Assembly (NCBI RefSeq): GCF_900109365.1
Contig: NZ_FNZR01000002.1
Location: 620,001-684,000 of the forward strand
From: Parapedobacter koreensis
GTDB lineage: Bacteria; Bacteroidota; Bacteroidia; Sphingobacteriales; Sphingobacteriaceae
Direction of reading: 5' to 3'
Length of the DNA stretch: 64,000 nucleotides
In this document: positions 1 through 64,000 of the stretch, piece after piece
Position numbering within the stretch: the first letter of the stretch is position 1
How the letters are laid out: every line of letters starts with the position of its first letter
Made by a program: the position numbers and the translations under genes
Notes under the pieces: model-generated
Databases searched by the model: none
Seen by the model: the letters and a program-made list of their open reading frames with translations, nothing else
What the model was told of the DNA's origin: nothing

Positions 1-791
1 GGCAATGACGTATACAACAAATGGTGCGGCCCAGCCCAGATGTAAATAAAAATCAACGACCAGAAGTGCAGAATACTCAGCTTATAGGAGTAGATGGGCC
101 GGTTGGCCATCTTGGGCAGAAAATAATACATCATGCCCAGGTAAGGAGTCGTCAAGAAGAATGCGACAGCATTGTGCCCGTACCACCACTGCACCAGCGC
201 ATCCTGGACACCGGCATAGAGGTAATAACTCTTCCACATCGAGATCGGCAGCTGTACCGAATTGACGATGTGTAGCACGGCTACGGTGACAAACGTGGCG
301 ATATAAAACCAGATGGCCACGTACATATGCCGTTCACGCCGCTTGATAATGGTGCCAAACATGTTGATTCCAAAAACTACCCAGATGATGGTAATCCCAA
401 TGTCTATCGGCAATTCCAGCTCCGCATACTCATGGGACGTCGTGATACCCAGTGGCAGCGTGATGGCCGCAGCCAGAATAATCAGTTGCCAGCCCCAAAA
501 ATGCACCCGACTCAGCAGATCACTGAACATACGGGCTTTAAGCAGTCGCTGCAACGAGTAGTACACCCCCATAAAAATGGCGTTTCCCACAAATGCGAAA
601 ATAACGGCATTCGTGTGCAACGGACGTACCCGCCCAAACGTCGTGTATTGGAGTTCGAAGTTCATAAATGGCCATATCAACTGAATGGCCACCAATAACC
701 CTACGGACATGCCGACAATGCCCCAGATGATAGTGGCGATACCGAAATCCCTTACAATCTTGTTGTCGTAATTAAATTTAGTTAGCTGCAT
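1..791 (-). CDS. ccoN: cbb3-type cytochrome c oxidase subunit I (partial)
   Basis: Catalytic subunit of the high-affinity cbb3 terminal oxidase of the inner membrane. It reduces O2 to water under microaerobic conditions. The frame opens at an ATG (789-791) and runs off the left edge, so only about 263 N-terminal residues are visible. They form several membrane helices. I see RPLHTNAV (low-spin haem ligand region), [11 protein letters not shown] (CuB histidine) and, at the edge, AGPHH, the paired histidines near haem b3/CuB. In Bacteroidota this subunit is often fused to CcoO; that part would lie outside the window. The maturation genes ccoI and ccoS lie 2-5 kb upstream on the same strand, but SulP and an opposing small gene intervene, so ccoN has its own promoter. 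Confidence 0.95.
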
Positions 792-814
792 TGCTGTAAT
801 TGTTTTTCCGTCGG

Positions 815-885
815 TAAAATTACTGTCACCGGAGTGTCAGTCGAATGACGGCGATTGGGTTTAAAAGTAATGGTAGTCACTATTT
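815..885 (-). promoter_or_regulatory. ccoN promoter with two candidate operators
   Basis: Reading toward ccoN, a TAATTTTA box (822-815) is one mismatch from the Bacteroidota -7 consensus TAnnTTTG and would place the transcript start about 17 nt before the ATG. Directly upstream is an imperfect inverted repeat, ACTGTCACCGGAGTGTCAGT (822-841). Further up is ATAGTGACTACC (minus strand, 883-872). Its GTGA/CTAC centre lies 61.5 bp from the end of the -7 box, the same distance as the similar box of the hemN operon. No clear -33 TTG is present, which fits an activator-dependent promoter. Operator roles are inferred. Confidence 0.5.
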
Positions 886-908
886 CTTTGGTGGTGGGTG
901 GTTCGTGA

Positions 909-941
909 TTGGTAGCGAAAAATAAAAATAACGTACATTTG
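909..941 (+). promoter_or_regulatory. promoter of the small gene at 966
   Basis: TACATTTG (934-941) is a perfect TAnnTTTG -7 box. A TTG (909-911) lies 22 bp upstream as a possible -33 element. The predicted transcript start near 948 lies downstream of any earlier in-frame TTG codon and supports translation from the ATG at 966. Confidence 0.5.
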
Positions 942-965
942 GCAAGATTAACGGACAAACAGCTT

Positions 966-1250
966 ATGAACATCGCGGCATTCAAGTCATCCCTGGAGCA
1001 CGACACACCACCCATCGGCCTTACCGTACAGCTTGAGGCCTTGTGGTATGATGGCAAAGGTGAGTGGGAGCAAGCCCATGATTTGATTAATGATTTAGCC
1101 GACAAACAGTCCGCCCATGTACATGCCTACCTTCACCGCAAAGAAGGCGATCTTTGGAATGCTGATTACTGGTATCGCCGGGCGGGGCAGCAACGACCGG
1201 CAACAACGTTGGAAGAAGAATGGTTGGCATTGATAAATCTGCTGCTATAA
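966..1250 (+). CDS. conserved hypothetical protein, helical (about 94 aa)
   Basis: Small soluble protein of unknown function, with no signal peptide or membrane segment. Its WYDGKGEWEQAH and AHAYLHRKEGDLWNADYWYRRA-like stretches (roughly residues 27-80) resemble a widespread family of short helical, TPR-like bacterial proteins without known function. An in-frame TTG start at 909 exists, but the ATG at 966 follows a good promoter and is preferred. It is transcribed opposite to its neighbours, between ccoN and the SulP gene, and ends 18 bp before the convergent SulP stop. Confidence 0.7.
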   Translation: MNIAAFKSSLEHDTPPIGLTVQLEALWYDGKGEWEQAHDLINDLADKQSAHVHAYLHRKEGDLWNADYWYRRAGQQRPATTLEEEWLALINLLL

Positions 1251-1268
1251 GCTGCAATCGCTTTGCCT

Positions 1269-2822
1269 CTAATGTAAAGACGATGTCAATTCCACTTTTT
1301 TGATTCCTTGAAGGTGCAATTCGATATGCTTATAGCGGGCCTTGCTCTCAAATTCACTGATGATTTCCAGAATATCATAATCGATGAAATCTGATTCGCT
1401 CCCATCAATCGTCAACACACTGTATTCAGGCACTTCATCCAGTGTTTTCCTCAGCTTTACCTTATTTAAAAAGGTTACATCGGTATTCAGTTTAACCTGG
1501 TAATGGTCAATACCATGGATAACGCTTTTCGTTACCCGGAATTCCGTCCGGAAATTATTCTGGATAATGTAATAAAGCGAGATCAGCAACCCAATGGAGA
1601 CACCAATAAGCAAGTCCGTGGCGAGGATAATGACGATGGTAATTAGAAAAGGAAAAAATTGTGCCCATCCCAAACGCCACATGTTTACGTAAAGCGAGGG
1701 CTTCGTCAGGTTATAACCCGTTACCAGCAGGACGGCAGCCAGCGAGGCATAAGGGATAAAGTTAATCGCCATGGGAATCAATGCAACGGCAATCAGCAGG
1801 AAGATGCCATGTGTGAAGGCCGAAAGCTTGGTACGACCACCCGCTTGGATATTAGCCGCGCCCCGCACTACAACAGCCGTAATCGGAATGGCCCCCAGTA
1901 ATCCGCATGCGATATTCCCTATCCCCTGCGCTACTAATTCACGGTTTACCGGCGTGATGCGGTTGCGTTTATCCAATTTGTCTACCGCTTCGATGCACAG
2001 CAATGTTTCCAACGTGGCCAACAGACCAATAAAAAGCCCATTTTTCCAAATCAGGGAAGTTGAAAACAACTTACTGAAGTCGGGAAAAGTAAGACTTTCA
2101 GCAATGTTGAGGGGAATATCCACCAACTGGCTTTGCTTCAGTGGATATATTCCCGCTATTTTGGTAAAAATAAGATGAACGATGACACCTGCCAATACGG
2201 CAGCCAACGCAGCAGGAATATACGAAAATCGCTTAAAATAAGGTCTTTGAAAGATGAGCATCGCAAGGAGCGATAGCACCGTGATGCAAACCGCTGCTAA
2301 GGTCAGGTGGTCACGATAAAAATCAAAATCCCCGGAAAAGACTTCCTTCGAAAAAATCTCCAAAAATCCACTTCGCCAGAAATCAGGCTGTTCGTAACCT
2401 AAAGCCAATGGTACTTGCTTGGAAATCAATATGATGCCGATAGCAGCAAGCATCCCTTTTATCACCGCTGAAGGGAAATAATTGGCGATGGCGCCCAGTT
2501 TTAGTATACCCAATAGCAGTTGGAAAAAGCCCGCGATGACAACCGTAAGTAAAAATATGCGGTAATCACCCAACGACGCGATGGAGGCCGCTACCAATGT
2601 CGTCAGGCCCGCCGCCGGGCCCGACACGGCCAATGATGAACCGCTGATCAACGCTACCACCAAGCCGCCGATAATTCCGGATAGCAACCCCGCGTACAAC
2701 GGGGCACCTGATGCCAAAGCGACACCCAAACAAAGCGGCAATGCCACTAAAAAAACGGACAAACCGGCAGGCAGGTCATGTTTGAGCCATACAAGCCGGT
2801 AATACTTCAATTTCCGTTTCAT
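1269..2822 (-). CDS. SulP family inorganic anion transporter
   Basis: Inner-membrane secondary transporter of the SulP/SLC26 family (517 aa), likely moving sulfate or bicarbonate; the substrate cannot be read from the sequence. The N-terminal part has the typical DLPAGLSVFLVALPLCLGVALASGAP-type start and about ten to twelve hydrophobic helices, including SGPAAGLTTLV. The C-terminal ~90 residues look like a STAS-type cytosolic domain (VLTIDGSESDFIDYDILEII). It begins 86 bp after ccoS on the same strand and may be co-transcribed with the oxidase maturation genes, although a short GC-rich hairpin lies between them. Its placement among cbb3 genes suggests a link to respiration or CO2/bicarbonate supply, which is only inference. 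Confidence 0.88.
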   Translation of the reverse strand: MKRKLKYYRLVWLKHDLPAGLSVFLVALPLCLGVALASGAPLYAGLLSGIIGGLVVALISGSSLAVSGPAAGLTTLVAASIASLGDYRIFLLTVVIAGFFQLLLGILKLGAIANYFPSAVIKGMLAAIGIILISKQVPLALGYEQPDFWRSGFLEIFSKEVFSGDFDFYRDHLTLAAVCITVLSLLAMLIFQRPYFKRFSYIPAALAAVLAGVIVHLIFTKIAGIYPLKQSQLVDIPLNIAESLTFPDFSKLFSTSLIWKNGLFIGLLATLETLLCIEAVDKLDKRNRITPVNRELVAQGIGNIACGLLGAIPITAVVVRGAANIQAGGRTKLSAFTHGIFLLIAVALIPMAINFIPYASLAAVLLVTGYNLTKPSLYVNMWRLGWAQFFPFLITIVIILATDLLIGVSIGLLISLYYIIQNNFRTEFRVTKSVIHGIDHYQVKLNTDVTFLNKVKLRKTLDEVPEYSVLTIDGSESDFIDYDILEIISEFESKARYKHIELHLQGIKKVELTSSLH

Positions 2823-2852
2823 GCGAACAGCATAAAAAATGATGTGACCTAA

Positions 2853-2868
2853 GCAGCCCTACGGCTGC
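2853..2868. other. short perfect hairpin between ccoS and the SulP gene
   Basis: GCAGCC and GGCTGC arms with a four-base loop form a 6-bp stem. No T-run follows on either strand, so it is not a clear terminator. It could modulate read-through or mRNA stability between ccoS and the SulP gene. Confidence 0.35.
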
Positions 2869-2908
2869 AGGCTCCCTGCCGTAAAAGTAACAAAAATAAT
2901 GTAATAAA

Positions 2909-3124
2909 TCAGGGTTTACGGACTGCTTCCAACTCCGGATCCCGGATTTCCAACTCCTGGCTTCGGCCTCCCGACTCCTCCATCGGCTCATCATCAAACA
3001 GTATACGCACGGAAGGTGTATACGTATCCTCATGCTGCCCGGTCTTGTTGGCCCAGAAAAAAGCGGCCAAAAAGATCAACGCAATAAACACGCTGCATCC
3101 GATAAGAAAAAATATCGCGCTCAT
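2909..3124 (-). CDS. ccoS: cbb3 oxidase maturation protein CcoS
   Basis: Small (71 aa) inner-membrane protein needed to insert haem/copper cofactors into cbb3 oxidase. One N-terminal transmembrane helix (about residues 3-25, ending FFWANKTGQHED) is followed by a short acidic domain containing the family-typical stretch YTPSVRILFDDEP. The start overlaps the ccoI stop by 4 bp (ATGA), as expected for a coupled ccoI-ccoS unit. The last ~22 residues (EESGGRSQELEIRDPELEAVRKP) are encoded by near-repetitive CCAACTCC/CCGGAT/CCCGACTCC DNA that looks like a degenerate intergenic repeat read into the frame. Confidence 0.9.
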   Translation of the reverse strand: MSAIFFLIGCSVFIALIFLAAFFWANKTGQHEDTYTPSVRILFDDEPMEESGGRSQELEIRDPELEAVRKP

Positions 3125-5532
3125 GATGGCCTATTGTTTAACTGGTTCCGGGATGCGTATATATGCGTAGCTATGGTAGTAAAGCCAATAATGGTAATGG
3201 TACTCAACGGCATTAAGACTGCGGCAAATAGTGGCGACATCGTGCCCATCACAGCAAAACTCAATCCCACGATGTTATAGGTCAACGAAATGCCAAAACT
3301 CATGCGGATGACGCGCACCGCATCTTTGGCAAACCGGAGAAAACGCGGCAACAGGGCAAACGACTTACCATCCAGTATAGCGTCGCATCCCGGGGAAAAA
3401 TTATTGATGTCATCACTTACTGCGATGCCTAAGTCTGCCCGTTTGAGTGCGCCGGCATCATTAAGCCCATCACCAAACATGCATACCTTGCTACCTGCTT
3501 GTTGTAATAGTTGGATGTATTCCAATTTTTCAGCGGGGAGTTTATTGAACAGTAAATCCGCATTCCCAGGAAAAATTTCACGAAGCCGATCTTTTTCCTT
3601 AGCATTGTCGCCCGAAATCAAGTGCAATTCATATCCCTTAGCCAATTCTCCCATGATTTCACCAAGATTTTCCCGCCAGGGTTGCTCCACAAAAAAGCAG
3701 CCCTTTGCCTTGCCATTGATGGAGATATGGATATTGCTTCCGGCGCGTAGGCCTCCTGCAGCTGACGCCCCCGTGAACGCGGCACTCCCTATACGTATCC
3801 AGTTTGAATTGACCAACGCTTCAATTCCTTTTCCTCCGATTTCGCGGTAATCCGCTACGGGCCACCTCCCGATGGATCCCGCCCATTTCACAAGTTCGCG
3901 GCTCAATGGGTGATTCGAGTTTTGGCATACCGCTGCTACCATGGCGAGCTCTTCGGCTTCTAAATTTCCTTCAAAACGCATCCGCGTGGCACTGGGCGAA
4001 GATATCGTACCGGTTTTGTCGAAAACCAAGCAATTTACCGCAGCCAGTTGCTCGATGGCCGCCGTGTTTTTTACATAGAAGCGGTTTTTATCAAAGACAC
4101 TCAGCGCCGCCGATAAGGTAAATGGCGAACTCAACGCCAGCGCGCAGGGGCAAGCAATGATTAATACCGCTGTAAAAGCCCCCCATGCCTTTGCCACGTC
4201 ATCATGCAAAAACCAGTAAGCCATCGCTGAAAAGGCAATCCCCAGGAGCACGACGGTAAAATACTGGCTGACCACATTGCTGAACGTGCGGAATCGCTTT
4301 TCATATTGCTTAAAAGCATCGTTGTTCCAAAGCTTGGTCAGGTAGCTCTGCGATACGGCTTTAACAACCTCCAGTTCGATAGCTTCACCCAACTGTCGCC
4401 CACCAGCATAAATGATTTCACCGAGTACTTTTTCCACGGGCTCAGACTCACCCGTGACGAAGCTGAAGTCTATTGCTGCCCGTCCCTTTAATAAAATGGC
4501 ATCAGCCGGAATAATCTCCTTATTTCGGATAAGGAGCCGATCCCCCATGCATATTTCCGCAATGGGTACAGGCTTTGCTCCCTCATCGCCAAGGCGTGTC
4601 ACCGCTACCGGAAAATAAGAGCGGTAATCCCGTTCAAAAGACAGGTGGTGGTACGTCCGCTGCTGTACCCACCGGCCTACCAGCAGGAAAAAAACCAACC
4701 CACAGAGCGTATCAGCAAACCCTGGCCCCGCGCCGGATAGAATCTCCCACGCGGTACGGGCGAACAACACCAAAATGCCCAACGCCAAGGGTACATCCAG
4801 ACTAAGCTGCCGTTGCCACAGGCTGTGCCATGCCGATCGGAAATAATCCCGCCCGCTGTAAAGCAATACCGGAAGCGCAAAGCTGAGATTCATCCAGCCG
4901 AAAAAAATGGAATATTTGGCTTCAAATGCCGCCATGCCGAAGTATTCGGGGAAGCTCAGCATCATCGAATTACCAAAACAAAACCCTGCAACAGCAATCT
5001 TGGCAATCAATCCCTTCTGGGAAAATTCCTGACCCGCTTTCACCACATCCTGCAAGGTAATCTTGGGTTCATACCCCACATTGGTCAGCAACTCGACCAG
5101 CGCCCGCAGGGATATATCTCCATGTTTGAAAGTGATATTCACCTGTTTTTTCAGAAAATCGCTCTGCGATAAGACAATGGCCGGATGCAGTTTATACAAA
5201 TGTTCGAGCAGCCACACGCATGAACTGCAATGGATGGACGGAACATAGAATGTCACCATGGTGATCTCGTCATTCTTGAAATCAATCAATTTATCAGCAA
5301 TGGCAGGTTCGTCCAAGTACTCATACCGATCAGCCTGGTCGTTTCGCTTTTTACCGGGGTGGGCATTATACCGGTAATATTGCTGCATGTTACTGCTGCT
5401 CAATATTTGGTATACGCTCTGGCACCCCAGACAGCAGAATGCATGTCCATCCGATTCATACACCGCATTGGGCAATGCGTCACCACAATGAAAGCATTTG
5501 GTATTTTTCGATGTTTTCGTTTCCGTATTCAT
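3121..5532 (-). CDS. ccoI: copper-translocating P-type ATPase CcoI/FixI
   Basis: P1B-type ATPase (803 aa) that moves copper for assembly of the CuB centre of cbb3 oxidase. Visible features in order: an N-terminal cysteine zinc-ribbon-like segment typical of CcoI (C13, C16, C33, C34, C37), a metal-binding HMA domain with HCSSC (101-105), membrane helices, the actuator TGES, the ion-path motif CPC (IACPCALALSSP), the phosphorylation motif DKTGTI and the hinge GDGLNDAGAL. It starts 13 bp after hemN and overlaps ccoS by 4 bp, so hemN-ccoI-ccoS form one transcription unit. Confidence 0.95.
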   Translation of the reverse strand: MNTETKTSKNTKCFHCGDALPNAVYESDGHAFCCLGCQSVYQILSSSNMQQYYRYNAHPGKKRNDQADRYEYLDEPAIADKLIDFKNDEITMVTFYVPSIHCSSCVWLLEHLYKLHPAIVLSQSDFLKKQVNITFKHGDISLRALVELLTNVGYEPKITLQDVVKAGQEFSQKGLIAKIAVAGFCFGNSMMLSFPEYFGMAAFEAKYSIFFGWMNLSFALPVLLYSGRDYFRSAWHSLWQRQLSLDVPLALGILVLFARTAWEILSGAGPGFADTLCGLVFFLLVGRWVQQRTYHHLSFERDYRSYFPVAVTRLGDEGAKPVPIAEICMGDRLLIRNKEIIPADAILLKGRAAIDFSFVTGESEPVEKVLGEIIYAGGRQLGEAIELEVVKAVSQSYLTKLWNNDAFKQYEKRFRTFSNVVSQYFTVVLLGIAFSAMAYWFLHDDVAKAWGAFTAVLIIACPCALALSSPFTLSAALSVFDKNRFYVKNTAAIEQLAAVNCLVFDKTGTISSPSATRMRFEGNLEAEELAMVAAVCQNSNHPLSRELVKWAGSIGRWPVADYREIGGKGIEALVNSNWIRIGSAAFTGASAAGGLRAGSNIHISINGKAKGCFFVEQPWRENLGEIMGELAKGYELHLISGDNAKEKDRLREIFPGNADLLFNKLPAEKLEYIQLLQQAGSKVCMFGDGLNDAGALKRADLGIAVSDDINNFSPGCDAILDGKSFALLPRFLRFAKDAVRVIRMSFGISLTYNIVGLSFAVMGTMSPLFAAVLMPLSTITIIGFTTIATHIYASRNQLNNRPS

Positions 5533-5545
5533 CCTTCACAATTGG

Positions 5546-6916
5546 TTATACAGCTTTGCTGAATAGAGGGTGCGTATAGTGTTTTGCATGCAATCGTTCA
5601 TCAAATGCCATGCAGATATTGCGTAAAAAGGAAAATCCCTTTTTCGTAACCTTCACATGCAGGCCATCCCAGGATACCAGCCCATCGGCGAATAGTGGTG
5701 CCAGCCGCCGGAGTATCGTCGCCGACTGCGCTGCCGGCACATCCAGTATCGTGGTGCCACGACACATGATGTCCAAGATACGTTTCCTTACCGATAGGTC
5801 TGCTGTCGACAATACATGTCCCTTAAAAACCGGGAGTTGGCCTGCATTCACCAATGCTTTGTATTCCTCCACGGTTTTCACATTCTGGGCAAATGCCGTC
5901 CATGAATCGCTGATGGACGATACGCCAAGTCCGATAAGCAGCGGCGTATACCGATCGGTATAACCCATGAAATTACGGTGCAGCGATCCGTCATCTGCCG
6001 CCCGGCAGAGCGCATCATTGGGCAAGGCGAAATGATCCATGCCCACATCGCGGTAGCCGGCCTGTTTAATGGCCGATTTGCCAAGGAGATAAAGCTCGAG
6101 TTTATCTCGGCCCTTCGGCAGGTCTTCTTCCGTATAACGTCGCTGGCCGGGCCTCATCCACGGCACATGCGCATAGCTATAAAACGAGATGCGGTCGGGT
6201 CGCATGGCCAGCGCTTTCTTCACCGTATCCGATACGCTTTTCAAGGTCTGTAGCGGGAGTCCATAAATCAGATCAAAATTAATGGACGTATAGCCGATTT
6301 GGCGGGCATCTTTCATGACCCGCCACACATCGGCTTCGGTCTGTCTCCGGTTGATCAACTGTTGTACCCCACTATCAAAATCCTGTATGCCCAGGCTCAG
6401 TCGCCTGAAACCTGCGTCAAATAGTAGTTGAAGATGTTCAATAGTCGTATTTGCAGGATGTGCTTCAAAGGAAAATGACGCACCCGGAAGCACGTGGTTG
6501 CCATCGAGCAAACCAGCCACCAGCCTATCGAGCTGAATCGGGCTGAAAAATGTCGGCGTCCCCCCTCCCAGGTGTATCTCACTAATGGGCAGACTATCTG
6601 CACTGAGATGGTTTCGATAGAGCTTCCATTCGGCCAATACGGCATCAATATAAGGCACTTCTACACCATGGTTTTTGGTAATGCGTGTGTTGCAACCGCA
6701 ATAGGTACATAAGCTTTCACAAAACGGAAGGTGGACATAGAGGCTGATTCCCCGTGATGAAGATTGAGCCAGTTGCAAACGGACATGATGAATCCATTTG
6801 CCTGGACTCCAAGTATTTTCATCCCAACACGGCACCGTGGGGTAGCTCGTATAACGCGGTGCAGCCACGTCATAGCGCTGGACCAATTCCAATAGCTTAT
6901 TTTTCGTTGTTTCCAT
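5546..6916 (-). CDS. hemN: oxygen-independent coproporphyrinogen III oxidase
   Basis: Radical SAM enzyme that decarboxylates coproporphyrinogen III to protoporphyrinogen IX without O2, supplying haem during oxygen limitation. The cluster motif CESLCTYCGCNT (CxxxCxxC) follows the YVHLPFC-type stretch, and GGGTPTF, the SAM-binding glycine motif, comes next. The length (about 456 aa) fits bacterial HemN. An upstream in-frame ATG at 6937 would add seven residues, but the ATG at 6916 gives the family-like start METTKNKLLELVQRYDV. Either start lies inside the end of the upstream gene, so translation is coupled. Co-location with ccoI/ccoS matches the joint anaerobic/microaerobic regulation known for these genes. 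Confidence 0.93.
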   Translation of the reverse strand: METTKNKLLELVQRYDVAAPRYTSYPTVPCWDENTWSPGKWIHHVRLQLAQSSSRGISLYVHLPFCESLCTYCGCNTRITKNHGVEVPYIDAVLAEWKLYRNHLSADSLPISEIHLGGGTPTFFSPIQLDRLVAGLLDGNHVLPGASFSFEAHPANTTIEHLQLLFDAGFRRLSLGIQDFDSGVQQLINRRQTEADVWRVMKDARQIGYTSINFDLIYGLPLQTLKSVSDTVKKALAMRPDRISFYSYAHVPWMRPGQRRYTEEDLPKGRDKLELYLLGKSAIKQAGYRDVGMDHFALPNDALCRAADDGSLHRNFMGYTDRYTPLLIGLGVSSISDSWTAFAQNVKTVEEYKALVNAGQLPVFKGHVLSTADLSVRKRILDIMCRGTTILDVPAAQSATILRRLAPLFADGLVSWDGLHVKVTKKGFSFLRNICMAFDERLHAKHYTHPLFSKAV

Positions 6917-7346
6917 ACACGTAGGGGCTATCGGCATTGTCCATTGTGCAAACCTTTTGGCAGCAACAGGCTTTGCCTACACATTTTCCAGCATCCCAAG
7001 CATTCAGGTTGCGTATCGTTTGCTTGGCGATACTTTCAATGGACTGGTCTTCGTCTGGTGCATTGGCCACTTTCAATCCCATCCGTGTAGCCTCTTTCAG
7101 GTCGATGTGTGTGGTAATTTTGGATCGGGTGATGATTTTTTTTACTCCTGCATTTTTGAGTTCCCATAGCATTTCGCGATCCAGTATGTCATACGTGGAA
7201 ACGATAACGACCTCTTTTCCGTGGGCGTAGGATACGGTCTTTACGTTCAGTTCGTTGGATATCAACGTCAAATCATGCCGCTTTCCGTTGGCAAGAGCCA
7301 AATGCTCCTTCTCCTGAGGCTTTATACTATAGGCAATTGCTTTCAT
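6897..7346 (-). CDS. D-lactate-dehydrogenase N-domain-like protein with Cys-rich tail
   Basis: Short protein (149 aa). The first ~115 residues resemble the N-terminal substrate-domain half of D-2-hydroxyacid dehydrogenases (MKAIAYSIKPQEKEHL start, then VIVSTYDILDREML and GVKKIITRSKITTHIDL). The NAD-binding Rossmann domain and the catalytic Arg/Glu/His are absent. The tail carries a cysteine cluster, C122-x4-CCC-x3-C133, that could bind metal or a cluster. An in-frame ATG at 7391 exists, but the predicted transcript start falls at about 7392, so the ATG at 7346 is preferred. It is the first gene of the hemN-ccoI-ccoS operon. Enzymatic function is unlikely; a redox or metal-sensing/chaperone role is speculation. 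Confidence 0.75.
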   Translation of the reverse strand: MKAIAYSIKPQEKEHLALANGKRHDLTLISNELNVKTVSYAHGKEVVIVSTYDILDREMLWELKNAGVKKIITRSKITTHIDLKEATRMGLKVANAPDEDQSIESIAKQTIRNLNAWDAGKCVGKACCCQKVCTMDNADSPYVYGNNEK

Positions 7347-7398
7347 CCGTCTGTCCGTGTCCGTGGGAAAATGATTTTCTGGTGTATTCATTGTCCCA

Positions 7399-7464
7399 CA
7401 AAATTACAGGAGCAGCCTATGGCAGGCGATGTGAGGGGTCAATCTAAAAAATGATAGTGATCAC
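7399..7464 (-). promoter_or_regulatory. hemN-ccoI-ccoS operon promoter with FNR-like box
   Basis: TAATTTTG (7406-7399, minus) is a perfect TAnnTTTG -7 box, with no TTG at -33. Upstream, ATGAT-AGTG-ATCAC (7451-7464) matches 8 of 10 positions of the FNR box TTGAT-N4-ATCAA and contains the perfect palindrome GTGATCAC centred at 7460.5, 61.5 bp from the -7 box end. The absent -33 element plus an FNR-like site suggests activation by a Crp/Fnr-type protein, plausibly the fusion regulator encoded just downstream at 7503-8567. Confidence 0.55.
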
Positions 7465-7502
7465 ATTTTAGAAAAAAAGTAAAATAGGATTGGCCACGCG
7501 GG

Positions 7503-8556
<1,054 letters not shown>

Positions 8557-8567
<11 letters not shown>

Positions 8568-9765
8568 TTAGTTCCGGTATCGTATTACTGAAGGTAAGTG
8601 TAAATAGGGTACCTTTATGCTGGGCACTGTGCCAAGTCACTTGACCGCCCATCAAAGATACATATCTTTTCACAATATTAAGTCCCAAGCCCGTACCCGG
8701 GATGTTGCCGGTATTATGTGCCCGGAAAAATGGTTCGAACAAACTTTTCTGGTCTTCCTCGGGTATGCCTATTCCGTCATCTTTGATGACAATGGTACAG
8801 GTATCATCATTGATTTCCGTATTGAACTCAATGAACGTATTCTCCCCCGAATATTTTATCGCATTGGATATCAAATTGATAATACAATTTTTCAACAAAT
8901 TGGCATCGAGGTCAAATTTTCCGGTAGAGCCCGTATGCTGGTATACAATATGCTGGTTGGCCTTGCAGATCATCTGCATCTCCTCGGTGATTTCTTCGGC
9001 AAGCTGCACCAAATTTATTTCTTGTTTAGCAGCTAACACTTTGCCCGCTTCCAACCGTTCGAGCGATAAAAAATCATTTAGGATGCTGGTGAGCAACTGT
9101 ACAGAATTTTTGATCCGCCCCGTATGCTTAAGCACATTGGCTTTATCGGGTTTTTCAATGTATTTTTCAATCAGCGATGCCGACAACTGTACAGCACTCA
9201 ACGGTGTGCGAAACTCATGCGAAGCCATGGAGACAAACCTGGACTTCATCTGGTTAAGTTCCTTCTCCTTTTCCAGCGACAAGCTTACTTCGGATTTGGC
9301 CTTTTCCAGTTCAGATACCAGTTTGATCAGGTCTTTTGTACGGTTGCTGACGGTTGCTTCCAATTCCTCCATATGGTAGAGAAGCTTTTCCTCCGCTTCT
9401 TTTTCCTTGGATAAGTCATGTACAAACCCTGTAAAAGCCGTCTTATTTTCGTAATGCACCTCACTAACAGCGAGGCGGAATGGAAAGGTGCTGCCGTCTT
9501 TGCGCTTGCCTCTCACCTCACGGCCGATTCCGATGATTTTCTTATGTCCGGTCCGATGATAGTTTTCAATGTAACCATCATGATTGCTACGGTCTGGCTC
9601 GGGCATCAATATGGATATGTTTTGCCCGATGACCTCAGCAGCGTCGTATCCGAAGAGCCTCAGCGCTGCCGGATTAATAGATTCCACGGTACCATGCCAG
9701 TCAATGGTGATGATACCGTCGATCGCATTTTCAATGATTGCCTTAAGTAACTTGGCGGTATCCAT
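8557..9765 (-). CDS. FixL-like PAS sensor histidine kinase lacking the haem His
   Basis: Soluble kinase of 402 aa without membrane helices. Residues 5-125 are a PAS domain strikingly like FixL (SILMPEPDRSNHDGYI, IIGIGRE, GKRKDGSTFPF). The histidine that ligates haem in FixL, six residues before the Arg of IGIGR, is Lys76 here; the nearest His is H74. A coiled segment (130-170) leads to the HisKA box SHEFRTPLSAVQLS and an HATPase domain (DDGIGIPEED, GTGLGLNIVK). The start overlaps the ettA stop (TAATG) and the end overlaps the regulator gene. It probably senses a redox or other cytosolic cue and phosphorylates the receiver-Crp protein. Haem-based O2 sensing is not supported by the sequence. 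Confidence 0.9.
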
Positions 9766-11450
9766 TATCCTTTGACCAATTTCTTATATTTAATACGTTT
9801 GGGCGCGGTATCGCCCAGACGTTTCTTACGGTTTTCCTCGTATTCGGTATAGTTTCCTTCAAAGAAATAGACTTGAGAGTCTCCCTCGAAAGCCAGTATA
9901 TGGGTACATATGCGGTCGAGAAACCAACGGTCGTGCGAGATGACCACAGCACATCCGCCGAAATTTTCCAATCCTTCTTCCAGTGCCCGCAAGGTATTGA
10001 CATCAATATCGTTGGTAGGCTCGTCAAGCAGGAGTACGTTGGCGCCCTTTTTTAAGGTGATGGCCAGGTGTACACGGTTGCGCTCCCCGCCCGAAAGTAC
10101 ACCTACTTTCTTTTGCTGGTCAGCACCATTGAAATTAAATTTGGAAACATACGCCCGGGAATTGACAAACCGATTGCCCAATTGCACGTTTTCATTTCCG
10201 CCGGTGATGTTTTCCCATACGGTCTTATCCGGATCCAAATCATCGTGCAACTGATCTACGTAGCCAAGTGCCACGGTTTCCCCGACACGGAAGGTACCGT
10301 TATCGGGCTGATCCTGGCCCGTAATAAGCCTAAAGAGGGTGGTTTTCCCCGCTCCGTTAGGCCCGATAATACCCACGATGCCCGCGGGTGGCAGTGAAAA
10401 ACTCAGGTTTTCAAACAAAATCTTGTCCCCATAAGCCTTGCTCACTTGTTGTGCTTCGATAACCACGTTGCCCAATCGCGGGCCCGGTGGGATAAAAAGC
10501 TCCAGCTTTTCTTCCCGTTCTTTAGTTTCCTCGGAGGCCAGTTTTTCGTAGTTATGCAAACGAGCTTTGGATTTAGCATGGCGTGCTTTGGGCGCCATCC
10601 GTACCCATTCGAGTTCGCGTTCCAGCGTTTTTTGCCGCTTACTTTCGGTTCTTTCCTCCTGGGCAAGCCGCTTCGCCTTCTGATCAAGCCATGAGGAGTA
10701 ATTGCCTTTCCATGGGATTCCTTCCCCGCGATCGAGTTCCAGTATCCAGCCCGCCACGTTATCCAAAAAATACCGATCGTGGGTGACGGCAATGACGGTG
10801 CCTTTATATTGCTGCAGGTGCTGTTCGAGCCAGTCGATGGACTCGGCATCCAGGTGGTTGGTCGGCTCATCTAATAAGAGGACATCGGGCTCCTGCAACA
10901 ATAAACGACATAATGCCACCCTGCGGCGCTCGCCTCCTGACAATGTGTCTACTCGTCGCTCAGGCTCCGGACAGCGGAGCGCATCCATGGCCCGTTCCAA
11001 CTTGCTGTCGATCTCCCATGCACCCGAAGCATCGATTTTGTCCTGCAATTCACCCTGCCTGGCTAATAACCGATCCATTTCGTCGGGATTCTCATACACT
11101 TCCGGTAGCCCGAATCGCTCGTTGATTTCTTCATATTCCTTCAAAATTGCAGTAGTTTCCGCTACACCTTCTTCGACAATTTCACGAACCGATTTACTGG
11201 TATCCAATTCGGGCTCCTGCGCCAAATAGCCCACAGAATAGCCCGGAGAGAACACCACTTCGCCCTGGTAGGAATTGTCCAATCCGGCGATAATCCGCAA
11301 TAGTGACGATTTTCCTGAGCCGTTGAGGCCAATGACGCCTATCTTAGCTCCATAGAAAAAAGAGAGGTAAATATTTTTCAGTACTTGCTTCTGGGGTGGG
11401 TAGATTTTATTTACCCCCGCCATGGAAAATATAATTTTCTCGTCAGACAT
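9765..11450 (-). CDS. ettA: ABC-F translational throttle ATPase EttA
   Basis: Cytosolic ABC-F protein (561 aa) that binds the ribosomal E site and gates entry into elongation according to energy charge. Two ABC ATPase domains have Walker A GLNGSGKSS and GPNGAGKTT, LSGGERRRVAL and LSGGERNRVHL signatures, and Walker B LLLDEPTNHLD and LLLDEPTNDID. An arm/linker region lies between them, and the C-terminus RIKYKKL is characteristic of EttA. No transmembrane domain is present. It shares a TAATG stop/start with the PAS kinase, which places the two-component pair in an ettA-led operon. Confidence 0.93.
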   Translation of the reverse strand: MSDEKIIFSMAGVNKIYPPQKQVLKNIYLSFFYGAKIGVIGLNGSGKSSLLRIIAGLDNSYQGEVVFSPGYSVGYLAQEPELDTSKSVREIVEEGVAETTAILKEYEEINERFGLPEVYENPDEMDRLLARQGELQDKIDASGAWEIDSKLERAMDALRCPEPERRVDTLSGGERRRVALCRLLLQEPDVLLLDEPTNHLDAESIDWLEQHLQQYKGTVIAVTHDRYFLDNVAGWILELDRGEGIPWKGNYSSWLDQKAKRLAQEERTESKRQKTLERELEWVRMAPKARHAKSKARLHNYEKLASEETKEREEKLELFIPPGPRLGNVVIEAQQVSKAYGDKILFENLSFSLPPAGIVGIIGPNGAGKTTLFRLITGQDQPDNGTFRVGETVALGYVDQLHDDLDPDKTVWENITGGNENVQLGNRFVNSRAYVSKFNFNGADQQKKVGVLSGGERNRVHLAITLKKGANVLLLDEPTNDIDVNTLRALEEGLENFGGCAVVISHDRWFLDRICTHILAFEGDSQVYFFEGNYTEYEENRKKRLGDTAPKRIKYKKLVKG

Positions 11451-11491
11451 GTTGTGGTTTTTACAAACGTTGTAAAACTAAATAGGAAGTG

Positions 11492-11522
11492 CAAACTTAG
11501 CTAACTTACCCTTCATATGCAA
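11492..11522 (-). promoter_or_regulatory. ettA operon promoter
   Basis: On the minus strand, TTG (11522-11520) is followed after 20 bp by TAAGTTTG (11499-11492), a full match to the Bacteroidota sigma consensus TTG-N19/20-TAnnTTTG. The predicted start is near 11485, about 35 nt before the ettA ATG. Confidence 0.7.
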
Positions 11523-11589
11523 GCAGCGACAGCATAAGGCGTATAGTCAGAATGATGTAATAAATCTTTCATGGAAACTGACAAAATGC

Positions 11590-11597
11590 TATATTTG
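11590..11597 (+). promoter_or_regulatory. candidate clpC promoter -7 box
   Basis: TATATTTG matches TAnnTTTG. It lies about 110 nt before the clpC ATG. No convincing -33 TTG sits 19-20 bp upstream, and a second weaker candidate, TACATTTA, lies near 11667. Confidence 0.4.
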
Positions 11598-11706
11598 TGT
11601 CAATGGCTTAATTGTTGATAAATGTTACACAAATATTAAGGGCACAAGCGATAATTTTTTCTACATTTATCGCATCCTTAGCATAAAAAAAGAAAGGTAA
11701 ACATTC

Positions 11707-14256
11707 ATGGAAGCAAAATTCTCGCCTCGCGTAAAGGATGTGATTTCATACAGCAGGGAAGAAGCCATCAGGTTGAAACACGATTACATTGGCACGGAGC
11801 ATTTACTGCTCGGGCTGATCCGTGAAGGAGACGGCATGGCTATCAAGATATTGAAACATGCAGGGATCGACACCACCGAGCTACGCAAATCCATTGAGGA
11901 CGCCGTCAAGGGCTCTTCAATGTCCCGCGCCCCTATTGGCAATATGCCGCTTACCAAGCAAGCGGAAAAAGTATTGAAAATCACTTACCTTGAAGCGAAA
12001 ATCTTCAAGAGCGATGTCATTGGCACAGAGCACTTATTATTATCCATCCTACGCGATGAAGACAACATTGCCTCGCAAATCCTGCAACAGTATGACATCA
12101 ATTACGATGTCTTCAAAGCGGATGTAGAGCAGCACAAAGCAGGCATTACCGATCAAGCTTCCGGCTCTACAGCTGGTGACGATGATTTCAAAGAAGAAGA
12201 TCACTTTAGCCAGCCCAAAAAGGTATCTGACATTAAATCCAAGACTCCAGTACTGGATAATTTCGGACGCGATTTGACAAGGGCTGCCGAAGAAGGTCGC
12301 CTTGATCCCATTGTTGGCCGTGAAAAGGAAATCGAACGTGTTTCGCAAATCTTATCGCGCCGTAAGAAAAACAACCCGATTCTCATTGGCGAGCCCGGTG
12401 TGGGCAAATCTGCCATTGCCGAAGGTTTGGCCTTGCGCATCATCCAACGTAAAGTATCGCGGGTATTGTTCAACAAACGCGTGGTCACGCTTGATTTGGC
12501 CTCGTTGGTAGCGGGCACGAAGTACCGCGGCCAGTTTGAAGAGCGCATGAAAGCGGTAATGAACGAGTTGGAAAAATCACCGGACGTCATCCTGTTTATC
12601 GATGAAATCCATACCATAGTAGGAGCCGGTGGCGCATCGGGTTCATTGGATGCCTCCAATATGTTCAAACCAGCCTTGGCCCGTGGTGAAATTCAATGCA
12701 TTGGCGCCACCACATTGGATGAATATCGGCAATACATCGAAAAAGACGGTGCGCTTGACCGTAGGTTCCAAAAGGTGATGATTGAGCCTGCCACGCATGA
12801 TGAAACGGTGGAGATACTCAATCGCATCAAAGAAAAATACGAAGAGCACCACAACGTCAATTACACGCCGGAAGCCATTGAAGCATGTGTGTCATTGACC
12901 ACCCGTTACATTACCGATCGCTTCCTGCCCGATAAGGCCATCGATGCGCTGGATGAGTCCGGTTCAAGGGTACACCTCACCAATATCCATGTGCCGCAAA
13001 GCATCATCGATATTGAGCAGAAAATCGAGGAAATCAAAGTCGAGAAAAATAAAGTCGTACGCAGCCAGAAATATGAGGAAGCTGCGAAATTGCGCGACAC
13101 AGAAAAAAAGCTGCTTGAAGAGCTTGAGCAGGAAAAAGCGGCTTGGGAGGCTGAAACCAAAACCAAGCGGTACACGGTAACGGAGGATAACGTAGCTGAA
13201 GTCGTGTCTATGATGACCGGTATCCCCGTACAACGTGTAGGGCAGTCCGATAGCCAAAAGTTATTGGGCATGGCTGAATCCATGAAAGGTCGCATTATTG
13301 GTCAGGATGAAGCCGTTAAAAAATTGGTAAAAGCGATTCAGCGTACGCGTGCCGGATTGAAAGATCCTAAAAAGCCAATCGGCTCATTCATTTTCTTAGG
13401 CCCTACGGGTGTAGGTAAAACTGAACTGGCTAAAGAGCTTGCACGATTCATGTTTGACAGTGAAGATTCACTCATCCAAATCGACATGAGTGAGTACATG
13501 GAGAAATTCGCCATCTCCCGCTTGGTCGGTGCGCCTCCGGGGTATGTAGGCTATGAAGAAGGTGGCCAGCTGACGGAAAAAGTACGCCGTAAACCTTATT
13601 CTGTAGTATTGCTTGACGAAATCGAGAAAGCACATCCCGATGTGTTCAATTTGTTACTGCAAGTGCTGGATGAAGGACAGCTGACCGACAGCCTTGGCCG
13701 TCGGGTGGATTTCCGCAATACGATTCTCATCATGACGTCCAACATCGGCGCACGCCAATTAAAGGACTTCGGACAGGGGGTAGGATTCACCACAGCGGCA
13801 AAATCCGAACAGGCTGAATCACACTCACGCAGTGTCATCGAAAATGCGTTGAAACGTGCTTTTGCGCCCGAGTTCCTCAACCGTATCGATGACGTGATTG
13901 TCTTCAACTCCCTCGATAAAGAGCATATCTTCAAAATCATTGATATCGAGTTGAAGTCGCTCTTCGTACGCATTGAAGCTTTGGGGTACAATATTAAGCT
14001 CACCGATGGAGCCAAAGAGTTTGTTGCCGAAAAAGGCTTCGACAGCAACTTCGGTGCACGTCCGCTCAAACGGGCTATCCAGAAATACTTGGAAGATCCC
14101 ATCGCCGAGGAAATCCTCAAGGGCGTGGTAGCCGAAGGCAATACACTTGAAGTGGGTTACGACAAAGACAAACAGGAAATCGTGGTTAATGTGCAAGCCG
14201 CGGACAATGGTTCGTCAAAACCTTCGGATTTGGCCGAAGAAAAAAAAGATGACTAA
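11707..14256 (+). CDS. clpC: ATP-dependent Clp protease ATP-binding subunit ClpC
   Basis: AAA+ unfoldase (849 aa) that feeds damaged or regulated proteins to ClpP. Two N-terminal Clp repeats (about 1-145, with GTEHLLLGLIREGDG and GTEHLLLSILRDEDN) precede AAA-1 with Walker A GEPGVGKSA and FIDEIHTIVGAG. A UVR-type middle domain (about 430-475, KNKVVRSQKYEEAAKLRD) distinguishes ClpC from ClpB. AAA-2 has GPTGVGKTELA and VLLDEIEKAHPDV, followed by the C-terminal D2-small domain. The start ATG is the first in frame and gives the usual MEAKFSPRVKDVI. It is monocistronic, ending in a strong terminator. Confidence 0.96.
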   Translation: MEAKFSPRVKDVISYSREEAIRLKHDYIGTEHLLLGLIREGDGMAIKILKHAGIDTTELRKSIEDAVKGSSMSRAPIGNMPLTKQAEKVLKITYLEAKIFKSDVIGTEHLLLSILRDEDNIASQILQQYDINYDVFKADVEQHKAGITDQASGSTAGDDDFKEEDHFSQPKKVSDIKSKTPVLDNFGRDLTRAAEEGRLDPIVGREKEIERVSQILSRRKKNNPILIGEPGVGKSAIAEGLALRIIQRKVSRVLFNKRVVTLDLASLVAGTKYRGQFEERMKAVMNELEKSPDVILFIDEIHTIVGAGGASGSLDASNMFKPALARGEIQCIGATTLDEYRQYIEKDGALDRRFQKVMIEPATHDETVEILNRIKEKYEEHHNVNYTPEAIEACVSLTTRYITDRFLPDKAIDALDESGSRVHLTNIHVPQSIIDIEQKIEEIKVEKNKVVRSQKYEEAAKLRDTEKKLLEELEQEKAAWEAETKTKRYTVTEDNVAEVVSMMTGIPVQRVGQSDSQKLLGMAESMKGRIIGQDEAVKKLVKAIQRTRAGLKDPKKPIGSFIFLGPTGVGKTELAKELARFMFDSEDSLIQIDMSEYMEKFAISRLVGAPPGYVGYEEGGQLTEKVRRKPYSVVLLDEIEKAHPDVFNLLLQVLDEGQLTDSLGRRVDFRNTILIMTSNIGARQLKDFGQGVGFTTAAKSEQAESHSRSVIENALKRAFAPEFLNRIDDVIVFNSLDKEHIFKIIDIELKSLFVRIEALGYNIKLTDGAKEFVAEKGFDSNFGARPLKRAIQKYLEDPIAEEILKGVVAEGNTLEVGYDKDKQEIVVNVQAADNGSSKPSDLAEEKKDD

Positions 14257-14276
14257 TTAAGCAACCTGCTTATTCG

Positions 14277-14313
14277 AAAAGCGTCGTTTATGAAAAATAA
14301 GCGACGCTTTTTT
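14277..14313 (+). terminator. rho-independent terminator of clpC
   Basis: AAAAGCGTCG (14277-14286) pairs perfectly with CGACGCTTTT (14302-14311) and is followed by further Ts. It sits 20 bp after the clpC stop. Confidence 0.85.
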
Positions 14314-14433
14314 AGTTGTAACATCTTTGGTGTAGTCATTCTTGGAGCAATTATTGCGTTAAACTTTTCAACGTCATTTACCGTCATACAAACAGGAACA
14401 GAAAACAGCATTATTTACCCAAAACTCATGCAT

Positions 14434-14868
14434 ATGAAGAAGCACTTTACCTTGGCCATGGTTGGATTTTTAGCCATCCTCGGCATGTCATCTTGCAAAA
14501 AAGAATATTACGATGTCGTAAATCCAAACCCCAATACGACCTATGTCTATACCATCGGTACAAATGCATGGCAATGGGAGTCCGGCGTTAGTCACCAGGT
14601 GTTCCATACCAAAGCCATCCCAGAGCTAACGGAGTATTACCTATTGGAAGGAAATGTCAGTGTAGCGATAAGTTTCGACGGCGAAAATAGTTACGATATT
14701 TTGCCGACCACATTTGGCGGTATTGCTTATTCCGTCAATTACACGGTCGGTTCCATTACGATATTCGCAGAAGACCCGTTGGCGGAGCCCGGTATAGAAA
14801 TCAATTTACCCGATCCCGCAGTGGTCAAGGTGGTGCTTTCCGAATCTGATTTTATACGCGAATTTTAG
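14434..14868 (+). CDS. small lipoprotein, function unknown
   Basis: Predicted lipoprotein of about 144 aa. The start MKKHFTLAMVGFLAILGMSSC carries a lipobox ending in Cys with Lys-Lys following. The mature part is rich in beta-strand-forming stretches (TTYVYTIGTNAWQWE, YYLLEGNVSVAISFDGENSYDILP). No family was recognised. The same frame stays open back to 14290 inside the clpC terminator, but that extension is unlikely to be translated; an ATG at 14428 two codons upstream is also possible. It is probably monocistronic, bounded downstream by a bidirectional terminator. Confidence 0.75.
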   Translation: MKKHFTLAMVGFLAILGMSSCKKEYYDVVNPNPNTTYVYTIGTNAWQWESGVSHQVFHTKAIPELTEYYLLEGNVSVAISFDGENSYDILPTTFGGIAYSVNYTVGSITIFAEDPLAEPGIEINLPDPAVVKVVLSESDFIREF

Positions 14869-14886
14869 AGCAGATACAGGTTCCAT

Positions 14887-14915
14887 AAAAAAAGCGGCTT
14901 GCAGCCGCTTTTTTT
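14887..14915. terminator. bidirectional terminator between lipoprotein and fabI
   Basis: AAGCGGCT and AGCCGCTT arms with a 3-base loop are flanked by an A-run on the left and a T-run on the right. It can therefore terminate both the plus-strand lipoprotein gene and the minus-strand fabI. Confidence 0.85.
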
Positions 14916-14940
14916 ATGTGGTATACTCGCTGTATTTCCA

Positions 14941-15759
14941 CTACTCCTCCCCTATTCCTCCGATTACGGCTTCGCTCACCCCGGTAAATGAAAAACCGCC
15001 ATCATGGAAGAGGTTTTGCATGGTCACCATCTTTGTCAAATCCGAAAATAACGTGACCGTGTAATCCGCGCATTGATCGGCCGTGGCATTGCCCAACGGA
15101 GACATCTTATCGGCATAGGAGATAAAATCCCCGAAACCTTTCACACCAGAGCCAGCAGTGGTCTGCGTAGGTGACTGGCTGATGGTATTTACACGCACTT
15201 TTTTACGCACACCATATTGATAACCGAAATTACGGGCAATGCTTTCCAGTAATGCCTTGGCATCAGCCATATCGTTGTAATCCGGGAATACACGCTGCGC
15301 AGCGATATACGTAAGTGCTACGACCGATCCCCACTCATTAATAGCATCTTTTTTCATCGCGGTAGCCAGCACCCGATGCAAGCTGATGGCCGATATATCA
15401 AAGGCTTTATGTGTGAAGTCGTAGTTGTTTTCCGTATAGTGGATGCCTTTACGTACATTGATGCTCATTCCTACGGAATGCAGGATAAAGTCCACACCAC
15501 CCCCAAAATGCGCCAGTGTCTGATCAAACAAGTTTTCAATGTCCTCGTTGCTGGTCACATCAGCAGGAATAACGGGCGCATTGTTGCACTCCTCAGCCAA
15601 CTGCTTGATGGTGCCCATACGCAACGCTACCGGAGCATTCGTCAGCACAATTTCAGCACCTTGCTCTACACAGCGCTGTGCAGTTTTCCATGCAATGGAT
15701 TTATCGTCCAATGCGCCAAAAATAATTCCTTTCTTTCCTTTCAGTAGGTTATGGGACAT
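14941..15759 (-). CDS. fabI: enoyl-[acyl-carrier-protein] reductase FabI
   Basis: NADH-dependent enoyl-ACP reductase (272 aa) completing each cycle of type II fatty acid synthesis in the cytosol. It is an SDR-fold protein with N-terminal GKKGIIFGALDDKSIAW, the FabI form of the Gly-rich nucleotide loop, and the catalytic pair in YNDMADAKA (Tyr-x6-Lys). ISQSPTQTTAGSGV matches the substrate-loop region, where FabI usually has more SGxxxTLAASGI-like residues. The frame is open upstream into recN, but the ATG at 15759 gives the standard start MSHNLLKGKKGIIFGA. A TATATTTC -7-like box sits about 20 nt upstream. Confidence 0.93.
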   Translation of the reverse strand: MSHNLLKGKKGIIFGALDDKSIAWKTAQRCVEQGAEIVLTNAPVALRMGTIKQLAEECNNAPVIPADVTSNEDIENLFDQTLAHFGGGVDFILHSVGMSINVRKGIHYTENNYDFTHKAFDISAISLHRVLATAMKKDAINEWGSVVALTYIAAQRVFPDYNDMADAKALLESIARNFGYQYGVRKKVRVNTISQSPTQTTAGSGVKGFGDFISYADKMSPLGNATADQCADYTVTLFSDLTKMVTMQNLFHDGGFSFTGVSEAVIGGIGEE

Positions 15760-15814
15760 AGTTGCTTGTTTTAAAGTCAATGAAATATAAAGTGGGTAAA
15801 AATAATGCTTTTTT

Positions 15815-17476
15815 TTAATTCCCCAACAATTCAGCAGCATGTTGGAGTGCCGCCTCACCGGGCTTAGCCCCGCTAAGCATTTGCGCAATTTCCAGCACCC
15901 GTTCTTGTGGTTCCAATTGGACAATGCCGGTTGACGTCCTGTCTGCCGACTCCTTTTTATAGACCCTGAAGTGGGCTTTCCCTTTTGAAGCAATCTGCGG
16001 CAAGTGCGTGATGGCAATGACCTGCATATGGTCCGCCAAGCGTTCCATAATATCCCCCACTTTGAGTGCCACCTCGCCGGATATCCCGGTATCGATTTCG
16101 TCAAAGATGATGGTTGGCAATGATGAGGTCTTCGCTATCAATGATTTGATGGCCAGCATGAGCCGGGAAAGCTCCCCTCCCGAGGCCACTTTGCCAATAG
16201 GCTGCGGTTCCTGTCCCTTATTGGCCGTAAATAAAAATGCTACCTTATCTTGTCCGCTGCTTCTTACCTGACCCGTGTCGAGTGGGCTAAGCACAATCTG
16301 CAGTCGGCTGTGGGGCATCCCCACCTCATGCAATATCCTACTTACCTCATCCTGCACCAGCGGAATGGCCAATCGGCGCTGTTCGCTCAGCTGGGCCGCC
16401 AGTTCAAAGGTTTCGGTTTTTAGCTGGCTGGCTTCCATTTCCAGCCGATTGATCTCAGCTTCATCTGAAGACAGGGCTTCCAGTCGCCCACCCAATTCCT
16501 CCCGCAGCGCAATGAGCCCGGCTACACTATCTACCCGATGTTTTTGTTGCAGCATATACAGCAAGCTAAGTCGTTCGTTGACTTCCACCAAGCGGGCTTC
16601 ATCCAGCACAATTCCCTGTTCTGTACGGCTGATTTCATCAGCCAAATCCTTCAGTTCGATGAAACTGCTTTGCAACCGTTCGGTCTGCGGGGCAAGGGCC
16701 GCCATATAGCGCTCAGCTTGCTGAAGCTGCTGCACAGCCTCCTTAAGCAGCGCTATCGCATTCATTTCCTGTTCTTGCAAGGCATATACCACACCAAATA
16801 GGTTACGCTTGATTTCTTCGGCATGTGTCAGTTGCTGTTGCTCGGTTTCCAGCCGCCCCTGTTCGTCGGCATGCAGGTTGGCCTTGGCCAGTTCATCATA
16901 TAGAAATTGATGGTAATCAGCCTCTGAACGGGCCTGCTGTGCTTCTTCCCGCAATTGATCTAATCGTCCCTGTATAGCCCTGTAAGCTTGATAGGTGGCG
17001 CTGTACTGGCCACGCAGGGTATGGTTTTGGGCTACGCTATCCAACGTAAGCAATTGGAAGGCTTCGGTACTAAGTTGCAGCGTTGCATGCTGGGAATGGA
17101 TGTCAATTAACTTTTCCGCCAAAGCTTTCAACACACCAAGCGTGACCGGCGTATCGTTTACAAAAGCCCTGGACTTCCCATCCGCGCTTATTTCACGCCG
17201 CAGGATGGTTTCCTGTTCGTAATCTAAATCCTGTTCGCTGAAAAAAGGCGCCAACTGGTAACCCGACACGTCGAAATGCCCTTCGATAATACATTTCTTG
17301 TCCTGATTGAAAAAATAACGGCTTTCCACCCGTTGGCCCAGAATGAGTGATAATCCACCCATGATGATGGACTTACCGGCTCCGGTTTCGCCAGTCAGGA
17401 TGTTCAATCCGCTGTCAAAATGAATATCAAGCGCATCGATGAGCGCATAGTTTTTGATGGATAGGCGACTAAGCAT
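15815..17476 (-). CDS. recN: DNA repair protein RecN
   Basis: SMC-like ATPase (553 aa) acting early in double-strand-break repair. The N-terminus MLSRLSIKNYALIDALDIHFDSG leads to Walker A GETGAGKSIIMGG. A long coiled-coil-rich centre (about 155-365, with QARSEADYHQFLYDELAKANL) is followed by the signature VASGGELSRLMLAIKSL and Walker B TIIFDEIDTGISGEVA. It follows porD by only 10 bp, so the two are co-transcribed, a pairing common in Bacteroidota. Confidence 0.95.
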   Translation of the reverse strand: MLSRLSIKNYALIDALDIHFDSGLNILTGETGAGKSIIMGGLSLILGQRVESRYFFNQDKKCIIEGHFDVSGYQLAPFFSEQDLDYEQETILRREISADGKSRAFVNDTPVTLGVLKALAEKLIDIHSQHATLQLSTEAFQLLTLDSVAQNHTLRGQYSATYQAYRAIQGRLDQLREEAQQARSEADYHQFLYDELAKANLHADEQGRLETEQQQLTHAEEIKRNLFGVVYALQEQEMNAIALLKEAVQQLQQAERYMAALAPQTERLQSSFIELKDLADEISRTEQGIVLDEARLVEVNERLSLLYMLQQKHRVDSVAGLIALREELGGRLEALSSDEAEINRLEMEASQLKTETFELAAQLSEQRRLAIPLVQDEVSRILHEVGMPHSRLQIVLSPLDTGQVRSSGQDKVAFLFTANKGQEPQPIGKVASGGELSRLMLAIKSLIAKTSSLPTIIFDEIDTGISGEVALKVGDIMERLADHMQVIAITHLPQIASKGKAHFRVYKKESADRTSTGIVQLEPQERVLEIAQMLSGAKPGEAALQHAAELLGN

Positions 17477-17486
17477 AGTTTATGAA

Positions 17487-18401
17487 CTACCTTGAATTTC
17501 GTAAAGATTCATATTTATTCGCATTGGCTGGATCCACTTCGGCAAGTACATTGTAGGCTTGCACCCTTTCCTGCGGACCCATCCCGCTGAATATACCAAT
17601 AAGCTCGTCTGACTTCGCCGTGAAAAATACCTGGTTGAAGACGGCTCCTTGTGCCAACCTATCTATTTTTTGCAAAGATGGCAATAGTGTTAAAATGGTT
17701 TTACGGGCAGTCGGTGCGTCCTCGGACATCGCGTCCAGACCTTTTAGGTAAAAACTATACAGGAAATCACGGATGGGCTGGTACCGGCGGTCGAGCAGGT
17801 TGTTGACCAGCCAAAATCGGTTGTTCATCGCTTCCATCGAACGCCACCCCATGAAACCGGTGTTTTGCGCATTGTTTACGATATTCTGCGCAGCCGTATA
17901 AAACGGCGTTCCCCCTTGATGTTCAAAGGTATCCGCATCCAGTCCCACAATGAGGTATGCATAATAGGCTAGTAAGGAAGTGAGATTATTCATATACTGC
18001 TGATCGGAATAATCCATCAGCTGCCCTTCCGTATAGCTGAAATCAAAATTGTTGTCTGACACACGCAGCAGCGGGCTATTATAAGAAGTGTTGAACACCG
18101 GCCTTGTGGAGATGACCTGGGCCTGCGCCTTGAAATTGGACGAGCCATCCCATTCGTTGATGGTGATTACGAAGCTGCAATCGATACGTTCCTGCGGCTG
18201 TATCTGATTGGCACTCCATGAGCGATTATTAAGAAAGTCGGACACCGCTTTTTGCAATACTTCCAATGCCCGTTTGTTGGTATTTTGTACTTGTGGCGAA
18301 AGGATTTGTACCCGTGCGTTCAAATCTTGGGCTTGTGTGGACGTGCTCCATAAGCACAGCAACATCATTCCCTTGGCCAAGAAACCCAATCGTTGAATCA
18401 T
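17487..18401 (-). CDS. porD: type IX secretion-associated protein PorD (DUF4835)
   Basis: Periplasmic or outer-membrane-associated protein of about 304 aa. The signal peptide MIQRLGFLAKGMMLLCLWSTSTQAQ is followed by the DUF4835 hallmarks: DLNARVQILSPQVQNTNKRALEVLQKAVSDFLNNR, QERIDCSFVITINEWD and LLAYYAYLIVGLDADTF. In the T9SS literature this family is called PorD; its exact role in gliding/secretion is unresolved. A TTG at 18407 is also in frame; the ATG at 18401 is chosen. A TATCTTTG box lies only 4 bp upstream (18412-18405), which would make a leaderless or slightly shorter product if it is the true promoter. Operon with recN. Confidence 0.85.
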   Translation of the reverse strand: MIQRLGFLAKGMMLLCLWSTSTQAQDLNARVQILSPQVQNTNKRALEVLQKAVSDFLNNRSWSANQIQPQERIDCSFVITINEWDGSSNFKAQAQVISTRPVFNTSYNSPLLRVSDNNFDFSYTEGQLMDYSDQQYMNNLTSLLAYYAYLIVGLDADTFEHQGGTPFYTAAQNIVNNAQNTGFMGWRSMEAMNNRFWLVNNLLDRRYQPIRDFLYSFYLKGLDAMSEDAPTARKTILTLLPSLQKIDRLAQGAVFNQVFFTAKSDELIGIFSGMGPQERVQAYNVLAEVDPANANKYESLRNSR

Positions 18402-18467
18402 GCCCAAAGATATAGATAATGGATGAAATAATTTGCGTTGTCGAGCATCAAGATATTTACCACATAC

Positions 18468-18499
18468 TTTGCATTACTATGTATTTTGTTATATCTTTG
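18468..18499 (+). promoter_or_regulatory. padR promoter
   Basis: TTTG (18468-18471), 20 bp spacing, and TATCTTTG (18492-18499) fit the Bacteroidota consensus exactly. The predicted start falls about at the GTG codon at 18505, implying a leaderless or near-leaderless message. Confidence 0.7.
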
Positions 18500-18504
18500 C
18501 CTCC

Positions 18505-18840
18505 GTGAATGAAGATTTTGTACATAAATGGCGATCTCAGGTTAAAAAAGGCACACTTGCTTTCATCGTGCTAAATATCCTGAAGACCCGGGAGTTGTAT
18601 GGATACGAGCTCATTGAGCAAATCAGAAGCTACACCGCAATCGATGTGGCCGAGGGGACACTATATCCCCTGCTCAACCGGCTGAAAGACGAGGGATTGG
18701 TAAACGCTAAATGGGTAGAACAGGAAACGGGGATTCCCCGGAAATATTATTCACTGAATGAAAAGGGATTAGCAAGCCTTGCCCAAATGACCCAGTTTTG
18801 GGAAGAATTGCAGAAATCCATCAATAAACTATCAAAATGA
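18505..18840 (+). CDS. PadR family transcriptional regulator
   Basis: Winged-helix regulator of about 111 aa. The core KKGTLAFIVLNILKTRELYGYELIEQI, GTLYPLLNRLKDEGLV and PRKYYSLNEKGLASL is classic PadR. The frame has no early ATG. The GTG at 18505 (VNEDFVHKW) is the most sensible start because the promoter -7 box ends at 18499; the frame continues open upstream only through improbable codons. The stop overlaps the next ATG (ATGA), coupling it to the HAAS membrane protein, the usual partner of PadR-type regulators in such pairs. Confidence 0.88.
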   Translation: MNEDFVHKWRSQVKKGTLAFIVLNILKTRELYGYELIEQIRSYTAIDVAEGTLYPLLNRLKDEGLVNAKWVEQETGIPRKYYSLNEKGLASLAQMTQFWEELQKSINKLSK

Positions 18841-19436
18841 AGATGCTTACGTTCAACGACAAAACAGCGAATAAAATTTATCAACTGTATATCAAGCGGG
18901 TAAAAAAAGTAAGCAAAGGATTGCCCGAGGAGGACAAGGATGATATCCTTATGGAAATAAACAGCCATATCTATGAGGCAATGCAACGCGTGCATGTTAA
19001 AGAGGCGACCGAGGCCGATAAGTTGCTGGACATTCTTGATAGGTTCGGGGAACCCGAAGATGTCCTGCGGCCGCTGATTGCCGAAAAGAAACTACGCCAG
19101 GCAACCACTACGTTCAATCCGGTACATATCGTTAAGGCATTGGCATTGAACGTGACCAACGGGGTGGCATACATCATTTTCTCCCTGCTTTATCTCTTCC
19201 TTTTCACTTTTGTATTCGTCATCGGGGCAAAAATTCTGTACCCGAAGGAGGTGGGACTTTTCTTTCAAGACGGTTCATTTTATTTGCTTGGAATTATCGA
19301 TCCCAAATACCGGCAGAAGTATGGTGTCGAAGAGGTACTCGGCAACTGGTTCATTCCCGCAATGCTGCTTGTTAGTGTTGTGTTCTATGTATTGACCACG
19401 TTGATCCTGCGTTTGGTGAAGCGAAGACGGAAGTAA
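18837..19436 (+). CDS. HAAS/DUF1700-type membrane protein
   Basis: 199-aa protein. The N-terminal ~85 residues form the HAAS-like helical domain (YIKRVKKVSKGLPEEDKDDILMEINSHIYEA, LLDILDRFGEPEDVL). Two or three hydrophobic segments follow (about 95-130 and 170-192) with a basic C-terminus RLVKRRRK. Such proteins occur next to PadR regulators and are thought to act in membrane-linked signalling; no enzymatic motif is present. It is translationally coupled to padR and lies 61 bp before the outer-membrane barrel gene on the same strand. Confidence 0.82.
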   Translation: MKMLTFNDKTANKIYQLYIKRVKKVSKGLPEEDKDDILMEINSHIYEAMQRVHVKEATEADKLLDILDRFGEPEDVLRPLIAEKKLRQATTTFNPVHIVKALALNVTNGVAYIIFSLLYLFLFTFVFVIGAKILYPKEVGLFFQDGSFYLLGIIDPKYRQKYGVEEVLGNWFIPAMLLVSVVFYVLTTLILRLVKRRRK

Positions 19437-19497
19437 TTTTTTTGGCCATATACATACTTATACTATGTATTACGTTTAACTTGTTATTTTAGTTTTA

Positions 19498-22095
19498 ATG
19501 TTGAAGATTCCGTTCCATTTGTTATTTATCGGTGTGGTGTTAGCCAACGTTGCATATGGGCAACAATTTCCGTTGATCGGCAGGGTGAAAACAGCAGCAG
19601 GAATAGCCATACCGGGAGCCACGGTAACTACATATTCAGCAGAAGGAAAGATACGGGGATTTGCTACTACCCATAATGACGGTCAATTCACGCTCCTGCT
19701 ACCGAAACAGTCGGGTACGAAAGTGACCGTCCGGTCAATCGGCTATCGTGAAGTTGAACTTACGGTCGACGACTCCTGGTTTACCTCCGAAAAGATTGAA
19801 AAGGAATTTGTTATGGAACCGCAGGCGGTGGTGTTGGATGAGGTGGTCGTCGAGCGCGATGAGAGCGAACCGGACTCCGTGGCGATACACATCGACGACC
19901 TTGGTTTATCAGAAACCAGCGACCTAAAAGAAATCTTGTCCAAACTCCCCGAATTCCAGCTTGATGAGGATGGCATCATCCTCTACCGGGGAAGAAATAT
20001 CGATAAAATAACGGTCAACGGCAGGCAGGTGTTTGTAAACCAGAATAAGATGGCCCTGCAATCCATTGAAAAGCGGATGATAGATCACCTGGACGTTATC
20101 AATAATTACCAGGACAATTTTAGGTTAAGTTTTGAAGACACAAAAGAAACCGTCCTCAACGTCGCAGCCAAAGCCGATTTCAGCAGCATCCTCATCGGGG
20201 ACGTAAGCGCTGGATACGGGGCATCGAATAAATACGATGCCAATGGGAAAGCCTTGTATTTTTCCACCCCTATCAACGCATTTTTCATACACAACACCAA
20301 CAACATCGGCGGCATCAACCTTGAGCCAAGGGAGATAAATGCCTTGTTCAGCCGGGAACAGGTTTTTTCAGACCTTGATAAGGAACTCATCAACGGCGTG
20401 CTTTCACAGAATCAGGCACGCACCCGTGATTTCCGGTCGAACACCAACGCGACGGTACGCAAGGAAACCAATCGTTACCGACTACAAATGGTGGCTTACT
20501 ACCTAATGAATAACCGGGAAACATCATCCGGTACCGAGAATGTTTCTGAAGATGGAAATCCGCTGCTGACCACCCAGGACCGGAATACCAATAACTACAG
20601 GGCATTGTTGCACACCAGTTCGTTCGACTACCGTCTGAAAGATAATAGTTTACTGGATTACCGCCTCATCACCAATGTCATCAGGGATCACGGCCATTCA
20701 GACCGGAGAGTCACGATTTTCGATGGTGAAAATTCCCTCCTGATGAACGGGCTTTCCTCATCCACACAGCCAAACAGCCATTATATCCTGAACGATGTCG
20801 GTTACTCCCATAAGTTTTCCAACCGTTGGATTTCCTCCATCCGGTTTGGCCACCACCTTTCAGGCATTGACTATCCAGTATCGTTGGATGCCGGAAACCC
20901 GACGGTGGATGGGAACGTACAGGACGCGGGGTTCAACATGAACGCCTTGGCCATCAGGGCAAACCTGAAATTCCGGTTAAATGGAACGTTCATTCCATGG
21001 GTGGAATACGAGGATAAGCATGTCCGGGAAGCTGTGACCAACAGATCCGCAGGAAACGAGGCGACGCTATTCAACCGTGATTATTCGCAAAGGCGGCTGC
21101 AATTGGGCATGGCGGGCGACAGGCTGCTCGACTACCTGAACTACTCGGCCAATTGGGAGCTACTCCATTTCAGCACATCGCGACATACGGGTTTTTACTT
21201 CCCTTACCGGTTCAGCATATCGGTTGACAAGCGGCTTGAGCGTTGGTATGCACAGGGCAGCAGGCAATATTTCCTGAATGACATCAGTACGGGAGTTACA
21301 TTGATACGGAACCTCACGGATACTCACTTAGGCGCAGATGAGCTGCCTCATCTCACAAACCGTATGGATAGCCATTCACTGGGTTATGAATACATGAATC
21401 TGTTCAGGGGTGTTTCCTATGGCGTCAGCGTCACCCGCCAGACGCAATATAATCAGGTGCAGCCGAACTTCGACCGCACCTATGAAAACGGTATGCGCCT
21501 GTTCACGCTTCGCGCAATACCCCATTCAAAAGATACAAAACTATCCGTCACAGGCTCCAAAAACCTGTTCAGCAACAATTATCCTATTAAATCCGATGCC
21601 GCACTGAGCTATAGTTTCGGAAACTCGCCGTCCTATTTCGGGCAGCGGCTTGCTGATGTTCTTCACAGGGGGCCTTCGGTGCGGATTGGGCTGCAGTCCC
21701 TCAACCCTTCGTGGTTCAATTTCGAAGTTTCAAGCCGTGCCAATTTGTATACGATCAGCATTAATGAAAACACCTTTGACAACCAGTCCACCATCAATAC
21801 GTTTGCAGTCAAAGCCAGGGGCAGGGGGATGGAAACCAAACTGGAATTTATATACCAGCTGGACTTCCTGTATGGAAATCGCTTCGACCGTAAGAACATC
21901 AACCTCACCGTGGAAAAGAGAAGTGCCAAAGTCACCTATGGCTTCCAGGGACTGAACCTCGACGATTTCTTCGGGCTATTTGGGAATGCTGCCTACAACA
22001 ATTACGTCGTCTACAACCAGGGCATCAACACCATTATAACCAACGACCGTGCTATCCGTTATGCCATTTTTTACATCAAATACACGTTTAATTAA
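19498..22095 (+). CDS. carboxypeptidase-regulatory-domain outer-membrane beta-barrel protein
   Basis: Large outer-membrane protein (865 aa). Signal peptide MLKIPFHLLFIGVVLANVAYGQQ, a carboxypeptidase D regulatory-like beta-sandwich (about 24-110: PLIGRVKTAAGIAIPGATVTTY), then a plug-like segment (about 125-200) with SDLKEILSKLPEFQLDEDGIILYRGRNIDKITVNGRQVF, and a C-terminal barrel ending IFYIKYTFN with terminal Phe-x. It lacks an obvious TonB box and is shorter than SusC. Members of this TonB-receptor-like family commonly precede GLPGLI genes, as here (18 bp gap). The substrate is unknown; a peptide or metal substrate is possible. Confidence 0.85.
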   Translation: MLKIPFHLLFIGVVLANVAYGQQFPLIGRVKTAAGIAIPGATVTTYSAEGKIRGFATTHNDGQFTLLLPKQSGTKVTVRSIGYREVELTVDDSWFTSEKIEKEFVMEPQAVVLDEVVVERDESEPDSVAIHIDDLGLSETSDLKEILSKLPEFQLDEDGIILYRGRNIDKITVNGRQVFVNQNKMALQSIEKRMIDHLDVINNYQDNFRLSFEDTKETVLNVAAKADFSSILIGDVSAGYGASNKYDANGKALYFSTPINAFFIHNTNNIGGINLEPREINALFSREQVFSDLDKELINGVLSQNQARTRDFRSNTNATVRKETNRYRLQMVAYYLMNNRETSSGTENVSEDGNPLLTTQDRNTNNYRALLHTSSFDYRLKDNSLLDYRLITNVIRDHGHSDRRVTIFDGENSLLMNGLSSSTQPNSHYILNDVGYSHKFSNRWISSIRFGHHLSGIDYPVSLDAGNPTVDGNVQDAGFNMNALAIRANLKFRLNGTFIPWVEYEDKHVREAVTNRSAGNEATLFNRDYSQRRLQLGMAGDRLLDYLNYSANWELLHFSTSRHTGFYFPYRFSISVDKRLERWYAQGSRQYFLNDISTGVTLIRNLTDTHLGADELPHLTNRMDSHSLGYEYMNLFRGVSYGVSVTRQTQYNQVQPNFDRTYENGMRLFTLRAIPHSKDTKLSVTGSKNLFSNNYPIKSDAALSYSFGNSPSYFGQRLADVLHRGPSVRIGLQSLNPSWFNFEVSSRANLYTISINENTFDNQSTINTFAVKARGRGMETKLEFIYQLDFLYGNRFDRKNINLTVEKRSAKVTYGFQGLNLDDFFGLFGNAAYNNYVVYNQGINTIITNDRAIRYAIFYIKYTFN

Positions 22096-22113
22096 TCACT
22101 CAATTCACTAATC

Positions 22114-22863
22114 ATGAAAACCAAAAGATTCATCCAATTGCTATTTTCCGCGCTGGTGCTTTTCGCCAGCTTCAACCCATCACTGGCACAACAGCAGCCC
22201 GATTTTCTGATGGCCAAGTATGTGAGCAACGGACTGTCTCCCACCATCGTACAGACCATAAAGCTACAGGCCAACGACCCACAGGAACAGCGCAAGCTCC
22301 TGAAAGACATCGGTGACCACAAATTTTTCTATACCCTCATTTACAACACAAAGACCCAAACTTCGTGTTACAAACTTGATTCAATAAACAAAGTCGAGGG
22401 AATCGTTCCAGCGGGCAATTCGGTGTTCGTACTTGTTGATGCCGAAGGGAATTTCCACGGCAAGGAAACCTTTACAGGTGACGAATATTATTTCTCCGGA
22501 AACAAGGGAAACCTGGAATGGGAGATCACCGATGAGAAAAAACAAATCGGCCAATACAGCTGTACGAAAGCCAATCTCAAAAACTTGACAGGTACAAGCG
22601 TTTGGTTCACGACGGATATACCCGTGTCTGCCGGCCCCGACATTTATCAGGGACTACCCGGCCTTGTGCTTGAAGTGGAAGCGGTATTTGAAAAAACAGA
22701 TCTCCAGTCGGTCAGCTTCAGTGATGCACCCGAAGAGCATAACGCAGAGGCTTTGGATGCAGCATATGCCAAAAGCAAACCCTTACCAATCAGTCAAGTA
22801 TTCAGTTTGAAAAACAATTTTATACAAATGGTCAAACAGCAGCTGGAGACAGGGAAAAAATAG
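22114..22863 (+). CDS. GLPGLI family protein
   Basis: Exported protein of 249 aa with signal peptide MKTKRFIQLLFSALVLFASFNPSLAQQ. The family-defining motif is visible as YQGLPGLVLEVEAVF (about residues 190-205), preceded by TTDIPVSAGPDI. It is probably periplasmic or surface-attached; function is unknown for the whole family. It follows the outer-membrane barrel by 18 bp and likely works with it, perhaps as an accessory in assembly or substrate handling. Confidence 0.88.
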   Translation: MKTKRFIQLLFSALVLFASFNPSLAQQQPDFLMAKYVSNGLSPTIVQTIKLQANDPQEQRKLLKDIGDHKFFYTLIYNTKTQTSCYKLDSINKVEGIVPAGNSVFVLVDAEGNFHGKETFTGDEYYFSGNKGNLEWEITDEKKQIGQYSCTKANLKNLTGTSVWFTTDIPVSAGPDIYQGLPGLVLEVEAVFEKTDLQSVSFSDAPEEHNAEALDAAYAKSKPLPISQVFSLKNNFIQMVKQQLETGKK

Positions 22864-22908
22864 CCCGGTGTTTATGAATACTTGCTCCTTTGTTTTAAGT
22901 TTGCAACA

Positions 22909-23538
22909 ATGCAAGACTACAGTGCTCAATTGAGCAAATATATGCCGGCTACAGCTGCGCCGGTGATTTCGCGCTGGATTAATGACAGCAGGTGTCAATT
23001 TCGCATCAGCAGGGGCCGCATATCTAAATTTGGTGACTATCGGCCACCGCATGGCGGGCATGGACACCGCATTTCGGTAAACCACAACCTCAACCCGTAT
23101 GCATTCCTCATCACCACGGTGCACGAGTTTGCACACTTGAAAACGTGGAACGCCTATAAAGACCGCGTGAAGCCCCACGGCCAGGAGTGGAAATCCAGCT
23201 TCAGGCAATTGATGCAGCCGTTCCTGCAGGCTGCCATCTTCCCGCATGACGTCCAGGTGGCCATTTCAACATACATGGATAATCCAGCGGCTTCCAGTTG
23301 TTCGGATTTGAACCTATTCCGCGTATTGAAGCGCTACGACATTAAAAAGGAAGACACTCATACGGTAGAACAGTTGCCGGAAAACACGGTATTTGCGCTA
23401 AAAAATGGCCGGGTTTTCCAAAAAAAGGAAAAAATCAGGAAACGCTACCGCTGCGTGGAGGTGAAGACGCAGCGAATATATTTATTTAGCCCCATTGCCG
23501 AAGTGTTCATCCTGCAACAAGGCAACTTTCGTCAATAG
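22909..23538 (+). CDS. SprT-like zinc metallopeptidase-domain protein
   Basis: Cytosolic protein of 209 aa. The gluzincin motif HEFAHLKTW (HExxH, about residues 76-84) and downstream HGQEWKSSF match the SprT/SPRTN zinc-binding site. The C-terminal basic region (KKEKIRKRYRCVEVKTQRIY) resembles the zinc-ribbon-like part of SprT but has only one Cys. Upstream in-frame TTG codons exist; the ATG at 22909 (MQDYSAQLSKYMP) is chosen. Possibly a DNA-protein crosslink protease, as in SPRTN, but this is unproven for bacterial members. Confidence 0.82.
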   Translation: MQDYSAQLSKYMPATAAPVISRWINDSRCQFRISRGRISKFGDYRPPHGGHGHRISVNHNLNPYAFLITTVHEFAHLKTWNAYKDRVKPHGQEWKSSFRQLMQPFLQAAIFPHDVQVAISTYMDNPAASSCSDLNLFRVLKRYDIKKEDTHTVEQLPENTVFALKNGRVFQKKEKIRKRYRCVEVKTQRIYLFSPIAEVFILQQGNFRQ

Positions 23539-23591
23539 CCGATAGCTGGTTTTTAAATTTATTCCGTATTTTTAGCGCTTATTTAGATTTT

Positions 23592-25241
23592 ATGAAACGA
23601 TTTGTCCCAGTCATCCTGATAGTCTCATCCCTATTAGCATCTTGCGGAAACCACAGTGGCGATGATGCCTCCGAAGCCGTTGATTCCGTGGCGCTGAACA
23701 GCATTAATGAGGAAAGTTTCGTCCAATATGTAAAAGATCTGTCTGCCGACGAATTGCTCGGCCGCAAACCCTTTACGAAAGGAGACACCTTAGCCGTTAC
23801 GTATATTGCCGAAGAATTTCAACGCATCGGGCTGGAACCGGGAAATGGTGATGATTACTTCCAGGCGGTTCCGATGGTCGAGATCAGGTCTACCCCCACC
23901 CTCCCCCTCACATTCAGCAAAGGGAATAGCCAGTTCAGCTTGGATCACCTTGACGATTATGTGATAGGAAGCAAGCGTTTAAATGCCCAAGTAGATATTC
24001 CGGAAACCGAAGTAGTATTTGCCGGATTTGGCATTGTTGCTCCGGAATATAACTGGAATGATTATGCTGGCCTTGATGCCAAGGGAAAAACTGTGGTCGT
24101 CATGGTGAATGACCCTGGATTTTATGACAAAACATTGTTTAAGGGTGATACGATGACCTATTATGGCCGCTGGACCTATAAATTCGAGGAAGCCGCACGG
24201 CAGGGTGCCACCGGAGTCTTCATTATCCATGATACCGATGCGGCCAGCTACGGCTGGAATGTCGTGCGAAGCGGATGGGCAGGGCCGCAATTGAGCTTGG
24301 TCACCCCTGACAACGGTGCTTCCCGGGCCGCATTTGAAGGCTGGCTTACCGCTGAAGCCACCGAAAAATTGTTTGAGCTGGCGGGAGGAACGGATAGCCT
24401 AATCAGCCAAGCCAAAAAACCGGGATTCAAACCCGTAGACTTAGGCATCAAAACAGGTATTTCGTTGAAAAACGAATTTAGGAAATCGAGTTCCAACAAT
24501 GTGCTGGGTAAGCTATCCGGCAGTAAGTATCCCGACGAATACATCATTTACAGCGCCCATTGGGATCACCTCGGTGTCGGCGAGCCTGTTGATGGCGACT
24601 CGATTTACAACGGAGCCAATGATAATGCAAGTGGCATTGCCGCACTTTTTGAATTGGCCAAGGGCTTCAAGAGCGCGACCGTGCCGCCGGAGCGCTCCAT
24701 CCTGTTCCTTGCAGTGACCGCTGAAGAACAAGGGCTACTGGGATCGGCTTATTATGCAGCCAATCCCGTATACCCCCTTAACAAAACCGTTGCCAACATC
24801 AACATCGACGCCTTGAGCCCCATCGGAAAAACCAGTGATATCGCCGTTATTGGGCTTGGACAATCCGACATGGACGATTATGCGCGCCGTGCGGCGGCAC
24901 GCCAAGGGAGAGACATCGTACCGGGGGGCAACCCCTCTGCGGGAAGTTTCTTTCGTTCTGATCATTTCAATTTCGCCAAAGTGGGTGTCCCAGCTTTATA
25001 TACGGGCAGCGGCAAACATATCGTAGATAAAGACAGTACCGCTGCTGCCGCATTGCAAGAGACATTTGGCAAACGCTACCACCACGTAAGTGACGAATAT
25101 GACGAAACCTGGGATGTAAGCGGCATGATAGCCGACATTCGCCTCGCATTTGATATCGGCTACAGCTTAAGCCAAGAGCGAACTTTCCCGCAGTGGAAAG
25201 CCGGTTCGGAATTCAAGGAAATGGGAGATAGTAGGTTTTAG
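23592..25241 (+). CDS. M28 family zinc aminopeptidase lipoprotein
   Basis: Lipoprotein exopeptidase (549 aa) with lipobox SSLLASCGN. A PA domain (about 130-260; AGLDAKGKTVVVMVNDPGF) is inserted before the M28 catalytic domain. Metal ligands and catalytic residues are visible: H in YSAHWDHLG, D in NGANDNASG, E-E in TAEEQGLLGS, D in NINIDALSP and H in RSDHFNF. It likely trims peptides at the cell surface or in the periplasm. A TATTTTTA box (23567-23574) may be its -7 element. The gene stands alone between the SprT-like and small membrane protein genes. Confidence 0.92.
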   Translation: MKRFVPVILIVSSLLASCGNHSGDDASEAVDSVALNSINEESFVQYVKDLSADELLGRKPFTKGDTLAVTYIAEEFQRIGLEPGNGDDYFQAVPMVEIRSTPTLPLTFSKGNSQFSLDHLDDYVIGSKRLNAQVDIPETEVVFAGFGIVAPEYNWNDYAGLDAKGKTVVVMVNDPGFYDKTLFKGDTMTYYGRWTYKFEEAARQGATGVFIIHDTDAASYGWNVVRSGWAGPQLSLVTPDNGASRAAFEGWLTAEATEKLFELAGGTDSLISQAKKPGFKPVDLGIKTGISLKNEFRKSSSNNVLGKLSGSKYPDEYIIYSAHWDHLGVGEPVDGDSIYNGANDNASGIAALFELAKGFKSATVPPERSILFLAVTAEEQGLLGSAYYAANPVYPLNKTVANINIDALSPIGKTSDIAVIGLGQSDMDDYARRAAARQGRDIVPGGNPSAGSFFRSDHFNFAKVGVPALYTGSGKHIVDKDSTAAAALQETFGKRYHHVSDEYDETWDVSGMIADIRLAFDIGYSLSQERTFPQWKAGSEFKEMGDSRF

Positions 25242-25244
25242 CAC

Positions 25245-25270
25245 GAGACACTAGACACTAGACAGACTTT
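25245..25270. repeat. degenerate short repeat (GAGACACTAGACACTAGACA type)
   Basis: Intergenic stretch with two-and-a-half copies of a GACACTA unit. The complementary strand of 32585-32618 has the same style (GAGACACGAGACA...). It appears to be a simple, degenerating intergenic repeat rather than a regulatory site. Confidence 0.5.
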
Positions 25271-25298
25271 AAGACTAACAACTATATATAATATAACT

Positions 25299-25724
25299 AT
25301 GTACACAGGAATCAGACATTTACATGCTACGCTTGCTTATGTATTATTGGCTGGGCTAATTATTTCAATTCTTTATGTGCTCTTTGCCTACCTGCAAAAT
25401 AAGGCCTATAACCGCAAGATGGCGCTGCTGGGATTGATATGTGCCCACCTGCAATTGGTTGTGGGGCTAATCATGTATTTCGTATCGCCGTATGGCATCA
25501 AAAACGCCTCAGGAACAGCCATGAAAGACAGTATTGCCCGTCTTTACTTCCTTGAACATCCACTCATCATGTTGATAGCCATCGTCCTTATCACCATTGG
25601 CTATTCACGAGCTAAGCGACTGGCTCCGGCCAAAAAGCAAAATGGCACCGTAGCGGTATTTTACCTAATCGCGCTGGTACTCATCTTATCCCGTATTCCT
25701 TGGCATGTATGGCCCAGGATATAA
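25299..25724 (+). CDS. four-helix membrane protein, cytochrome-b-like
   Basis: 141-aa inner-membrane protein with four predicted helices (about 8-30, 40-62, 83-103, 115-135). Conserved-looking histidines are near membrane borders: H8 and H10 in IRHLHATLAY, H50 in ICAHLQLVVGL, H87 in LEHPLIML and H137 in PWHVWP. Similar Bacteroidota proteins are commonly labelled cytochrome b-like, but haem binding is unproven. It has no operon partner; it lies 57 bp after M28 behind a degenerate repeat and is closed by a strong terminator. Confidence 0.7.
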   Translation: MYTGIRHLHATLAYVLLAGLIISILYVLFAYLQNKAYNRKMALLGLICAHLQLVVGLIMYFVSPYGIKNASGTAMKDSIARLYFLEHPLIMLIAIVLITIGYSRAKRLAPAKKQNGTVAVFYLIALVLILSRIPWHVWPRI

Positions 25725-25750
25725 CGGGTTCAATAGCATTTGCGCATTGC

Positions 25751-25789
25751 AAAACCCTAATGGTTTTTTTGTTCCATTAGGGTTTTTTT
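25751..25789 (+). terminator. rho-independent terminator
   Basis: A perfect 13-bp stem, AAAACCCTAATGG with CCATTAGGGTTTT, is followed by TTT. It closes the membrane-protein gene at 25724. Confidence 0.9.
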
Positions 25790-25931
25790 ATTCCGGAAAA
25801 TTCAGTAGCTTTATCCATATATTTTGCCAGACACCAATTATACGCATATCGTAGCCCCTTTCGTGTATTCATGCTTTAATCGCTATAACCCTTAATGGGA
25901 TCCATTGACAACGATCTAATTGTATAAAACC

Positions 25932-26360
25932 ATGAAAACCGTAAAGCACATTCTCAAGAACAAGCCGGCTGTCGTCTACTCGGTACATCAAGATGTTTCC
26001 GTATTGGAGGCCCTGAAAATCATGATGGAAAAAAACATCAGCGCATTGCTGGTCATTGAAAGCGGGTACCTCCAAGGTATTTTCACTGAACGGGACTATG
26101 CCCGCAAAATAATCTTACAAGGCAAATCTTCCAAGGATACGCTGATTCGCGAAGTCATGACAACGGATCCCTACACCATCACGCAGCACGAAGCCATTGA
26201 GCGCTGCATGCAATTGATGACGAACAATCACTTCAGGCACCTACCCGTATTGGACAATGGCACCGTCATCGGGATGTTATCCATTGGAGACCTCGTCAAA
26301 TACATCATCGAAGACCAGCGGCAGACCATTAACCAACTGGAGAGCTATATCAACAGTTAA
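25932..26360 (+). CDS. tandem CBS-domain protein
   Basis: Cytosolic protein of 142 aa consisting only of a pair of CBS domains (a Bateman module), about 8-65 and 75-135: VSVLEALKIMMEKNISALLVIE, GIFTERDYARKIILQGKS, TQHEAIERCMQLMTNNHFRHLPVLD and GMLSIGDLVKYI. Such stand-alone modules bind adenine nucleotides such as AMP/ATP or NAD and act as energy sensors, with targets usually unknown. The ATG at 25932 is preferred over the in-frame TTG at 25920. Single gene. Confidence 0.88.
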   Translation: MKTVKHILKNKPAVVYSVHQDVSVLEALKIMMEKNISALLVIESGYLQGIFTERDYARKIILQGKSSKDTLIREVMTTDPYTITQHEAIERCMQLMTNNHFRHLPVLDNGTVIGMLSIGDLVKYIIEDQRQTINQLESYINS

Positions 26361-26384
26361 AAAAGCTTAGTATTCGGCGGATAC

Positions 26385-26412
26385 AAAAAAACCCAACCTT
26401 AAGGAGGTCGGG
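26385..26412 (-). terminator. terminator for the small membrane protein
   Basis: On the minus strand CCCGACCT pairs with AGGTTGGG (one G-U) and is followed by a T-run (A-run 26385-26390 on plus). It lies about 30 bp beyond the stop at 26443. Confidence 0.75.
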
Positions 26413-26442
26413 CTTATCGCTTATCACCTTGTGGGCAACAAA

Positions 26443-26661
26443 TTATTTCATGATCCGGAACACCACACGGAATACAATAAACCAGCCTAAGGCCAGCAAA
26501 ATATTCGATATGGTAGAGATCAGAAACGAATCCTGGATAAACCGGAAAAACGTTCCAGCAAGGCCGATGGCCACTGCGATGGCCAGCGTTACATAGTGAC
26601 GGGTCTGATTTGCTTCGTTATCTGTTTTCCTGGGTGGAGTTTTTTCTAATGTCGTTGCCAT
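26443..26661 (-). CDS. small two-helix membrane protein
   Basis: 72-aa protein of unknown function. A polar N-terminus (MATTLEKTPPRKTDNEANQ) precedes two hydrophobic helices (about 28-45 and 50-70) and a short basic end, FRIMK. The ATG at 26661 is used rather than the TTG seven codons upstream. It is divergent from yqeY and has its own terminator, which supports it being a real gene. No family was recognised beyond small conserved membrane proteins of Sphingobacteria. Confidence 0.65.
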   Translation of the reverse strand: MATTLEKTPPRKTDNEANQTRHYVTLAIAVAIGLAGTFFRFIQDSFLISTISNILLALGWFIVFRVVFRIMK

Positions 26662-26749
26662 GTAAATAACAGTTTGCGCCAAAAGTACAAAAAAATCTGT
26701 ACCATCATATATGATTGCTTCAATAATTCCATTTGCCGGTCCTAATTAT

Positions 26750-26757
26750 TACCTTTG
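26750..26757 (+). promoter_or_regulatory. yqeY promoter -7 box
   Basis: TACCTTTG matches TAnnTTTG and lies 22 bp before the ATG at 26780. A TTTG at 26732 is too close (14 bp) to be an ideal -33 element. Confidence 0.5.
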
Positions 26758-26779
26758 ACGCTTCAACATCATCACGACA

Positions 26780-27235
26780 ATGGCTTTACAAGACAAGATA
26801 GATCAGGACATCAAATCGGCCATGCTGGCCAAAGACAACGCTCGGCTCCGTGGCCTACGTGCCATCAAAGCAGCTATTTTGCTCGCCAAAACCGAGAAAG
26901 GGTCAGCCGAAGCGCTTACCGAAGATACCGAGATTAAAGTACTGCAAAAACTCGCTAAACAGCGTAAAGAGTCTGCTGAAATTTACCAGCAACAACATCG
27001 GGACGACCTCTACCAAATCGAAATGGAAGAACTTGCCGTCATCGAAAGTTACCTGCCCAAGCAGCTTTCCCGAGAAGAAATTGAGGATATTGTCAAACTA
27101 GTCATCGCGGAAACGGGAGCCACCGGGCCAAAAGATATGGGTAAGGTGATGGGATCGACCAACCAGAAACTTGCCGGGAAAGCAGATGGCAAAACCATAT
27201 CCGAAATCGTCAAAACCCTGTTAGCAGGAAATTAG
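26780..27235 (+). CDS. GatB/YqeY domain-containing protein
   Basis: Cytosolic helical protein of 151 aa of the YqeY family, related to the tail domain of the amidotransferase subunit GatB, which contacts tRNA. Typical stretches are MALQDKIDQDIKSAMLAKDNARLRGLRAIKAAILLAKTEKG, IESYLPKQLSREEIEDIV and GKVMGSTNQKLAGKADGKTISEIVK. Stand-alone YqeY proteins lack a defined role; a tRNA/aminoacylation-linked function is assumed from homology. It converges with the acyltransferase gene across a perfect hairpin. Confidence 0.9.
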   Translation: MALQDKIDQDIKSAMLAKDNARLRGLRAIKAAILLAKTEKGSAEALTEDTEIKVLQKLAKQRKESAEIYQQQHRDDLYQIEMEELAVIESYLPKQLSREEIEDIVKLVIAETGATGPKDMGKVMGSTNQKLAGKADGKTISEIVKTLLAGN

Positions 27236-27240
27236 CTCCA

Positions 27241-27279
27241 GCTATCGGTAGATCAGCTGGTAGCTGATCTACCGATAGC
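27241..27279. other. perfect 18-bp hairpin between convergent genes
   Basis: GCTATCGGTAGATCAGCT (27241-27258) is exactly complementary to 27262-27279, with a 3-base loop. It lies 5 bp after the yqeY stop and 5 bp before the end of the convergent acyltransferase gene. No T-run follows on either strand. It probably acts as a bidirectional transcription barrier or mRNA 3' end protector. Confidence 0.75.
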
Positions 27280-27284
27280 CAAAA

Positions 27285-28241
27285 CTACATCACCTTACGG
27301 CTTCCAATTTCTTTGTCGCGCTCGTACGTAGATATGTGGCGTTCTTTCTTACTTTCGAAGATGTCGTCAATGGTAATCATGATTCCCGTTTCTTCCACCG
27401 TGCCAAATTCGTCATTGGTGGCTGTACCAAACGTTCTCATGGTAGACGAAAGATTCATATAGGTATTGATCAAAGGCGGTATGTTCTCACCCAGCGCCCG
27501 CACTCGGCTGTTCAGGATTTTGTAGCCTTCTTTGTATTCAAGTCCATCAAAAATGGTTTGGAAAGCTGCTGTATCTCCAAAATAGTCAAGTGGTTTAATC
27601 GGCCATACCAACCGTTCCTGGTCGGGAAAGTAATGATGCATGAAATAAATCAGCAGGTCGCGTGCTTCCCGGTTGTAATGCGGATACATAGTCACCTTGC
27701 CAAATAGGTATTTGACATCCGGATTGAGCTTTACCACGGCCCCTAACCCATCCCACAGGTTGTCCAACGAAAACAACCCTTTGCGGTTGTCTTTGCCGGG
27801 CTGATATTTAGGCTGCACAAAAGAACGGCCCAATTCGATGGTGTAGGGCAAATATTCCTGGATGAACTTCGGTGAAAAATGAAAATAATGAGCAGTTGAC
27901 AGATTGATTTCCCCATCGCTGCTGACGCCTACATCCTTACATTTAATCAGCCGGTACCCGGCAATGATCTCTTCATCCTCCGGATTCCAGGCGATCAGCT
28001 GATCATAAGCATCGGGACAGGTGTCATTATAGTCCAGATCCAATGCCAACCCGGTACCACCGCCAGCAGCCCTGAAGGTAAGTTCTCGCAATCGCCCGAT
28101 TTCCCTTACGGTGTGCGGTGCATTGTGGTGATTTATCAGATAAATTTCGTTATTCCCATTGTTGGTATAACGGACAAATACCTCCTGAGTAAGCTCCCTT
28201 TTTATGAAATTCCGTTCAACAGGTGCTATTATTTCTTGCAT
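27285..28241 (-). CDS. glsB: GNAT-type N-acyltransferase, glycine-lipid synthesis (GlsB-like)
   Basis: Cytosolic acyltransferase (318 aa) related to OlsB/GlsB enzymes, which move a 3-hydroxyacyl group from ACP to an amino acid amine (glycine in Bacteroides). Features: RELTFRAAGGGTGLALDLDYND, DQLIAWNPEDEEIIAGYRLIKC (GNAT core strand), TIELGRSFVQPKYQPGKDN and LWDGLGAVVKLNPDVKYLFGKVTM. The partner O-acyltransferase lies directly upstream (4 bp gap), the same pairing as glsB-glsA of Bacteroides thetaiotaomicron. The amino acid substrate (Gly, Ser-Gly or Orn) cannot be determined here. Confidence 0.8.
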   Translation of the reverse strand: MQEIIAPVERNFIKRELTQEVFVRYTNNGNNEIYLINHHNAPHTVREIGRLRELTFRAAGGGTGLALDLDYNDTCPDAYDQLIAWNPEDEEIIAGYRLIKCKDVGVSSDGEINLSTAHYFHFSPKFIQEYLPYTIELGRSFVQPKYQPGKDNRKGLFSLDNLWDGLGAVVKLNPDVKYLFGKVTMYPHYNREARDLLIYFMHHYFPDQERLVWPIKPLDYFGDTAAFQTIFDGLEYKEGYKILNSRVRALGENIPPLINTYMNLSSTMRTFGTATNDEFGTVEETGIMITIDDIFESKKERHISTYERDKEIGSRKVM

Positions 28242-28245
28242 ATAG

Positions 28246-29082
28246 TTAATTTTCAGGGGCTAAGTTATAAACCGTTCGTTTAACCTCCGCCGCCCACTCT
28301 TTTTCACTTTTGGCGCCGTCAAAATAGGTATAAGAAATTGGTTTTCCTATACGGATGGTCACTTTTTTGTTTCGTTGGGCAAACATTTCGTCTGCAAGGT
28401 AAAACATTTCAATGTTGGCTTTGATGCCAATAGTTTCCCTGAAACGGGCGAAATTATAAAAAAAATTGGAATTTTTTCCATCGATATATACCGGCACAAT
28501 ATCTTTCCGGTACTTTTTCGCTTTGTTGATAAAACTTTTCTTCCATTCCAGATCTTCAACTTTACCGTGTTGTTTACGGGAAACCAATCCAGCAGGAAAT
28601 ACCAGTAAGGCATGCTCCTGGGCATAGGCTTCTTCAATCTGTGCGATACCCTGTCGTCCCTGCGCACCATGTTTATTGACCCCTACAAATAAGGGTTCGA
28701 GGTTCTTGATGTTCAGCAAGATGTCATTGACCAAAAACTTGATGTCTTCCCGGTACTTGCCCAAAGCATGCATAAAGGCAATCCCGTCCAACCCGCCTAA
28801 GGGATGGTTCGAGGCAAAAATCACGCCGCCTGTCTTCGGTATATGCGCTGCACCTGTCAGCTCCACCACGACCCCCAAATCGGCTATTAGCGCATCGACA
28901 AAGGCCAAGCCATACAGCTGCCCATTTTTTGCCATAATGTGGTTGATGTCATCCTCATGCACCACCCGCTCAATATAGCGCAGCACAAATCGGGGTATCC
29001 ATTTAAGTAACACCGGGTTTTTCTTGCGGATAACCTCCCTGATAACGATGTATTTGCTCTTATCTTCCAAAACGATATTCAA
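28246..29082 (-). CDS. glsA: lysophospholipid-type O-acyltransferase (GlsA-like)
   Basis: PlsC-family acyltransferase (about 278 aa), membrane-associated. The HxxxxD motif is seen as NHPLGGLDG and a second block as VFPAGLVSRKQHG. With the adjacent GlsB-like gene it should esterify the hydroxyl of the N-acyl amino acid to give a two-chain aminolipid. No ATG is available near the beginning; the frame seems to start at a TTG (29080-29082, product read as MNIVLEDKSKYIV) or the TTG four codons later. A TACTTTTG box at 29145-29138 predicts a leader of about 48 nt, consistent with the first. Confidence 0.8.
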   Translation of the reverse strand: MNIVLEDKSKYIVIREVIRKKNPVLLKWIPRFVLRYIERVVHEDDINHIMAKNGQLYGLAFVDALIADLGVVVELTGAAHIPKTGGVIFASNHPLGGLDGIAFMHALGKYREDIKFLVNDILLNIKNLEPLFVGVNKHGAQGRQGIAQIEEAYAQEHALLVFPAGLVSRKQHGKVEDLEWKKSFINKAKKYRKDIVPVYIDGKNSNFFYNFARFRETIGIKANIEMFYLADEMFAQRNKKVTIRIGKPISYTYFDGAKSEKEWAAEVKRTVYNLAPEN

Positions 29083-29137
29083 CCAAGCAATTGATGTCCT
29101 ATTCCCAGCAATTATAGCCGCCGAAGCGTTTAGCAGC

Positions 29138-29145
29138 CAAAAGTA
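29138..29145 (-). promoter_or_regulatory. glsA-glsB promoter -7 box
   Basis: TACTTTTG on the minus strand matches TAnnTTTG. No TTG is found at the proper -33 distance. It is the only good candidate before the TTG start at 29082. Confidence 0.45.
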
Positions 29146-29226
29146 GTAAAAGTTCCGATATTGTCATCTCTTTGTTTAATTCCCACGAAAAATCCGATAA
29201 TAGTGAAAAAAAAAGTAAAATAGTCG

Positions 29227-29254
29227 TTGATATCACCAAAACGAAGTAATTTTG
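29227..29254 (+). promoter_or_regulatory. promoter of the CBS-nadK operon
   Basis: TTG (29227-29229), 17-bp spacer, TAATTTTG (29247-29254). The predicted start near 29261 leaves a leader of about 67 nt. Confidence 0.6.
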
Positions 29255-29327
29255 ACAAACAAGTTAGATTAATTTAAACGATTGGCTGTTTTATTCGTTT
29301 AACTAAAAAAGGAGCATAGGGGAAACC

Positions 29328-29990
29328 ATGAATATAGGTCAAGTCATCATCGACCGCAATTATGCAATAAGCCCGTCGGATAGCATACGCCATGCGCTGG
29401 ACAAAATGGCCGATCTCCGATTGGCCCAGTTGCCATTGGTAAAAAGCGACCTTTTCCTGGGCCTTGTAGCTTATGAGTCATTGGCCGGGCGCCCGAAACC
29501 GGACAACAGCATCCAGGAAACAGACATTACCTATCAACAGGTACACATCTACGATACCCAGCACGTGTATGATGCCATGCTCTTTTTCCAAATCCATCAA
29601 CTGGATTTATTGCCGGTGATTGACGACCAGCACAATTACCTAGGCGCGGTGACGCCACTTGATTTGATCAATGCACTAAGCCAAGCCATGTCCATCCCCC
29701 AGCCCGGCGGGATTATCGTATTGGAAATGGGAAACCGCGATAATGCCCTATCGCATGTCGCTCATATCGTCGAAGCCGACAATGCACAGATATTGAATTC
29801 CTATGTCCATGCGTTTCCGGATTCTCCCCGTTTGGAGGTTACAATAAAAATCAACAAATCAGATATCTCATCAATCATCGCTGCTTTCCTGCGGCATGAT
29901 TATACGATCAAGGCCACCTATAATGACGAAAATAGCCGCGATAATTCCCACGATCGCTATGAACAACTGATGAATTATATCAATATGTAA
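29328..29990 (+). CDS. CBS domain pair with C-terminal ACT-like domain
   Basis: 220-aa cytosolic protein found upstream of nadK in many Bacteroidota. Residues 1-125 hold two CBS repeats (AISPSDSIRHALDKMADLRLAQLPLVK; HVYDAMLFFQIHQLDLLPVIDDQHNYLGAVTPLDLINAL). Residues 135-220 form a small alpha/beta ligand-binding domain resembling ACT (GGIIVLEMGNRDNALSHVAHIVEADNAQIL). It may sense nucleotides and adjust NAD kinase, since it ends 2 bp before nadK. That role is inferred from gene order only. Confidence 0.85.
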   Translation: MNIGQVIIDRNYAISPSDSIRHALDKMADLRLAQLPLVKSDLFLGLVAYESLAGRPKPDNSIQETDITYQQVHIYDTQHVYDAMLFFQIHQLDLLPVIDDQHNYLGAVTPLDLINALSQAMSIPQPGGIIVLEMGNRDNALSHVAHIVEADNAQILNSYVHAFPDSPRLEVTIKINKSDISSIIAAFLRHDYTIKATYNDENSRDNSHDRYEQLMNYINM

Positions 29991-29992
29991 CT

Positions 29993-30880
29993 ATGAAGAT
30001 AGCGGTTTATGGGAGAGAATTCCATTCATCAGTCGTTCCCTATGTACAGCGTTTGTTTGATTCGTTAATTGCTAAAAACACCGAACTGTGGATATACAAG
30101 GATTTCCATGAATTTTTAGAACAGCAGGTTGATTGCCCGCAAAAGCTTTACACGTATGCCACGCACGACGAATTGCCGGACGATATCGGTTTTATGTTGA
30201 GTTTAGGGGGCGATGGCACCATGCTCGCGGCGGTCTCCATCGTAGCGGATTCGGGCATTCCGGTTGCCGGTGTCAATTTCGGCAGGCTGGGTTTTTTGGC
30301 TGATATCAATAAGGATGATATCGATGCTTCCCTGGAAGCCATCCTTATGGGCGAATACAACATCCAAAAGCGGACGCTGCTGTCCGTAAAATCCGACCAG
30401 AGAGCGCCGCTATTTGAGGGGAGTCATTTTGCGCTCAATGACATTACGCTCTTTAAATCGGATAGTTCAGCGATGATTACCGTCAATGTATACCTCAACG
30501 GCGAACTGCTCAATGCTTATTGGGCAGATGGTATCATCGTGGCCACTCCCACAGGCTCTACGGCTTATTCGCTGAGTTGTGGTGGCCCGATTATTATGCC
30601 CGGAAGCGGCAACTTTGTCATCACGCCCATTTCTCCGCACAATCTCAACGTCAGGCCGGTGGTCATATCAGACGACATGGAGCTGGATTTGGAAATCGAA
30701 AGCCGAAGCGGCAAATTCTTGCTGTCCTGCGATTCCAAGACCACCACCATTTCCACCGACATCCGGCTCAAGATCAGCAAAGCGCATTATCAGGTAAACC
30801 TTATCCGATTAAAAAATTACAGCTATTTCACCAACCTACGCAATAAATTACTTTGGGGCCTTGATGCGCGGAATTATTAA
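29993..30880 (+). CDS. nadK: NAD kinase
   Basis: ATP-dependent NAD+ kinase (295 aa) making NADP+. The catalytic GGDGTML motif (LSLGGDGTMLAAVS), ALNDITLFK (NE/D-type motif) and ATPTGSTAYSLSCGGPI are all present. It follows the CBS gene by 2 bp and starts the conserved Bacteroidota block nadK-porG-uppS-bamA-ompH. Confidence 0.96.
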   Translation: MKIAVYGREFHSSVVPYVQRLFDSLIAKNTELWIYKDFHEFLEQQVDCPQKLYTYATHDELPDDIGFMLSLGGDGTMLAAVSIVADSGIPVAGVNFGRLGFLADINKDDIDASLEAILMGEYNIQKRTLLSVKSDQRAPLFEGSHFALNDITLFKSDSSAMITVNVYLNGELLNAYWADGIIVATPTGSTAYSLSCGGPIIMPGSGNFVITPISPHNLNVRPVVISDDMELDLEIESRSGKFLLSCDSKTTTISTDIRLKISKAHYQVNLIRLKNYSYFTNLRNKLLWGLDARNY

Positions 30881-30882
30881 TG

Positions 30883-30912
30883 GAACACAGATTTGGCGGA
30901 TTTACACGGAGT
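30883..30912. repeat. degenerate intergenic repeat (ACACAGATTTGGCGGATTTACACGGA type)
   Basis: Short intergenic sequence after nadK made of CAGATTT/GGATTTACACGGA-like units. Related wording occurs at 44529-44568 and at 49170-49213. It looks like a dispersed, decaying repeat family of this lineage. Confidence 0.45.
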
Positions 30913-30936
30913 TCTTTATACGTAAACGAAAATAAT

Positions 30937-30944
30937 TATCTTTA
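30937..30944 (+). promoter_or_regulatory. porG promoter -7 box
   Basis: TATCTTTA, one mismatch to TAnnTTTG, with TTTA 18 bp upstream in place of TTTG. The predicted start near 30951 supports the GTG start at 30974. Confidence 0.4.
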
Positions 30945-30973
30945 GCCCTTTATAAATAGACAACCCCCATACG

Positions 30974-31777
30974 GTGCTCCGAGGATTTTTGACGTTACTC
31001 ATTGCTTTCCAACTCATGAATGTCCAAGCGCAGGAATGGGAAATTGGTTTGCAAGGCGGCGCCTCAGGCTATATGGGCGATATCAACCCCGAAAATCCCC
31101 TGGCTTTCAACGACTGGTCGGCCGCTGCGTTTGTCAAATACAATTTTAACCATACTTGGGGGCTCCGTGGTAACTTTGCTTATGCCAATCTATTTGCACA
31201 TGATTTTTATTCGAGCGTCCAGCAGCGACAAAATCGCTACCTGGGTTTTTTCGGAGCCGTGAAAGAAGCCGCTTTATTGGTGGATTTCAATTTCTTCAAG
31301 TGGTTGCCGCAACGGGGCAGGATCGTGTATACACCCTATATTTTTGCAGGCATAGGAGGTATCCTCTTCGACCCGAAGTGGCGGAGCGTTTCAGGAAATG
31401 ACATCAAATTGCGCCATTACTACACAGAAGGTGTAATATACCAAAACAAAACGATTACCATCCCATTTGGCGCAGGCTTCAAATACAACCTGCGGGGACC
31501 GTGGACCATCGGTGCTGAACTTGGCTATCGAATGACCTTAACGGATTATCTGGATGATGTGAGTGGTGATTATTTCGATTACGACGTTTATTACAACTAT
31601 GCCCTTTCAAATGGTTTTGCACCTGTTTCACGATCCGATTGGGGAAACATAGCAAATCCGAGTAATTCGCCGATAGGTTCCCAACGTGGCGACGGACGCC
31701 CTTACGATTCGTTCATGACCGTAGGCATCACCCTGTCATACACCATTTTCAAAGGCGGGTGTCCGGAATGGAGGTGA
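30974..31777 (+). CDS. porG: type IX secretion system protein PorG (DUF6089)
   Basis: Outer-membrane beta-barrel protein of 267 aa of the PorG/DUF6089 family, a T9SS component linked to PorK/PorN. It starts with GTG at 30974, giving a signal peptide (MLRGFLTLLIAFQLMNVQAQ). Then EWEIGLQGGASGYMGDINP, LGFFGAVKEAALLVDFNFFKW, YTPYIFAGIGGILFDPKW and the C-terminal TVGITLSYTIFKGGCPEWR give the typical eight-strand barrel signature. Position between nadK and uppS is the conserved location of porG in this phylum. Confidence 0.88.
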   Translation: MLRGFLTLLIAFQLMNVQAQEWEIGLQGGASGYMGDINPENPLAFNDWSAAAFVKYNFNHTWGLRGNFAYANLFAHDFYSSVQQRQNRYLGFFGAVKEAALLVDFNFFKWLPQRGRIVYTPYIFAGIGGILFDPKWRSVSGNDIKLRHYYTEGVIYQNKTITIPFGAGFKYNLRGPWTIGAELGYRMTLTDYLDDVSGDYFDYDVYYNYALSNGFAPVSRSDWGNIANPSNSPIGSQRGDGRPYDSFMTVGITLSYTIFKGGCPEWR

Positions 31778-31797
31778 TTCCGTTCGAAAAATTATAT

Positions 31798-31805
31798 TAA
31801 CTTTG
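31798..31805 (+). promoter_or_regulatory. uppS promoter -7 box
   Basis: TAACTTTG is a perfect TAnnTTTG match 14 bp before the uppS ATG. The leader would be only about 8 nt. Confidence 0.5.
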
Positions 31806-31819
31806 CGCCAAATTAACGG

Positions 31820-32560
31820 ATGGATATCAAAGAAAAGATAGATAAGTCACGGCTTCCCCAACATGTAGCCATCATCATGGACGGCAATGGGCGATGGGCG
31901 AAAGAACGCGGTAAGCTGCGCGTGTTTGGTCATCAAAACGGTGTAGCAGCGGTGCGGGACACGGTGGAAGGTGCGGTTGAAATCGGCGTCAAATACCTGA
32001 CCCTCTATGCTTTTTCCGCCGAAAACTGGAATCGGCCAAAATTAGAAGTATCCGCGCTGATGGAACTCCTTGTCAATACAATTAATAAAGAAACCAAGAC
32101 CCTTATGGATAATGGCGTCAAGCTTAACGCCATCGGTGATTTAGCCAAGTTGCCCACCAAATGTTACCTCCGGCTTCACGAAGCGATGGAAAAAACAGCC
32201 GCTAATACCAATTGTACGTTGACGTTGGCATTGAGCTACAGCGCACGTTGGGAAATCACGGAAGCGGCCCGGCAATTGGCCCGCCAAGTCCAATCAAACC
32301 AAATCAGCCCTGATGATATTAATGAACAGCTATTCGCTCAGCATCTTACCACCCGTAATGTACCGGATCCGGAGCTTATGGTTCGCACAAGTGGCGAACA
32401 GCGCATCAGCAACTACCTACTTTGGCAATTGGCCTATGCCGAATTATACTTCACTGATAAAATGTGGCCGGAGTTCAGAAGGAATGACTTATTTGAAGCT
32501 GTCATTGCTTATCAACAGCGTGAACGTCGCTTCGGACTCACCAGTGAACAACTGAAATAA
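31820..32560 (+). CDS. uppS: undecaprenyl diphosphate synthase
   Basis: Cis-prenyltransferase (246 aa) producing the C55 lipid carrier for peptidoglycan and surface polysaccharides. Catalytic Asp in HVAIIMDGNGRWAK, then GHQNGVAAVRDTVEGAVE, YAFSAENWNRP, and the C-terminal DPELMVRTSGEQRISNYLLWQLAYAELYF that binds isoprenyl diphosphate. It lies directly before bamA. Confidence 0.96.
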   Translation: MDIKEKIDKSRLPQHVAIIMDGNGRWAKERGKLRVFGHQNGVAAVRDTVEGAVEIGVKYLTLYAFSAENWNRPKLEVSALMELLVNTINKETKTLMDNGVKLNAIGDLAKLPTKCYLRLHEAMEKTAANTNCTLTLALSYSARWEITEAARQLARQVQSNQISPDDINEQLFAQHLTTRNVPDPELMVRTSGEQRISNYLLWQLAYAELYFTDKMWPEFRRNDLFEAVIAYQQRERRFGLTSEQLK

Positions 32561-32584
32561 GGATTAATGATTAATTGTGCAGGG

Positions 32585-32621
32585 TCTGTTATCTCATGTC
32601 TGTTGTCTCGTGTCTCAAAAA
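32585..32621. repeat. degenerate TGTCTCGTGTCTC-type repeat
   Basis: Intergenic run of GTCT/CTGTTGTCTCGTGTCTC units upstream of the bamA promoter, the opposite-strand counterpart of the GAGACACTAGACA stretch at 25245. Confidence 0.5.
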
Positions 32622-32656
32622 AAAACCTTTTAACAAAAATTAACAACTGTTTGACG

Positions 32657-32664
32657 TACTTTAG
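32657..32664 (+). promoter_or_regulatory. candidate bamA promoter -7 box
   Basis: TACTTTAG, one mismatch to TAnnTTTG, located 18 bp before the bamA ATG. Confidence 0.35.
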
Positions 32665-32682
32665 CGGCGATAAATTAGATAG

Positions 32683-35235
32683 ATGAAGCGGATACTCTTT
32701 TTTGTACTTATTACCATATTGGCGGCAGAGACCTCCATTGCCCAGCAACGCGGAACACCCGTGGGTAATTCAGATGAATTTAGCTACCTCAACCCCCAGA
32801 ATTACATTATTGGAGGAATAACGGTAAGTGGTACGGAATACCTTGATAATGATGTACTTATCACCATATCAAAACTAGTGGTTGGATCACGCATCGAAGT
32901 ACCGAGCGATGCTACATCAAATGTGGTAAAAAACCTGATGAATCAAGGCCTGTTTGACAATGTGGAACTTTATGCGGACGCCGTAAAAGGCGATTCGATT
33001 TTTTTCAACATCCATGTCGTCGAACGCCCACGCCTCACCCGTATCGATATCGAAGGGCTCAGCAAGACCCAAACGGAGGATGTCCGCAAGCAGCTCAATG
33101 AAAACACCGGTAAAATCGTCAACGAAAATTTGATGAATACCACGCGGAATACCATCACCCGCTACCTCAGCGAAAAGGGGTATTTATACCCTGAAATCAC
33201 GATGGCTCCCGTGAAGGACTCCACTCAGGCAAACAATCAGATCCTGGTAGTGAACGTGGATCGCAACCGCAAGGTACGTGCCCATCGCATCAATTTTACA
33301 GGCAATGAAGAGTTTTCACAACGCCAGCTCCGCAAGTTTTTCAAGGGCGTAAGGCAACGTACTTGGTGGCGTATCACCGGACCGGGCAAATTCAAGGAAG
33401 AGAAATATAAGGAAGCGAAAGAAAACCTCATCGCCAAGATGCACGAACGCGGTTACCGCGATGCAGAAATTCTTAGGGACACCTTTTACAAATACAACAA
33501 CCGGAATGTCATCGTTGATATCGACCTCTATGAAGGCCCGAAATACTACTTCGGCAACATTTCTTGGCAGGGGAATGCAAAATACTCGGACTCGATATTG
33601 AACGTCATCTTAGGTATTGAGAAAGGTGAAGTATTCAGTGAAGAAAAACTCAATACCAAACTTAGCGGGCCTACCCGAAACAGTGATGATATCCTTTCGC
33701 TGTATATGAATGACGGCTACCTGACCTTTACCGTAGACCCCATACAGACCAAGATATACAACGACACCATCGACTTGGATCTACGCATCTATGAAGGGGC
33801 CCAGTTTACCGTCAACAACATCATCCTTAAAGGAAATGACGTGACCAATGATCGCGTATTACTCCGTTCCATCTACACCAAACCCGGCCAGAAATTTTCC
33901 AAGGAACTGCTGATGCGCAGTACCCGCGAAATTTCCCAATTAGGCAACTTTGACGAACAAAAGACCAACCCGGTACCCACCAACCTCAACCACGCTGATG
34001 GAACCGTGGATATTGAATACAATGTGGTGGAAAAACCGTCCGACCAAGTGGAGCTTTCCGGCGGTTTCGGTGCAGGCCAGGTTATCGGCACGTTGGGTCT
34101 CAATTTCAACAACTTCTCCACCCGCAATATTTTTGATAAAGGTGCCTGGAAACCCTTGCCAAGGGGCGATGGCCAAAAATTGAGCCTCCGTGGCCAAACC
34201 AGCGGCAAGCGCTATCAGTCGTACAGCTTCTCGTTTTCCGAACCGTGGTTGGGCGGTAAGAAACCGATTTATTTCGGGGTGAGTGCCTTTACCTCATCGT
34301 CTTCATTCGGCGGCTTTGACTATTGGACGGGCAGGCAGATTGTGGGCGATGCCGACTTAAACCGGATTTGGATGAACGGGGTGACCGTGAGTTTGGGTAA
34401 ACGCCTCCAATGGCCCGACAATTATTTCCAGTTGAACTACTCATTGGGATTCCAGCAATATAAGTTGCAGAACTACCCCGGATTCCTGTTTGAAAATGGC
34501 ACGTCCTACAACATCAACCTTACGCAAGAGATTAGCCGCAATTCAGTGGATGCCCCGATATATCCAACAAGCGGTTCGCACCTGCGGTTGACCATCCAGG
34601 TCACGCCGCCTTATTCGAGCTTTAACAGCATTAATTATCCCACTGCGCCAAATGACGAGCGGTATAAGTGGACAGAGTACCATAAATGGAAGTTTGACTC
34701 CCAATGGTTTACCCGGATTGCCGGCAAACTGGTTCTCAAGGCACAAGCGCAATTCGGTTTCCTGGGCACGTATAACAGCGTAACAGGCCAGTCGGCATTC
34801 GAACGGTTTAAGCTCGGTGGCGATGGGATGATGGGCTTCGACTTCCTGCAAGGCTCGGAGATCATCGCCATGCGGGGGTATGCCAACGGGATGGTCATAC
34901 CCGACGGCGCAGATGTGAATATTGCCCGTAACTCGGGCAGCCCTATATACAACAAATACCAACTGGAACTGCGGCACCCCGTGATGCTGAATGACCAAGC
35001 TACCGTGTTTGTACTGGCCTTTGCTGAAGGTGGTAACACCTGGAATAACTTCCGGGATTTCAATCCCTTCAAAGTACGCCGATCGATAGGTGTAGGAGCC
35101 CGTATCTTCCTGCCTATCTTTGGTTTGCTGGGTATTGATTATGGCCATGCATTTGATCCGATACCGGGCGTTCCATCCAGCACGTGGCGGCAGAATTTCA
35201 CCTTCAGCATCATGCAACAGATGGGGGGATTTTAA
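32683..35235 (+). CDS. bamA: outer-membrane protein assembly factor BamA
   Basis: Essential Omp85 insertase (850 aa). Signal peptide MKRILFFVLITILAAETSIAQQ; five periplasmic POTRA repeats (about 45-430, e.g. YIIGGITVSGTEYLDNDVLITISKL, RAHRINFTGNEEFSQRQLRKFFKGVRQRTWWR, VNNIILKGNDVTNDRVLL); then a barrel with VELSGGFGAGQVIGTLGLNFNNFSTRN and the conserved loop motif of the family around FKLGGDGMMGFDFLQGSEIIAMRGY. The C-terminus FTFSIMQQMGGF ends in Phe. Two skp/ompH chaperone genes follow directly. Confidence 0.96.
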   Translation: MKRILFFVLITILAAETSIAQQRGTPVGNSDEFSYLNPQNYIIGGITVSGTEYLDNDVLITISKLVVGSRIEVPSDATSNVVKNLMNQGLFDNVELYADAVKGDSIFFNIHVVERPRLTRIDIEGLSKTQTEDVRKQLNENTGKIVNENLMNTTRNTITRYLSEKGYLYPEITMAPVKDSTQANNQILVVNVDRNRKVRAHRINFTGNEEFSQRQLRKFFKGVRQRTWWRITGPGKFKEEKYKEAKENLIAKMHERGYRDAEILRDTFYKYNNRNVIVDIDLYEGPKYYFGNISWQGNAKYSDSILNVILGIEKGEVFSEEKLNTKLSGPTRNSDDILSLYMNDGYLTFTVDPIQTKIYNDTIDLDLRIYEGAQFTVNNIILKGNDVTNDRVLLRSIYTKPGQKFSKELLMRSTREISQLGNFDEQKTNPVPTNLNHADGTVDIEYNVVEKPSDQVELSGGFGAGQVIGTLGLNFNNFSTRNIFDKGAWKPLPRGDGQKLSLRGQTSGKRYQSYSFSFSEPWLGGKKPIYFGVSAFTSSSSFGGFDYWTGRQIVGDADLNRIWMNGVTVSLGKRLQWPDNYFQLNYSLGFQQYKLQNYPGFLFENGTSYNINLTQEISRNSVDAPIYPTSGSHLRLTIQVTPPYSSFNSINYPTAPNDERYKWTEYHKWKFDSQWFTRIAGKLVLKAQAQFGFLGTYNSVTGQSAFERFKLGGDGMMGFDFLQGSEIIAMRGYANGMVIPDGADVNIARNSGSPIYNKYQLELRHPVMLNDQATVFVLAFAEGGNTWNNFRDFNPFKVRRSIGVGARIFLPIFGLLGIDYGHAFDPIPGVPSSTWRQNFTFSIMQQMGGF

Positions 35236-35246
35236 TATAATATAGA

Positions 35247-35276
35247 TTTGAGATTAAAAAAATGGAATTACTTTTG
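35247..35276 (+). promoter_or_regulatory. promoter of the first ompH/skp gene
   Basis: TTTG (35247-35250), 18-bp spacer, TACTTTTG (35269-35276): a full consensus promoter with a predicted start near 35283, 25 nt before the ATG. Confidence 0.7.
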
Positions 35277-35307
35277 CAGTGATGTTCACCACTAAAGTCA
35301 TATAATC

Positions 35308-35850
35308 ATGAACGCAAAAAAAATAATGGGAATCGTTGTTCTGCTGGTTCTTACCTCGTCCGCAGCATTGGCCCAGCGATTTGCCTACGTGGATTCTGAA
35401 TATATCCTGAAACATATACCCGAATACCTTGCTGCCCAAAAGCAGTTGGATGCATTATCCGTACAATGGCAGGAAGAGGTCGACAACCGTTTTGCTGAAA
35501 TCGAAAAGCTTTATAAAGCTTACCAAGAAGAACAGGTTTTGCTTAGTGAAGAAATGCGCAGGAAACGGGAAGATGAAATTGTGCTCAAAGAACAGGAAGC
35601 CCGGGAATTCCAGCGGCAGAAATTCGGCTTTGAAGGCGACCTCTTTCAGGAGCGCACCAAATTGATCCAACCCATCCAAGATCGGGTGGCACAAGCCATC
35701 CAAACCATTGCTACCGACCAAAGTTTGGATATCATCCTGGATAAAGGAAGCGAGGTAACTTTCCTCTACGCCAACCCCAAATTGGATAAAAGCAACGATG
35801 TCATTACCCGTTTAGGATATAAACCCGATCCGTCACTTGCGGAAAATTAA
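35308..35850 (+). CDS. OmpH/Skp family periplasmic chaperone (copy 1)
   Basis: 180-aa exported protein. Signal peptide MNAKKIMGIVVLLVLTSSAALAQ is followed by RFAYVDSEYILKHIPEYLAAQKQLDALS, a long coiled coil rich in E/K/R/Q (about 45-125), and a C-terminal strand IATDQSLDIILDKGSEVTFLYANP. Skp trimers hold unfolded barrel proteins in the periplasm for BamA. It starts 72 bp after bamA with its own promoter; a paralogue follows 108 bp downstream. Confidence 0.9.
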   Translation: MNAKKIMGIVVLLVLTSSAALAQRFAYVDSEYILKHIPEYLAAQKQLDALSVQWQEEVDNRFAEIEKLYKAYQEEQVLLSEEMRRKREDEIVLKEQEAREFQRQKFGFEGDLFQERTKLIQPIQDRVAQAIQTIATDQSLDIILDKGSEVTFLYANPKLDKSNDVITRLGYKPDPSLAEN

Positions 35851-35958
35851 TCCATTTCGTATCATTGCGGGACTTTTAGGAAAAGTAACAAGAATAATAA
35901 CGTATAATCACAGACAGGGGTAAGTGATCGTAGCCCCAAAACAACAAGTAAAATCAAA

Positions 35959-36534
35959 ATGGATAGCATGAAAAATTTGTTTAAAGGTGTAGTGGTGGTA
36001 GGGCTGCTGTTTTTATCAACCGGACTCGTAAGTGCTCAGCAGAAGATTGGCCATGTCAATTCAAATGACATCATCCAGTCGATGGCCGAATTCAAAACCG
36101 CGAATGCGGAATTTGAAACCCTTTCGAAAAGCAAGGAAGGCGAATTGCAGCAAATGGGCGCTGAATACCAAAAAAGGATAACTGCCGCACAAGACCTGCA
36201 ACGCAATCGCAGCGAAGCCAACAGGGACTCTATTGATGCCAAATTACAGACCCTTACTGTGGAAGTAAATGATATCGAAAGAAGGATCCAAGAATTCCAG
36301 CAAGTAGCCCAGCAAGAGCTGGAGCAAAAACGCGAAGAACTGTTCGCGCCCATCTTTCAAAAGGCAAACACAGCCGTTCAAGCGGTAGCGAAAGAAAAAG
36401 GCTATGCGTATGTGTTTGACATCGCAAATAGTGGCATTCCCTACTTCGCCGGTGGCGACGATTTGACTGCGGATGTCAAGACCAAGCTGGGAATTACGGC
36501 TACAACACCTGCAGCCACACCATCCAATCCATAA
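35959..36534 (+). CDS. OmpH/Skp family periplasmic chaperone (copy 2)
   Basis: 191-aa second Skp-like protein. Signal peptide in MDSMKNLFKGVVVVGLLFLSTGLVSAQQ; an ATG three codons later (35968) is equally possible. KIGHVNSNDIIQSMAEFKTANAEFE is followed by a coiled coil (about 50-135, IERRIQEFQQVAQQELEQKREELF) and EKGYAYVFDIANSGIPYFAGGDDLT. The C-terminus TTPAATPSNP is low-complexity. Tandem Skp genes after bamA are normal in Bacteroidota. A strong terminator follows. Confidence 0.9.
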   Translation: MDSMKNLFKGVVVVGLLFLSTGLVSAQQKIGHVNSNDIIQSMAEFKTANAEFETLSKSKEGELQQMGAEYQKRITAAQDLQRNRSEANRDSIDAKLQTLTVEVNDIERRIQEFQQVAQQELEQKREELFAPIFQKANTAVQAVAKEKGYAYVFDIANSGIPYFAGGDDLTADVKTKLGITATTPAATPSNP

Positions 36535-36561
36535 GAGGTATATCGAACACCTATATTAACT

Positions 36562-36592
36562 AAAGCGGAATGTACAACCATTCCGCTTTTTT
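36562..36592 (+). terminator. terminator after the ompH pair
   Basis: AAAGCGGAATG (36562-36572) pairs with CATTCCGCTTT (36579-36589), followed by TTT. It closes the envelope-assembly block. Confidence 0.9.
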
Positions 36593-36643
36593 ATTGTCCC
36601 TAACCCCTTAAATCTTAAAATCCATCTAAATAATTTATTATGC

Positions 36644-36673
36644 TTGCATAGCATTTTAAATTCCGTATTTTCG
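36644..36673 (+). promoter_or_regulatory. promoter of the Fe-S oxidoreductase pair
   Basis: TTG (36644-36646), 19-bp spacer, TATTTTCG (36666-36673), one mismatch to TAnnTTTG. The predicted start is about 30 nt before the ATG at 36711. Confidence 0.5.
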
Positions 36674-36710
36674 TAGTGGTTAGGTGGTATAGGCTATATA
36701 AACCCAATAT

Positions 36711-38009
36711 ATGATAGGCCAACTCATTTTCGGAACACTATTACTTGCTGCGGTGGCGCTGGCCATTTGCAACGCTCGTAAAATCTTCCAAAACATCCGG
36801 TTGGGACGGGATGAGCGGCGCTTTGATCACCCCTCAAAACGGTGGCGGGCTATGCTCTTGGTAGCTTTCGGCCAAAAGAAGATGTTTAAGCGCCCCTTCG
36901 CTGCGTTGCTCCACCTATTTGTCTATCTTGGATTTTGCATTATCAACATCGAGATGCTCGAAATCGTCATCGATGGCCTGTTCGGCACCCATCGCGTTTT
37001 TTCGGGCCTGGGGGCTTTTTATGCCTTGCTTATCGGTGCCTTTGAATGGCTCGCATTGGGGGTGTTGGCCGGATGCATCGTGTTTCTGATGCGACGCAAC
37101 ATCGCGCGAATAAGGCGCTTTTCCGGCACCGAGATGACTCCGTGGCCACGGACGGATGCCAATCTTATCCTCACTGCCGAAATCCTGCTGATGGCCGCTT
37201 TTCTGACCATGAATGCAGCCGACCATAACTTGCAATTACTGGGTGCACCGCACTATACGCAAGCAGGTGCGTTTCCGGTGAGTGGATGGTTGCTTCCGTT
37301 GTTACCGGATGATGTTTCATCGCTCATCGGCATCGAGCGCTTTTGCTGGTGGTTCCATATCATTGGGGTGCTGGTCTTTCTCAATTACCTCCCCTACTCC
37401 AAGCACCTGCACATCGTGCTTGCCTTTCCAAACACCTATTTTTCGAACCTGAATCCCAAAGGGCATTTTACCACTATGGAGAGCGTGGCCAATGAAGTAA
37501 AGGCGATGCTCGATCCAACGTACACGCCGATGGCCATAGCTGCCACACTTCGTTTTGGGGCAAAAGACATATCGGATCTCACGTGGAAAAACCTGCTGGA
37601 AGCCTATACCTGCACCGAATGCGGACGGTGCACGGCAGTATGCCCTGCCAACATGACGGGTAAGCTGCTATCCCCCCGGAAAATCATGATGGACACCCGC
37701 GATCGCATGGTGGAGGTAGGCAATAAGGTCCGCAAAAACAAGGAATTGACGGAAGATGGAAAATCCCTGTTAGACGATTACATCACCCGCGAGGAAATCT
37801 GGGCCTGCACCACCTGCAACGCCTGTGTGGAAGCCTGCCCCGTAAACATCAATCCACTGGAAATCATCATGGAGCTCAGGCGATATGCCGTGATGGAAGA
37901 ATCCCAGGCCCCCGCCAGCCTCCATGCGATGTTTAGCAATGTAGAGAATAATGGGGCTCCCTGGAAATATGCACAAGCAGATAGAGCAAATTGGGTGGAT
38001 GGTAATTAG
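36711..38009 (+). CDS. membrane Fe-S subunit, ETF:quinone oxidoreductase-like (N-terminal half)
   Basis: 432-aa inner-membrane protein. The N-terminal half has about five helices with NarI-like histidines (LLHLFVYLGFCI, NAADHNLQLLG, FCWWFHIIGV, YSKHLHIVLAFPNTYF) that could hold haem b and contact menaquinone. The C-terminal half carries two [4Fe-4S] motifs, YTCTECGRCTAVCPANMTG and WACTTCNACVEACPVNINP. It matches the first half of the EtfD/FadF-type Fe-S oxidoreductases that pass electrons from electron-transfer flavoprotein to menaquinone in fatty acid oxidation. The second half is a separate gene 3 bp downstream. HdrD-like redox roles are an alternative. Confidence 0.8.
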   Translation: MIGQLIFGTLLLAAVALAICNARKIFQNIRLGRDERRFDHPSKRWRAMLLVAFGQKKMFKRPFAALLHLFVYLGFCIINIEMLEIVIDGLFGTHRVFSGLGAFYALLIGAFEWLALGVLAGCIVFLMRRNIARIRRFSGTEMTPWPRTDANLILTAEILLMAAFLTMNAADHNLQLLGAPHYTQAGAFPVSGWLLPLLPDDVSSLIGIERFCWWFHIIGVLVFLNYLPYSKHLHIVLAFPNTYFSNLNPKGHFTTMESVANEVKAMLDPTYTPMAIAATLRFGAKDISDLTWKNLLEAYTCTECGRCTAVCPANMTGKLLSPRKIMMDTRDRMVEVGNKVRKNKELTEDGKSLLDDYITREEIWACTTCNACVEACPVNINPLEIIMELRRYAVMEESQAPASLHAMFSNVENNGAPWKYAQADRANWVDGN

Positions 38010-38012
38010 CAA

Positions 38013-38804
38013 ATGAACGAACTCAACATACCCACGATGGCCGAGCTGATGGCCAAAGGAGAAACCGCCGATATCTTATTTTGGGTAGGCTGTGCGGGCA
38101 GTTTTGACGAGCGTGCCCAGCGCATTACCCGTGATATCTGCAAAATCCTGCACCATGTGGGCATCAAATACGCCATCCTTGGCACGGAAGAAAACTGCAC
38201 GGGCGATCCCGCCAAGCGTGCGGGCAACGAATTTCTCTTCCAGATGCAAGCCTTGATGAATATCCAAATCCTCGATGGGTACGAAGTAAAAAAAATTATC
38301 ACTGCTTGTCCCCATTGTTTCAATACGCTCAAAAACGAATACCCCGATTTGGGTGGCCATTATGAAGTCATCCACCATACACAGCTTATCCAGCAGTTGA
38401 TTGACGAAGGCAAGCTTAAAGCCGAGGGCGGCGAATCCTTCAAGGGCCGACGCATCACCTACCATGATCCCTGCTACTTAGGCCGCGGCAATGAAGTCTA
38501 TGAAGCACCGCGCAAGGCCTTGGAAAGTCTTGACGCCCAACTGGTGGAAATGAAACGATGCCGCAGCAATGGCCTATGCTGTGGCGCCGGGGGTGCCCAA
38601 CTATTCAAGGAGCCCGAAAAGGGAAAGAAAGACATCAATACCGAACGCATCGAGGAAGCACTGGAAACCCAGCCGGAAATCATCGCCGCTGCCTGCCCAT
38701 TTTGCATGACCATGCTGCGTGACGGCATTAAAATCAAGGAAAAAGAACAGGACGTACAGGTACTGGATATCGCCGAAATCACGGCGAGGGCGAATGGGTT
38801 GTGA
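38013..38804 (+). CDS. CCG-domain Fe-S protein, partner of the preceding gene
   Basis: 263-aa cytosolic protein with two cysteine-rich CCG domains as in HdrB, GlpC, LutA and FadF/EtfD. Cysteine groups visible: FWVGCAGSFDER, LGTEENCTGDPAKRAGNE, ITACPHCFNTLKNEYP; then YHDPCYLGRGNEVYEAPR, SNGLCCGAGGAQLF and AACPFCMTMLRDG. Such domains bind [4Fe-4S] or noncubane clusters at the catalytic/electron-entry site. Lying 3 bp after the membrane subunit, it would form a two-protein version of the single-chain FadF/EtfD. The end overlaps the convergent small ORF by 26 bp. Confidence 0.85.
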   Translation: MNELNIPTMAELMAKGETADILFWVGCAGSFDERAQRITRDICKILHHVGIKYAILGTEENCTGDPAKRAGNEFLFQMQALMNIQILDGYEVKKIITACPHCFNTLKNEYPDLGGHYEVIHHTQLIQQLIDEGKLKAEGGESFKGRRITYHDPCYLGRGNEVYEAPRKALESLDAQLVEMKRCRSNGLCCGAGGAQLFKEPEKGKKDINTERIEEALETQPEIIAAACPFCMTMLRDGIKIKEKEQDVQVLDIAEITARANGL

Positions 38805-39066
38805 CGAAAGAACACCCCTCAATCAGAAAATATTCGCGATCTATTATTGCCGATGGATTAATTTTCCAAAATAGTGAAACTTGGTTTTTGCTTTCAACCG
38901 TTCTTTTCTTTAGCAAGATTTTTTTCTCCGTGCGATTCCTAAAGTACTTATTATCCAGATAAACATTCAGCGCCACGATGCCTATGTTGGCCATCGCCAA
39001 TGCAATCAGCAGCAAACAGTATTCGTCTAAAATTTCCATTTCAAAAGACGTAAATATCGATTTCAT
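38779..39066 (-). CDS. small single-helix membrane protein, hypothetical
   Basis: 95-aa candidate gene. One transmembrane helix (about 14-38, CLLLIALAMANIGIVALNVYL) is followed by a basic segment (RTEKKILLKKRTVESKNQ). It starts at an ATG 24 bp downstream of the TonB-receptor stop on the same strand and ends inside the 3' end of the convergent CCG gene. No family was recognised; the tail encoded within the overlap may be fortuitous. Confidence 0.5.
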   Translation of the reverse strand: MKSIFTSFEMEILDEYCLLLIALAMANIGIVALNVYLDNKYFRNRTEKKILLKKRTVESKNQVSLFWKINPSAIIDREYFLIEGCSFVTTHSPSP

Positions 39067-39090
39067 TTATTTGTTAATGATTAATAGAAG

Positions 39091-41463
39091 TTACCGATAC
39101 CATCTATACGTAATCCCTGCAATAAATAACCGGCCGGGCTGACCGGGCATGAGCATGTGTTTAAAGTCCAAAAGATTGTCTACTGTCAGCCGGATGCTTA
39201 ATCGCTGTTGCATCCATTTCTTTTCCATAGACATGTTGAGCAACGTATGCTCCGGCACAAACGTATCAAAACGGTCGATAAACTGGTTGCCATTATAATC
39301 GGCAAATGGATACTTCCCCCTGTAATTGATCCGTACGGACATACTGGCATCCCATGGGCGATACGTATAGAAAACCCGGGCATTGAGCATGTGGCGCGAG
39401 CGGTTTTCAATACCCCAATAGTCCGAGGCCTTAGGGCTGAACGATTCTCCGGTAATCGGGTTGTGGATGTTTTGATTGTAAGGCCAATGGCCTGTGCGTA
39501 TACTATCCACTACACTCAAATCACGGGAGATCAAATATTGATAGCCTACACTGATGTCGAGGCCTTCCACTGGGGTAAGATTGATCGTCGCTTCGGCACC
39601 CTTATTTGTCGCGCGGGATAGGTTCTGATACGAATAGATCTGACCCACAGCCGTACCGGTAGCCACCAGCACCGCATTGATTTGGTTGCGGAGCTGATGA
39701 TAGAACACTCCGCCCTCCACTTTCACCCATGAAGATGGATTCCATACCAGTCCCGCATTCCAGGAAGTATTGCGCTCCGCCTGTAAATTTTGATTCAGTT
39801 GATCCACGATATATTGGCGAAGTTCGCTGATCTGCCCATTGTCCTGCAACTGCTGCAACGTCTTGCCCAGCAGGTCATTGCCGATGACCAGGTAGTTGGC
39901 TGCCGGGTTATAAAATACCAGGTACCGCATCCGGAAATCCGGTGCCTTGAAACCCGTACCTACCCCCGCTTTCAGCAACAACCGACGGTCGATTTGATAT
40001 TGCACTCCCAAACTTGGATTCAGCCTGCCCCCATAATACTGCGTGTAATCGTATCGGAGTCCCCCCAATGCCGAAAACCGCTTGGACACCTGCCAATCGC
40101 CCTGCACATAGCCAAAGGTCGTTGCCATATGGCGAATGTCGCCCAGTGCCTGTTCATCCAGCTTTTCCAGGCTTCCACCCAACCCGCCCGTGAGGCCTAT
40201 GCCTGCATCTGGGATACTGAGTGCAAATTGCTGTTCGAAACGGTGGAGCGACTGACCAAACACCTCACTGCTGGCTACCGATTGCTGCTGTTCCCACAAC
40301 ACGCTCATGTCTGATGTATAACGTGTGAAATAGTAACGGCTCATGCTGCGCAGGCCGGAACGGAAGGTATGGTCAAATGAGGCAGACAAATTCAGGTCTT
40401 GCTCATCCTGGCTATCACCGGATACCCAACCATCCCCCCAGTCTTTGGGCATGTAGGACTTGCGCAGCCCATAGCGGACGCTGGTCCCTATCGTGCTGTT
40501 CTTGGTGAGCCGATAGCGGACACGGCCCTGTATACCGTAGTTGTCATATGGCGCACTGGTCGCGCCAGACGACAGGTAGGGATTCGTATTGAATCCATCC
40601 GTTCGGTAATAATTGGCGCTCACCGTCGCTGAGCCGCGTTGGTGGTGAAAGGGAGCTTCGCCGTCTACGGTCGCGTCTACGATATTCAGGCTGCCGTAGC
40701 TCACAGATGTTGAGGCTTGTGGTTGCACCGCCCCGTAACGTGTGATGATGTTGATAGCACCGCCGAGTGCTTCACTGCCGAACAAGCAGGAGGAAGCCCC
40801 TTTGACAATCTCGATGCGCTCGATGTTGCTCACGCTGATGCGGGATAGGTCGAAGTTACCGCTATTGCGGCCTACCATGGGCTGCCCGTCGATCAGTACC
40901 ATCACGTATTCGCTGCTAAACCCCTGTAGCTGCACCCCCACTGAGCGGCTGCCGCCGCTGATGTTGTTGACGATGGCCACGCCGGTCTGCTCTTTGAGCA
41001 CCTCGTCCAGTCGACGACTCCCCATCAGCTCGATTTGCCGCCGTGTGATGATCTGCATGGGCATGGCTGCCCGATCGAGTCGAATTAAGTTGTCCGGCGT
41101 CGGGGCAAGCGAGCGATCACCCGTCACGTTTACTTCGCCGATAGTCTGATCACCTGCAAGCAGGGTGACAGCTATGGCTTTATTCTCGTCCTGCCCCACC
41201 ATCACCGAATCCACGAACGTGCGAAAACCCGTGTGTGTCACCTGCAAGAGGTAGATTCCCGGGTAAAGTCCTTCGACACGGAACTCACCAACCGAATCGG
41301 TCTGTATGAGGTGGCGGTCGGGCTCAAGGAGTACCGTAGCACCTAAAACCGGCCGCCCCTTACTATCGGCGACGCGGCCGTCAAGCGTTCCAGCCACTTG
41401 CGCCTCGCCGTGAAAGGCCAAACCAATAAGAATAATAGACAAACACTCCCTGATCCCAGCCAT
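39091..41463 (-). CDS. TonB-dependent haem/iron receptor, HmuR-like (copy 2)
   Basis: Outer-membrane receptor of 790 aa. Signal peptide MAGIRECLSIILIGLAFHGEAQ; carboxypeptidase regulatory-like domain (about 23-110, GTLDGRVADSKGRPVLGATVLL); plug with ITRRQIELMGSRRLDEVLKEQTGVAIV, GFSSEYVMVLIDGQPMVGR and NIERIEIVKGASSCLFGSEALGGAINIIT; then a 22-strand-type barrel. GFKAPDFRMRYLVFYNPAANY resembles the FRAP/NPNL loop region of haem receptors such as HmuR. The plug is nearly identical to that of the gene 4 bp upstream, showing tandem duplication. The ligand is most likely haem, given HmuY-like lipoproteins, haem oxygenase and HmuTUV nearby. Confidence 0.87.
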   Translation of the reverse strand: MAGIRECLSIILIGLAFHGEAQVAGTLDGRVADSKGRPVLGATVLLEPDRHLIQTDSVGEFRVEGLYPGIYLLQVTHTGFRTFVDSVMVGQDENKAIAVTLLAGDQTIGEVNVTGDRSLAPTPDNLIRLDRAAMPMQIITRRQIELMGSRRLDEVLKEQTGVAIVNNISGGSRSVGVQLQGFSSEYVMVLIDGQPMVGRNSGNFDLSRISVSNIERIEIVKGASSCLFGSEALGGAINIITRYGAVQPQASTSVSYGSLNIVDATVDGEAPFHHQRGSATVSANYYRTDGFNTNPYLSSGATSAPYDNYGIQGRVRYRLTKNSTIGTSVRYGLRKSYMPKDWGDGWVSGDSQDEQDLNLSASFDHTFRSGLRSMSRYYFTRYTSDMSVLWEQQQSVASSEVFGQSLHRFEQQFALSIPDAGIGLTGGLGGSLEKLDEQALGDIRHMATTFGYVQGDWQVSKRFSALGGLRYDYTQYYGGRLNPSLGVQYQIDRRLLLKAGVGTGFKAPDFRMRYLVFYNPAANYLVIGNDLLGKTLQQLQDNGQISELRQYIVDQLNQNLQAERNTSWNAGLVWNPSSWVKVEGGVFYHQLRNQINAVLVATGTAVGQIYSYQNLSRATNKGAEATINLTPVEGLDISVGYQYLISRDLSVVDSIRTGHWPYNQNIHNPITGESFSPKASDYWGIENRSRHMLNARVFYTYRPWDASMSVRINYRGKYPFADYNGNQFIDRFDTFVPEHTLLNMSMEKKWMQQRLSIRLTVDNLLDFKHMLMPGQPGRLFIAGITYRWYR

Positions 41464-41467
41464 GCCC

Positions 41468-43834
41468 TTACTTTCGGTACAGTTGATAAGACAGCCCTAC
41501 AAAATAAACACGCCCCGGCTGAGAAGGCACCTTCTGATCCACGAAATCAAGCATATTCTCCGAGGTGAGACGAAGCGACATGCGCTGTGCCGGAAACCGC
41601 TTTTCCAGCCCGGCATTCAGGAGGTAATGCCCGCGGACGAATGTATCAAAACGATCCATATAACCGTTGTTGTTCAGATCGCTAAACGGGTAGCGGCCAC
41701 GGTAGTTCACGCGCACATTAGCGCTCAACTGCAAAGGCTGGTACGTATAAAATACGCGGGCATTAAACATATGCACCGAGCGGTTTTCAATACCCCAGTA
41801 ATCGGACGTCGAAGGCGTGTAATTCACAAAACCCGTGCTGGGATCAAACAGTGGACTGTAATATTTCCCACCCTCCCGGATTTCGTCGCCAACCGTCCGG
41901 TCTTTGGCTACCAAGTACTGGTAGCCCCCGCTGACCTGAAGGTCCGGTATGGGCTTGTAACTCAATGATAATTCCGCACCCTGAAAATAGGCCTTAGCAT
42001 GGTTGCGGTAGGAATAGATCAATCCTCCCTGCACATCCCGACCGATCAGTACGGAATTGATCTGGTTGGTGATATCGTGGTGAAACACGCTGCCTTCGGC
42101 CCGTATGTTCCTGTCTGGAGACTCCCAGATCAAGCTCACGTTGTACGATTTGCTCATTTCGGCATTCAGTGCAAGCCCCTTGATCTCATCGTAAACAGGC
42201 TCCAGTTCATACTGGCTCACCTGCCCGCTTTCGCGCATCGCGTTGATCACATCGCGCATGGCATACGAACCGACCACCATGTTGTTATACGCCGGGTTGT
42301 AGAATACTTGGTAAAGTTTGCGCATGTCCGGGGCCTTGAAGGCCGTACCATAAGCCGCTTTCAGCCGCAGCGTAGGAAGCAACTGGTACTGCAACGCCGC
42401 GCTGGGATCCAGCCGCCAGCCATAGTCGACGATGTGGTCGTAGCGCAGGCCCACCGTAAACTCCAATTTGGATGTGATATTCCAGTTGGCCTGCGAGTAG
42501 GCAAAGAGCGACTTGATTTCGCTGATGTCGTTGAGGATGTTCTGGTCGATGCCTTCGATGCTGCCGCCAACACCGGTAATCACATCCAGCTTTTCAGGGA
42601 TGCTGTAGGAAACCTGTTGCTCCAACCGGTTGAACAACTGGCCGAAGGTGGTCTGGCTGATGCTATCGCCCTGCGACAGGGCCACATTCATGTCGGCGTG
42701 GTATCGCGTAAAGTAATAGCGCGTCATGCTGCGCCAATGTTGATTGAAGCGATGGTCGAAGTTGGCCGACAGGTTCACGTCCTGCTCGTCGAGCACATCT
42801 TCCGTGCGATAGTTTGCCCCGGCGAAATCTTTGCTCATGAAGCTGCGCCGCAAGCCATAGCGTCCGCTCACGGATAATCGATTGGCCTCGTTGAACTGGT
42901 AACGGAACCGTCCCTGTGCCCCATAATTGTCGTATGGCGGCGCCGTGGTACCCACGATGGTACCCTGGTTGGTGTTGAAGCCGCCCGTGTGGTAATAATT
43001 GGCGTTGAGTGCCACACTGCCCTTTTGCCGCAACACCGGTGCTTCCCCATCGAGCGACACATCGACCGTCTCGTTGCTGCCGTAGTTGACCGACGCGAGT
43101 GCCTGCGGTTGCGACACCACCTGCCGCGTGATCACATTGATCGTACCACCCAGCGCATCGCCTCCATAGATATTCGCCGCGGATCCCTTGGTGATTTCCA
43201 CGCGCTCGATGTTGCTCACACTGATGCGCGAGAGGTCGAAGTTGCCGCCATTGCGCCCTACCATGGGTTGCCCGTCGATGAGTACCATTACGTATTCGCT
43301 GCCAAAACCCTGCATCTGCACCCCTACCGATCGAGAGCCGCTGGCGATGTCGTTTACGATGGCCACACCCGTCTGCTCCTTCATCACCTCGTCGAGGCGG
43401 CGGCTGCCCATCAATTCGATGGTGCGGCGGTCAATCACCGTCACTGGCATGATGGTGTTTTCCAGTTTCACCAACGTCTCGGTATTGGCATTGATGCGCC
43501 TGCCGGTCACATCTACCTGATCGAGCGACTGCTCATCAATGGTCAGGCGGAAATTCAGTTCAGTGATGTCCCGCGTTAGGGAAACCTGCTCCTCATGCTT
43601 GCGGTAGCCCACGGCATAAACGCTCACCGTGACCGTACCGCGTGCCAAGCCCACCAAGCTAAATCGTCCGGCCTCATCCGTGACGGCCACCGGCCCATCT
43701 GGCAAGATGCACACTTCAGCACCTGCGATGGCACTGTCTGCTTGGTTGGTAACAGTACCTGTCAGTGTGCTGCTTTGGCCGTATACCTGAAATAGGCATG
43801 CCGTCAATAAAAGCAGTAAAAAATATTTGTTCAT
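41468..43834 (-). CDS. TonB-dependent haem/iron receptor, HmuR-like (copy 1)
   Basis: Outer-membrane receptor of 788 aa, paralogue of the following gene. Starting at the ATG at 43834 gives the signal peptide MNKYFLLLLLTACLFQVYGQ; an in-frame ATG at 43861 would put nine polar residues in front of it and is less likely. Domains: carboxypeptidase-regulatory-like fold (LTGTVTNQADSAIAGAEVCIL), plug (IDRRTIELMGSRRLDEVMKEQTGVAIV; GFGSEYVMVLIDGQPMVGR), barrel with AFKAPDMRKLYQVFYNPAYNN, the haem-receptor-like FxAP...NP segment, and C-terminal YFVGLSYQLYRK. The toxin gene ends 73 bp upstream; no clear promoter lies in that gap, so transcription may come from the lipoprotein/TA side. Confidence 0.87.
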   Translation of the reverse strand: MNKYFLLLLLTACLFQVYGQSSTLTGTVTNQADSAIAGAEVCILPDGPVAVTDEAGRFSLVGLARGTVTVSVYAVGYRKHEEQVSLTRDITELNFRLTIDEQSLDQVDVTGRRINANTETLVKLENTIMPVTVIDRRTIELMGSRRLDEVMKEQTGVAIVNDIASGSRSVGVQMQGFGSEYVMVLIDGQPMVGRNGGNFDLSRISVSNIERVEITKGSAANIYGGDALGGTINVITRQVVSQPQALASVNYGSNETVDVSLDGEAPVLRQKGSVALNANYYHTGGFNTNQGTIVGTTAPPYDNYGAQGRFRYQFNEANRLSVSGRYGLRRSFMSKDFAGANYRTEDVLDEQDVNLSANFDHRFNQHWRSMTRYYFTRYHADMNVALSQGDSISQTTFGQLFNRLEQQVSYSIPEKLDVITGVGGSIEGIDQNILNDISEIKSLFAYSQANWNITSKLEFTVGLRYDHIVDYGWRLDPSAALQYQLLPTLRLKAAYGTAFKAPDMRKLYQVFYNPAYNNMVVGSYAMRDVINAMRESGQVSQYELEPVYDEIKGLALNAEMSKSYNVSLIWESPDRNIRAEGSVFHHDITNQINSVLIGRDVQGGLIYSYRNHAKAYFQGAELSLSYKPIPDLQVSGGYQYLVAKDRTVGDEIREGGKYYSPLFDPSTGFVNYTPSTSDYWGIENRSVHMFNARVFYTYQPLQLSANVRVNYRGRYPFSDLNNNGYMDRFDTFVRGHYLLNAGLEKRFPAQRMSLRLTSENMLDFVDQKVPSQPGRVYFVGLSYQLYRK

Positions 43835-43906
43835 TGTTGTATCCAAACTTTTGTCACTCATTTTTAAGCAGACATATTGGATACAGGGGATTTAGTTTCT
43901 CAACTT

Positions 43907-44185
43907 TTATTTGTTTCCGTAATGACCCCAGAATGAAAGGATCAATACAATTACTTTGTCTTCTTGAATTCTATAGACTAATCGGTGTTTGTCAGAAATT
44001 CGCCTTGACCAAGTCGGAAAATCGTAATGTTTCAATTGTTCAGGTTTTCCGGTACCAAAGGTCGGGTGGTCACGGAGTTCATTTAATAATTTATCGATTT
44101 TCAAGAGTATTTTTTTGTCGCCCGATTTTTTATGCTTTTCAATGTCTGATTCAGCATCCGGAGTCAGTTCAATCGAATAACTCAT
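43907..44185 (-). CDS. Txe/YoeB family toxin
   Basis: 92-aa RelE-superfamily mRNA interferase. LTPDAESDIEKHKKSGDKKILLKIDKLLNELRDHPTFGTGKPEQLKHYDFPTWSRRISDKHRLVYRI and the C-terminal GHYGNK fit Txe/YoeB: catalytic Glu (in KPEQLK), Arg (RLVY) and the His-Tyr pair are all present. It overlaps the antitoxin gene by 4 bp. It sits between the surface lipoprotein operon and the two TonB receptors on the same strand, an unusual place for a TA module. Confidence 0.9.
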   Translation of the reverse strand: MSYSIELTPDAESDIEKHKKSGDKKILLKIDKLLNELRDHPTFGTGKPEQLKHYDFPTWSRRISDKHRLVYRIQEDKVIVLILSFWGHYGNK

Positions 44186-44406
44186 AATCCCAAAAACTCC
44201 CGCTGTTGGTCTTTTGGAAGCGATCTGGTTTTTCCCTGTTCAGCCTGAGCAATGGAATTATCTATTTTGGCAAGAAAATCTTTTTCACTCAATAAGGTTT
44301 CGTCTTCATATTGCCCTATTTCAAAACGAATCTCCAACTCTTTCAATAAAGATTTGAGCAAAGATTTTTGACGTTCATTTTTAGGATAAATCGTTATACT
44401 TTCCAT
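44182..44406 (-). CDS. antitoxin of the YoeB-type module (DUF2683-like)
   Basis: 74-aa partner of the toxin. It begins with a short strand and helix (MESITIYPKNERQKSLLKSLLKELEIRFEI), then an acidic flexible stretch (QYEDETLLSEKDFLAKIDNSIAQAEQGKTRSLP) that would wrap the toxin. This is the DUF2683-like antitoxin layout common in Bacteroidota, not a YefM fold. Antitoxin first, 4-bp overlap with the toxin, supports coupled expression and autoregulation. Confidence 0.82.
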   Translation of the reverse strand: MESITIYPKNERQKSLLKSLLKELEIRFEIGQYEDETLLSEKDFLAKIDNSIAQAEQGKTRSLPKDQQREFLGL

Positions 44407-44437
44407 AGCGCTTTGTTTTTAAAAATAAAAACATGTA

Positions 44438-44455
44438 CAAAAATACACAAAAATA
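44438..44455 (-). promoter_or_regulatory. toxin-antitoxin promoter with doubled -7 box
   Basis: Two identical TATTTTTG boxes (minus strand, 44445-44438 and 44455-44448), spaced exactly 10 bp, lie 32-50 bp upstream of the antitoxin ATG. One is the probable -7 element; the pair may also serve as an autoregulatory operator. Confidence 0.5.
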
Positions 44456-44528
44456 TTTTATAGCCGGAATACTTCAATTGTCCCTGTTTCCAATATGTCA
44501 AAGAACAAATCGCGCGCGTAGTTTATTG

Positions 44529-44615
44529 AACGCAGATAATGCGGATCAAACGGATAGCCGCTGATTCTTTCTTTTCCCTTCTTTCCGACTTCCGGTCTTC
44601 CCGACTCTCAACTCA
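44529..44615. repeat. degenerate intergenic repeats
   Basis: Two repeat styles lie side by side: AACGCAGATAATGCGGATCAAACGGATAGCCGCTGATT-like wording (44529-44566), related to 30883, and CCGACTTCCGGTCTTCCCGACTC (44587-44610), related to the DNA encoding the CcoS tail at 2934-2985. They separate the lipoprotein operon from the TA module. Confidence 0.5.
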
Positions 44616-44617
44616 CC

Positions 44618-45862
44618 TCAATCCTTCGTCCGCACATTCCTACTTCCATCCTGCTGAATGAAATACCGGAACGTGAGATACGGCGACGGCCAGTTTCGAT
44701 CGGTAAGCACCTCCGGTGCGCCTTTGTACATGCTGATGAGCTGGAGCTTTCCGTAGCGATAACTACCATCAGGTTGCTCCAGTCGTAAATAATATGCTCT
44801 GTATGGAAAAGGCTTGGCAATGAAGGTACTGCCGATTTCATACCAGGGATTTACGCCCGGACCATATTGTGACACGCTACCTATATGCAGCTGGTCGGCA
44901 GGACGGTTGTCGAAAAACTCATCCTCCGGCGCCTCATCCATAAAGTCGTAACCATACTCATACATGATTAAGGACGATTTGGTAATCGGGCTTCCGGTGG
45001 CCGGACTGAACCGCGCCCGACCATTGTTCAGGTAGACCAAACTATTGAATTCGTCGGTGAAGGCCAAGTCCCATTCGTCGGTTTGTAAATACCGGACGGA
45101 GTCCGCGTGATCCCTAACAAAGACTTGCTTACCATCCCGGAAACGGTAAAGGAACATACTGTAAATACCCGCTTCCTTACCGCTCTTACCATACTCGATC
45201 TGTATGAAATCCATATTTTCCCGATAGTTGGCGTCATTAACCATCAGCTCCCAGGCCGTGCCATTGTACTGGTATACCCGGTTGTTATCGTTATCCCGGT
45301 AGGCCCATCCCGTCTCCGGATTTGGCGGTGGATCTTTTACATAACCGCGCCAATTAACGAAGATGCTATCATTTTCAGCGGTTCCCCGTTCTCCGAATAT
45401 TTCCATTTGATACCATACGCCACTACGGTAGATGTAATGCAGATTATCCGATGTGTTGCGGTAGGCGCTGTTATCGGCGGTCCCTACCGGATGGGATGAG
45501 GCATCGGACAGCCAGGTAATAGCCTGTTCATGTGCGTTTATTTCTTCCCTCCAGACACTGTCCGCACGGCTTCCTTTGACAATATCCACACCGATGGCAG
45601 CATTCAAGACTTCGCCACCATACGGCACGAAGCGGATGGAATCCGTCCACCGCGAATCGTAATACCGCTGCCGCAGGTAGAGATCGCCATCCTCGTAGTT
45701 ATCGTCCCAACCGTCGGTAGCCAGTGTATCACCCGGCAGGTCATACACCGTCGTACTGCGGCCGTCTTCGTAGTTGGGCAGCGGATTTTCGAGCTTGTAA
45801 CAGGAAGTTAAACTTAGCAGTATCAAACAACCAATGGCTATTCCTGCTGATTTTACTGCCAT
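44618..45862 (-). CDS. HmuY-like haem-binding lipoprotein with large insertion
   Basis: Surface lipoprotein (414 aa) with lipobox LLSLTSCYK. Start ATG 45862; the frame is open to 46009 but lacks a signal there. The HmuY core is split: GRSTTVYDLPGDTLAT near the N-terminus and YSMFLYRFRDGKQVFVRDHADSVRYLQTDEWDLAFTDEFNS later align with the neighbouring 234-aa HmuY protein, but about 165 residues are inserted between them (from DNYEDGDLYLRQRYYDS to EYGKSGKEAG). The C-terminal YGKLQLISMYKGAPEVLTDRNWPSPYLTFRYFIQQDG is typical HmuY. It probably presents haem to the TonB receptors encoded downstream. Last of five lipoprotein genes. Confidence 0.85.
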   Translation of the reverse strand: MAVKSAGIAIGCLILLSLTSCYKLENPLPNYEDGRSTTVYDLPGDTLATDGWDDNYEDGDLYLRQRYYDSRWTDSIRFVPYGGEVLNAAIGVDIVKGSRADSVWREEINAHEQAITWLSDASSHPVGTADNSAYRNTSDNLHYIYRSGVWYQMEIFGERGTAENDSIFVNWRGYVKDPPPNPETGWAYRDNDNNRVYQYNGTAWELMVNDANYRENMDFIQIEYGKSGKEAGIYSMFLYRFRDGKQVFVRDHADSVRYLQTDEWDLAFTDEFNSLVYLNNGRARFSPATGSPITKSSLIMYEYGYDFMDEAPEDEFFDNRPADQLHIGSVSQYGPGVNPWYEIGSTFIAKPFPYRAYYLRLEQPDGSYRYGKLQLISMYKGAPEVLTDRNWPSPYLTFRYFIQQDGSRNVRTKD

Positions 45863-45866
45863 CTGA

Positions 45867-47030
45867 TTAATCTCTACTTTCCAATAAAACCGTCTTTTTA
45901 CGTGTATCCAAATCGGTATATTGTGCCAGTGCATCGCTTCGCTGACGCATCGTATTACTATAGCCACTATTCGTATCGTAGGTAGTGGTTCCGTAGAAAT
46001 ATTCACCAACCTGATAGATAAATTCAGGCTGTACCCTATTGATATAATATCCGTCCCTGGCCGCCTCGGCTATAAATGGATTGTTGGCCTGTGCCTCGAA
46101 GGGAATTTTAATCTGGTTGCCCTCAATAACCGCTGTACCCGTAAAATCTGCACCTATGCTTCTGTTTATGGTTTCGTGCAATAAGTTAACACTTAACCTA
46201 TACAGGTTATCCTTTGTAAAGTATTTCCTGAACTGGTCAATATCAATTTTAGGGTTTAAATTAACGGTCAGTGTAAGCGTATCACCGAGATAAACGGTTT
46301 GTCCGGCTTCTTTTAAGGTGAAGGATGTGGCAATGTTTGACAGTATCGGCTGGGCGATAAAGATATCAAGACTGTTGGACGGAAAATCGCCCACCTGCAC
46401 CCAGATGCGGTGCATGCCCGAATCCAGTTCCGTAGTGAATTTGGGCAGGTCTACGATAAGCTGTGTACCGGTAGTCAATTCTTCATCCATATCCAGGTCA
46501 AATTCATAGCCGTCACGCAGGCGCTGAGCATGAATACGTATATCCGCAATGCCATTGTTGGTCAAAAAATATTCACCATTGATCTTCAGCTGATCTATTG
46601 TCGCCCAAGACCAGCTTGTAATGTCATCAAAGGCAGACAACACAGGTATTGCCTCATTGAAAATAGGCTTGAGTGTATATTCCTTTGTCGTTCCGTCTTC
46701 TGCAGTCACGGTGTACACCGTGTTTTCGGAAAACGCCACAGCTTCACCCGAAGCCGGGGAAACCGCCGCGCCTTCGGAGAGGGTTATGTTTGGCCTTATC
46801 GTTGCCGGGCGCTCGGCATCTGCCGACCAATACACTTTAATTTCATCACCACTGATGACACCGTTGATGGAATCCAGTTCGTTGTAGCCCCCTAAACTAA
46901 AACGTTCTATGGAATTATAAGGGCGTTTGAGCTGCTCATAGTTCGTCTTTTTGCAGGAAGAGACCGCGAAAAGAAGCAGCAGGCTGCATACGACACCCGT
47001 GTAACCGATATATTTTTTATTTTCTGTCAT
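45867..47030 (-). CDS. surface lipoprotein, SusE/DUF5018-like
   Basis: 387-aa lipoprotein (lipobox LLLFAVSSCKK). An N-terminal Ig-like module has the Bacteroidota wording ITLSEGAAVSPASGEAVAFSENTVYTVTAEDGTTKEYTLKP (about 80-122). The remainder is beta-rich (LRDGYEFDLDMDEELTTGTQLIVDLPKF; YLGDTLTLTVNLNPKIDIDQ). It overlaps no neighbour but lies 4 bp from the HmuY-like gene and 21 bp from the next lipoprotein, so it belongs to one operon. No haem motif is seen; it may be an accessory surface protein. Its second half parallels that of 47052-48260, indicating duplication. Confidence 0.75.
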   Translation of the reverse strand: MTENKKYIGYTGVVCSLLLLFAVSSCKKTNYEQLKRPYNSIERFSLGGYNELDSINGVISGDEIKVYWSADAERPATIRPNITLSEGAAVSPASGEAVAFSENTVYTVTAEDGTTKEYTLKPIFNEAIPVLSAFDDITSWSWATIDQLKINGEYFLTNNGIADIRIHAQRLRDGYEFDLDMDEELTTGTQLIVDLPKFTTELDSGMHRIWVQVGDFPSNSLDIFIAQPILSNIATSFTLKEAGQTVYLGDTLTLTVNLNPKIDIDQFRKYFTKDNLYRLSVNLLHETINRSIGADFTGTAVIEGNQIKIPFEAQANNPFIAEAARDGYYINRVQPEFIYQVGEYFYGTTTYDTNSGYSNTMRQRSDALAQYTDLDTRKKTVLLESRD

Positions 47031-47051
47031 GATTATTTATATTGGATAGTC

Positions 47052-48260
47052 TTACTCTTTTTCGTTTACTGTAAATCTGATGGGGCCTACGGAACAGGTA
47101 ACGTACCCCTCAGTACCCCATCCGGCTTCTTCCTTAAAAGCCAGGTAGAAGCCAAAATTCGCATCTGAATACGTGGGTAATGCTAAGTCTGCATTAGCAA
47201 CCGTGTTGTTCCGTGTATAATAACCTGCCGGCATGTCCGGGAAAATGGCTTTGATTTCCCGGCGGGTCTGACTTACAATTTCCAAGGGTATCTCGGTATC
47301 GTACAGCGATTCGGGAAAGCCTTCGGGAGCCACGAAACCATTGGGCCTTGGAGCCACCGTTACGCCATTCCTTACCAAGGTACCCTCTTTTTTTACTTTT
47401 ATATACAGCCGTTCTACGGGCAGCAGTATGCTGGGACGATTGTATTCCGGCGGATTGATGGCGACCGAAAGCGTAAGCGTATCGCCGGGTGCGTAGGCCG
47501 CTGTCGAGTTAAAATAGGCGGTTGCCAATGGATATTTTTGATAGTAGATGTGTAGGTCGGGCAAATCCGCGCTACGCCCTTGGTGTTCTACACGTACGGT
47601 ATAGTCGCCCGCCAGCGCTTCCGGAGATACGAAGGTATTGAACGTGTATCCATTATCGCCGGGTATCATCGATACTTTTTCTATAAAATTGTCGTACACC
47701 TGTCCCGTGGCCTTGTCGGTCAGGAGAAACCGGGCATTGGCGCTGGAGGATTCAAAATTGCCGGTGATGATCAACGGACTATTGGCAGCCCTGGCCAAGA
47801 CAGTTTGTCCTTCTTCCAGCAGCGCATAGGTGGCGTGAAGGGAATCTCCATGCGGCAATATTTTCTGGATCAGCCTATAAATACGCTGTTCGCCGGAGGC
47901 GGCTGCTACTGTGTAGTTGTACTCCGTCGAATCGGGATTGATGCGCACAGGCTCCAACCCACCATCCAGGTTAATCTCATTGCCTGCACTATCCAAAAGA
48001 GTAGCCCCTTCGTCCATCTTCACTTCCACATTAAGGTACTCGATGCCCAGGTAATAGGGAATATACACGGTAATCGTATTATTTTCGTTGTCAATGGCGC
48101 CCAAAAGTTCCTGTTGCGCATTGGTGACCCGGTATTCCACGATGTGGTTTTGCGGCTCCGTTTCATAATCGGTATACTCCGTTTTTGTACAGGACTGAAC
48201 GATGCCGATCAGTGCGATAAGCCAGAAGTACGGCTTGCTGTTTGGTATGATTGTATTCAT
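47052..48260 (-). CDS. surface lipoprotein, SusE/DUF5018-like (paralogue)
   Basis: 402-aa lipoprotein with signal/lipobox in MNTIIPNSKPYFWLIALIGIVQSCTK. Residues 38-130 carry an Ig-like region (EYRVTNAQQELLGAIDNENNTITVYIPYYLGIEYLNVEVKMDEGATLLDSAGNEI), and a second beta domain has AAYAPGDTLTLSVAINPPEYNRP. It resembles the following gene in order and wording and shares its operon, 30 bp after the second HmuY-like gene. Binding partner unknown. Confidence 0.75.
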   Translation of the reverse strand: MNTIIPNSKPYFWLIALIGIVQSCTKTEYTDYETEPQNHIVEYRVTNAQQELLGAIDNENNTITVYIPYYLGIEYLNVEVKMDEGATLLDSAGNEINLDGGLEPVRINPDSTEYNYTVAAASGEQRIYRLIQKILPHGDSLHATYALLEEGQTVLARAANSPLIITGNFESSSANARFLLTDKATGQVYDNFIEKVSMIPGDNGYTFNTFVSPEALAGDYTVRVEHQGRSADLPDLHIYYQKYPLATAYFNSTAAYAPGDTLTLSVAINPPEYNRPSILLPVERLYIKVKKEGTLVRNGVTVAPRPNGFVAPEGFPESLYDTEIPLEIVSQTRREIKAIFPDMPAGYYTRNNTVANADLALPTYSDANFGFYLAFKEEAGWGTEGYVTCSVGPIRFTVNEKE

Positions 48261-48290
48261 TGTTCTTGTTATTTTTATTGTGATGAGTTT

Positions 48291-49244
48291 TTATTCTTCT
48301 ATATGCTCCACGTTCTCTTCGCCTACCGTGATCTTTTTGTTTGTCAGGTCTACGGTTAAGGGCGGCCTACGGGCTACGAAACCAAAGCGTCTTTCGTCTG
48401 CCCGGATCACCATATACCGGAAACTCATATAACCGCCCGGCATATCGGTGCCGCGCCGCATTTCCCTGGGATCCAGGGTGCCTTTATAGTAGCTTTGCAT
48501 CTCCAGCTTGACGTAATTGCCATTGGCCGTCCGGACGATGATGGTCTTGGGCCTGACTTCATAATAGCCGCTATTTAATCCGGGGAAAGTCCGGGCAAGG
48601 TCTTCGGACAGGCAATACATCATGTGCAGGTAACGATTTCCGGTAGCTGCCTTATCGGGATCGGAACTTCTGGACCATTCCACCATGTCCGGACGGAATG
48701 CGTTTCCAAAAAAGGTATAGTATATATAACCCAATCCACTCCCATTGAAATTATCCAAACCGGCATTGCCGGGGGTGCTGAAGCGGTTATCCTCCGGCAC
48801 GGAAGTCACCTGACTATAGGCCGAGTCCAGCAATAACAAACCGCCAACAGCCGATGAGCCGTAACCAACACCCGCATGCCCTCCGTTGTTGCTGGATAAC
48901 CCGCCCAATCCTCCAATCGATATATCCCAACGCTCGCTGCTTTTATAAGCGATATGAACGGTCGAGAATTTTTCAAGGCTGAACAACATCGGATCCGAGT
49001 CATCAAGGGGTCGGTGTCCTTCCGGAAGATTTGAAAGCCCCCAATCCAGCACTTGTATCTCCCTATTAAACACCGAATCGCTCGGCGGTGTATCCGGCTC
49101 CCAGTCAAACCCGTTGAGGTCGTAGATTTCGCCGCAGGAGGCAAATAACGTAATCATAAGTACCAGTATAAAGGTTTGCGATTTCGCGAATCTGCGACTG
49201 TGCAAATCTGCCAGTTTACGCATCATCAATTTTCCGCTTTCCAT
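48291..49244 (-). CDS. divergent HmuY-like lipoprotein
   Basis: About 317 aa. The ATG at 49244 overlaps the stop of the upstream HmuY gene; a second ATG at 49226 (MRKLADLH) is possible. The signal region is odd: an N-terminal extension MESGKLMMRKLADLHSRRFAKS precedes TFILVLMITLFASCG, and its DNA resembles the dispersed CAGATTTGCxCAG repeat. The core FSTVHIAYKSSERWDISIGGLGGLSSNNGGHAGVGYG and C-terminal YVKLEMQSYYKGTLDPREMRRG...MSFRYMVIRADERRFGF recall HmuY, but with Gly-rich loops and no clear His pair. It is probably a surface haem or substrate binder of the same operon. Confidence 0.7.
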   Translation of the reverse strand: MESGKLMMRKLADLHSRRFAKSQTFILVLMITLFASCGEIYDLNGFDWEPDTPPSDSVFNREIQVLDWGLSNLPEGHRPLDDSDPMLFSLEKFSTVHIAYKSSERWDISIGGLGGLSSNNGGHAGVGYGSSAVGGLLLLDSAYSQVTSVPEDNRFSTPGNAGLDNFNGSGLGYIYYTFFGNAFRPDMVEWSRSSDPDKAATGNRYLHMMYCLSEDLARTFPGLNSGYYEVRPKTIIVRTANGNYVKLEMQSYYKGTLDPREMRRGTDMPGGYMSFRYMVIRADERRFGFVARRPPLTVDLTNKKITVGEENVEHIEE

Positions 49245-49948
49245 TATTTGGTGTTTAAGTCCTTGCTGCCATCCTGCTGCACGAAATACCGAAAAGTGAA
49301 ATACGGTGCTGGCCAATACATATCCGTCACGGCAGGTGGATTGCCTTTGTATGCGCTCAGCAATTGCAGTTTGGCGTATTTCCCATCGGGTAGCCGCAAC
49401 ACATAGGTACGGTTGGGCAGCGCTTTCATGATATGGGTGGTCGCGTTATAGCTGAACCAACCCGGGGAACCTTCCGATTGTGCCCAACCGACGGCACCCA
49501 CTCCATTGTTGTCAAACTCCACATCCGACGGTGCGGTGGTCACCGCTTCGTAAGGTTGCTCCACCAATACAATGCCCGTGTTGGTTACCGGTCCCTGATA
49601 CCCCGGATTGTTCGGATCCGCAGCATGGTTGATATAGATTTCACTGTTGTAGTTGCCGGTAAAAGCAATGTCCCAATCGGCGGTTTTCAGCCATTGGGCG
49701 GAATCGGCCTTGGTGCGTATCCAGATTTGCCGTTTATCACGCAGGCGGTATAGAAATGTATAAAAGGGGCGTCTTTCCTTGCCGTCTATCCCATCGGCTA
49801 TCGAGGCTTGGGTATCCCCTGCCAGGTCATATATGACCGTGCTTTTGCCGTCTTCCAACGGGGGTGCCACAGGGTCGTCCTTCCCACACGCGGCAAGCAG
49901 CAAGACAACGATTGCTGTTTTATTTAAAACCGTTCTAAATAAACTCAT
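49244..49948 (-). CDS. hmuY: HmuY-like haem-binding lipoprotein
   Basis: 234-aa lipoprotein (lipobox VLLLAACGKDD) of the HmuY family, outer-leaflet haem-binding proteins that take haem from host or environmental proteins and hand it to HmuR-type receptors. Core stretches: GKSTVIYDLAGDTQASI, YTFLYRLRDKRQIWIRTKADSAQWLKTADWDIAFTGNYNSEIYIN, and YAKLQLLSAYKGNPPAVTDMYWPAPYFTFRYFVQQDG. First gene of the five-lipoprotein run; two 21-bp direct repeats lie 37-78 bp upstream of its ATG. Confidence 0.88.
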   Translation of the reverse strand: MSLFRTVLNKTAIVVLLLAACGKDDPVAPPLEDGKSTVIYDLAGDTQASIADGIDGKERRPFYTFLYRLRDKRQIWIRTKADSAQWLKTADWDIAFTGNYNSEIYINHAADPNNPGYQGPVTNTGIVLVEQPYEAVTTAPSDVEFDNNGVGAVGWAQSEGSPGWFSYNATTHIMKALPNRTYVLRLPDGKYAKLQLLSAYKGNPPAVTDMYWPAPYFTFRYFVQQDGSKDLNTK

Positions 49949-49984
49949 GCCGCAAAGGTGGACAAATGGTTGGAATCACGATAT

Positions 49985-50026
49985 ATTCAAAGCGTATTTT
50001 TTTATATGCAATCCGTATTTTTGGTG
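49985..50026. promoter_or_regulatory. two tandem 21-bp direct repeats upstream of hmuY
   Basis: Two consecutive 21-bp units, ATTCAAAGCGTATTTTTTTAT (49985-50005) and ATGCAATCCGTATTTTTGGTG (50006-50026), match each other at most of the first 17 positions. The same unit appears three times at 50986-51048. A 21-bp period (two helical turns) with direct orientation is what AraC-family dimers typically bind. Confidence 0.7.
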
Positions 50027-50080
50027 TTTAATGTGATTTAGAAAAGGTTTTAGTTGATTGCACAGGCAAACAGTGAACAG

Positions 50081-50365
50081 CTAAACTTCCGGCAATAGCC
50101 CGGGTGCCAATCGGTAAGCTTGATTTCGTGTGCCCGCTGCCTTTCGCTCCAGCAAACCAAGCTGCGCCAGCAATTTTAAGCCATTATATACGGTAGACCA
50201 GCTGATGGGATGCCGAGACCGGAGCTGTATCCAAAAAGCTTCCACATCCGGAATCGCCTGCGCTTTGCAAACCTCCTCAATCAGTACACGACGTTGTTGG
50301 CTGATGACATATCCGCCATCAGCCAATCGTGTGAGGATAATCTGTGAAAGCCTTTTCCTGCCCAT
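50081..50365 (-). CDS. Fur-like winged-helix regulator without C-terminal domain
   Basis: 94-aa protein. GYVISQQRRVLIEEVCKAQAIPDVEAFWIQLRSRHPISWSTVYNGLKLLAQLGLLERKAAG fits the N-terminal DNA-binding half of Fur (TPQR.. and ISxxTVYRxLKxLxxxGLxxx). The protein stops where Fur would continue with its dimerisation and metal-binding domain, and it lacks the His/Cys ligands. It sits 10 bp after the haem oxygenase gene and 132 bp before the hmuY run. It may be a metal-independent regulator or anti-regulator, or a truncated relic. Confidence 0.8.
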   Translation of the reverse strand: MGRKRLSQIILTRLADGGYVISQQRRVLIEEVCKAQAIPDVEAFWIQLRSRHPISWSTVYNGLKLLAQLGLLERKAAGTRNQAYRLAPGLLPEV

Positions 50366-50375
50366 CGGAGTGAAG

Positions 50376-50948
50376 CTATACGATATCCGTTGCTATCGAA
50401 TCACGGGTGAATACATCACCGAATCGCTCAAAGGTCTCCTGTGCTGCCCGCAAAACCGATTCGCGATCGCCCGTGCCACTTGCCTGAACATCCAATGCTT
50501 CGGTGAAAGCACTCCACATCCTGCCGGTTTCGGCACCATAACCCGAAAAAAAGGAAAATCCCGCCGTGATTCCCTGTTTTTGCAATAGCTGCACAATGTA
50601 CGGGCCACCCATGATGGAACCTTCCAGCACATACAATGCGCCCAATGCCGCGGCTGTGCTATCAACGGACGGAGCGATGGCTGTCGGCAGGGTTTCGGTT
50701 GTACCGCCCAAGCTTTCAATATCCCGTTTCAGGTAATCCGAATTGCGCCGTTCGGTGTAGTCGGGCAATACCTCTGGCGTAATGTATTCGGCGATGGCCC
50801 GTTCCACGGCACGAAAATAGGCGTAGAAATAATTCAGAAATGCTGCATAATCCGCTTCCGAACGGATACCCTTAAGCCGCCGTACCACGGTCTTCTCCAA
50901 TTGTTGGTGGGCTACGCGTGTAGCCGATTTCAATTCGTTGCTAATCAT
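50376..50948 (-). CDS. biliverdin-producing haem oxygenase family protein
   Basis: 190-aa soluble protein. It should open the haem ring with O2 and reductant to give biliverdin, CO and Fe2+. The proximal His is likely in SATRVAHQQLEK (residue 13), and the distal glycine-rich helix is LGALYVLEGSIMGGPYIVQLLQ (about 100-120), the bacterial HemO/BphO signature. The ATG at 50948 is chosen over an in-frame TTG at 50978. Divergent from hmuT with three 21-bp repeats in the shared promoter region and co-directional with the Fur-like gene. Fits haem-iron release in the cytoplasm after import. Confidence 0.85.
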   Translation of the reverse strand: MISNELKSATRVAHQQLEKTVVRRLKGIRSEADYAAFLNYFYAYFRAVERAIAEYITPEVLPDYTERRNSDYLKRDIESLGGTTETLPTAIAPSVDSTAAALGALYVLEGSIMGGPYIVQLLQKQGITAGFSFFSGYGAETGRMWSAFTEALDVQASGTGDRESVLRAAQETFERFGDVFTRDSIATDIV

Positions 50949-50985
50949 GGATACAAAATTGCGCAAGCCCCGTGGCAAGTGTTCT

Positions 50986-51048
50986 ATGCAATCCGTATTA
51001 CTTTATATGCTATCCGTATTTTTTTATATGCAATCCGTATTTTCTATC
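50986..51048. promoter_or_regulatory. three tandem 21-bp direct repeats between haem oxygenase and hmuT
   Basis: Units begin with ATGC at 50986, 51007 and 51028 (period exactly 21 bp) and read ATGC(A/T)ATCCGTATT followed by an AT-rich spacer. They lie 38 bp upstream of the haem oxygenase ATG and 68 bp upstream of the hmuT ATG, so one array can control both divergent genes. A matching two-copy array precedes hmuY. Confidence 0.8.
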
Positions 51049-51115
51049 ACTTGTACCCGGATTGGATGCTTGGTTGGCTTGGATTTGGCGTGCGGAAAAC
51101 GTTCTTTTGCACCGG

Positions 51116-51955
51116 ATGAAAACGGCTCTGTATTTTCTTGTTTTATGGGCAGCACTGTTAATCACCCATGGCACATATGGGCAGCCCCGCCGCATTGTTT
51201 CATTGAGCGGCGCGCTCAGTGAAACGATTGACGCGCTGGGACTGGGCGACCGCCTGGTGGCTGTGGATGTCACCAGCGAATACCCGGCCTATGTCAAAAA
51301 GCTGCCACGGGTGAGCGAGGATCGAACTGTTCCACTGGAGGGGCTCCTCGCTTTCCGGCCCGATTTGGTATTGGCTCCCACAGGGGACTTGGCGCCCGAT
51401 GTAGAACGTCGCCTGAAACAACTCGGCATTAAACTGGTTACACTACGGCAGGAATACAGTCCAAACGGGGCGGTGCGTTTCGTACGGGACGTTGCTGGCG
51501 CGCTGGGTGTGCCGGAAAAAGGAGATGCGCTCGCCCGCGAGCTTAAACAGGATCTCGAAAGTGCCTTGCAAAAAAGGAAAATCCCGCAAAAAAGGACAAA
51601 AGTGCTGTTTATATACGCCCAGGGTGTGGGTTTGATGAGCGTCGCAGGCAAGGGCAGCTCCATCGATGCCATCATCGAGCTGGCCGGAGGCCGCAATGCC
51701 ATCCAGGAGTTTTCGGATTTCAAACCATACAGCACGGAAGCATTGGTCAAGGCCAATCCCGATGCCATCCTGCTATTCGACTTTGGTTTGAGTAGCCTGG
51801 GTGGCCCGGCAGCTGTGCTCCGGATGCCCGGTATATCGCTCACCACGGCCGGGAAATCCAAGCGCATCATCGAGATGGACGGTCCCCTGCTCGTCAACTT
51901 CGGTACCAGACTGCCACAGGCCCTCACCGCACTTAACCGGGCGCTTTGTCCCTGA
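51116..51955 (+). CDS. hmuT: haem ABC transporter substrate-binding protein
   Basis: Periplasmic binding protein (279 aa) of the BtuF/HmuT class. Signal peptide MKTALYFLVLWAALLITHGTYGQ precedes RIVSLSGALSETIDALGLGDRLVAVDVTSEYP and LLAFRPDLVLAPTG, with the helical backbone and C-lobe GKGSSIDAIIELAGGRNAIQEFSDFKPYSTEALVKANPDAILLF. The frame is open to 50972 through the repeat array, but only the ATG at 51116 gives a signal peptide. It is followed by permease and ATPase genes in the usual order T-U-V. Confidence 0.87.
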   Translation: MKTALYFLVLWAALLITHGTYGQPRRIVSLSGALSETIDALGLGDRLVAVDVTSEYPAYVKKLPRVSEDRTVPLEGLLAFRPDLVLAPTGDLAPDVERRLKQLGIKLVTLRQEYSPNGAVRFVRDVAGALGVPEKGDALARELKQDLESALQKRKIPQKRTKVLFIYAQGVGLMSVAGKGSSIDAIIELAGGRNAIQEFSDFKPYSTEALVKANPDAILLFDFGLSSLGGPAAVLRMPGISLTTAGKSKRIIEMDGPLLVNFGTRLPQALTALNRALCP

Positions 51956-51963
51956 AAAGCATC

Positions 51964-53016
51964 ATGGCAGGCACAACAAAAACATATACCAGCTATGTGA
52001 CCATGCTTCTCTTATTGGTGCTGGCGGTGATCTTGTCCCTGAGCTGGGGAGCTATGCCCATCCCGATAGGCGACGTGGTGGTGAGCCTGTTGCAACGTGT
52101 CGGGTTATACGAAGACGTGGCCGTCGACGAACTTTATTCCGGCGTGATTGCGCTGGTACGCTTACCACGTGCCGTCATGGGCTTGCTGGTGGGCGCTTCA
52201 CTCGGCATATCTGGAGCGGCTATCCAAGCCATCTTCCGCAACCCGCTGGCTGAACCGGGAATCATCGGTGTATCTGCGGGAGCATCTTTCGTAGCTGCAC
52301 TCCTCATCGCTTTCGAAGCGACGCTCTTCACGGCTTTCAGCGATCTTTTCGGACATTATCTGTTGGCCTTGGGGGCATTTTCCGGTGCCGGTGCCGCCAC
52401 TTGGCTGGTTTACCGGATTTCGCTGGTGGACGGCAGGCCCCACATTAGCACCATGCTGCTGGCGGGCATCGCCATCAATGCCATGGCCGGTGCGCTCACC
52501 GGGCTCATCTCCTACCTTGCCGATGAACAGCAGCTCCGCACCATCACCTTCTGGATGCTGGGCAGCCTGGGCGGTGCAAGTTGGGAAACGGTCATTGTGT
52601 TGCTTCCATTTACCGTACTGACGATCATAGGCCTCCCCCTTCTGTCCAAACCGCTCAACGCGTTTGCCCTTGGCGAGCAGGAGGCACACCTGCTTGGTTT
52701 CAAACCTACGCAGGTAAAACGCCTGGTGATCCTACTTGCCACATTAGCGGTAGGTGCCTCCGTGGCGATGACAGGCATCATCGGTTTCATCGGGCTATTG
52801 GTACCCCATGGTATACGGATGCTGGGTGGGGCAGACAACCGTTACGTACTACCTGCATCGGCCCTGCTGGGGGCGCTGACCCTCACCGTGGCCGACCTGC
52901 TTGCGCGGATCGTAGCCCTACCTGCCGAATTGCCTATAGGTGTGATCACCGCCCTGCTGGGTACCCCGCTGTTTCTCTATATCCTGATACGCGATAAGAA
53001 AAAAATCATCCATTAA
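51964..53016 (+). CDS. hmuU: FecCD-family haem/iron ABC permease
   Basis: Inner-membrane permease of 350 aa with about ten helices. Family motifs: RLPRAVMGLLVGASLGISGAAIQAIFRNPLAEPGIIGVSAGA and, near the C-terminus, TGIIGFIGLLVPHGIRMLGGADNRYVLPASALLGA; the EAA-like coupling loop contacts HmuV. The ATG at 51964 (8 bp after the hmuT stop) is preferred to a TTG at 51946 overlapping hmuT. Confidence 0.92.
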   Translation: MAGTTKTYTSYVTMLLLLVLAVILSLSWGAMPIPIGDVVVSLLQRVGLYEDVAVDELYSGVIALVRLPRAVMGLLVGASLGISGAAIQAIFRNPLAEPGIIGVSAGASFVAALLIAFEATLFTAFSDLFGHYLLALGAFSGAGAATWLVYRISLVDGRPHISTMLLAGIAINAMAGALTGLISYLADEQQLRTITFWMLGSLGGASWETVIVLLPFTVLTIIGLPLLSKPLNAFALGEQEAHLLGFKPTQVKRLVILLATLAVGASVAMTGIIGFIGLLVPHGIRMLGGADNRYVLPASALLGALTLTVADLLARIVALPAELPIGVITALLGTPLFLYILIRDKKKIIH

Positions 53017-53034
53017 TATTATTTTTGCCGCAAC

Positions 53035-53889
53035 ATGATCAGTGTGGAAAACCTCACATACACCATCAAGGACCAAACGCTTTTACGCGCGGTGAGTTTT
53101 AGTATCGGCAGCGGCGAACTGGTTGCGCTACTGGGGGCAAACGGTGCGGGCAAATCCACACTCATCAAACTGTTGGGCGGTGAAAAAAAGCCGTCATCGG
53201 GCTGCATCCGGCTGGCAAAAAAAGCGTTGGAAAAGTATACCCCGCTTGAATTGGCTGTCCGGAGGGCCACCATGGGTCAACAGCACCAAGTATCCGCAGA
53301 TTTTACAGTGGCCGAAGTGGTCATGATGGGAAGGTATCCCCACTATACGAGTAACCCGAAAGCGGCCGACCATCAGACGGTCGAAGAAACGATGGCCGTA
53401 TGTGGGATCACGCTGTTTTCCGAACGCCCTATCCAATCCCTATCCGGCGGCGAACAGCAACGCGTGCACCTCGCCCGCGTACTGGCGCAGGTATGGGACC
53501 GGCCCAACGGTGTGTTGCTGATGGACGAACCCGTATCGGCTATGGATGTACAATATCAACACCAAACGTTGGCCATCCTGCGAGCATTGGCCGATAGGGG
53601 GTATACGGTGCTAACCGTGCTCCATGACATCAACCTTGCCGCACATTATGCGCATCGGCTGATCCTGATGAAGAATGGCCGGAAATTGCACGATGGAACG
53701 CCGTCTGAAATACTTAATGAACGGAATATCTACTCCGTATTTTCGATGGATGCGCACGTCATCGTTAATCCCCGGAGTCTGAAAACCAATATCTTGCCGT
53801 TGGGCCAGCGGCTGGAAGCGCACGAGTTCAATAGCTTTTTGGGAGTTACCTCGCCAAATCACTGGGTGGCAAACCGAAATATTTCTTGA
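53035..53889 (+). CDS. hmuV: haem/iron ABC transporter ATP-binding protein
   Basis: Cytosolic ATPase (284 aa) of the HmuV type. Walker A GANGAGKSTLIKLL, Q-loop MGQQHQVSADFTVAEVVMMGRYPHYTSN (HmuV-like), signature LSGGEQQRVHLARVLAQ, Walker B GVLLMDEPVSAMDVQ and H-loop VLHDINLAAHYAHR. The C-terminal ~30 residues (LEAHEFNSFLGVTSPNHWVANRNIS) extend past the usual end and overlap the convergent araC-type gene by 44 bp. Confidence 0.93.
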   Translation: MISVENLTYTIKDQTLLRAVSFSIGSGELVALLGANGAGKSTLIKLLGGEKKPSSGCIRLAKKALEKYTPLELAVRRATMGQQHQVSADFTVAEVVMMGRYPHYTSNPKAADHQTVEETMAVCGITLFSERPIQSLSGGEQQRVHLARVLAQVWDRPNGVLLMDEPVSAMDVQYQHQTLAILRALADRGYTVLTVLHDINLAAHYAHRLILMKNGRKLHDGTPSEILNERNIYSVFSMDAHVIVNPRSLKTNILPLGQRLEAHEFNSFLGVTSPNHWVANRNIS

Positions 53890-54829
53890 ATGCGATACTG
53901 AAATTGTTCTGGTGGGAAAACCCAACTTCATGGGACACTTCAGAAATTGACATCCGATCCTCCATCAGCAGTTTGCGGGCATGTTCCATGCGGAGGCGAG
54001 TAACGTAATCGTAGACCGTCGTCCCGAAATATTCCTTGAAACCCCTACGAAGCTTAAACTCATTGAGTGCGACCATCCGCGAAAGTTCCCGCTGCGTGGG
54101 GGGATGGCGGAAGGTTTCTTTCAGGATTTCGCGGGCTTGCTCCAGCCGCATGACATCGTCTCCCTTGACGGAATACAGTTCGGGCCGATCGTGACCACCA
54201 TTGAGTTGCTCCAGCTGGTACATCAGCAGCTCCAGGATACGCGCTTCGGTATGGATGCGTTTCAATTCGCCATGCTGGCGACAATTGACCAAATCATCAA
54301 TGACGCGCCGCATCTCAAGTGTCACCGGAAAGTCTTCGGAGGCATACGATGTATATTGTCCACGTGCTATCTCTTTGACGAAATCTTCGTGTACGAGCGA
54401 GTGTCGGTCTATCAGGTTGAAGTAATAGTCTTTGCTCATTACCACCAGAAAATAGGTATAATCGATATTTTTTTTGATCTCGTGATCGCTACTGGTGGTC
54501 GGGGTGTATCGGATGTTGTGACGGCTCCTGCCGTAAAAGGTATTCGGCTTGCCCTTTGATTGTTCGGATGCCCGTCTGTAAAAAATAAACTGGCTGGCGA
54601 TGATCTCGCCCATCACTTCGGTATGGATATTGAGCGGTTCATCGAAGAGGATCTCTGAATTCATCATGAATAAACCACCGGTAGCCAATTGATGGCTGGC
54701 CAGGAATACCGGCTTCCGATGGATGGCCACCTCTTTCTCAATCAACCGATAGTTGGGGGTATACCTGTCGGGGACATCCTCGATGAATAGCCAATCGGCC
54801 ATGCCTTCTATCCGCGATTTGATTACCAT
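53846..54829 (-). CDS. AraC family regulator, PchR-type
   Basis: 327-aa transcription factor. The N-terminal ~220 residues form a ligand-sensing domain without recognised family (MVIKSRIEGMADWLF; FYGRSRHNIRYTP). The C-terminal AraC DNA-binding domain (about 235-325) reads LEQAREILKETFRHPPTQRELSRMVALNEFKLRRGFKEYFGTTVYDYVTRLRMEHARKLL and ISEVSHEVGFSHQNNFSIAFKKYFGLPPSD, close to PchR/YbtA-type siderophore and haem regulators. It converges with hmuV and is the obvious candidate to bind the 21-bp direct repeats at hmuY and hmuT. The effector could be haem or a siderophore. Confidence 0.9.
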   Translation of the reverse strand: MVIKSRIEGMADWLFIEDVPDRYTPNYRLIEKEVAIHRKPVFLASHQLATGGLFMMNSEILFDEPLNIHTEVMGEIIASQFIFYRRASEQSKGKPNTFYGRSRHNIRYTPTTSSDHEIKKNIDYTYFLVVMSKDYYFNLIDRHSLVHEDFVKEIARGQYTSYASEDFPVTLEMRRVIDDLVNCRQHGELKRIHTEARILELLMYQLEQLNGGHDRPELYSVKGDDVMRLEQAREILKETFRHPPTQRELSRMVALNEFKLRRGFKEYFGTTVYDYVTRLRMEHARKLLMEDRMSISEVSHEVGFSHQNNFSIAFKKYFGLPPSDLAR

Positions 54830-54847
54830 AGCATCCTATCTATGGTA

Positions 54848-54885
54848 CAAACATAAGTAATTATTTAGAATTGTTATAAACAATT
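54848..54885 (-). promoter_or_regulatory. araC-type promoter with palindromic operator
   Basis: On the minus strand TATGTTTG (54855-54848) matches TAnnTTTG, 19 bp before the ATG. Just upstream is the perfect inverted repeat AATTGTTATAAACAATT (54869-54885), adjoined by TTATTTAGAAT (54861-54871), a wording that recurs before the porin operon at 59050-59060. This suits repression by an iron-responsive Fur-like protein. Confidence 0.55.
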
Positions 54886-54895
54886 ATTTTGCAGT

Positions 54896-56251
54896 CTACA
54901 ACGACTCCAGAAAAGCAATTACAGCGTCGCGATCAGGCTTACCGAGTGTCCGAAACCGATCTTTTGCCGCTTCGGCCTCACCGCCATGCCATAAGATGGC
55001 TTCCTGAAGGTTGCGTGCGCGGCCATCGTGGAGGAAGTTGGTATGGCCGTTCACTTTCTGTGTGAGACCGATGCCCCACAATGGCGCCGTGCGCCACTCA
55101 TTTCCGTCTGCCAGGAAATCCGGGCGGTTGTCGGCCAATCCCTCCCCCATGTCATGCAGCAGCAGATCGGTATAGGGGTGGATGAGCTGGTAGCTGGTTT
55201 GTGGGAAAGCCGTGGTGACGGCCGTCCGTTGATCGGGGATATGGCATTTGGAACAACCCAACGACAAGAAAAGCGCTTTCCCCTGTTGCACGGTGGCTGC
55301 CCCGACATTACGCCTCCCCGGAACAGCAAGGGTACGCAAATAAAAGTCAACGGCATAGAGTAGGCTATCGGTAATCTCCAGCACGCCATCGGTATCGGAA
55401 AAGAGCCTGTTCGCAATGCCAATATCAGCAAAATAGGCCGCTGCAGTCTGTTGCAATAGGCTGGGTTGGTTGGCTTTCCAGCCAAAACGCCCCAAGGTCG
55501 TCCGCTGCTCGTCAATATTCCATACCCAATTTGCCCGCCCACTGATGCCATCACCGTCGAGGTCACTGGGATCTTCACGGGCAAGGATGTCGACGTCGCT
55601 TATCGCTTCCAGCAGTCCCAAACCGAAAATGGGCGCCGCCACACGCGGTGAAAGCAATACTCCCTGCGGTAATGGCCTATACGGATTGGTAATGGTATAG
55701 GTGGGCCGTCGGAGTTCATAGGACGTGCCGTCGCCAAAGGCAAACGACTCATTGGTATAGCCAATCGCCACATCGGCCTCCGGCTGGTAATTGAGCAGGG
55801 CACGGTTTTGGATTTGATCGCCGTAGCCGGGTACCGGCAGCGGGCTGCCATGCTCCCCCACACCCGGGAGGCTGACCCTGAACAGCATATTGGCAGCGCT
55901 TTCTCCCCGGCCCGGAATCTTGCCACGGCCATCGTTGACATGGCAAGAAGAGCAGGATACGTTATTGAAAACTGGCCCCAGCCCCGGGTTAAGCGGAGCC
56001 GGAGCAGAAACAAAAGTGGCATTAAACTGCACATCACCCACTTCGTGAACCCTTGCCAAATACGCAGGGAGGCCATTGAATGCGTGCCCGAACGCCCCGC
56101 TTCCCTGGTCGAATACCGTTTGCTCCCCTCCCGATCGCCACTCATCATCCGGATTCGTTGTATCATCCTGGTATTTCCGGCAAGCCAGTTGGAGGGTCAA
56201 CACGCCGACGACAAATGCGATAGCTAACTTTGTGGATTTATATAGGTGCAT
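54896..56251 (-). CDS. di-haem oxidoreductase family lipoprotein (DUF1111)
   Basis: 451-aa exported lipoprotein (signal MHLYKSTKLAIAFVVGVLTLQLAC). Two c-type haem motifs are present: CSSCHVNDGRG (about residue 100) and CSKCHIPDQRT (about 335), each CxxCH. DUF1111/DHOR features include GQIQN..., LLSPRVAAPIFGLGLLEAIS and LFGRFGWKANQPSLLQQ. This family is repeatedly found next to imelysin proteins in putative iron or metal uptake operons and may oxidise or reduce the metal. It is last in the porin-Rieske-imelysin-DHOR operon, 17 bp after imelysin. Confidence 0.9.
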   Translation of the reverse strand: MHLYKSTKLAIAFVVGVLTLQLACRKYQDDTTNPDDEWRSGGEQTVFDQGSGAFGHAFNGLPAYLARVHEVGDVQFNATFVSAPAPLNPGLGPVFNNVSCSSCHVNDGRGKIPGRGESAANMLFRVSLPGVGEHGSPLPVPGYGDQIQNRALLNYQPEADVAIGYTNESFAFGDGTSYELRRPTYTITNPYRPLPQGVLLSPRVAAPIFGLGLLEAISDVDILAREDPSDLDGDGISGRANWVWNIDEQRTTLGRFGWKANQPSLLQQTAAAYFADIGIANRLFSDTDGVLEITDSLLYAVDFYLRTLAVPGRRNVGAATVQQGKALFLSLGCSKCHIPDQRTAVTTAFPQTSYQLIHPYTDLLLHDMGEGLADNRPDFLADGNEWRTAPLWGIGLTQKVNGHTNFLHDGRARNLQEAILWHGGEAEAAKDRFRTLGKPDRDAVIAFLESL

Positions 56252-56268
56252 GCCGGCAGGGATGTGCG

Positions 56269-57336
56269 TTACCTTACATATTGCAAGACGAACGGATTCA
56301 GTTTGCCTTCCAGCGTAGTCGCCAAAGCATTGATTTTGTCCATGGCATTTTGTATGTCTGATTGCCTGGTTGTGATAGCCTCCCCAAACGGTACGTTGAA
56401 CGCATCCAGTGCAGCAATAGCCGCTGCGTGGTTGGCTTTGATTTCCGCGTCGAGCGACAGGTTATGGGTACGCACCAAATCTTCCAGCCCCTTGCCATCC
56501 GTGTTGAATTTGCCCTGATACATCAGCAAGATACCCGTAATGTTGTTCTTGAAGTCGGTAAAGGAATTCTTAGCGAAAGGACTCTCTTCAAGCGTGGGAT
56601 CCGCAGCATCAAAAGGCTCCTTAATTTTGGCATTAGCCACCTCGTCACAAATCCCCGCCATTGCATCCACCAGTTGCAGGAATGCTTCCTGTCGGGTAGC
56701 AAATTCCGAAGACCCACGGCCGGCGTTGGCCAACTCCTGTGTATATCCGTTTTGCCAGGTGTCTTTTACATCAGCGCTCAGTTTGGTCAGGTTTTCACCC
56801 AAGGCGCTGAGGTAGGCCTTTTCCCGGTCGGTAAACTGCGCTGCGGTCTTGTTTCCGTTTTCCCCCCAAAGCAGGTACTCAATCGGATGGAACCCTTTCA
56901 GCGATTCCTCCAATCCGTCAATATATGCCTCCGTCAGTTCGTCTCCATTGGCGAGTATACCATCAAGGTCATTGAAATCCACAGGCCAGGTATCGATACG
57001 GGGATCGATTTCATCGGCATCAATTGGACCAAAAAGCCAGCTTTCCGTACGTTCCCAAGTGGTGCGGATATCGCGCCATGCTGCTTGGGCAGCAGCGAGG
57101 TTAGCGTCGGTGGTCGTACCGTTGAGGGTGGTAATCGCTTCGTTCAAAGCCACGGCCTTGGCGTGCATGTCGATGTATGAATCCTCACAGACATTGGTAG
57201 CAACCTGGGCCAGAATTTCTTCCTGCAAGGCGATGTCGTCCGTACCGTCATTGCCATCGTCGTCCTTGCTGCAAGAAAGTGTTATGAAAAGCACCGTGGC
57301 CAGCAAGCATGAAAAGGTAATTGCTTTTGTTTTCAT
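56269..57336 (-). CDS. imelysin (insulin-cleaving-like / IrpA) lipoprotein
   Basis: 355-aa lipoprotein (lipobox LFITLSCSKDDD). Alpha-helical imelysin fold with the GxHxxE motif GFHPIEYLLWGENG (about 152-165), WRDIRTTWERTESWLFGPID and the C-terminal helical pair. Imelysins of this type (IrpA, EfeO-like) are implicated in iron binding and uptake rather than proteolysis. It lies between a Rieske protein and a di-haem oxidoreductase, supporting periplasmic redox-coupled iron handling. Confidence 0.93.
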   Translation of the reverse strand: MKTKAITFSCLLATVLFITLSCSKDDDGNDGTDDIALQEEILAQVATNVCEDSYIDMHAKAVALNEAITTLNGTTTDANLAAAQAAWRDIRTTWERTESWLFGPIDADEIDPRIDTWPVDFNDLDGILANGDELTEAYIDGLEESLKGFHPIEYLLWGENGNKTAAQFTDREKAYLSALGENLTKLSADVKDTWQNGYTQELANAGRGSSEFATRQEAFLQLVDAMAGICDEVANAKIKEPFDAADPTLEESPFAKNSFTDFKNNITGILLMYQGKFNTDGKGLEDLVRTHNLSLDAEIKANHAAAIAALDAFNVPFGEAITTRQSDIQNAMDKINALATTLEGKLNPFVLQYVR

Positions 57337-57342
57337 TGTATA

Positions 57343-57765
57343 TTAAGTTAAATAAATGAGTATTTGATGATTATTAAATTCGGTTTTGAATGTTTTCAGC
57401 GGCTCGAAGGCCGGTTCTTTCACGACCTGCCCCTCCAGATCGAATACACTCCCGTGGGCATGACAATAGATACGTTCGGCCGTAGGAGTAAGGCCCACAC
57501 CCTCGTGCGTACAATGGAGATAAAGCGCCAGGTAGCGCTCGCCGACTTTCCTGAGCAAGATATCGTTTTCCAGCGTATTGGTCCGTACCACCAACATCTC
57601 CACCCCCTCCACGAAACTCGTCTCGGGAACAGTAAGCACCCGCCCCGCATCCGGGCTTAATTTCACCATCGGAAGCCGCGTGGCGCAAGCGTTCAACAGG
57701 CTTGCACCAGACAACCCCAGGCACGCTGCACATCCTGATTTAATAAATATCCTTCTTGAAACCAT
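57343..57765 (-). CDS. Rieske [2Fe-2S] protein
   Basis: 140-aa exported protein. The N-terminus MVSRRIFIKSGCAACLGLSGASLLNAC resembles a Tat-type signal (S-R-R-x-F-I-K) that may also be lipid-modified (LLNAC). The cluster ligands are C-x-H in LHCTHEGVGL and C-x-x-H in YCHAHGSVFDLEG. Length fits a stand-alone Rieske subunit. Operon neighbours (6 bp to imelysin, 5 bp from the porin) suggest electron transfer to the imelysin/di-haem partner rather than to bc1. Confidence 0.92.
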   Translation of the reverse strand: MVSRRIFIKSGCAACLGLSGASLLNACATRLPMVKLSPDAGRVLTVPETSFVEGVEMLVVRTNTLENDILLRKVGERYLALYLHCTHEGVGLTPTAERIYCHAHGSVFDLEGQVVKEPAFEPLKTFKTEFNNHQILIYLT

Positions 57766-57770
57766 TTTGT

Positions 57771-59015
57771 TTAGAAATTATAGGCTACCCCCACATTGAC
57801 AAATCCATTGTCCTTGAAATAAGGTACCCGCTGTGGAAAAGGAGTCACGATGAGTGCCGGATTAAATTCGCCGGTAATCCTCCGTACATAGTCGGCCTTG
57901 ACGGCTACCCCACGGACGGGTTTGTATGTCAATCCGCCAATGAGGTATTGTTTCCGGTTGGCCGGATTATCGATGCCATTGGATGGAACCTTAGCCGACA
58001 AATCCATCCATTCATAACGGCCAAATACCGCCAGCATCTTTTCGCCTTTATAGTACCTGTAAAACAAATCATAAGCAACTTCACCATAGGCACCGTATAA
58101 TTCTTCTGCCGTATTGTTCGCAAAAGCACGGTTGATTTCCGAGGCATGGGCCACATGGATATACGTCGCGATGGCCCGGATATTCACAGGGCCGTGGTTG
58201 TAGCTCACATTCATCTCGCCCAACGACACCGGATTGCCGAAGGCTCCCCCATCGAGCAACAGGCTATCTGCTACGCGCTTTTCCAGGGCAGTGGAGCCCC
58301 CTAAATAAGCCGATGCCTGTATGCGGAAGTTGTGGAAGTAGTATAAAAGCGAACCGCTCACGGCCAGGTTGATCCCATCTGTGGCCTGCCCCAATTGCTT
58401 GCCCCCGCCGATACCCGTACTGCTGCTAAAGTTACCTGAATTTAGGCCATTGGTGAGCGCAAGGCTGTAATTGAGCCCAGGCACGTCGCGCACCTGCCCA
58501 TAAAGCCCCACGCCGACCTCCCGCCACACCGACGGGATGATCTGCTGCTCCAGGTACGGCCTGTCCACCCCATTGAAGGTCGTGGGCAAATGATTTTCAT
58601 TCAGAAATCCAATCCGTGGGATAAAGAGCCCTGCCACTAAATACAAAGAGGGGTTAAAATTGAATTTCAGGAATGCCTGTTCCATGGAAATGCCCCCAAG
58701 CCCCTTCCCGCCCCCCTCATCGTTGTTGGCCCCGGCGACCAGTGCGTTCTCCAGCTCCAGCTCTGTAAATAGGGAAATATTGTTGCTGAATTTGTGTCCC
58801 ACAAATAACACGACACGCATCAGCCTGGCTTCGGCACTTTGGCGTTTGGTGTCTAACCCGTATTTGGCTTCTCCATACCCGGAAAGGACGGTCGTTTGGT
58901 GCCTTTCGATAAGGCCCGAGGCCAATGAATCTTCAGAGGTAAGCACCTGGGCGTTAAGCGTGCAGATTGATAAAATATACGTACAAATCAGTATGGCAAA
59001 TACCCGTTTCTCCAT
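57771..59015 (-). CDS. outer-membrane porin
   Basis: 414-aa beta-barrel protein. The ATG at 59015 gives signal peptide MEKRVFAILICTYILSICTLNAQ; an in-frame TTG at 59036 lies upstream of a sensible signal. The mature protein has alternating polar/aromatic strands (TTVLSGYGEAKYGLD, SLFTELELENALVAGANNDEG, RIQASAYLGGS, MLAVFGRYEWMDLSAK) and ends NVGVAYNF. It resembles the phosphate/porin-like OprP-type barrels seen with imelysin operons. First gene of porin-Rieske-imelysin-DHOR. Confidence 0.85.
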   Translation of the reverse strand: MEKRVFAILICTYILSICTLNAQVLTSEDSLASGLIERHQTTVLSGYGEAKYGLDTKRQSAEARLMRVVLFVGHKFSNNISLFTELELENALVAGANNDEGGGKGLGGISMEQAFLKFNFNPSLYLVAGLFIPRIGFLNENHLPTTFNGVDRPYLEQQIIPSVWREVGVGLYGQVRDVPGLNYSLALTNGLNSGNFSSSTGIGGGKQLGQATDGINLAVSGSLLYYFHNFRIQASAYLGGSTALEKRVADSLLLDGGAFGNPVSLGEMNVSYNHGPVNIRAIATYIHVAHASEINRAFANNTAEELYGAYGEVAYDLFYRYYKGEKMLAVFGRYEWMDLSAKVPSNGIDNPANRKQYLIGGLTYKPVRGVAVKADYVRRITGEFNPALIVTPFPQRVPYFKDNGFVNVGVAYNF

Positions 59016-59033
59016 ATAAGGGACATATACGGG

Positions 59034-59060
59034 CAAAATTAATTTGTTTTTATTTAGAAT
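59034..59060 (-). promoter_or_regulatory. porin-imelysin operon promoter
   Basis: TAATTTTG (59041-59034, minus) matches TAnnTTTG. The TTATTTAGAAT element (59050-59060, plus) shared with the araC promoter lies immediately upstream, at the -16 to -26 region, where a repressor would block RNA polymerase. The predicted start is about 12 nt before the ATG at 59015. Confidence 0.55.
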
Positions 59061-59128
59061 GGATAAAATTAACCTCTCATTTTTTAGTGATTTACGTCAC
59101 TTTTTTCAGGCGACCGCTATATTTCGTT

Positions 59129-61114
59129 TTATGGCTGATCCGTCCGGAATGGCGATGCCGGCAACCCCTCCTTGTTGTAGAGGTTGGCACATTCCGGGTT
59201 GTCTGCCCACCCATACCGGACGTACAATGGCTTGTCAATATCGTCATTCCATATGACCACGGTGTTCCTCTCAATTCGGGCATTTGCCCACACAAAATGT
59301 TTATCCGCTCCAGCAATGGCAAAATGGCACAGATCACCGCCGTCTTTAGCAACCAGACCGCTGCCAACTTGATCAAAGGATACGATAATTTGGTTGCCTT
59401 TCACTTCCACCGATTCCACGATAGGCCCAGAATGCACGACACCCGTATCCCCATAGGCCAGCTTTTCCGCAGCCAGCGCCAATCGCTCGCCTACGTCCTT
59501 CTTATTCAACGGATGGATATCATTCCACTCGCCGAGATCGATAGCCACGGCCATCGCCGTGTGGGGCACGGACAACGTTTGCAGTTGCTGCTCACGGAGC
59601 AGTGCCCAATTACTTTCCGTAGGCGAAAAATCCACCTCCATGAAGTTGGGAAGCTGTACATAGATGAATGGCAGTGCGCCCAGCCCCCATTTGTTTCTCC
59701 AATCTGCAATCAATGCTTTCATTAGCGACCCGTAATCGTCCGGACGGTGGGTATTGGCTTCGCCCTGGTACCAAAGAAACCCCTTGATGGCATAGTCAGC
59801 AGCCGGAGCCACCATGGTATTATACAGCCCCGTGGGTTCATTCTGCGCGCTGAATACCGGTGCACGGGCAGTTGAACCATCGAGCGTAGGCGGCTGCACC
59901 ATGCCGATTTGGTACATCCAATCACCCCGTAGGTCAATGGTATGTTCGCCATCGGTCAGCGAATAATTTTTATCGGGCACAAACCCACCCTTACCCGCAG
60001 TGTTGGTCACCCGTACCACAATAAGATTTTTCCCTCCCTTCAAAACCCCTTCGGGTATTTCATAGCGGCGCGGGGGGTATTGGTAGGTAATATTGCCCAC
60101 TTTAATGCCATTTACATAGGTCTCATCGGCATCTACGATACGCCCAAGAAACAATTTCGCCGGGCGTCCCGCCATAGCTGGCGGAATGTCTACTTCCTTC
60201 CTAAACCAAAGCACGCCATGCAGATTCCTTGTCCCTTGATCGTCCCAGTAACCCGGCATCCAAAACGGACGCCAGCCCTGCGGCTCGTAAGCCGGGTCGA
60301 ACCAAGCCACCGGGCCAGTGGTACCCTTATCCACCGGAAATGGTTTAGGTTGCGACGGTACCTCATCGGGCATTGTGAGGACACGGTAATACGCAGTATC
60401 CTGCAAGGCAGCAATATGTGCAGCATAAGGTTCCAAATTCCCCAGCCCGTCTGCACTAACCCAGGCCTGTGCCGGCGTACCGCCCACGCTGGCGTTGATA
60501 ATACCGATGGGTACCCGATACCTTTCATAAAGTTGCCGGGCAAAGAAAAAAGTCGCGCCACCCATCGGCAGAACATGTTCAGGTGTCGTCGTCACCCATT
60601 TTCCCGGTGGTAGGTCATCCTGTACCTTACGGACATCCGCAGCCGTGGGCACAAAAAAATTGCGTATTTGGGGATACGCTGCCGAAGCTATCGCATCAGG
60701 GTACTTCTCTTTGATGCGTTCCATGGGCAACACCATGTTTGACTGACCCGAACAGAACCAGACATCGCCGATGAGAATATCCCGGACAGTGACTTGGTTA
60801 TCTCCTTGGATATCCATGGTGTAAGGCCCTCCCGCATCCATGGGCGGCAGTACCACGAGCCACTTCCCGTCGCGCCCAGCCACTGCTCGATACGATTTGC
60901 CCGCAAACTGCATTGCGACTCGTTCATTGGGAGACGCCCAGCCCCAAATCTTCAGGTCTACGCCGCGCTGTAATACCATCCCGTCACTGACAAGGGCAGG
61001 AAGCCTCACATCTGCAACGACCGACGAACACAACATCCCCTGGAAAAAAAGGAAAAGTATGGCGATGCGAATAGTACCCGACAGTGACGTCCGTGCTGCT
61101 TCCTTGATAGTCAT
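59129..61114 (-). CDS. sialate/carbohydrate O-acetylesterase (SGNH, SASA family)
   Basis: Exported esterase of about 661 aa. Signal region MTIKEAARTSLSGTIRIAILFLFFQGMLCSSVVA (start ATG 61114; ATG 61144 and a TTG at 61159 are alternatives). The catalytic Ser is in FCSGQSNMVLP, the oxyanion segments are INASVGGTPAQAW and WYQGEANTHRPDDY, and the Asp-x-x-His is in EWNDIHPLNKKD. A central beta-sandwich (about 275-400, ARPAKLFLGRIVDADETYVNGIKVG) is typical of SASA enzymes. With GH43 and GH10 next door it is more likely to deacetylate xylan than sialic acid. Divergent from GH43 across a LacI-type operator. Confidence 0.9.
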   Translation of the reverse strand: MTIKEAARTSLSGTIRIAILFLFFQGMLCSSVVADVRLPALVSDGMVLQRGVDLKIWGWASPNERVAMQFAGKSYRAVAGRDGKWLVVLPPMDAGGPYTMDIQGDNQVTVRDILIGDVWFCSGQSNMVLPMERIKEKYPDAIASAAYPQIRNFFVPTAADVRKVQDDLPPGKWVTTTPEHVLPMGGATFFFARQLYERYRVPIGIINASVGGTPAQAWVSADGLGNLEPYAAHIAALQDTAYYRVLTMPDEVPSQPKPFPVDKGTTGPVAWFDPAYEPQGWRPFWMPGYWDDQGTRNLHGVLWFRKEVDIPPAMAGRPAKLFLGRIVDADETYVNGIKVGNITYQYPPRRYEIPEGVLKGGKNLIVVRVTNTAGKGGFVPDKNYSLTDGEHTIDLRGDWMYQIGMVQPPTLDGSTARAPVFSAQNEPTGLYNTMVAPAADYAIKGFLWYQGEANTHRPDDYGSLMKALIADWRNKWGLGALPFIYVQLPNFMEVDFSPTESNWALLREQQLQTLSVPHTAMAVAIDLGEWNDIHPLNKKDVGERLALAAEKLAYGDTGVVHSGPIVESVEVKGNQIIVSFDQVGSGLVAKDGGDLCHFAIAGADKHFVWANARIERNTVVIWNDDIDKPLYVRYGWADNPECANLYNKEGLPASPFRTDQP

Positions 61115-61181
61115 CGTTTCTTTAGCTAATTTGGTTAAACACATGGGTTTACTTGGCAAGTATACAAAAAATTAGTTAATA

Positions 61182-61197
61182 TTGCAATCGGTTGCAT
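61182..61197. promoter_or_regulatory. LacI-family-type operator between esterase and GH43
   Basis: TTGCAATCGGTTGCAT contains TGCAA-TCGG-TTGCA, an inverted repeat with the CG core typical of LacI/GalR operators. It lies in the shared promoter region of the divergent esterase and GH43 genes; the esterase -7-like TATACTTG is about 23 bp away. Confidence 0.6.
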
Positions 61198-61245
61198 TCT
61201 CAGGAAAAGAAGCGCCTTAATTTGACTAACCATTAAACCTTAGTA

Positions 61246-62361
61246 ATGATGAAGAAAAGATTCTATTTTCCGGCCCTAACTGCCTTTCCTGTTAGCATTT
61301 TCCTGCTGATAGGGTGCCAACAGCGATCATCGCAATCTGCTGACGGTGACGGCGATCCACGTTTCGAAGGGGCCATATCCCAGCCACTGGTTTCCCATAG
61401 TTATACAGCCGATCCCTCCGCCCATGTGTTCGAGGGCAAAATTTACGTCTATCCATCACATGATATCGATGCCGGGACACCGGAGAACGACAATGGCGAC
61501 CACTTCGACATGCGCGACTACCATGTATTTTCCATGGATAGTGTAGGTGGTGAGGTCACAGACCATGGCGTGGCGCTAAAACTGGAAGACATTCCCTGGG
61601 CCGGAAGGCAGCTCTGGGCACCGGATGCAGCCCACAAAAATGGCAAATACTATTTCTACTTCCCGGCAAAAGACAAGCAGGATATTTTCCGCATCGGCGT
61701 AGCCACGTCCGATAAACCCACAGGACCTTTTGCCGCTGAGCCGGAGCCCATCCAAGGCAGTTTCAGCATGGATCCTACCGTATTTACGGATACGGACAGT
61801 ACCTCCTACCTGTACTTTGGCGGCATATGGGGCGGCCAGTTGCAACGCTGGGCATCGGGCGAGTATGATCCGCAGGGTTCATCCACCGATCTGGAAAATG
61901 ATAGCCTCCCTGCATTGACACCAAAGGTAGCCCGCCTAACGGATGACATGCTCCAATTTGCCGAAGCCGTGCGGGATGTGCTTATTCTGGACGAGAACGG
62001 GCAACCCCTGCTTACGGGCGACCACGACCGGCGCTTCTTTGAAGGCTCCTGGATGCACAAGTACAAGGACAATTATTACCTGTCTTATTCCACTGGCGAT
62101 ACCCATCAATTGGTATACGCCATCGGGGATAATCCTTACGGGCCGTTCACCTACCAAGGTGTGATCATGACCCCGGTCATCGGATGGACTACCCATCACT
62201 CCATTGTCGAGCACGGCGGTAAATGGTGGCTGTTCTACCACGACACCCAATTGTCCGGCGGCAAGACGCATCTGCGCAACATCAAAGTGACCGAACTCCA
62301 GTACGACAATGACGGACGCATCCGAACGATAAATCCATACCGCAATGCCGACCCCATCTAA
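61246..62361 (+). CDS. glycoside hydrolase family 43 lipoprotein
   Basis: 371-aa lipoprotein (lipobox FLLIGCQQ) with a five-bladed propeller catalytic domain. General base Asp is in HSYTADPSAHVF, the pKa-modulating Asp in GSFSMDPTVFTD and the general acid Glu in RFFEGSWMHKYKDNYY. Substrate specificity in GH43 varies among beta-xylosidase, arabinofuranosidase and others; the neighbouring GH10 xylanase and acetylesterase point to arabinoxylan side chains or xylooligosaccharides. A TTAATTTG -7-like box (61217-61224) precedes it; a symmetrical terminator follows. Confidence 0.92.
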   Translation: MMKKRFYFPALTAFPVSIFLLIGCQQRSSQSADGDGDPRFEGAISQPLVSHSYTADPSAHVFEGKIYVYPSHDIDAGTPENDNGDHFDMRDYHVFSMDSVGGEVTDHGVALKLEDIPWAGRQLWAPDAAHKNGKYYFYFPAKDKQDIFRIGVATSDKPTGPFAAEPEPIQGSFSMDPTVFTDTDSTSYLYFGGIWGGQLQRWASGEYDPQGSSTDLENDSLPALTPKVARLTDDMLQFAEAVRDVLILDENGQPLLTGDHDRRFFEGSWMHKYKDNYYLSYSTGDTHQLVYAIGDNPYGPFTYQGVIMTPVIGWTTHHSIVEHGGKWWLFYHDTQLSGGKTHLRNIKVTELQYDNDGRIRTINPYRNADPI

Positions 62362-62391
62362 CGCGTACTGCTCCTGAAAAAATCCAATGAA

Positions 62392-62423
62392 AAAGGCTGT
62401 TTCGGTAAGTGAAACAGCCTTTC
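62392..62423. terminator. bidirectional terminator between GH43 and GH10
   Basis: AAAGGCTGTTTC (62392-62403) pairs with GAAACAGCCTTT (62411-62422), a 12-bp perfect stem with a 7-base loop flanked by short A and T runs, between two convergent genes. Confidence 0.75.
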
Positions 62424-62467
62424 ATGTTAATGGTCGACATGATCGACTTATTACAGGATTCGGTTAA

Positions 62468-64000
62468 TTAATATTCCAGCTCGCCACTAAATTCCTCACT
62501 AACGTCCCTACCCGCTAATCCATCGGCGAATCCCTTGTACGCATGCTTACGTGCGTAATTTTGGTCCCAAAGGTTCGGTGCATCCTCAGGCAGCCAGTAT
62601 TGGTGTTCCTGGGCATTATCCGAAATACCCCAGACCGTTATTCCAAATTGCTGTTCTTTTGGAATATGGGTGTTATACATTTCCACCACATAACGGTATA
62701 GCGCTGCCTGCTCCGCATATTGTTCCATTGTTGGAGAAGTGGTGCCCACCTGGATATCCAGTTCAGATACCTTGATCAATTTGCCCGTCGCTGCCAGCTT
62801 CTCAAACATCGCGGCAATATTATCCCTGTTGGAACTGAGTGACAAGTGCATCTGTGTGCCGATACCGTCTACGGCAGCGCCCTGACTTTCCATGTAATTT
62901 ACATAGTCGATCAAGCCATCAAGTTTCGCTAATGATCCGCTTTCCAGGTTATAATCATTGATAAATAACTTATCCGTAGGCTTCGCTTGCTTGCGTGCCA
63001 AGTTAAATGCCAGCACAGCATAATCTTCTCCCAAATAGTCCTGCCAATAAAATTCATCGCTGGCCGGATCCACGACATTAGCTCCGGTTCTTAAGGTTCC
63101 ACTCTCGGTCATCGGCTCGTTCACCACGTCCCACGCATGGACACTGCCCTGATAATGGGAAACCATCGCCGTAATCCACGTTTCCAACGCCCCTCCGATA
63201 AGCTGTTTTTTCTCTTCAGGTGTTTTCTCAATGATGAGCGTTCCACCCGGAGATCCTCCGCCGCCTTTTTCGACGACCTTTATGTCGTCTATATAGTAAG
63301 TGACACCCGGTAAATAGCCAAAATCAAAGCTCAGTTTTACACTGGTACCCGAGCTATAGGCTATCCCATCCAAATCAACACTGATCAACGACCAATCCGT
63401 GCCCGTCGTAAACGACTCACCGGCACCTGTACCCCGCCAGTCCAGCCACGGATATTGATTGGTCAGACCGGGGAACGAAACCCTGCCCTGGCCCGCCACG
63501 CTGGATTTCACATAAAAAGAAAAGGTATAGTCGTTACCTGCCTGCAGCGGCAGTCCGGGGCTTTCGAGTTGCAAATCCCACGCATTAGCTGCGGTTGCGG
63601 ACGTGGTCATTTTCACCGCATAGCTGCCCGCATGAACATCCTCACCAACAACTTCAATTCCCGCACCGGGGTTCAGCGCCGCCCAGTCGCCTAAACTCCC
63701 GGATTCAAATCCACCGTTAGGCACGTGATTATATTCCGTCGGCGCCGCATCTTCATCGATGACACTGATCGAATTGATATCCACGTAATAAACACCGGGC
63801 ACCTTACCCAAATCGAATGCAAGCTTTATCGTACTGGCGGTTGCGGTAAAGTCGGCCCCCAAAGTCGATGTGCTATACGTCATTTTAGTCCACACCCCAC
63901 TGGTTTCGAATAGCGCTGCCCCATTTAACCACGGATAATTATTGGCCATCCCGTCAAAAGACATCCGTCCGTTTCCCGGCCCGTCTGACTTTATCCAAAA
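62468..64000 (-). CDS. GH10 endo-beta-xylanase with inserted CBMs (partial)
   Basis: The 3' 511 codons of a secreted xylanase whose beginning lies beyond the right edge; the frame is open without an initiation codon at 64000. Order from the visible N-terminus: a carbohydrate-binding beta-sandwich repeat (partial), a second complete one (both with GRVSFPGLTNQYPWL-like wording and YYIDDIKVVEKG / YYVDINSISVIDE endings), a Gly-rich linker, then the C-terminal part of a GH10 barrel (from about KTPEEKKQLIGGALETWI) with acid/base Glu in WDVVNEPMTE and nucleophile Glu in IKVSELDIQVG. The N-terminal barrel strands must precede the CBMs, the inserted-CBM layout of Bacteroidetes gut and soil xylanases. 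Confidence 0.92.
   Translation of the reverse strand, partial: FWIKSDGPGNGRMSFDGMANNYPWLNGAALFETSGVWTKMTYSTSTLGADFTATASTIKLAFDLGKVPGVYYVDINSISVIDEDAAPTEYNHVPNGGFESGSLGDWAALNPGAGIEVVGEDVHAGSYAVKMTTSATAANAWDLQLESPGLPLQAGNDYTFSFYVKSSVAGQGRVSFPGLTNQYPWLDWRGTGAGESFTTGTDWSLISVDLDGIAYSSGTSVKLSFDFGYLPGVTYYIDDIKVVEKGGGGSPGGTLIIEKTPEEKKQLIGGALETWITAMVSHYQGSVHAWDVVNEPMTESGTLRTGANVVDPASDEFYWQDYLGEDYAVLAFNLARKQAKPTDKLFINDYNLESGSLAKLDGLIDYVNYMESQGAAVDGIGTQMHLSLSSNRDNIAAMFEKLAATGKLIKVSELDIQVGTTSPTMEQYAEQAALYRYVVEMYNTHIPKEQQFGITVWGISDNAQEHQYWLPEDAPNLWDQNYARKHAYKGFADGLAGRDVSEEFSGELEY

Follow-up and report, generated by a model that had tools for sequence, protein, structure and literature searches.

The stretch of DNA analysed here, 64,000 nucleotides in length and hereafter the window, encodes, directly ahead of the gene for the oxygen-independent coproporphyrinogen III oxidase (hemN), a short protein that resembles D-lactate dehydrogenase (D-LDH), which raises the question of what a remnant of this enzyme does at the head of such an operon. 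The gene, denoted X in the following, is real, as the initial annotation had assumed: the open reading frame yields a protein of 149 amino acids. The frame is extendable upstream to an ATG at 7391; because sequence conservation across the relatives begins at the ATG at 7346, and because of the position of the promoter, the latter is favoured as the probable start. The promoter element that matches TAnnTTTG lies at 7406-7399 and therefore leaves scant or zero space for a leader ahead of the ATG at 7391. A frameshift or an assembly artefact as the source of the short X can be ruled out given that the frame is open and is kept in many genomes with a low dN/dS. The closest named relative (91% identity) is found in Parapedobacter luteus, and the named relatives are classed as Sphingobacteriaceae in the tree taxonomy. 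The features discussed below are collected in Table 1.

Table 1. Gene X, its subdivisions, the neighboring genes and the upstream sites (positions refer to the window).
Feature	Positions	Strand	Basis
ccoI-like heavy-metal P-type ATPase	3121..5532	-	name ccoI by context
hemN, oxygen-independent coproporphyrinogen III oxidase; overlaps X at the 3' end of the latter	5546..6937	-	TIGR00538 above cut-off
X, short D-lactate-dehydrogenase-like protein without NAD domain, 149 aa	6897..7346	-	ORF, conservation, promoter
X residues 122-133, tail with core cysteines 122/127/129/133 and a variable Cys128	6948..6983	-	
X residues 103-118, homologue of the full-length C-terminus (C-terminal helix of the substrate-binding domain)	6993..7040	-	
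X residues ~97-105, junction at the site of the missing NAD-binding domain (PF02826 in full-length relatives)	7032..7058	-	
X residues 1-100, containing K22, T27, N31 and K44; N-terminal part of the substrate-binding domain	7047..7346	-	
TAATTTTG, fits TAnnTTTG, 45 nt past the first palindrome	7399..7406	-	
Second tandem site, degenerate in the window (TGACCCCTCACA) and TGA-N6-TCA in most relatives; 22 nt past the first	7430..7441	-	
Upstream palindrome TGATCACTATCA, FNR/CRP-type TGAY-N4-RTCA	7452..7463	-	
Response regulator fused to a CRP/FNR-type DNA-binding protein	7503..8567	-	
FixL-type haem-PAS histidine kinase	8557..9765	-	PDB FixL, E 7e-34

A Pfam search started with X identifies a sole match, PF00389 (2-Hacid_dh, catalytic domain), with an E-value of 4e-9, and hmmscan at E-values up to 1 does not detect the NAD-binding domain PF02826; both domains are present in all three full-length relatives examined. 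The catalytic Arg, Glu and His, which are conserved in 48, 51 and 50 of the 52 full forms, respectively, belong to the absent domain, in agreement with the original description of X as a protein devoid of both the NAD-binding domain and the catalytic residues. The glycine of the substrate loop (RSxG), found in 46 of the 52 full forms as opposed to 5 of the 83 short forms, corresponds to Ile77 in the X of the window. The further claim that only the N-terminal half-domain is retained has to be corrected: residues ~103-133 correspond to the C-terminus of full-length D-LDHs, and the embedded NAD domain alone is absent. The AlphaFold model of the protein (mean pLDDT of 82, below 50 from residue 127 on) is superimposable on the Salmonella D-LDH with a Z-score of 21.6 over 128 residues (rmsd 1.6 A), and the match spans chain residues 1 to 330. 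Together with the homology at the C-terminus, this match implies that X is predicted to fold like the complete, discontinuous substrate-binding domain of D-LDH, without the inserted NAD domain and with a tail added.

Thus, X belongs to the fold of the 2-hydroxyacid dehydrogenases (2HADHs), as indicated by the flavodoxin-like substrate-binding (catalytic) domain (PF00389 above the cut-off, Z 21.6), and lacks other features of a 2HADH enzyme: the embedded Rossmann domain, the catalytic Arg, Glu and His, and the substrate-loop glycine are all missing. Descent of X from a D-LDH through domain loss can be considered nearly certain. The 2HADHs dimerise through the NAD domain. The absence of this domain, along with the lack of a second X match (E 1e-3) in the genome from which the window comes, speaks against a role of X as a regulatory or inhibitory subunit of full-length D-LDH; although short and full forms occur together in some genomes (G135 and G120), the probability of this explanation is close to nil.

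A match to X with E<=1e-3 is found in 111 of the 151 genomes of the family, a count that covers full-length D-LDHs and takes in likely ordinary enzymes of this type (G029, read as L050, and, similar by score, G001, G058 and G073). Many of the matches in these 151 genomes are located in frames of about 330-360 aa; a good many of these frames have an N-terminus corresponding to X residues 1-111 and, downstream (about 570-580 bases on, where this distance was checked), a C-terminus corresponding to residues ~101-137 with the Cys tail. Direct full-length relatives of X occur at the same locus: in the order FixL-type kinase, response regulator/CRP protein (hereafter RR/CRP), X and hemN, the third slot is filled in the relatives by either a short or a full-length tailed D-LDH. 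The tail had initially been viewed as a trait of the truncated protein, a notion that its presence on full-length enzymes at the same locus overturns. The protein set compiled for comparison includes 135 distinct sequences, 83 short (121-166 aa) and 52 full (320-352 aa), from loci that were picked from match lists and are denser in mixed genera, so that the proportions are not those of a random sample.

In the HemN tree of 122 loci, the state of the neighboring gene switches between short and full at least 11 times, and at least 8 of these switches are forced by starred branches; in the alignment of X alone, which is short, the starred branches force 2 changes only. Monophyly of the short forms is rejected by the AU test both on X (p=0.018, 93 of the 135 rows) and on HemN (p=2.6e-66, 81 of the 122 rows), in either case with quick trees, with a group chosen after the tree had been seen, and with long branches, near-duplicates and, for X, also the outgroup dropped. 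The junction residues at the gap left by the NAD domain vary among clades. The rejected monophyly and these clade-specific junctions together make repeated excision probable, and it is the simplest reading because a lost domain is unlikely to return in register. With high confidence, then, the NAD domain has been lost repeatedly, although in single cases short copies may have been exchanged between species. Five of the tailed full-length copies (L043, L046, L115, L132 and L133) have lost catalytic residues as well, as one would expect of intermediates of excision.

What has been left behind by these deletions is maintained. For dN/dS, 20 close pairs were selected by hand, 14 short ones among them; the values are 0.02-0.14 for the 12 computable short pairs (the other 2 are saturated) and 0.04-0.09 for the full pairs; as judged from these ratios, the short forms are under purifying selection. 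Four residues outside the catalytic center are nearly invariant in the short forms (K22 in 81, T27 in 82, N31 in 82 and K44 in all of the 83 sequences); each of them is present in 43 of the 43 tailed full forms, and all four are absent from the 4 canonical D-LDH-like rows of the alignment. The overlap between the stop of X and the start of hemN, along with the loss of the catalytic parts, would be compatible with a passive relic that serves as a leader for hemN translation and in which the protein sequence is irrelevant. The low dN/dS, the occurrence of the same residues and cysteines in distant lineages, and the persistence of X in genomes without hemN make such a relic highly improbable. The notion of a repurposed scaffold, put forward in the initial annotation, is well supported by a conserved, D-LDH-derived protein without NAD domain or catalytic residues, and a second, non-catalytic function of X appears very likely.

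One candidate for the site of this function is the C-terminal tail. The pattern C122-x4-CCC-x3-C133 that had been read from the sequence is exact, with cysteines in positions 122, 127, 128, 129 and 133 of X. As a signature, CCC does not hold up: position 128 is a cysteine in only 45 of the 83 short and 2 of the 52 full forms. The conserved core consists of C122, C127, C129 and C133, which are cysteines in 80, 79, 77 and 77 of the 83 short forms and in 46, 46, 44 and 45 of the 52 full forms, respectively, and constitute a set of potential metal ligands. The motif is unmatched in 7 of the short and 9 of the full forms; among the latter, L050, L051, L056 and L092 are canonical outgroups from outside the locus, whereas L045 is a paralogue without a tail. 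In L054, L055 and L169-L172, the short domain is encoded beside the RR/CRP gene and the tail is altered or missing, which indicates that the tail is not indispensable.

The tail profile matches 210 of the 250 genomes in the draw from the order, all genomes displayed being from the same family. No match covering the tail cysteines was found outside this family (f1) in 295 genomes of the class and 296 of the phylum (the draws overlap), and the three profile matches outside this family (G387, G656 and G747) stop at positions 18, 21 and 18, respectively, of the 34 profile positions. A search of the PDB with this weak, 34-position profile at E-values up to 5 retrieves five matches, namely a K-channel toxin (E 0.027), a defensin (0.65) and three aspartic-protease entries (1.3), and among them no metal site and no structure that shares the tail. 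Four conserved cysteines within 12 residues, on a stretch that is unfolded in the model, make metal binding by the tail plausible, and the chance that a metal or an Fe-S cluster is bound there is about even. The predicted lack of structure (pLDDT <50 from residue 127) and the conservation of the four cysteines would also fit a thiol-disulfide or persulfide switch without metal, in which these cysteines sense the redox state and change partner binding. Such a switch is rather improbable given that the cytoplasm is normally reducing and that the tight and constant C-x4-C-x-C-x3-C spacing would fit a metal site.

Analysis of the genomic context reveals a strong association of X with hemN. The hemN frame of the window starts at 6937, so that the overlap with X is 41 nt, or 20 nt if the second Met is used, and hemN is located directly downstream of X in 72 of the 76 tailed short loci and in 41 of the 43 tailed full loci. 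Across the 151 genomes, X and HemN are found together in 104, X alone in 7, HemN alone in 5 (two of these genomes are 76% complete) and neither in 35, which amounts to 12 discordant genomes in a count that ignores phylogeny and includes likely ordinary D-LDHs under X. Among the 24 genomes chosen for missing X or the tail, HemN is present in 4. There are 8 genomes that have only one of hemN and ccoN, and in each of them X goes with hemN and not with ccoN; five of the 8 represent one genus (g10).

These observations suggest that X could be a dedicated HemN partner, with the Cys tail protecting, loading or taking an electron from the [4Fe-4S] cluster of this enzyme. To our knowledge, the physiological electron acceptor of HemN is unsettled. 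Against this reading, one published proposal (PMC10548856) already routes the electron to the cluster of HemN itself, and three genomes, each at least 99% complete (G211, G155 and G193), encode a Cys-tailed short X right after the kinase and the RR/CRP protein, and neither HemN nor ccoN was found in them; the HemN query behind this absence matches 109 of the 151 family genomes in a separate search, and the ccoN search held one positive genome (G095), which matched. A tailed full form is likewise retained without HemN in G022, and there are the genomes mentioned above that possess HemN and lack X. Thus, hemN is the usual but not a necessary neighbor of X, an obligate partnership with HemN or the cbb3 oxidase is rejected, and a role of X as a dedicated HemN partner is unlikely.

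The initial annotation leaned towards a copper or haem-iron chaperone for the cbb3 oxidase that would act via CcoI. In the window, ccoI indeed follows hemN, and ccoN spans the left end. Across the relatives, however, ccoI is located directly after hemN in only 30 of the 47 tailed short loci that are long enough to show this, as against 0 of the 43 tailed full-length loci. Furthermore, no ccoN match is found in G110, G128 and G147 (the latter only 77% complete), which encode both X and HemN, five genomes of the genus g10 encode ccoN and lack X, and X is present without ccoN in the three nearly complete genomes described above. The linkage of X with hemN is strong and that with cbb3 is weaker; the suggested role in cbb3/haem maturation is supported only in part, and the persistence of the short X in the absence of both hemN and ccoN makes a strict haem or cbb3 role unlikely. 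The probability of the chaperone explanation is very low. Family-wide, the homologues are neither scattered nor devoid of cysteines, which would have spoken against the original reading; the exceptions are G211, G155 and G193, one unlinked short copy (L047) and the seven short forms that do not match the tail motif.

Upstream of X, the picture is more uniform. A conserved promoter layout is located directly upstream of the gene, and X leads its operon, as originally proposed. The palindrome TGAY-N4-RTCA is found within 300 nt upstream of X in 121 of the 135 regions compared with about 2 expected; it is missing in 14, of which 11 belong to tailed short genes, including L003, L013 and L016 from Parapedobacter. 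FNR/CRP-type proteins bind TGA-N6-TCA. A TAnnTTTG element, which we take to be recognized as a -7 element by the Bacteroidota sigma factor, begins precisely 45 nt past the palindrome in 110 of the 121 regions and is present within 70 nt in 115 of them, compared with 6.2 expected from a control in which single bases only were shuffled. One common layout with tandem FNR/CRP-type sites is shared by 112 of the 135 X genes, and in the aligned regions, the second, TGA-N6-TCA-like site is located 22 nt past the first, with its TnA and CA letters fixed in 112 of 112. When the genome from which the window comes is scanned with one exact promoter spacing, only the X promoter and one further place (C14:406734) are recovered; a scan for sigma-70-type promoters gave nothing useful.

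The gene for the RR/CRP protein is located directly upstream in 65 of the 76 tailed short loci (that is, not in the other 11) and in 39 of the 43 tailed full loci, and the adjacent RR/CRP protein is the likely regulator of the X promoter. In the kinase of the window, 'hdgy' lines up with the FixL motif 'hdsy'. X thus has the hallmarks of a low-oxygen operon, namely an adjacent kinase with a FixL-type haem PAS domain (by sequence) and an FNR/CRP-type promoter site, and would be induced by low oxygen.

The explanation that appears best compatible with these observations, and that we give about an even chance of being correct, is that X is a low-oxygen pseudoenzyme derived from a bifunctional D-LDH, with a tail that makes it a metal-dependent or a thiol/redox-dependent adaptor or sensor. 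Low oxygen would act on the FixL-type kinase which, via the RR/CRP protein, would switch the operon on. The full-length ancestor would have had two jobs: the NAD domain would have carried out lactate fermentation, and the substrate-binding domain (with K22, T27, N31 and K44) together with the Cys tail would have performed the other; where fermentation became dispensable, the NAD domain would have been deleted and the second job retained. This second job would most likely be that of an adaptor or sensor dependent on a metal (Fe-S, Zn or Cu) or on thiol/redox chemistry. The tail could be an oxygen- or metal-sensitive switch that alters binding to a partner within the low-oxygen regulon, the candidate partners by linkage being HemN and the RR/CRP protein, and the conserved K, T and N residues could form a putative partner- or ligand-binding site. 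More tentatively, a lineage-specific oxygen or metal sensor (the tail and a new surface on the substrate-binding domain) might have been added first to a working D-LDH and then freed repeatedly within one family as the catalytic domain was excised in frame, so that the bifunctional protein would have given up its enzymatic activity and retained its role in signalling or metal handling.

That one and the same domain was lost several times, as it seems independently, with the same leftover kept each time, amounts to a natural deletion experiment, which locates a hidden function of these D-LDHs in the substrate-binding domain plus, mostly, the tail rather than in the catalytic center. A second, concealed role of such a well-known enzyme thus becomes directly testable with a protein of 149 residues. 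X is part of a widespread low-oxygen operon of one Bacteroidota family (FixL-type kinase, RR/CRP, X and hemN) with a sharply defined promoter, and the data suggest that proteins likely annotated as 'lactate dehydrogenase' in this setting are not dehydrogenases. Pseudoenzymes derived from known enzyme families are already known; neither the repeated excision of the NAD domain nor the Cys tail was found described in the open-access literature (in the broader searches, among the matches listed).

Among characterized systems, the closest to X is the fermentative D-LDH of the LdhA type (e.g., PDB entries 5z1z and 4cuj), whose discontinuous substrate-binding domain X matches in fold over its full extent. 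In structural alignments, the D-LDHs of E. coli and Salmonella show 30-36% identity to X, including 30-34% for 8i5z, an entry for an engineered E. coli-like D-LDH. In contrast to the LdhA-type enzymes, X has no NAD domain or catalytic residues and has lost the substrate-loop glycine, and it has gained the four-Cys tail as well as K22, T27, N31 and K44. The CtBP-type D-2-hydroxyacid dehydrogenases provide a case of non-metabolic use within the same enzyme family; the fold comparison with X also retrieves CtBP structures, one of which carries 'transcription corepression' in its title. However, CtBP retains the NAD domain, which X does not have, and no link of common descent between X and CtBP is claimed. 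With respect to the tail, the Fnr protein of B. subtilis and NreB possess a regulatory, O2-responsive Cys cluster, and X likewise combines a Cys cluster with a low-oxygen setting, although the spacing of the cysteines in Fnr and NreB differs from that in the tail of X.

One genome (G135) encodes three versions of the D-lactate dehydrogenase-like protein together. The first (L045) is a full-length enzyme without the cysteine tail in which all seven inspected positions are intact; the second (L046), a tailed full-length copy located at hemN, carries a replacement of the catalytic arginine by serine; and the third (L047) is a tailed short copy, without the NAD-binding domain, that is encoded elsewhere than the hemN locus. 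Short forms from a single genus (L169, L170, L171 and L172; genus code g20) comprise a clade found at the same locus as the short gene of the window. In this clade, the domain is retained despite the alteration or absence of the cysteine tail, and three of the four proteins keep the C-x-G-x-x-C motif along with a later cysteine, the third cysteine being lost.

In the HemN tree, the branches of L058, L167 and L151, all from loci that carry the short form, are long; HemN is possibly evolving faster in these loci.

A scan of the P. koreensis genome for the spacing between TGA-N6-TCA and TAnnTTTG found in the promoter of the short gene identified a sole further match (L182, G000:C14:406734-406798).

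The left edge of the window falls within ccoN.

Features of the window

Feature	Window	Genome	Strand	Remark
ccoN	1-773 (part inside window)	G000:C18:619376-620773	minus	
Putative SulP-type transporter gene	1269-2822			flanked by P-type ATPase and ccoN
Response regulator fused to CRP/FNR-type DNA-binding protein	7503-8567			paired with FixL-type kinase
FixL-type haem-PAS kinase	8557-9765			partner: response regulator-CRP/FNR-type fusion

The kinase and regulator pair resembles FixL together with FixJ and FixK combined in one protein.
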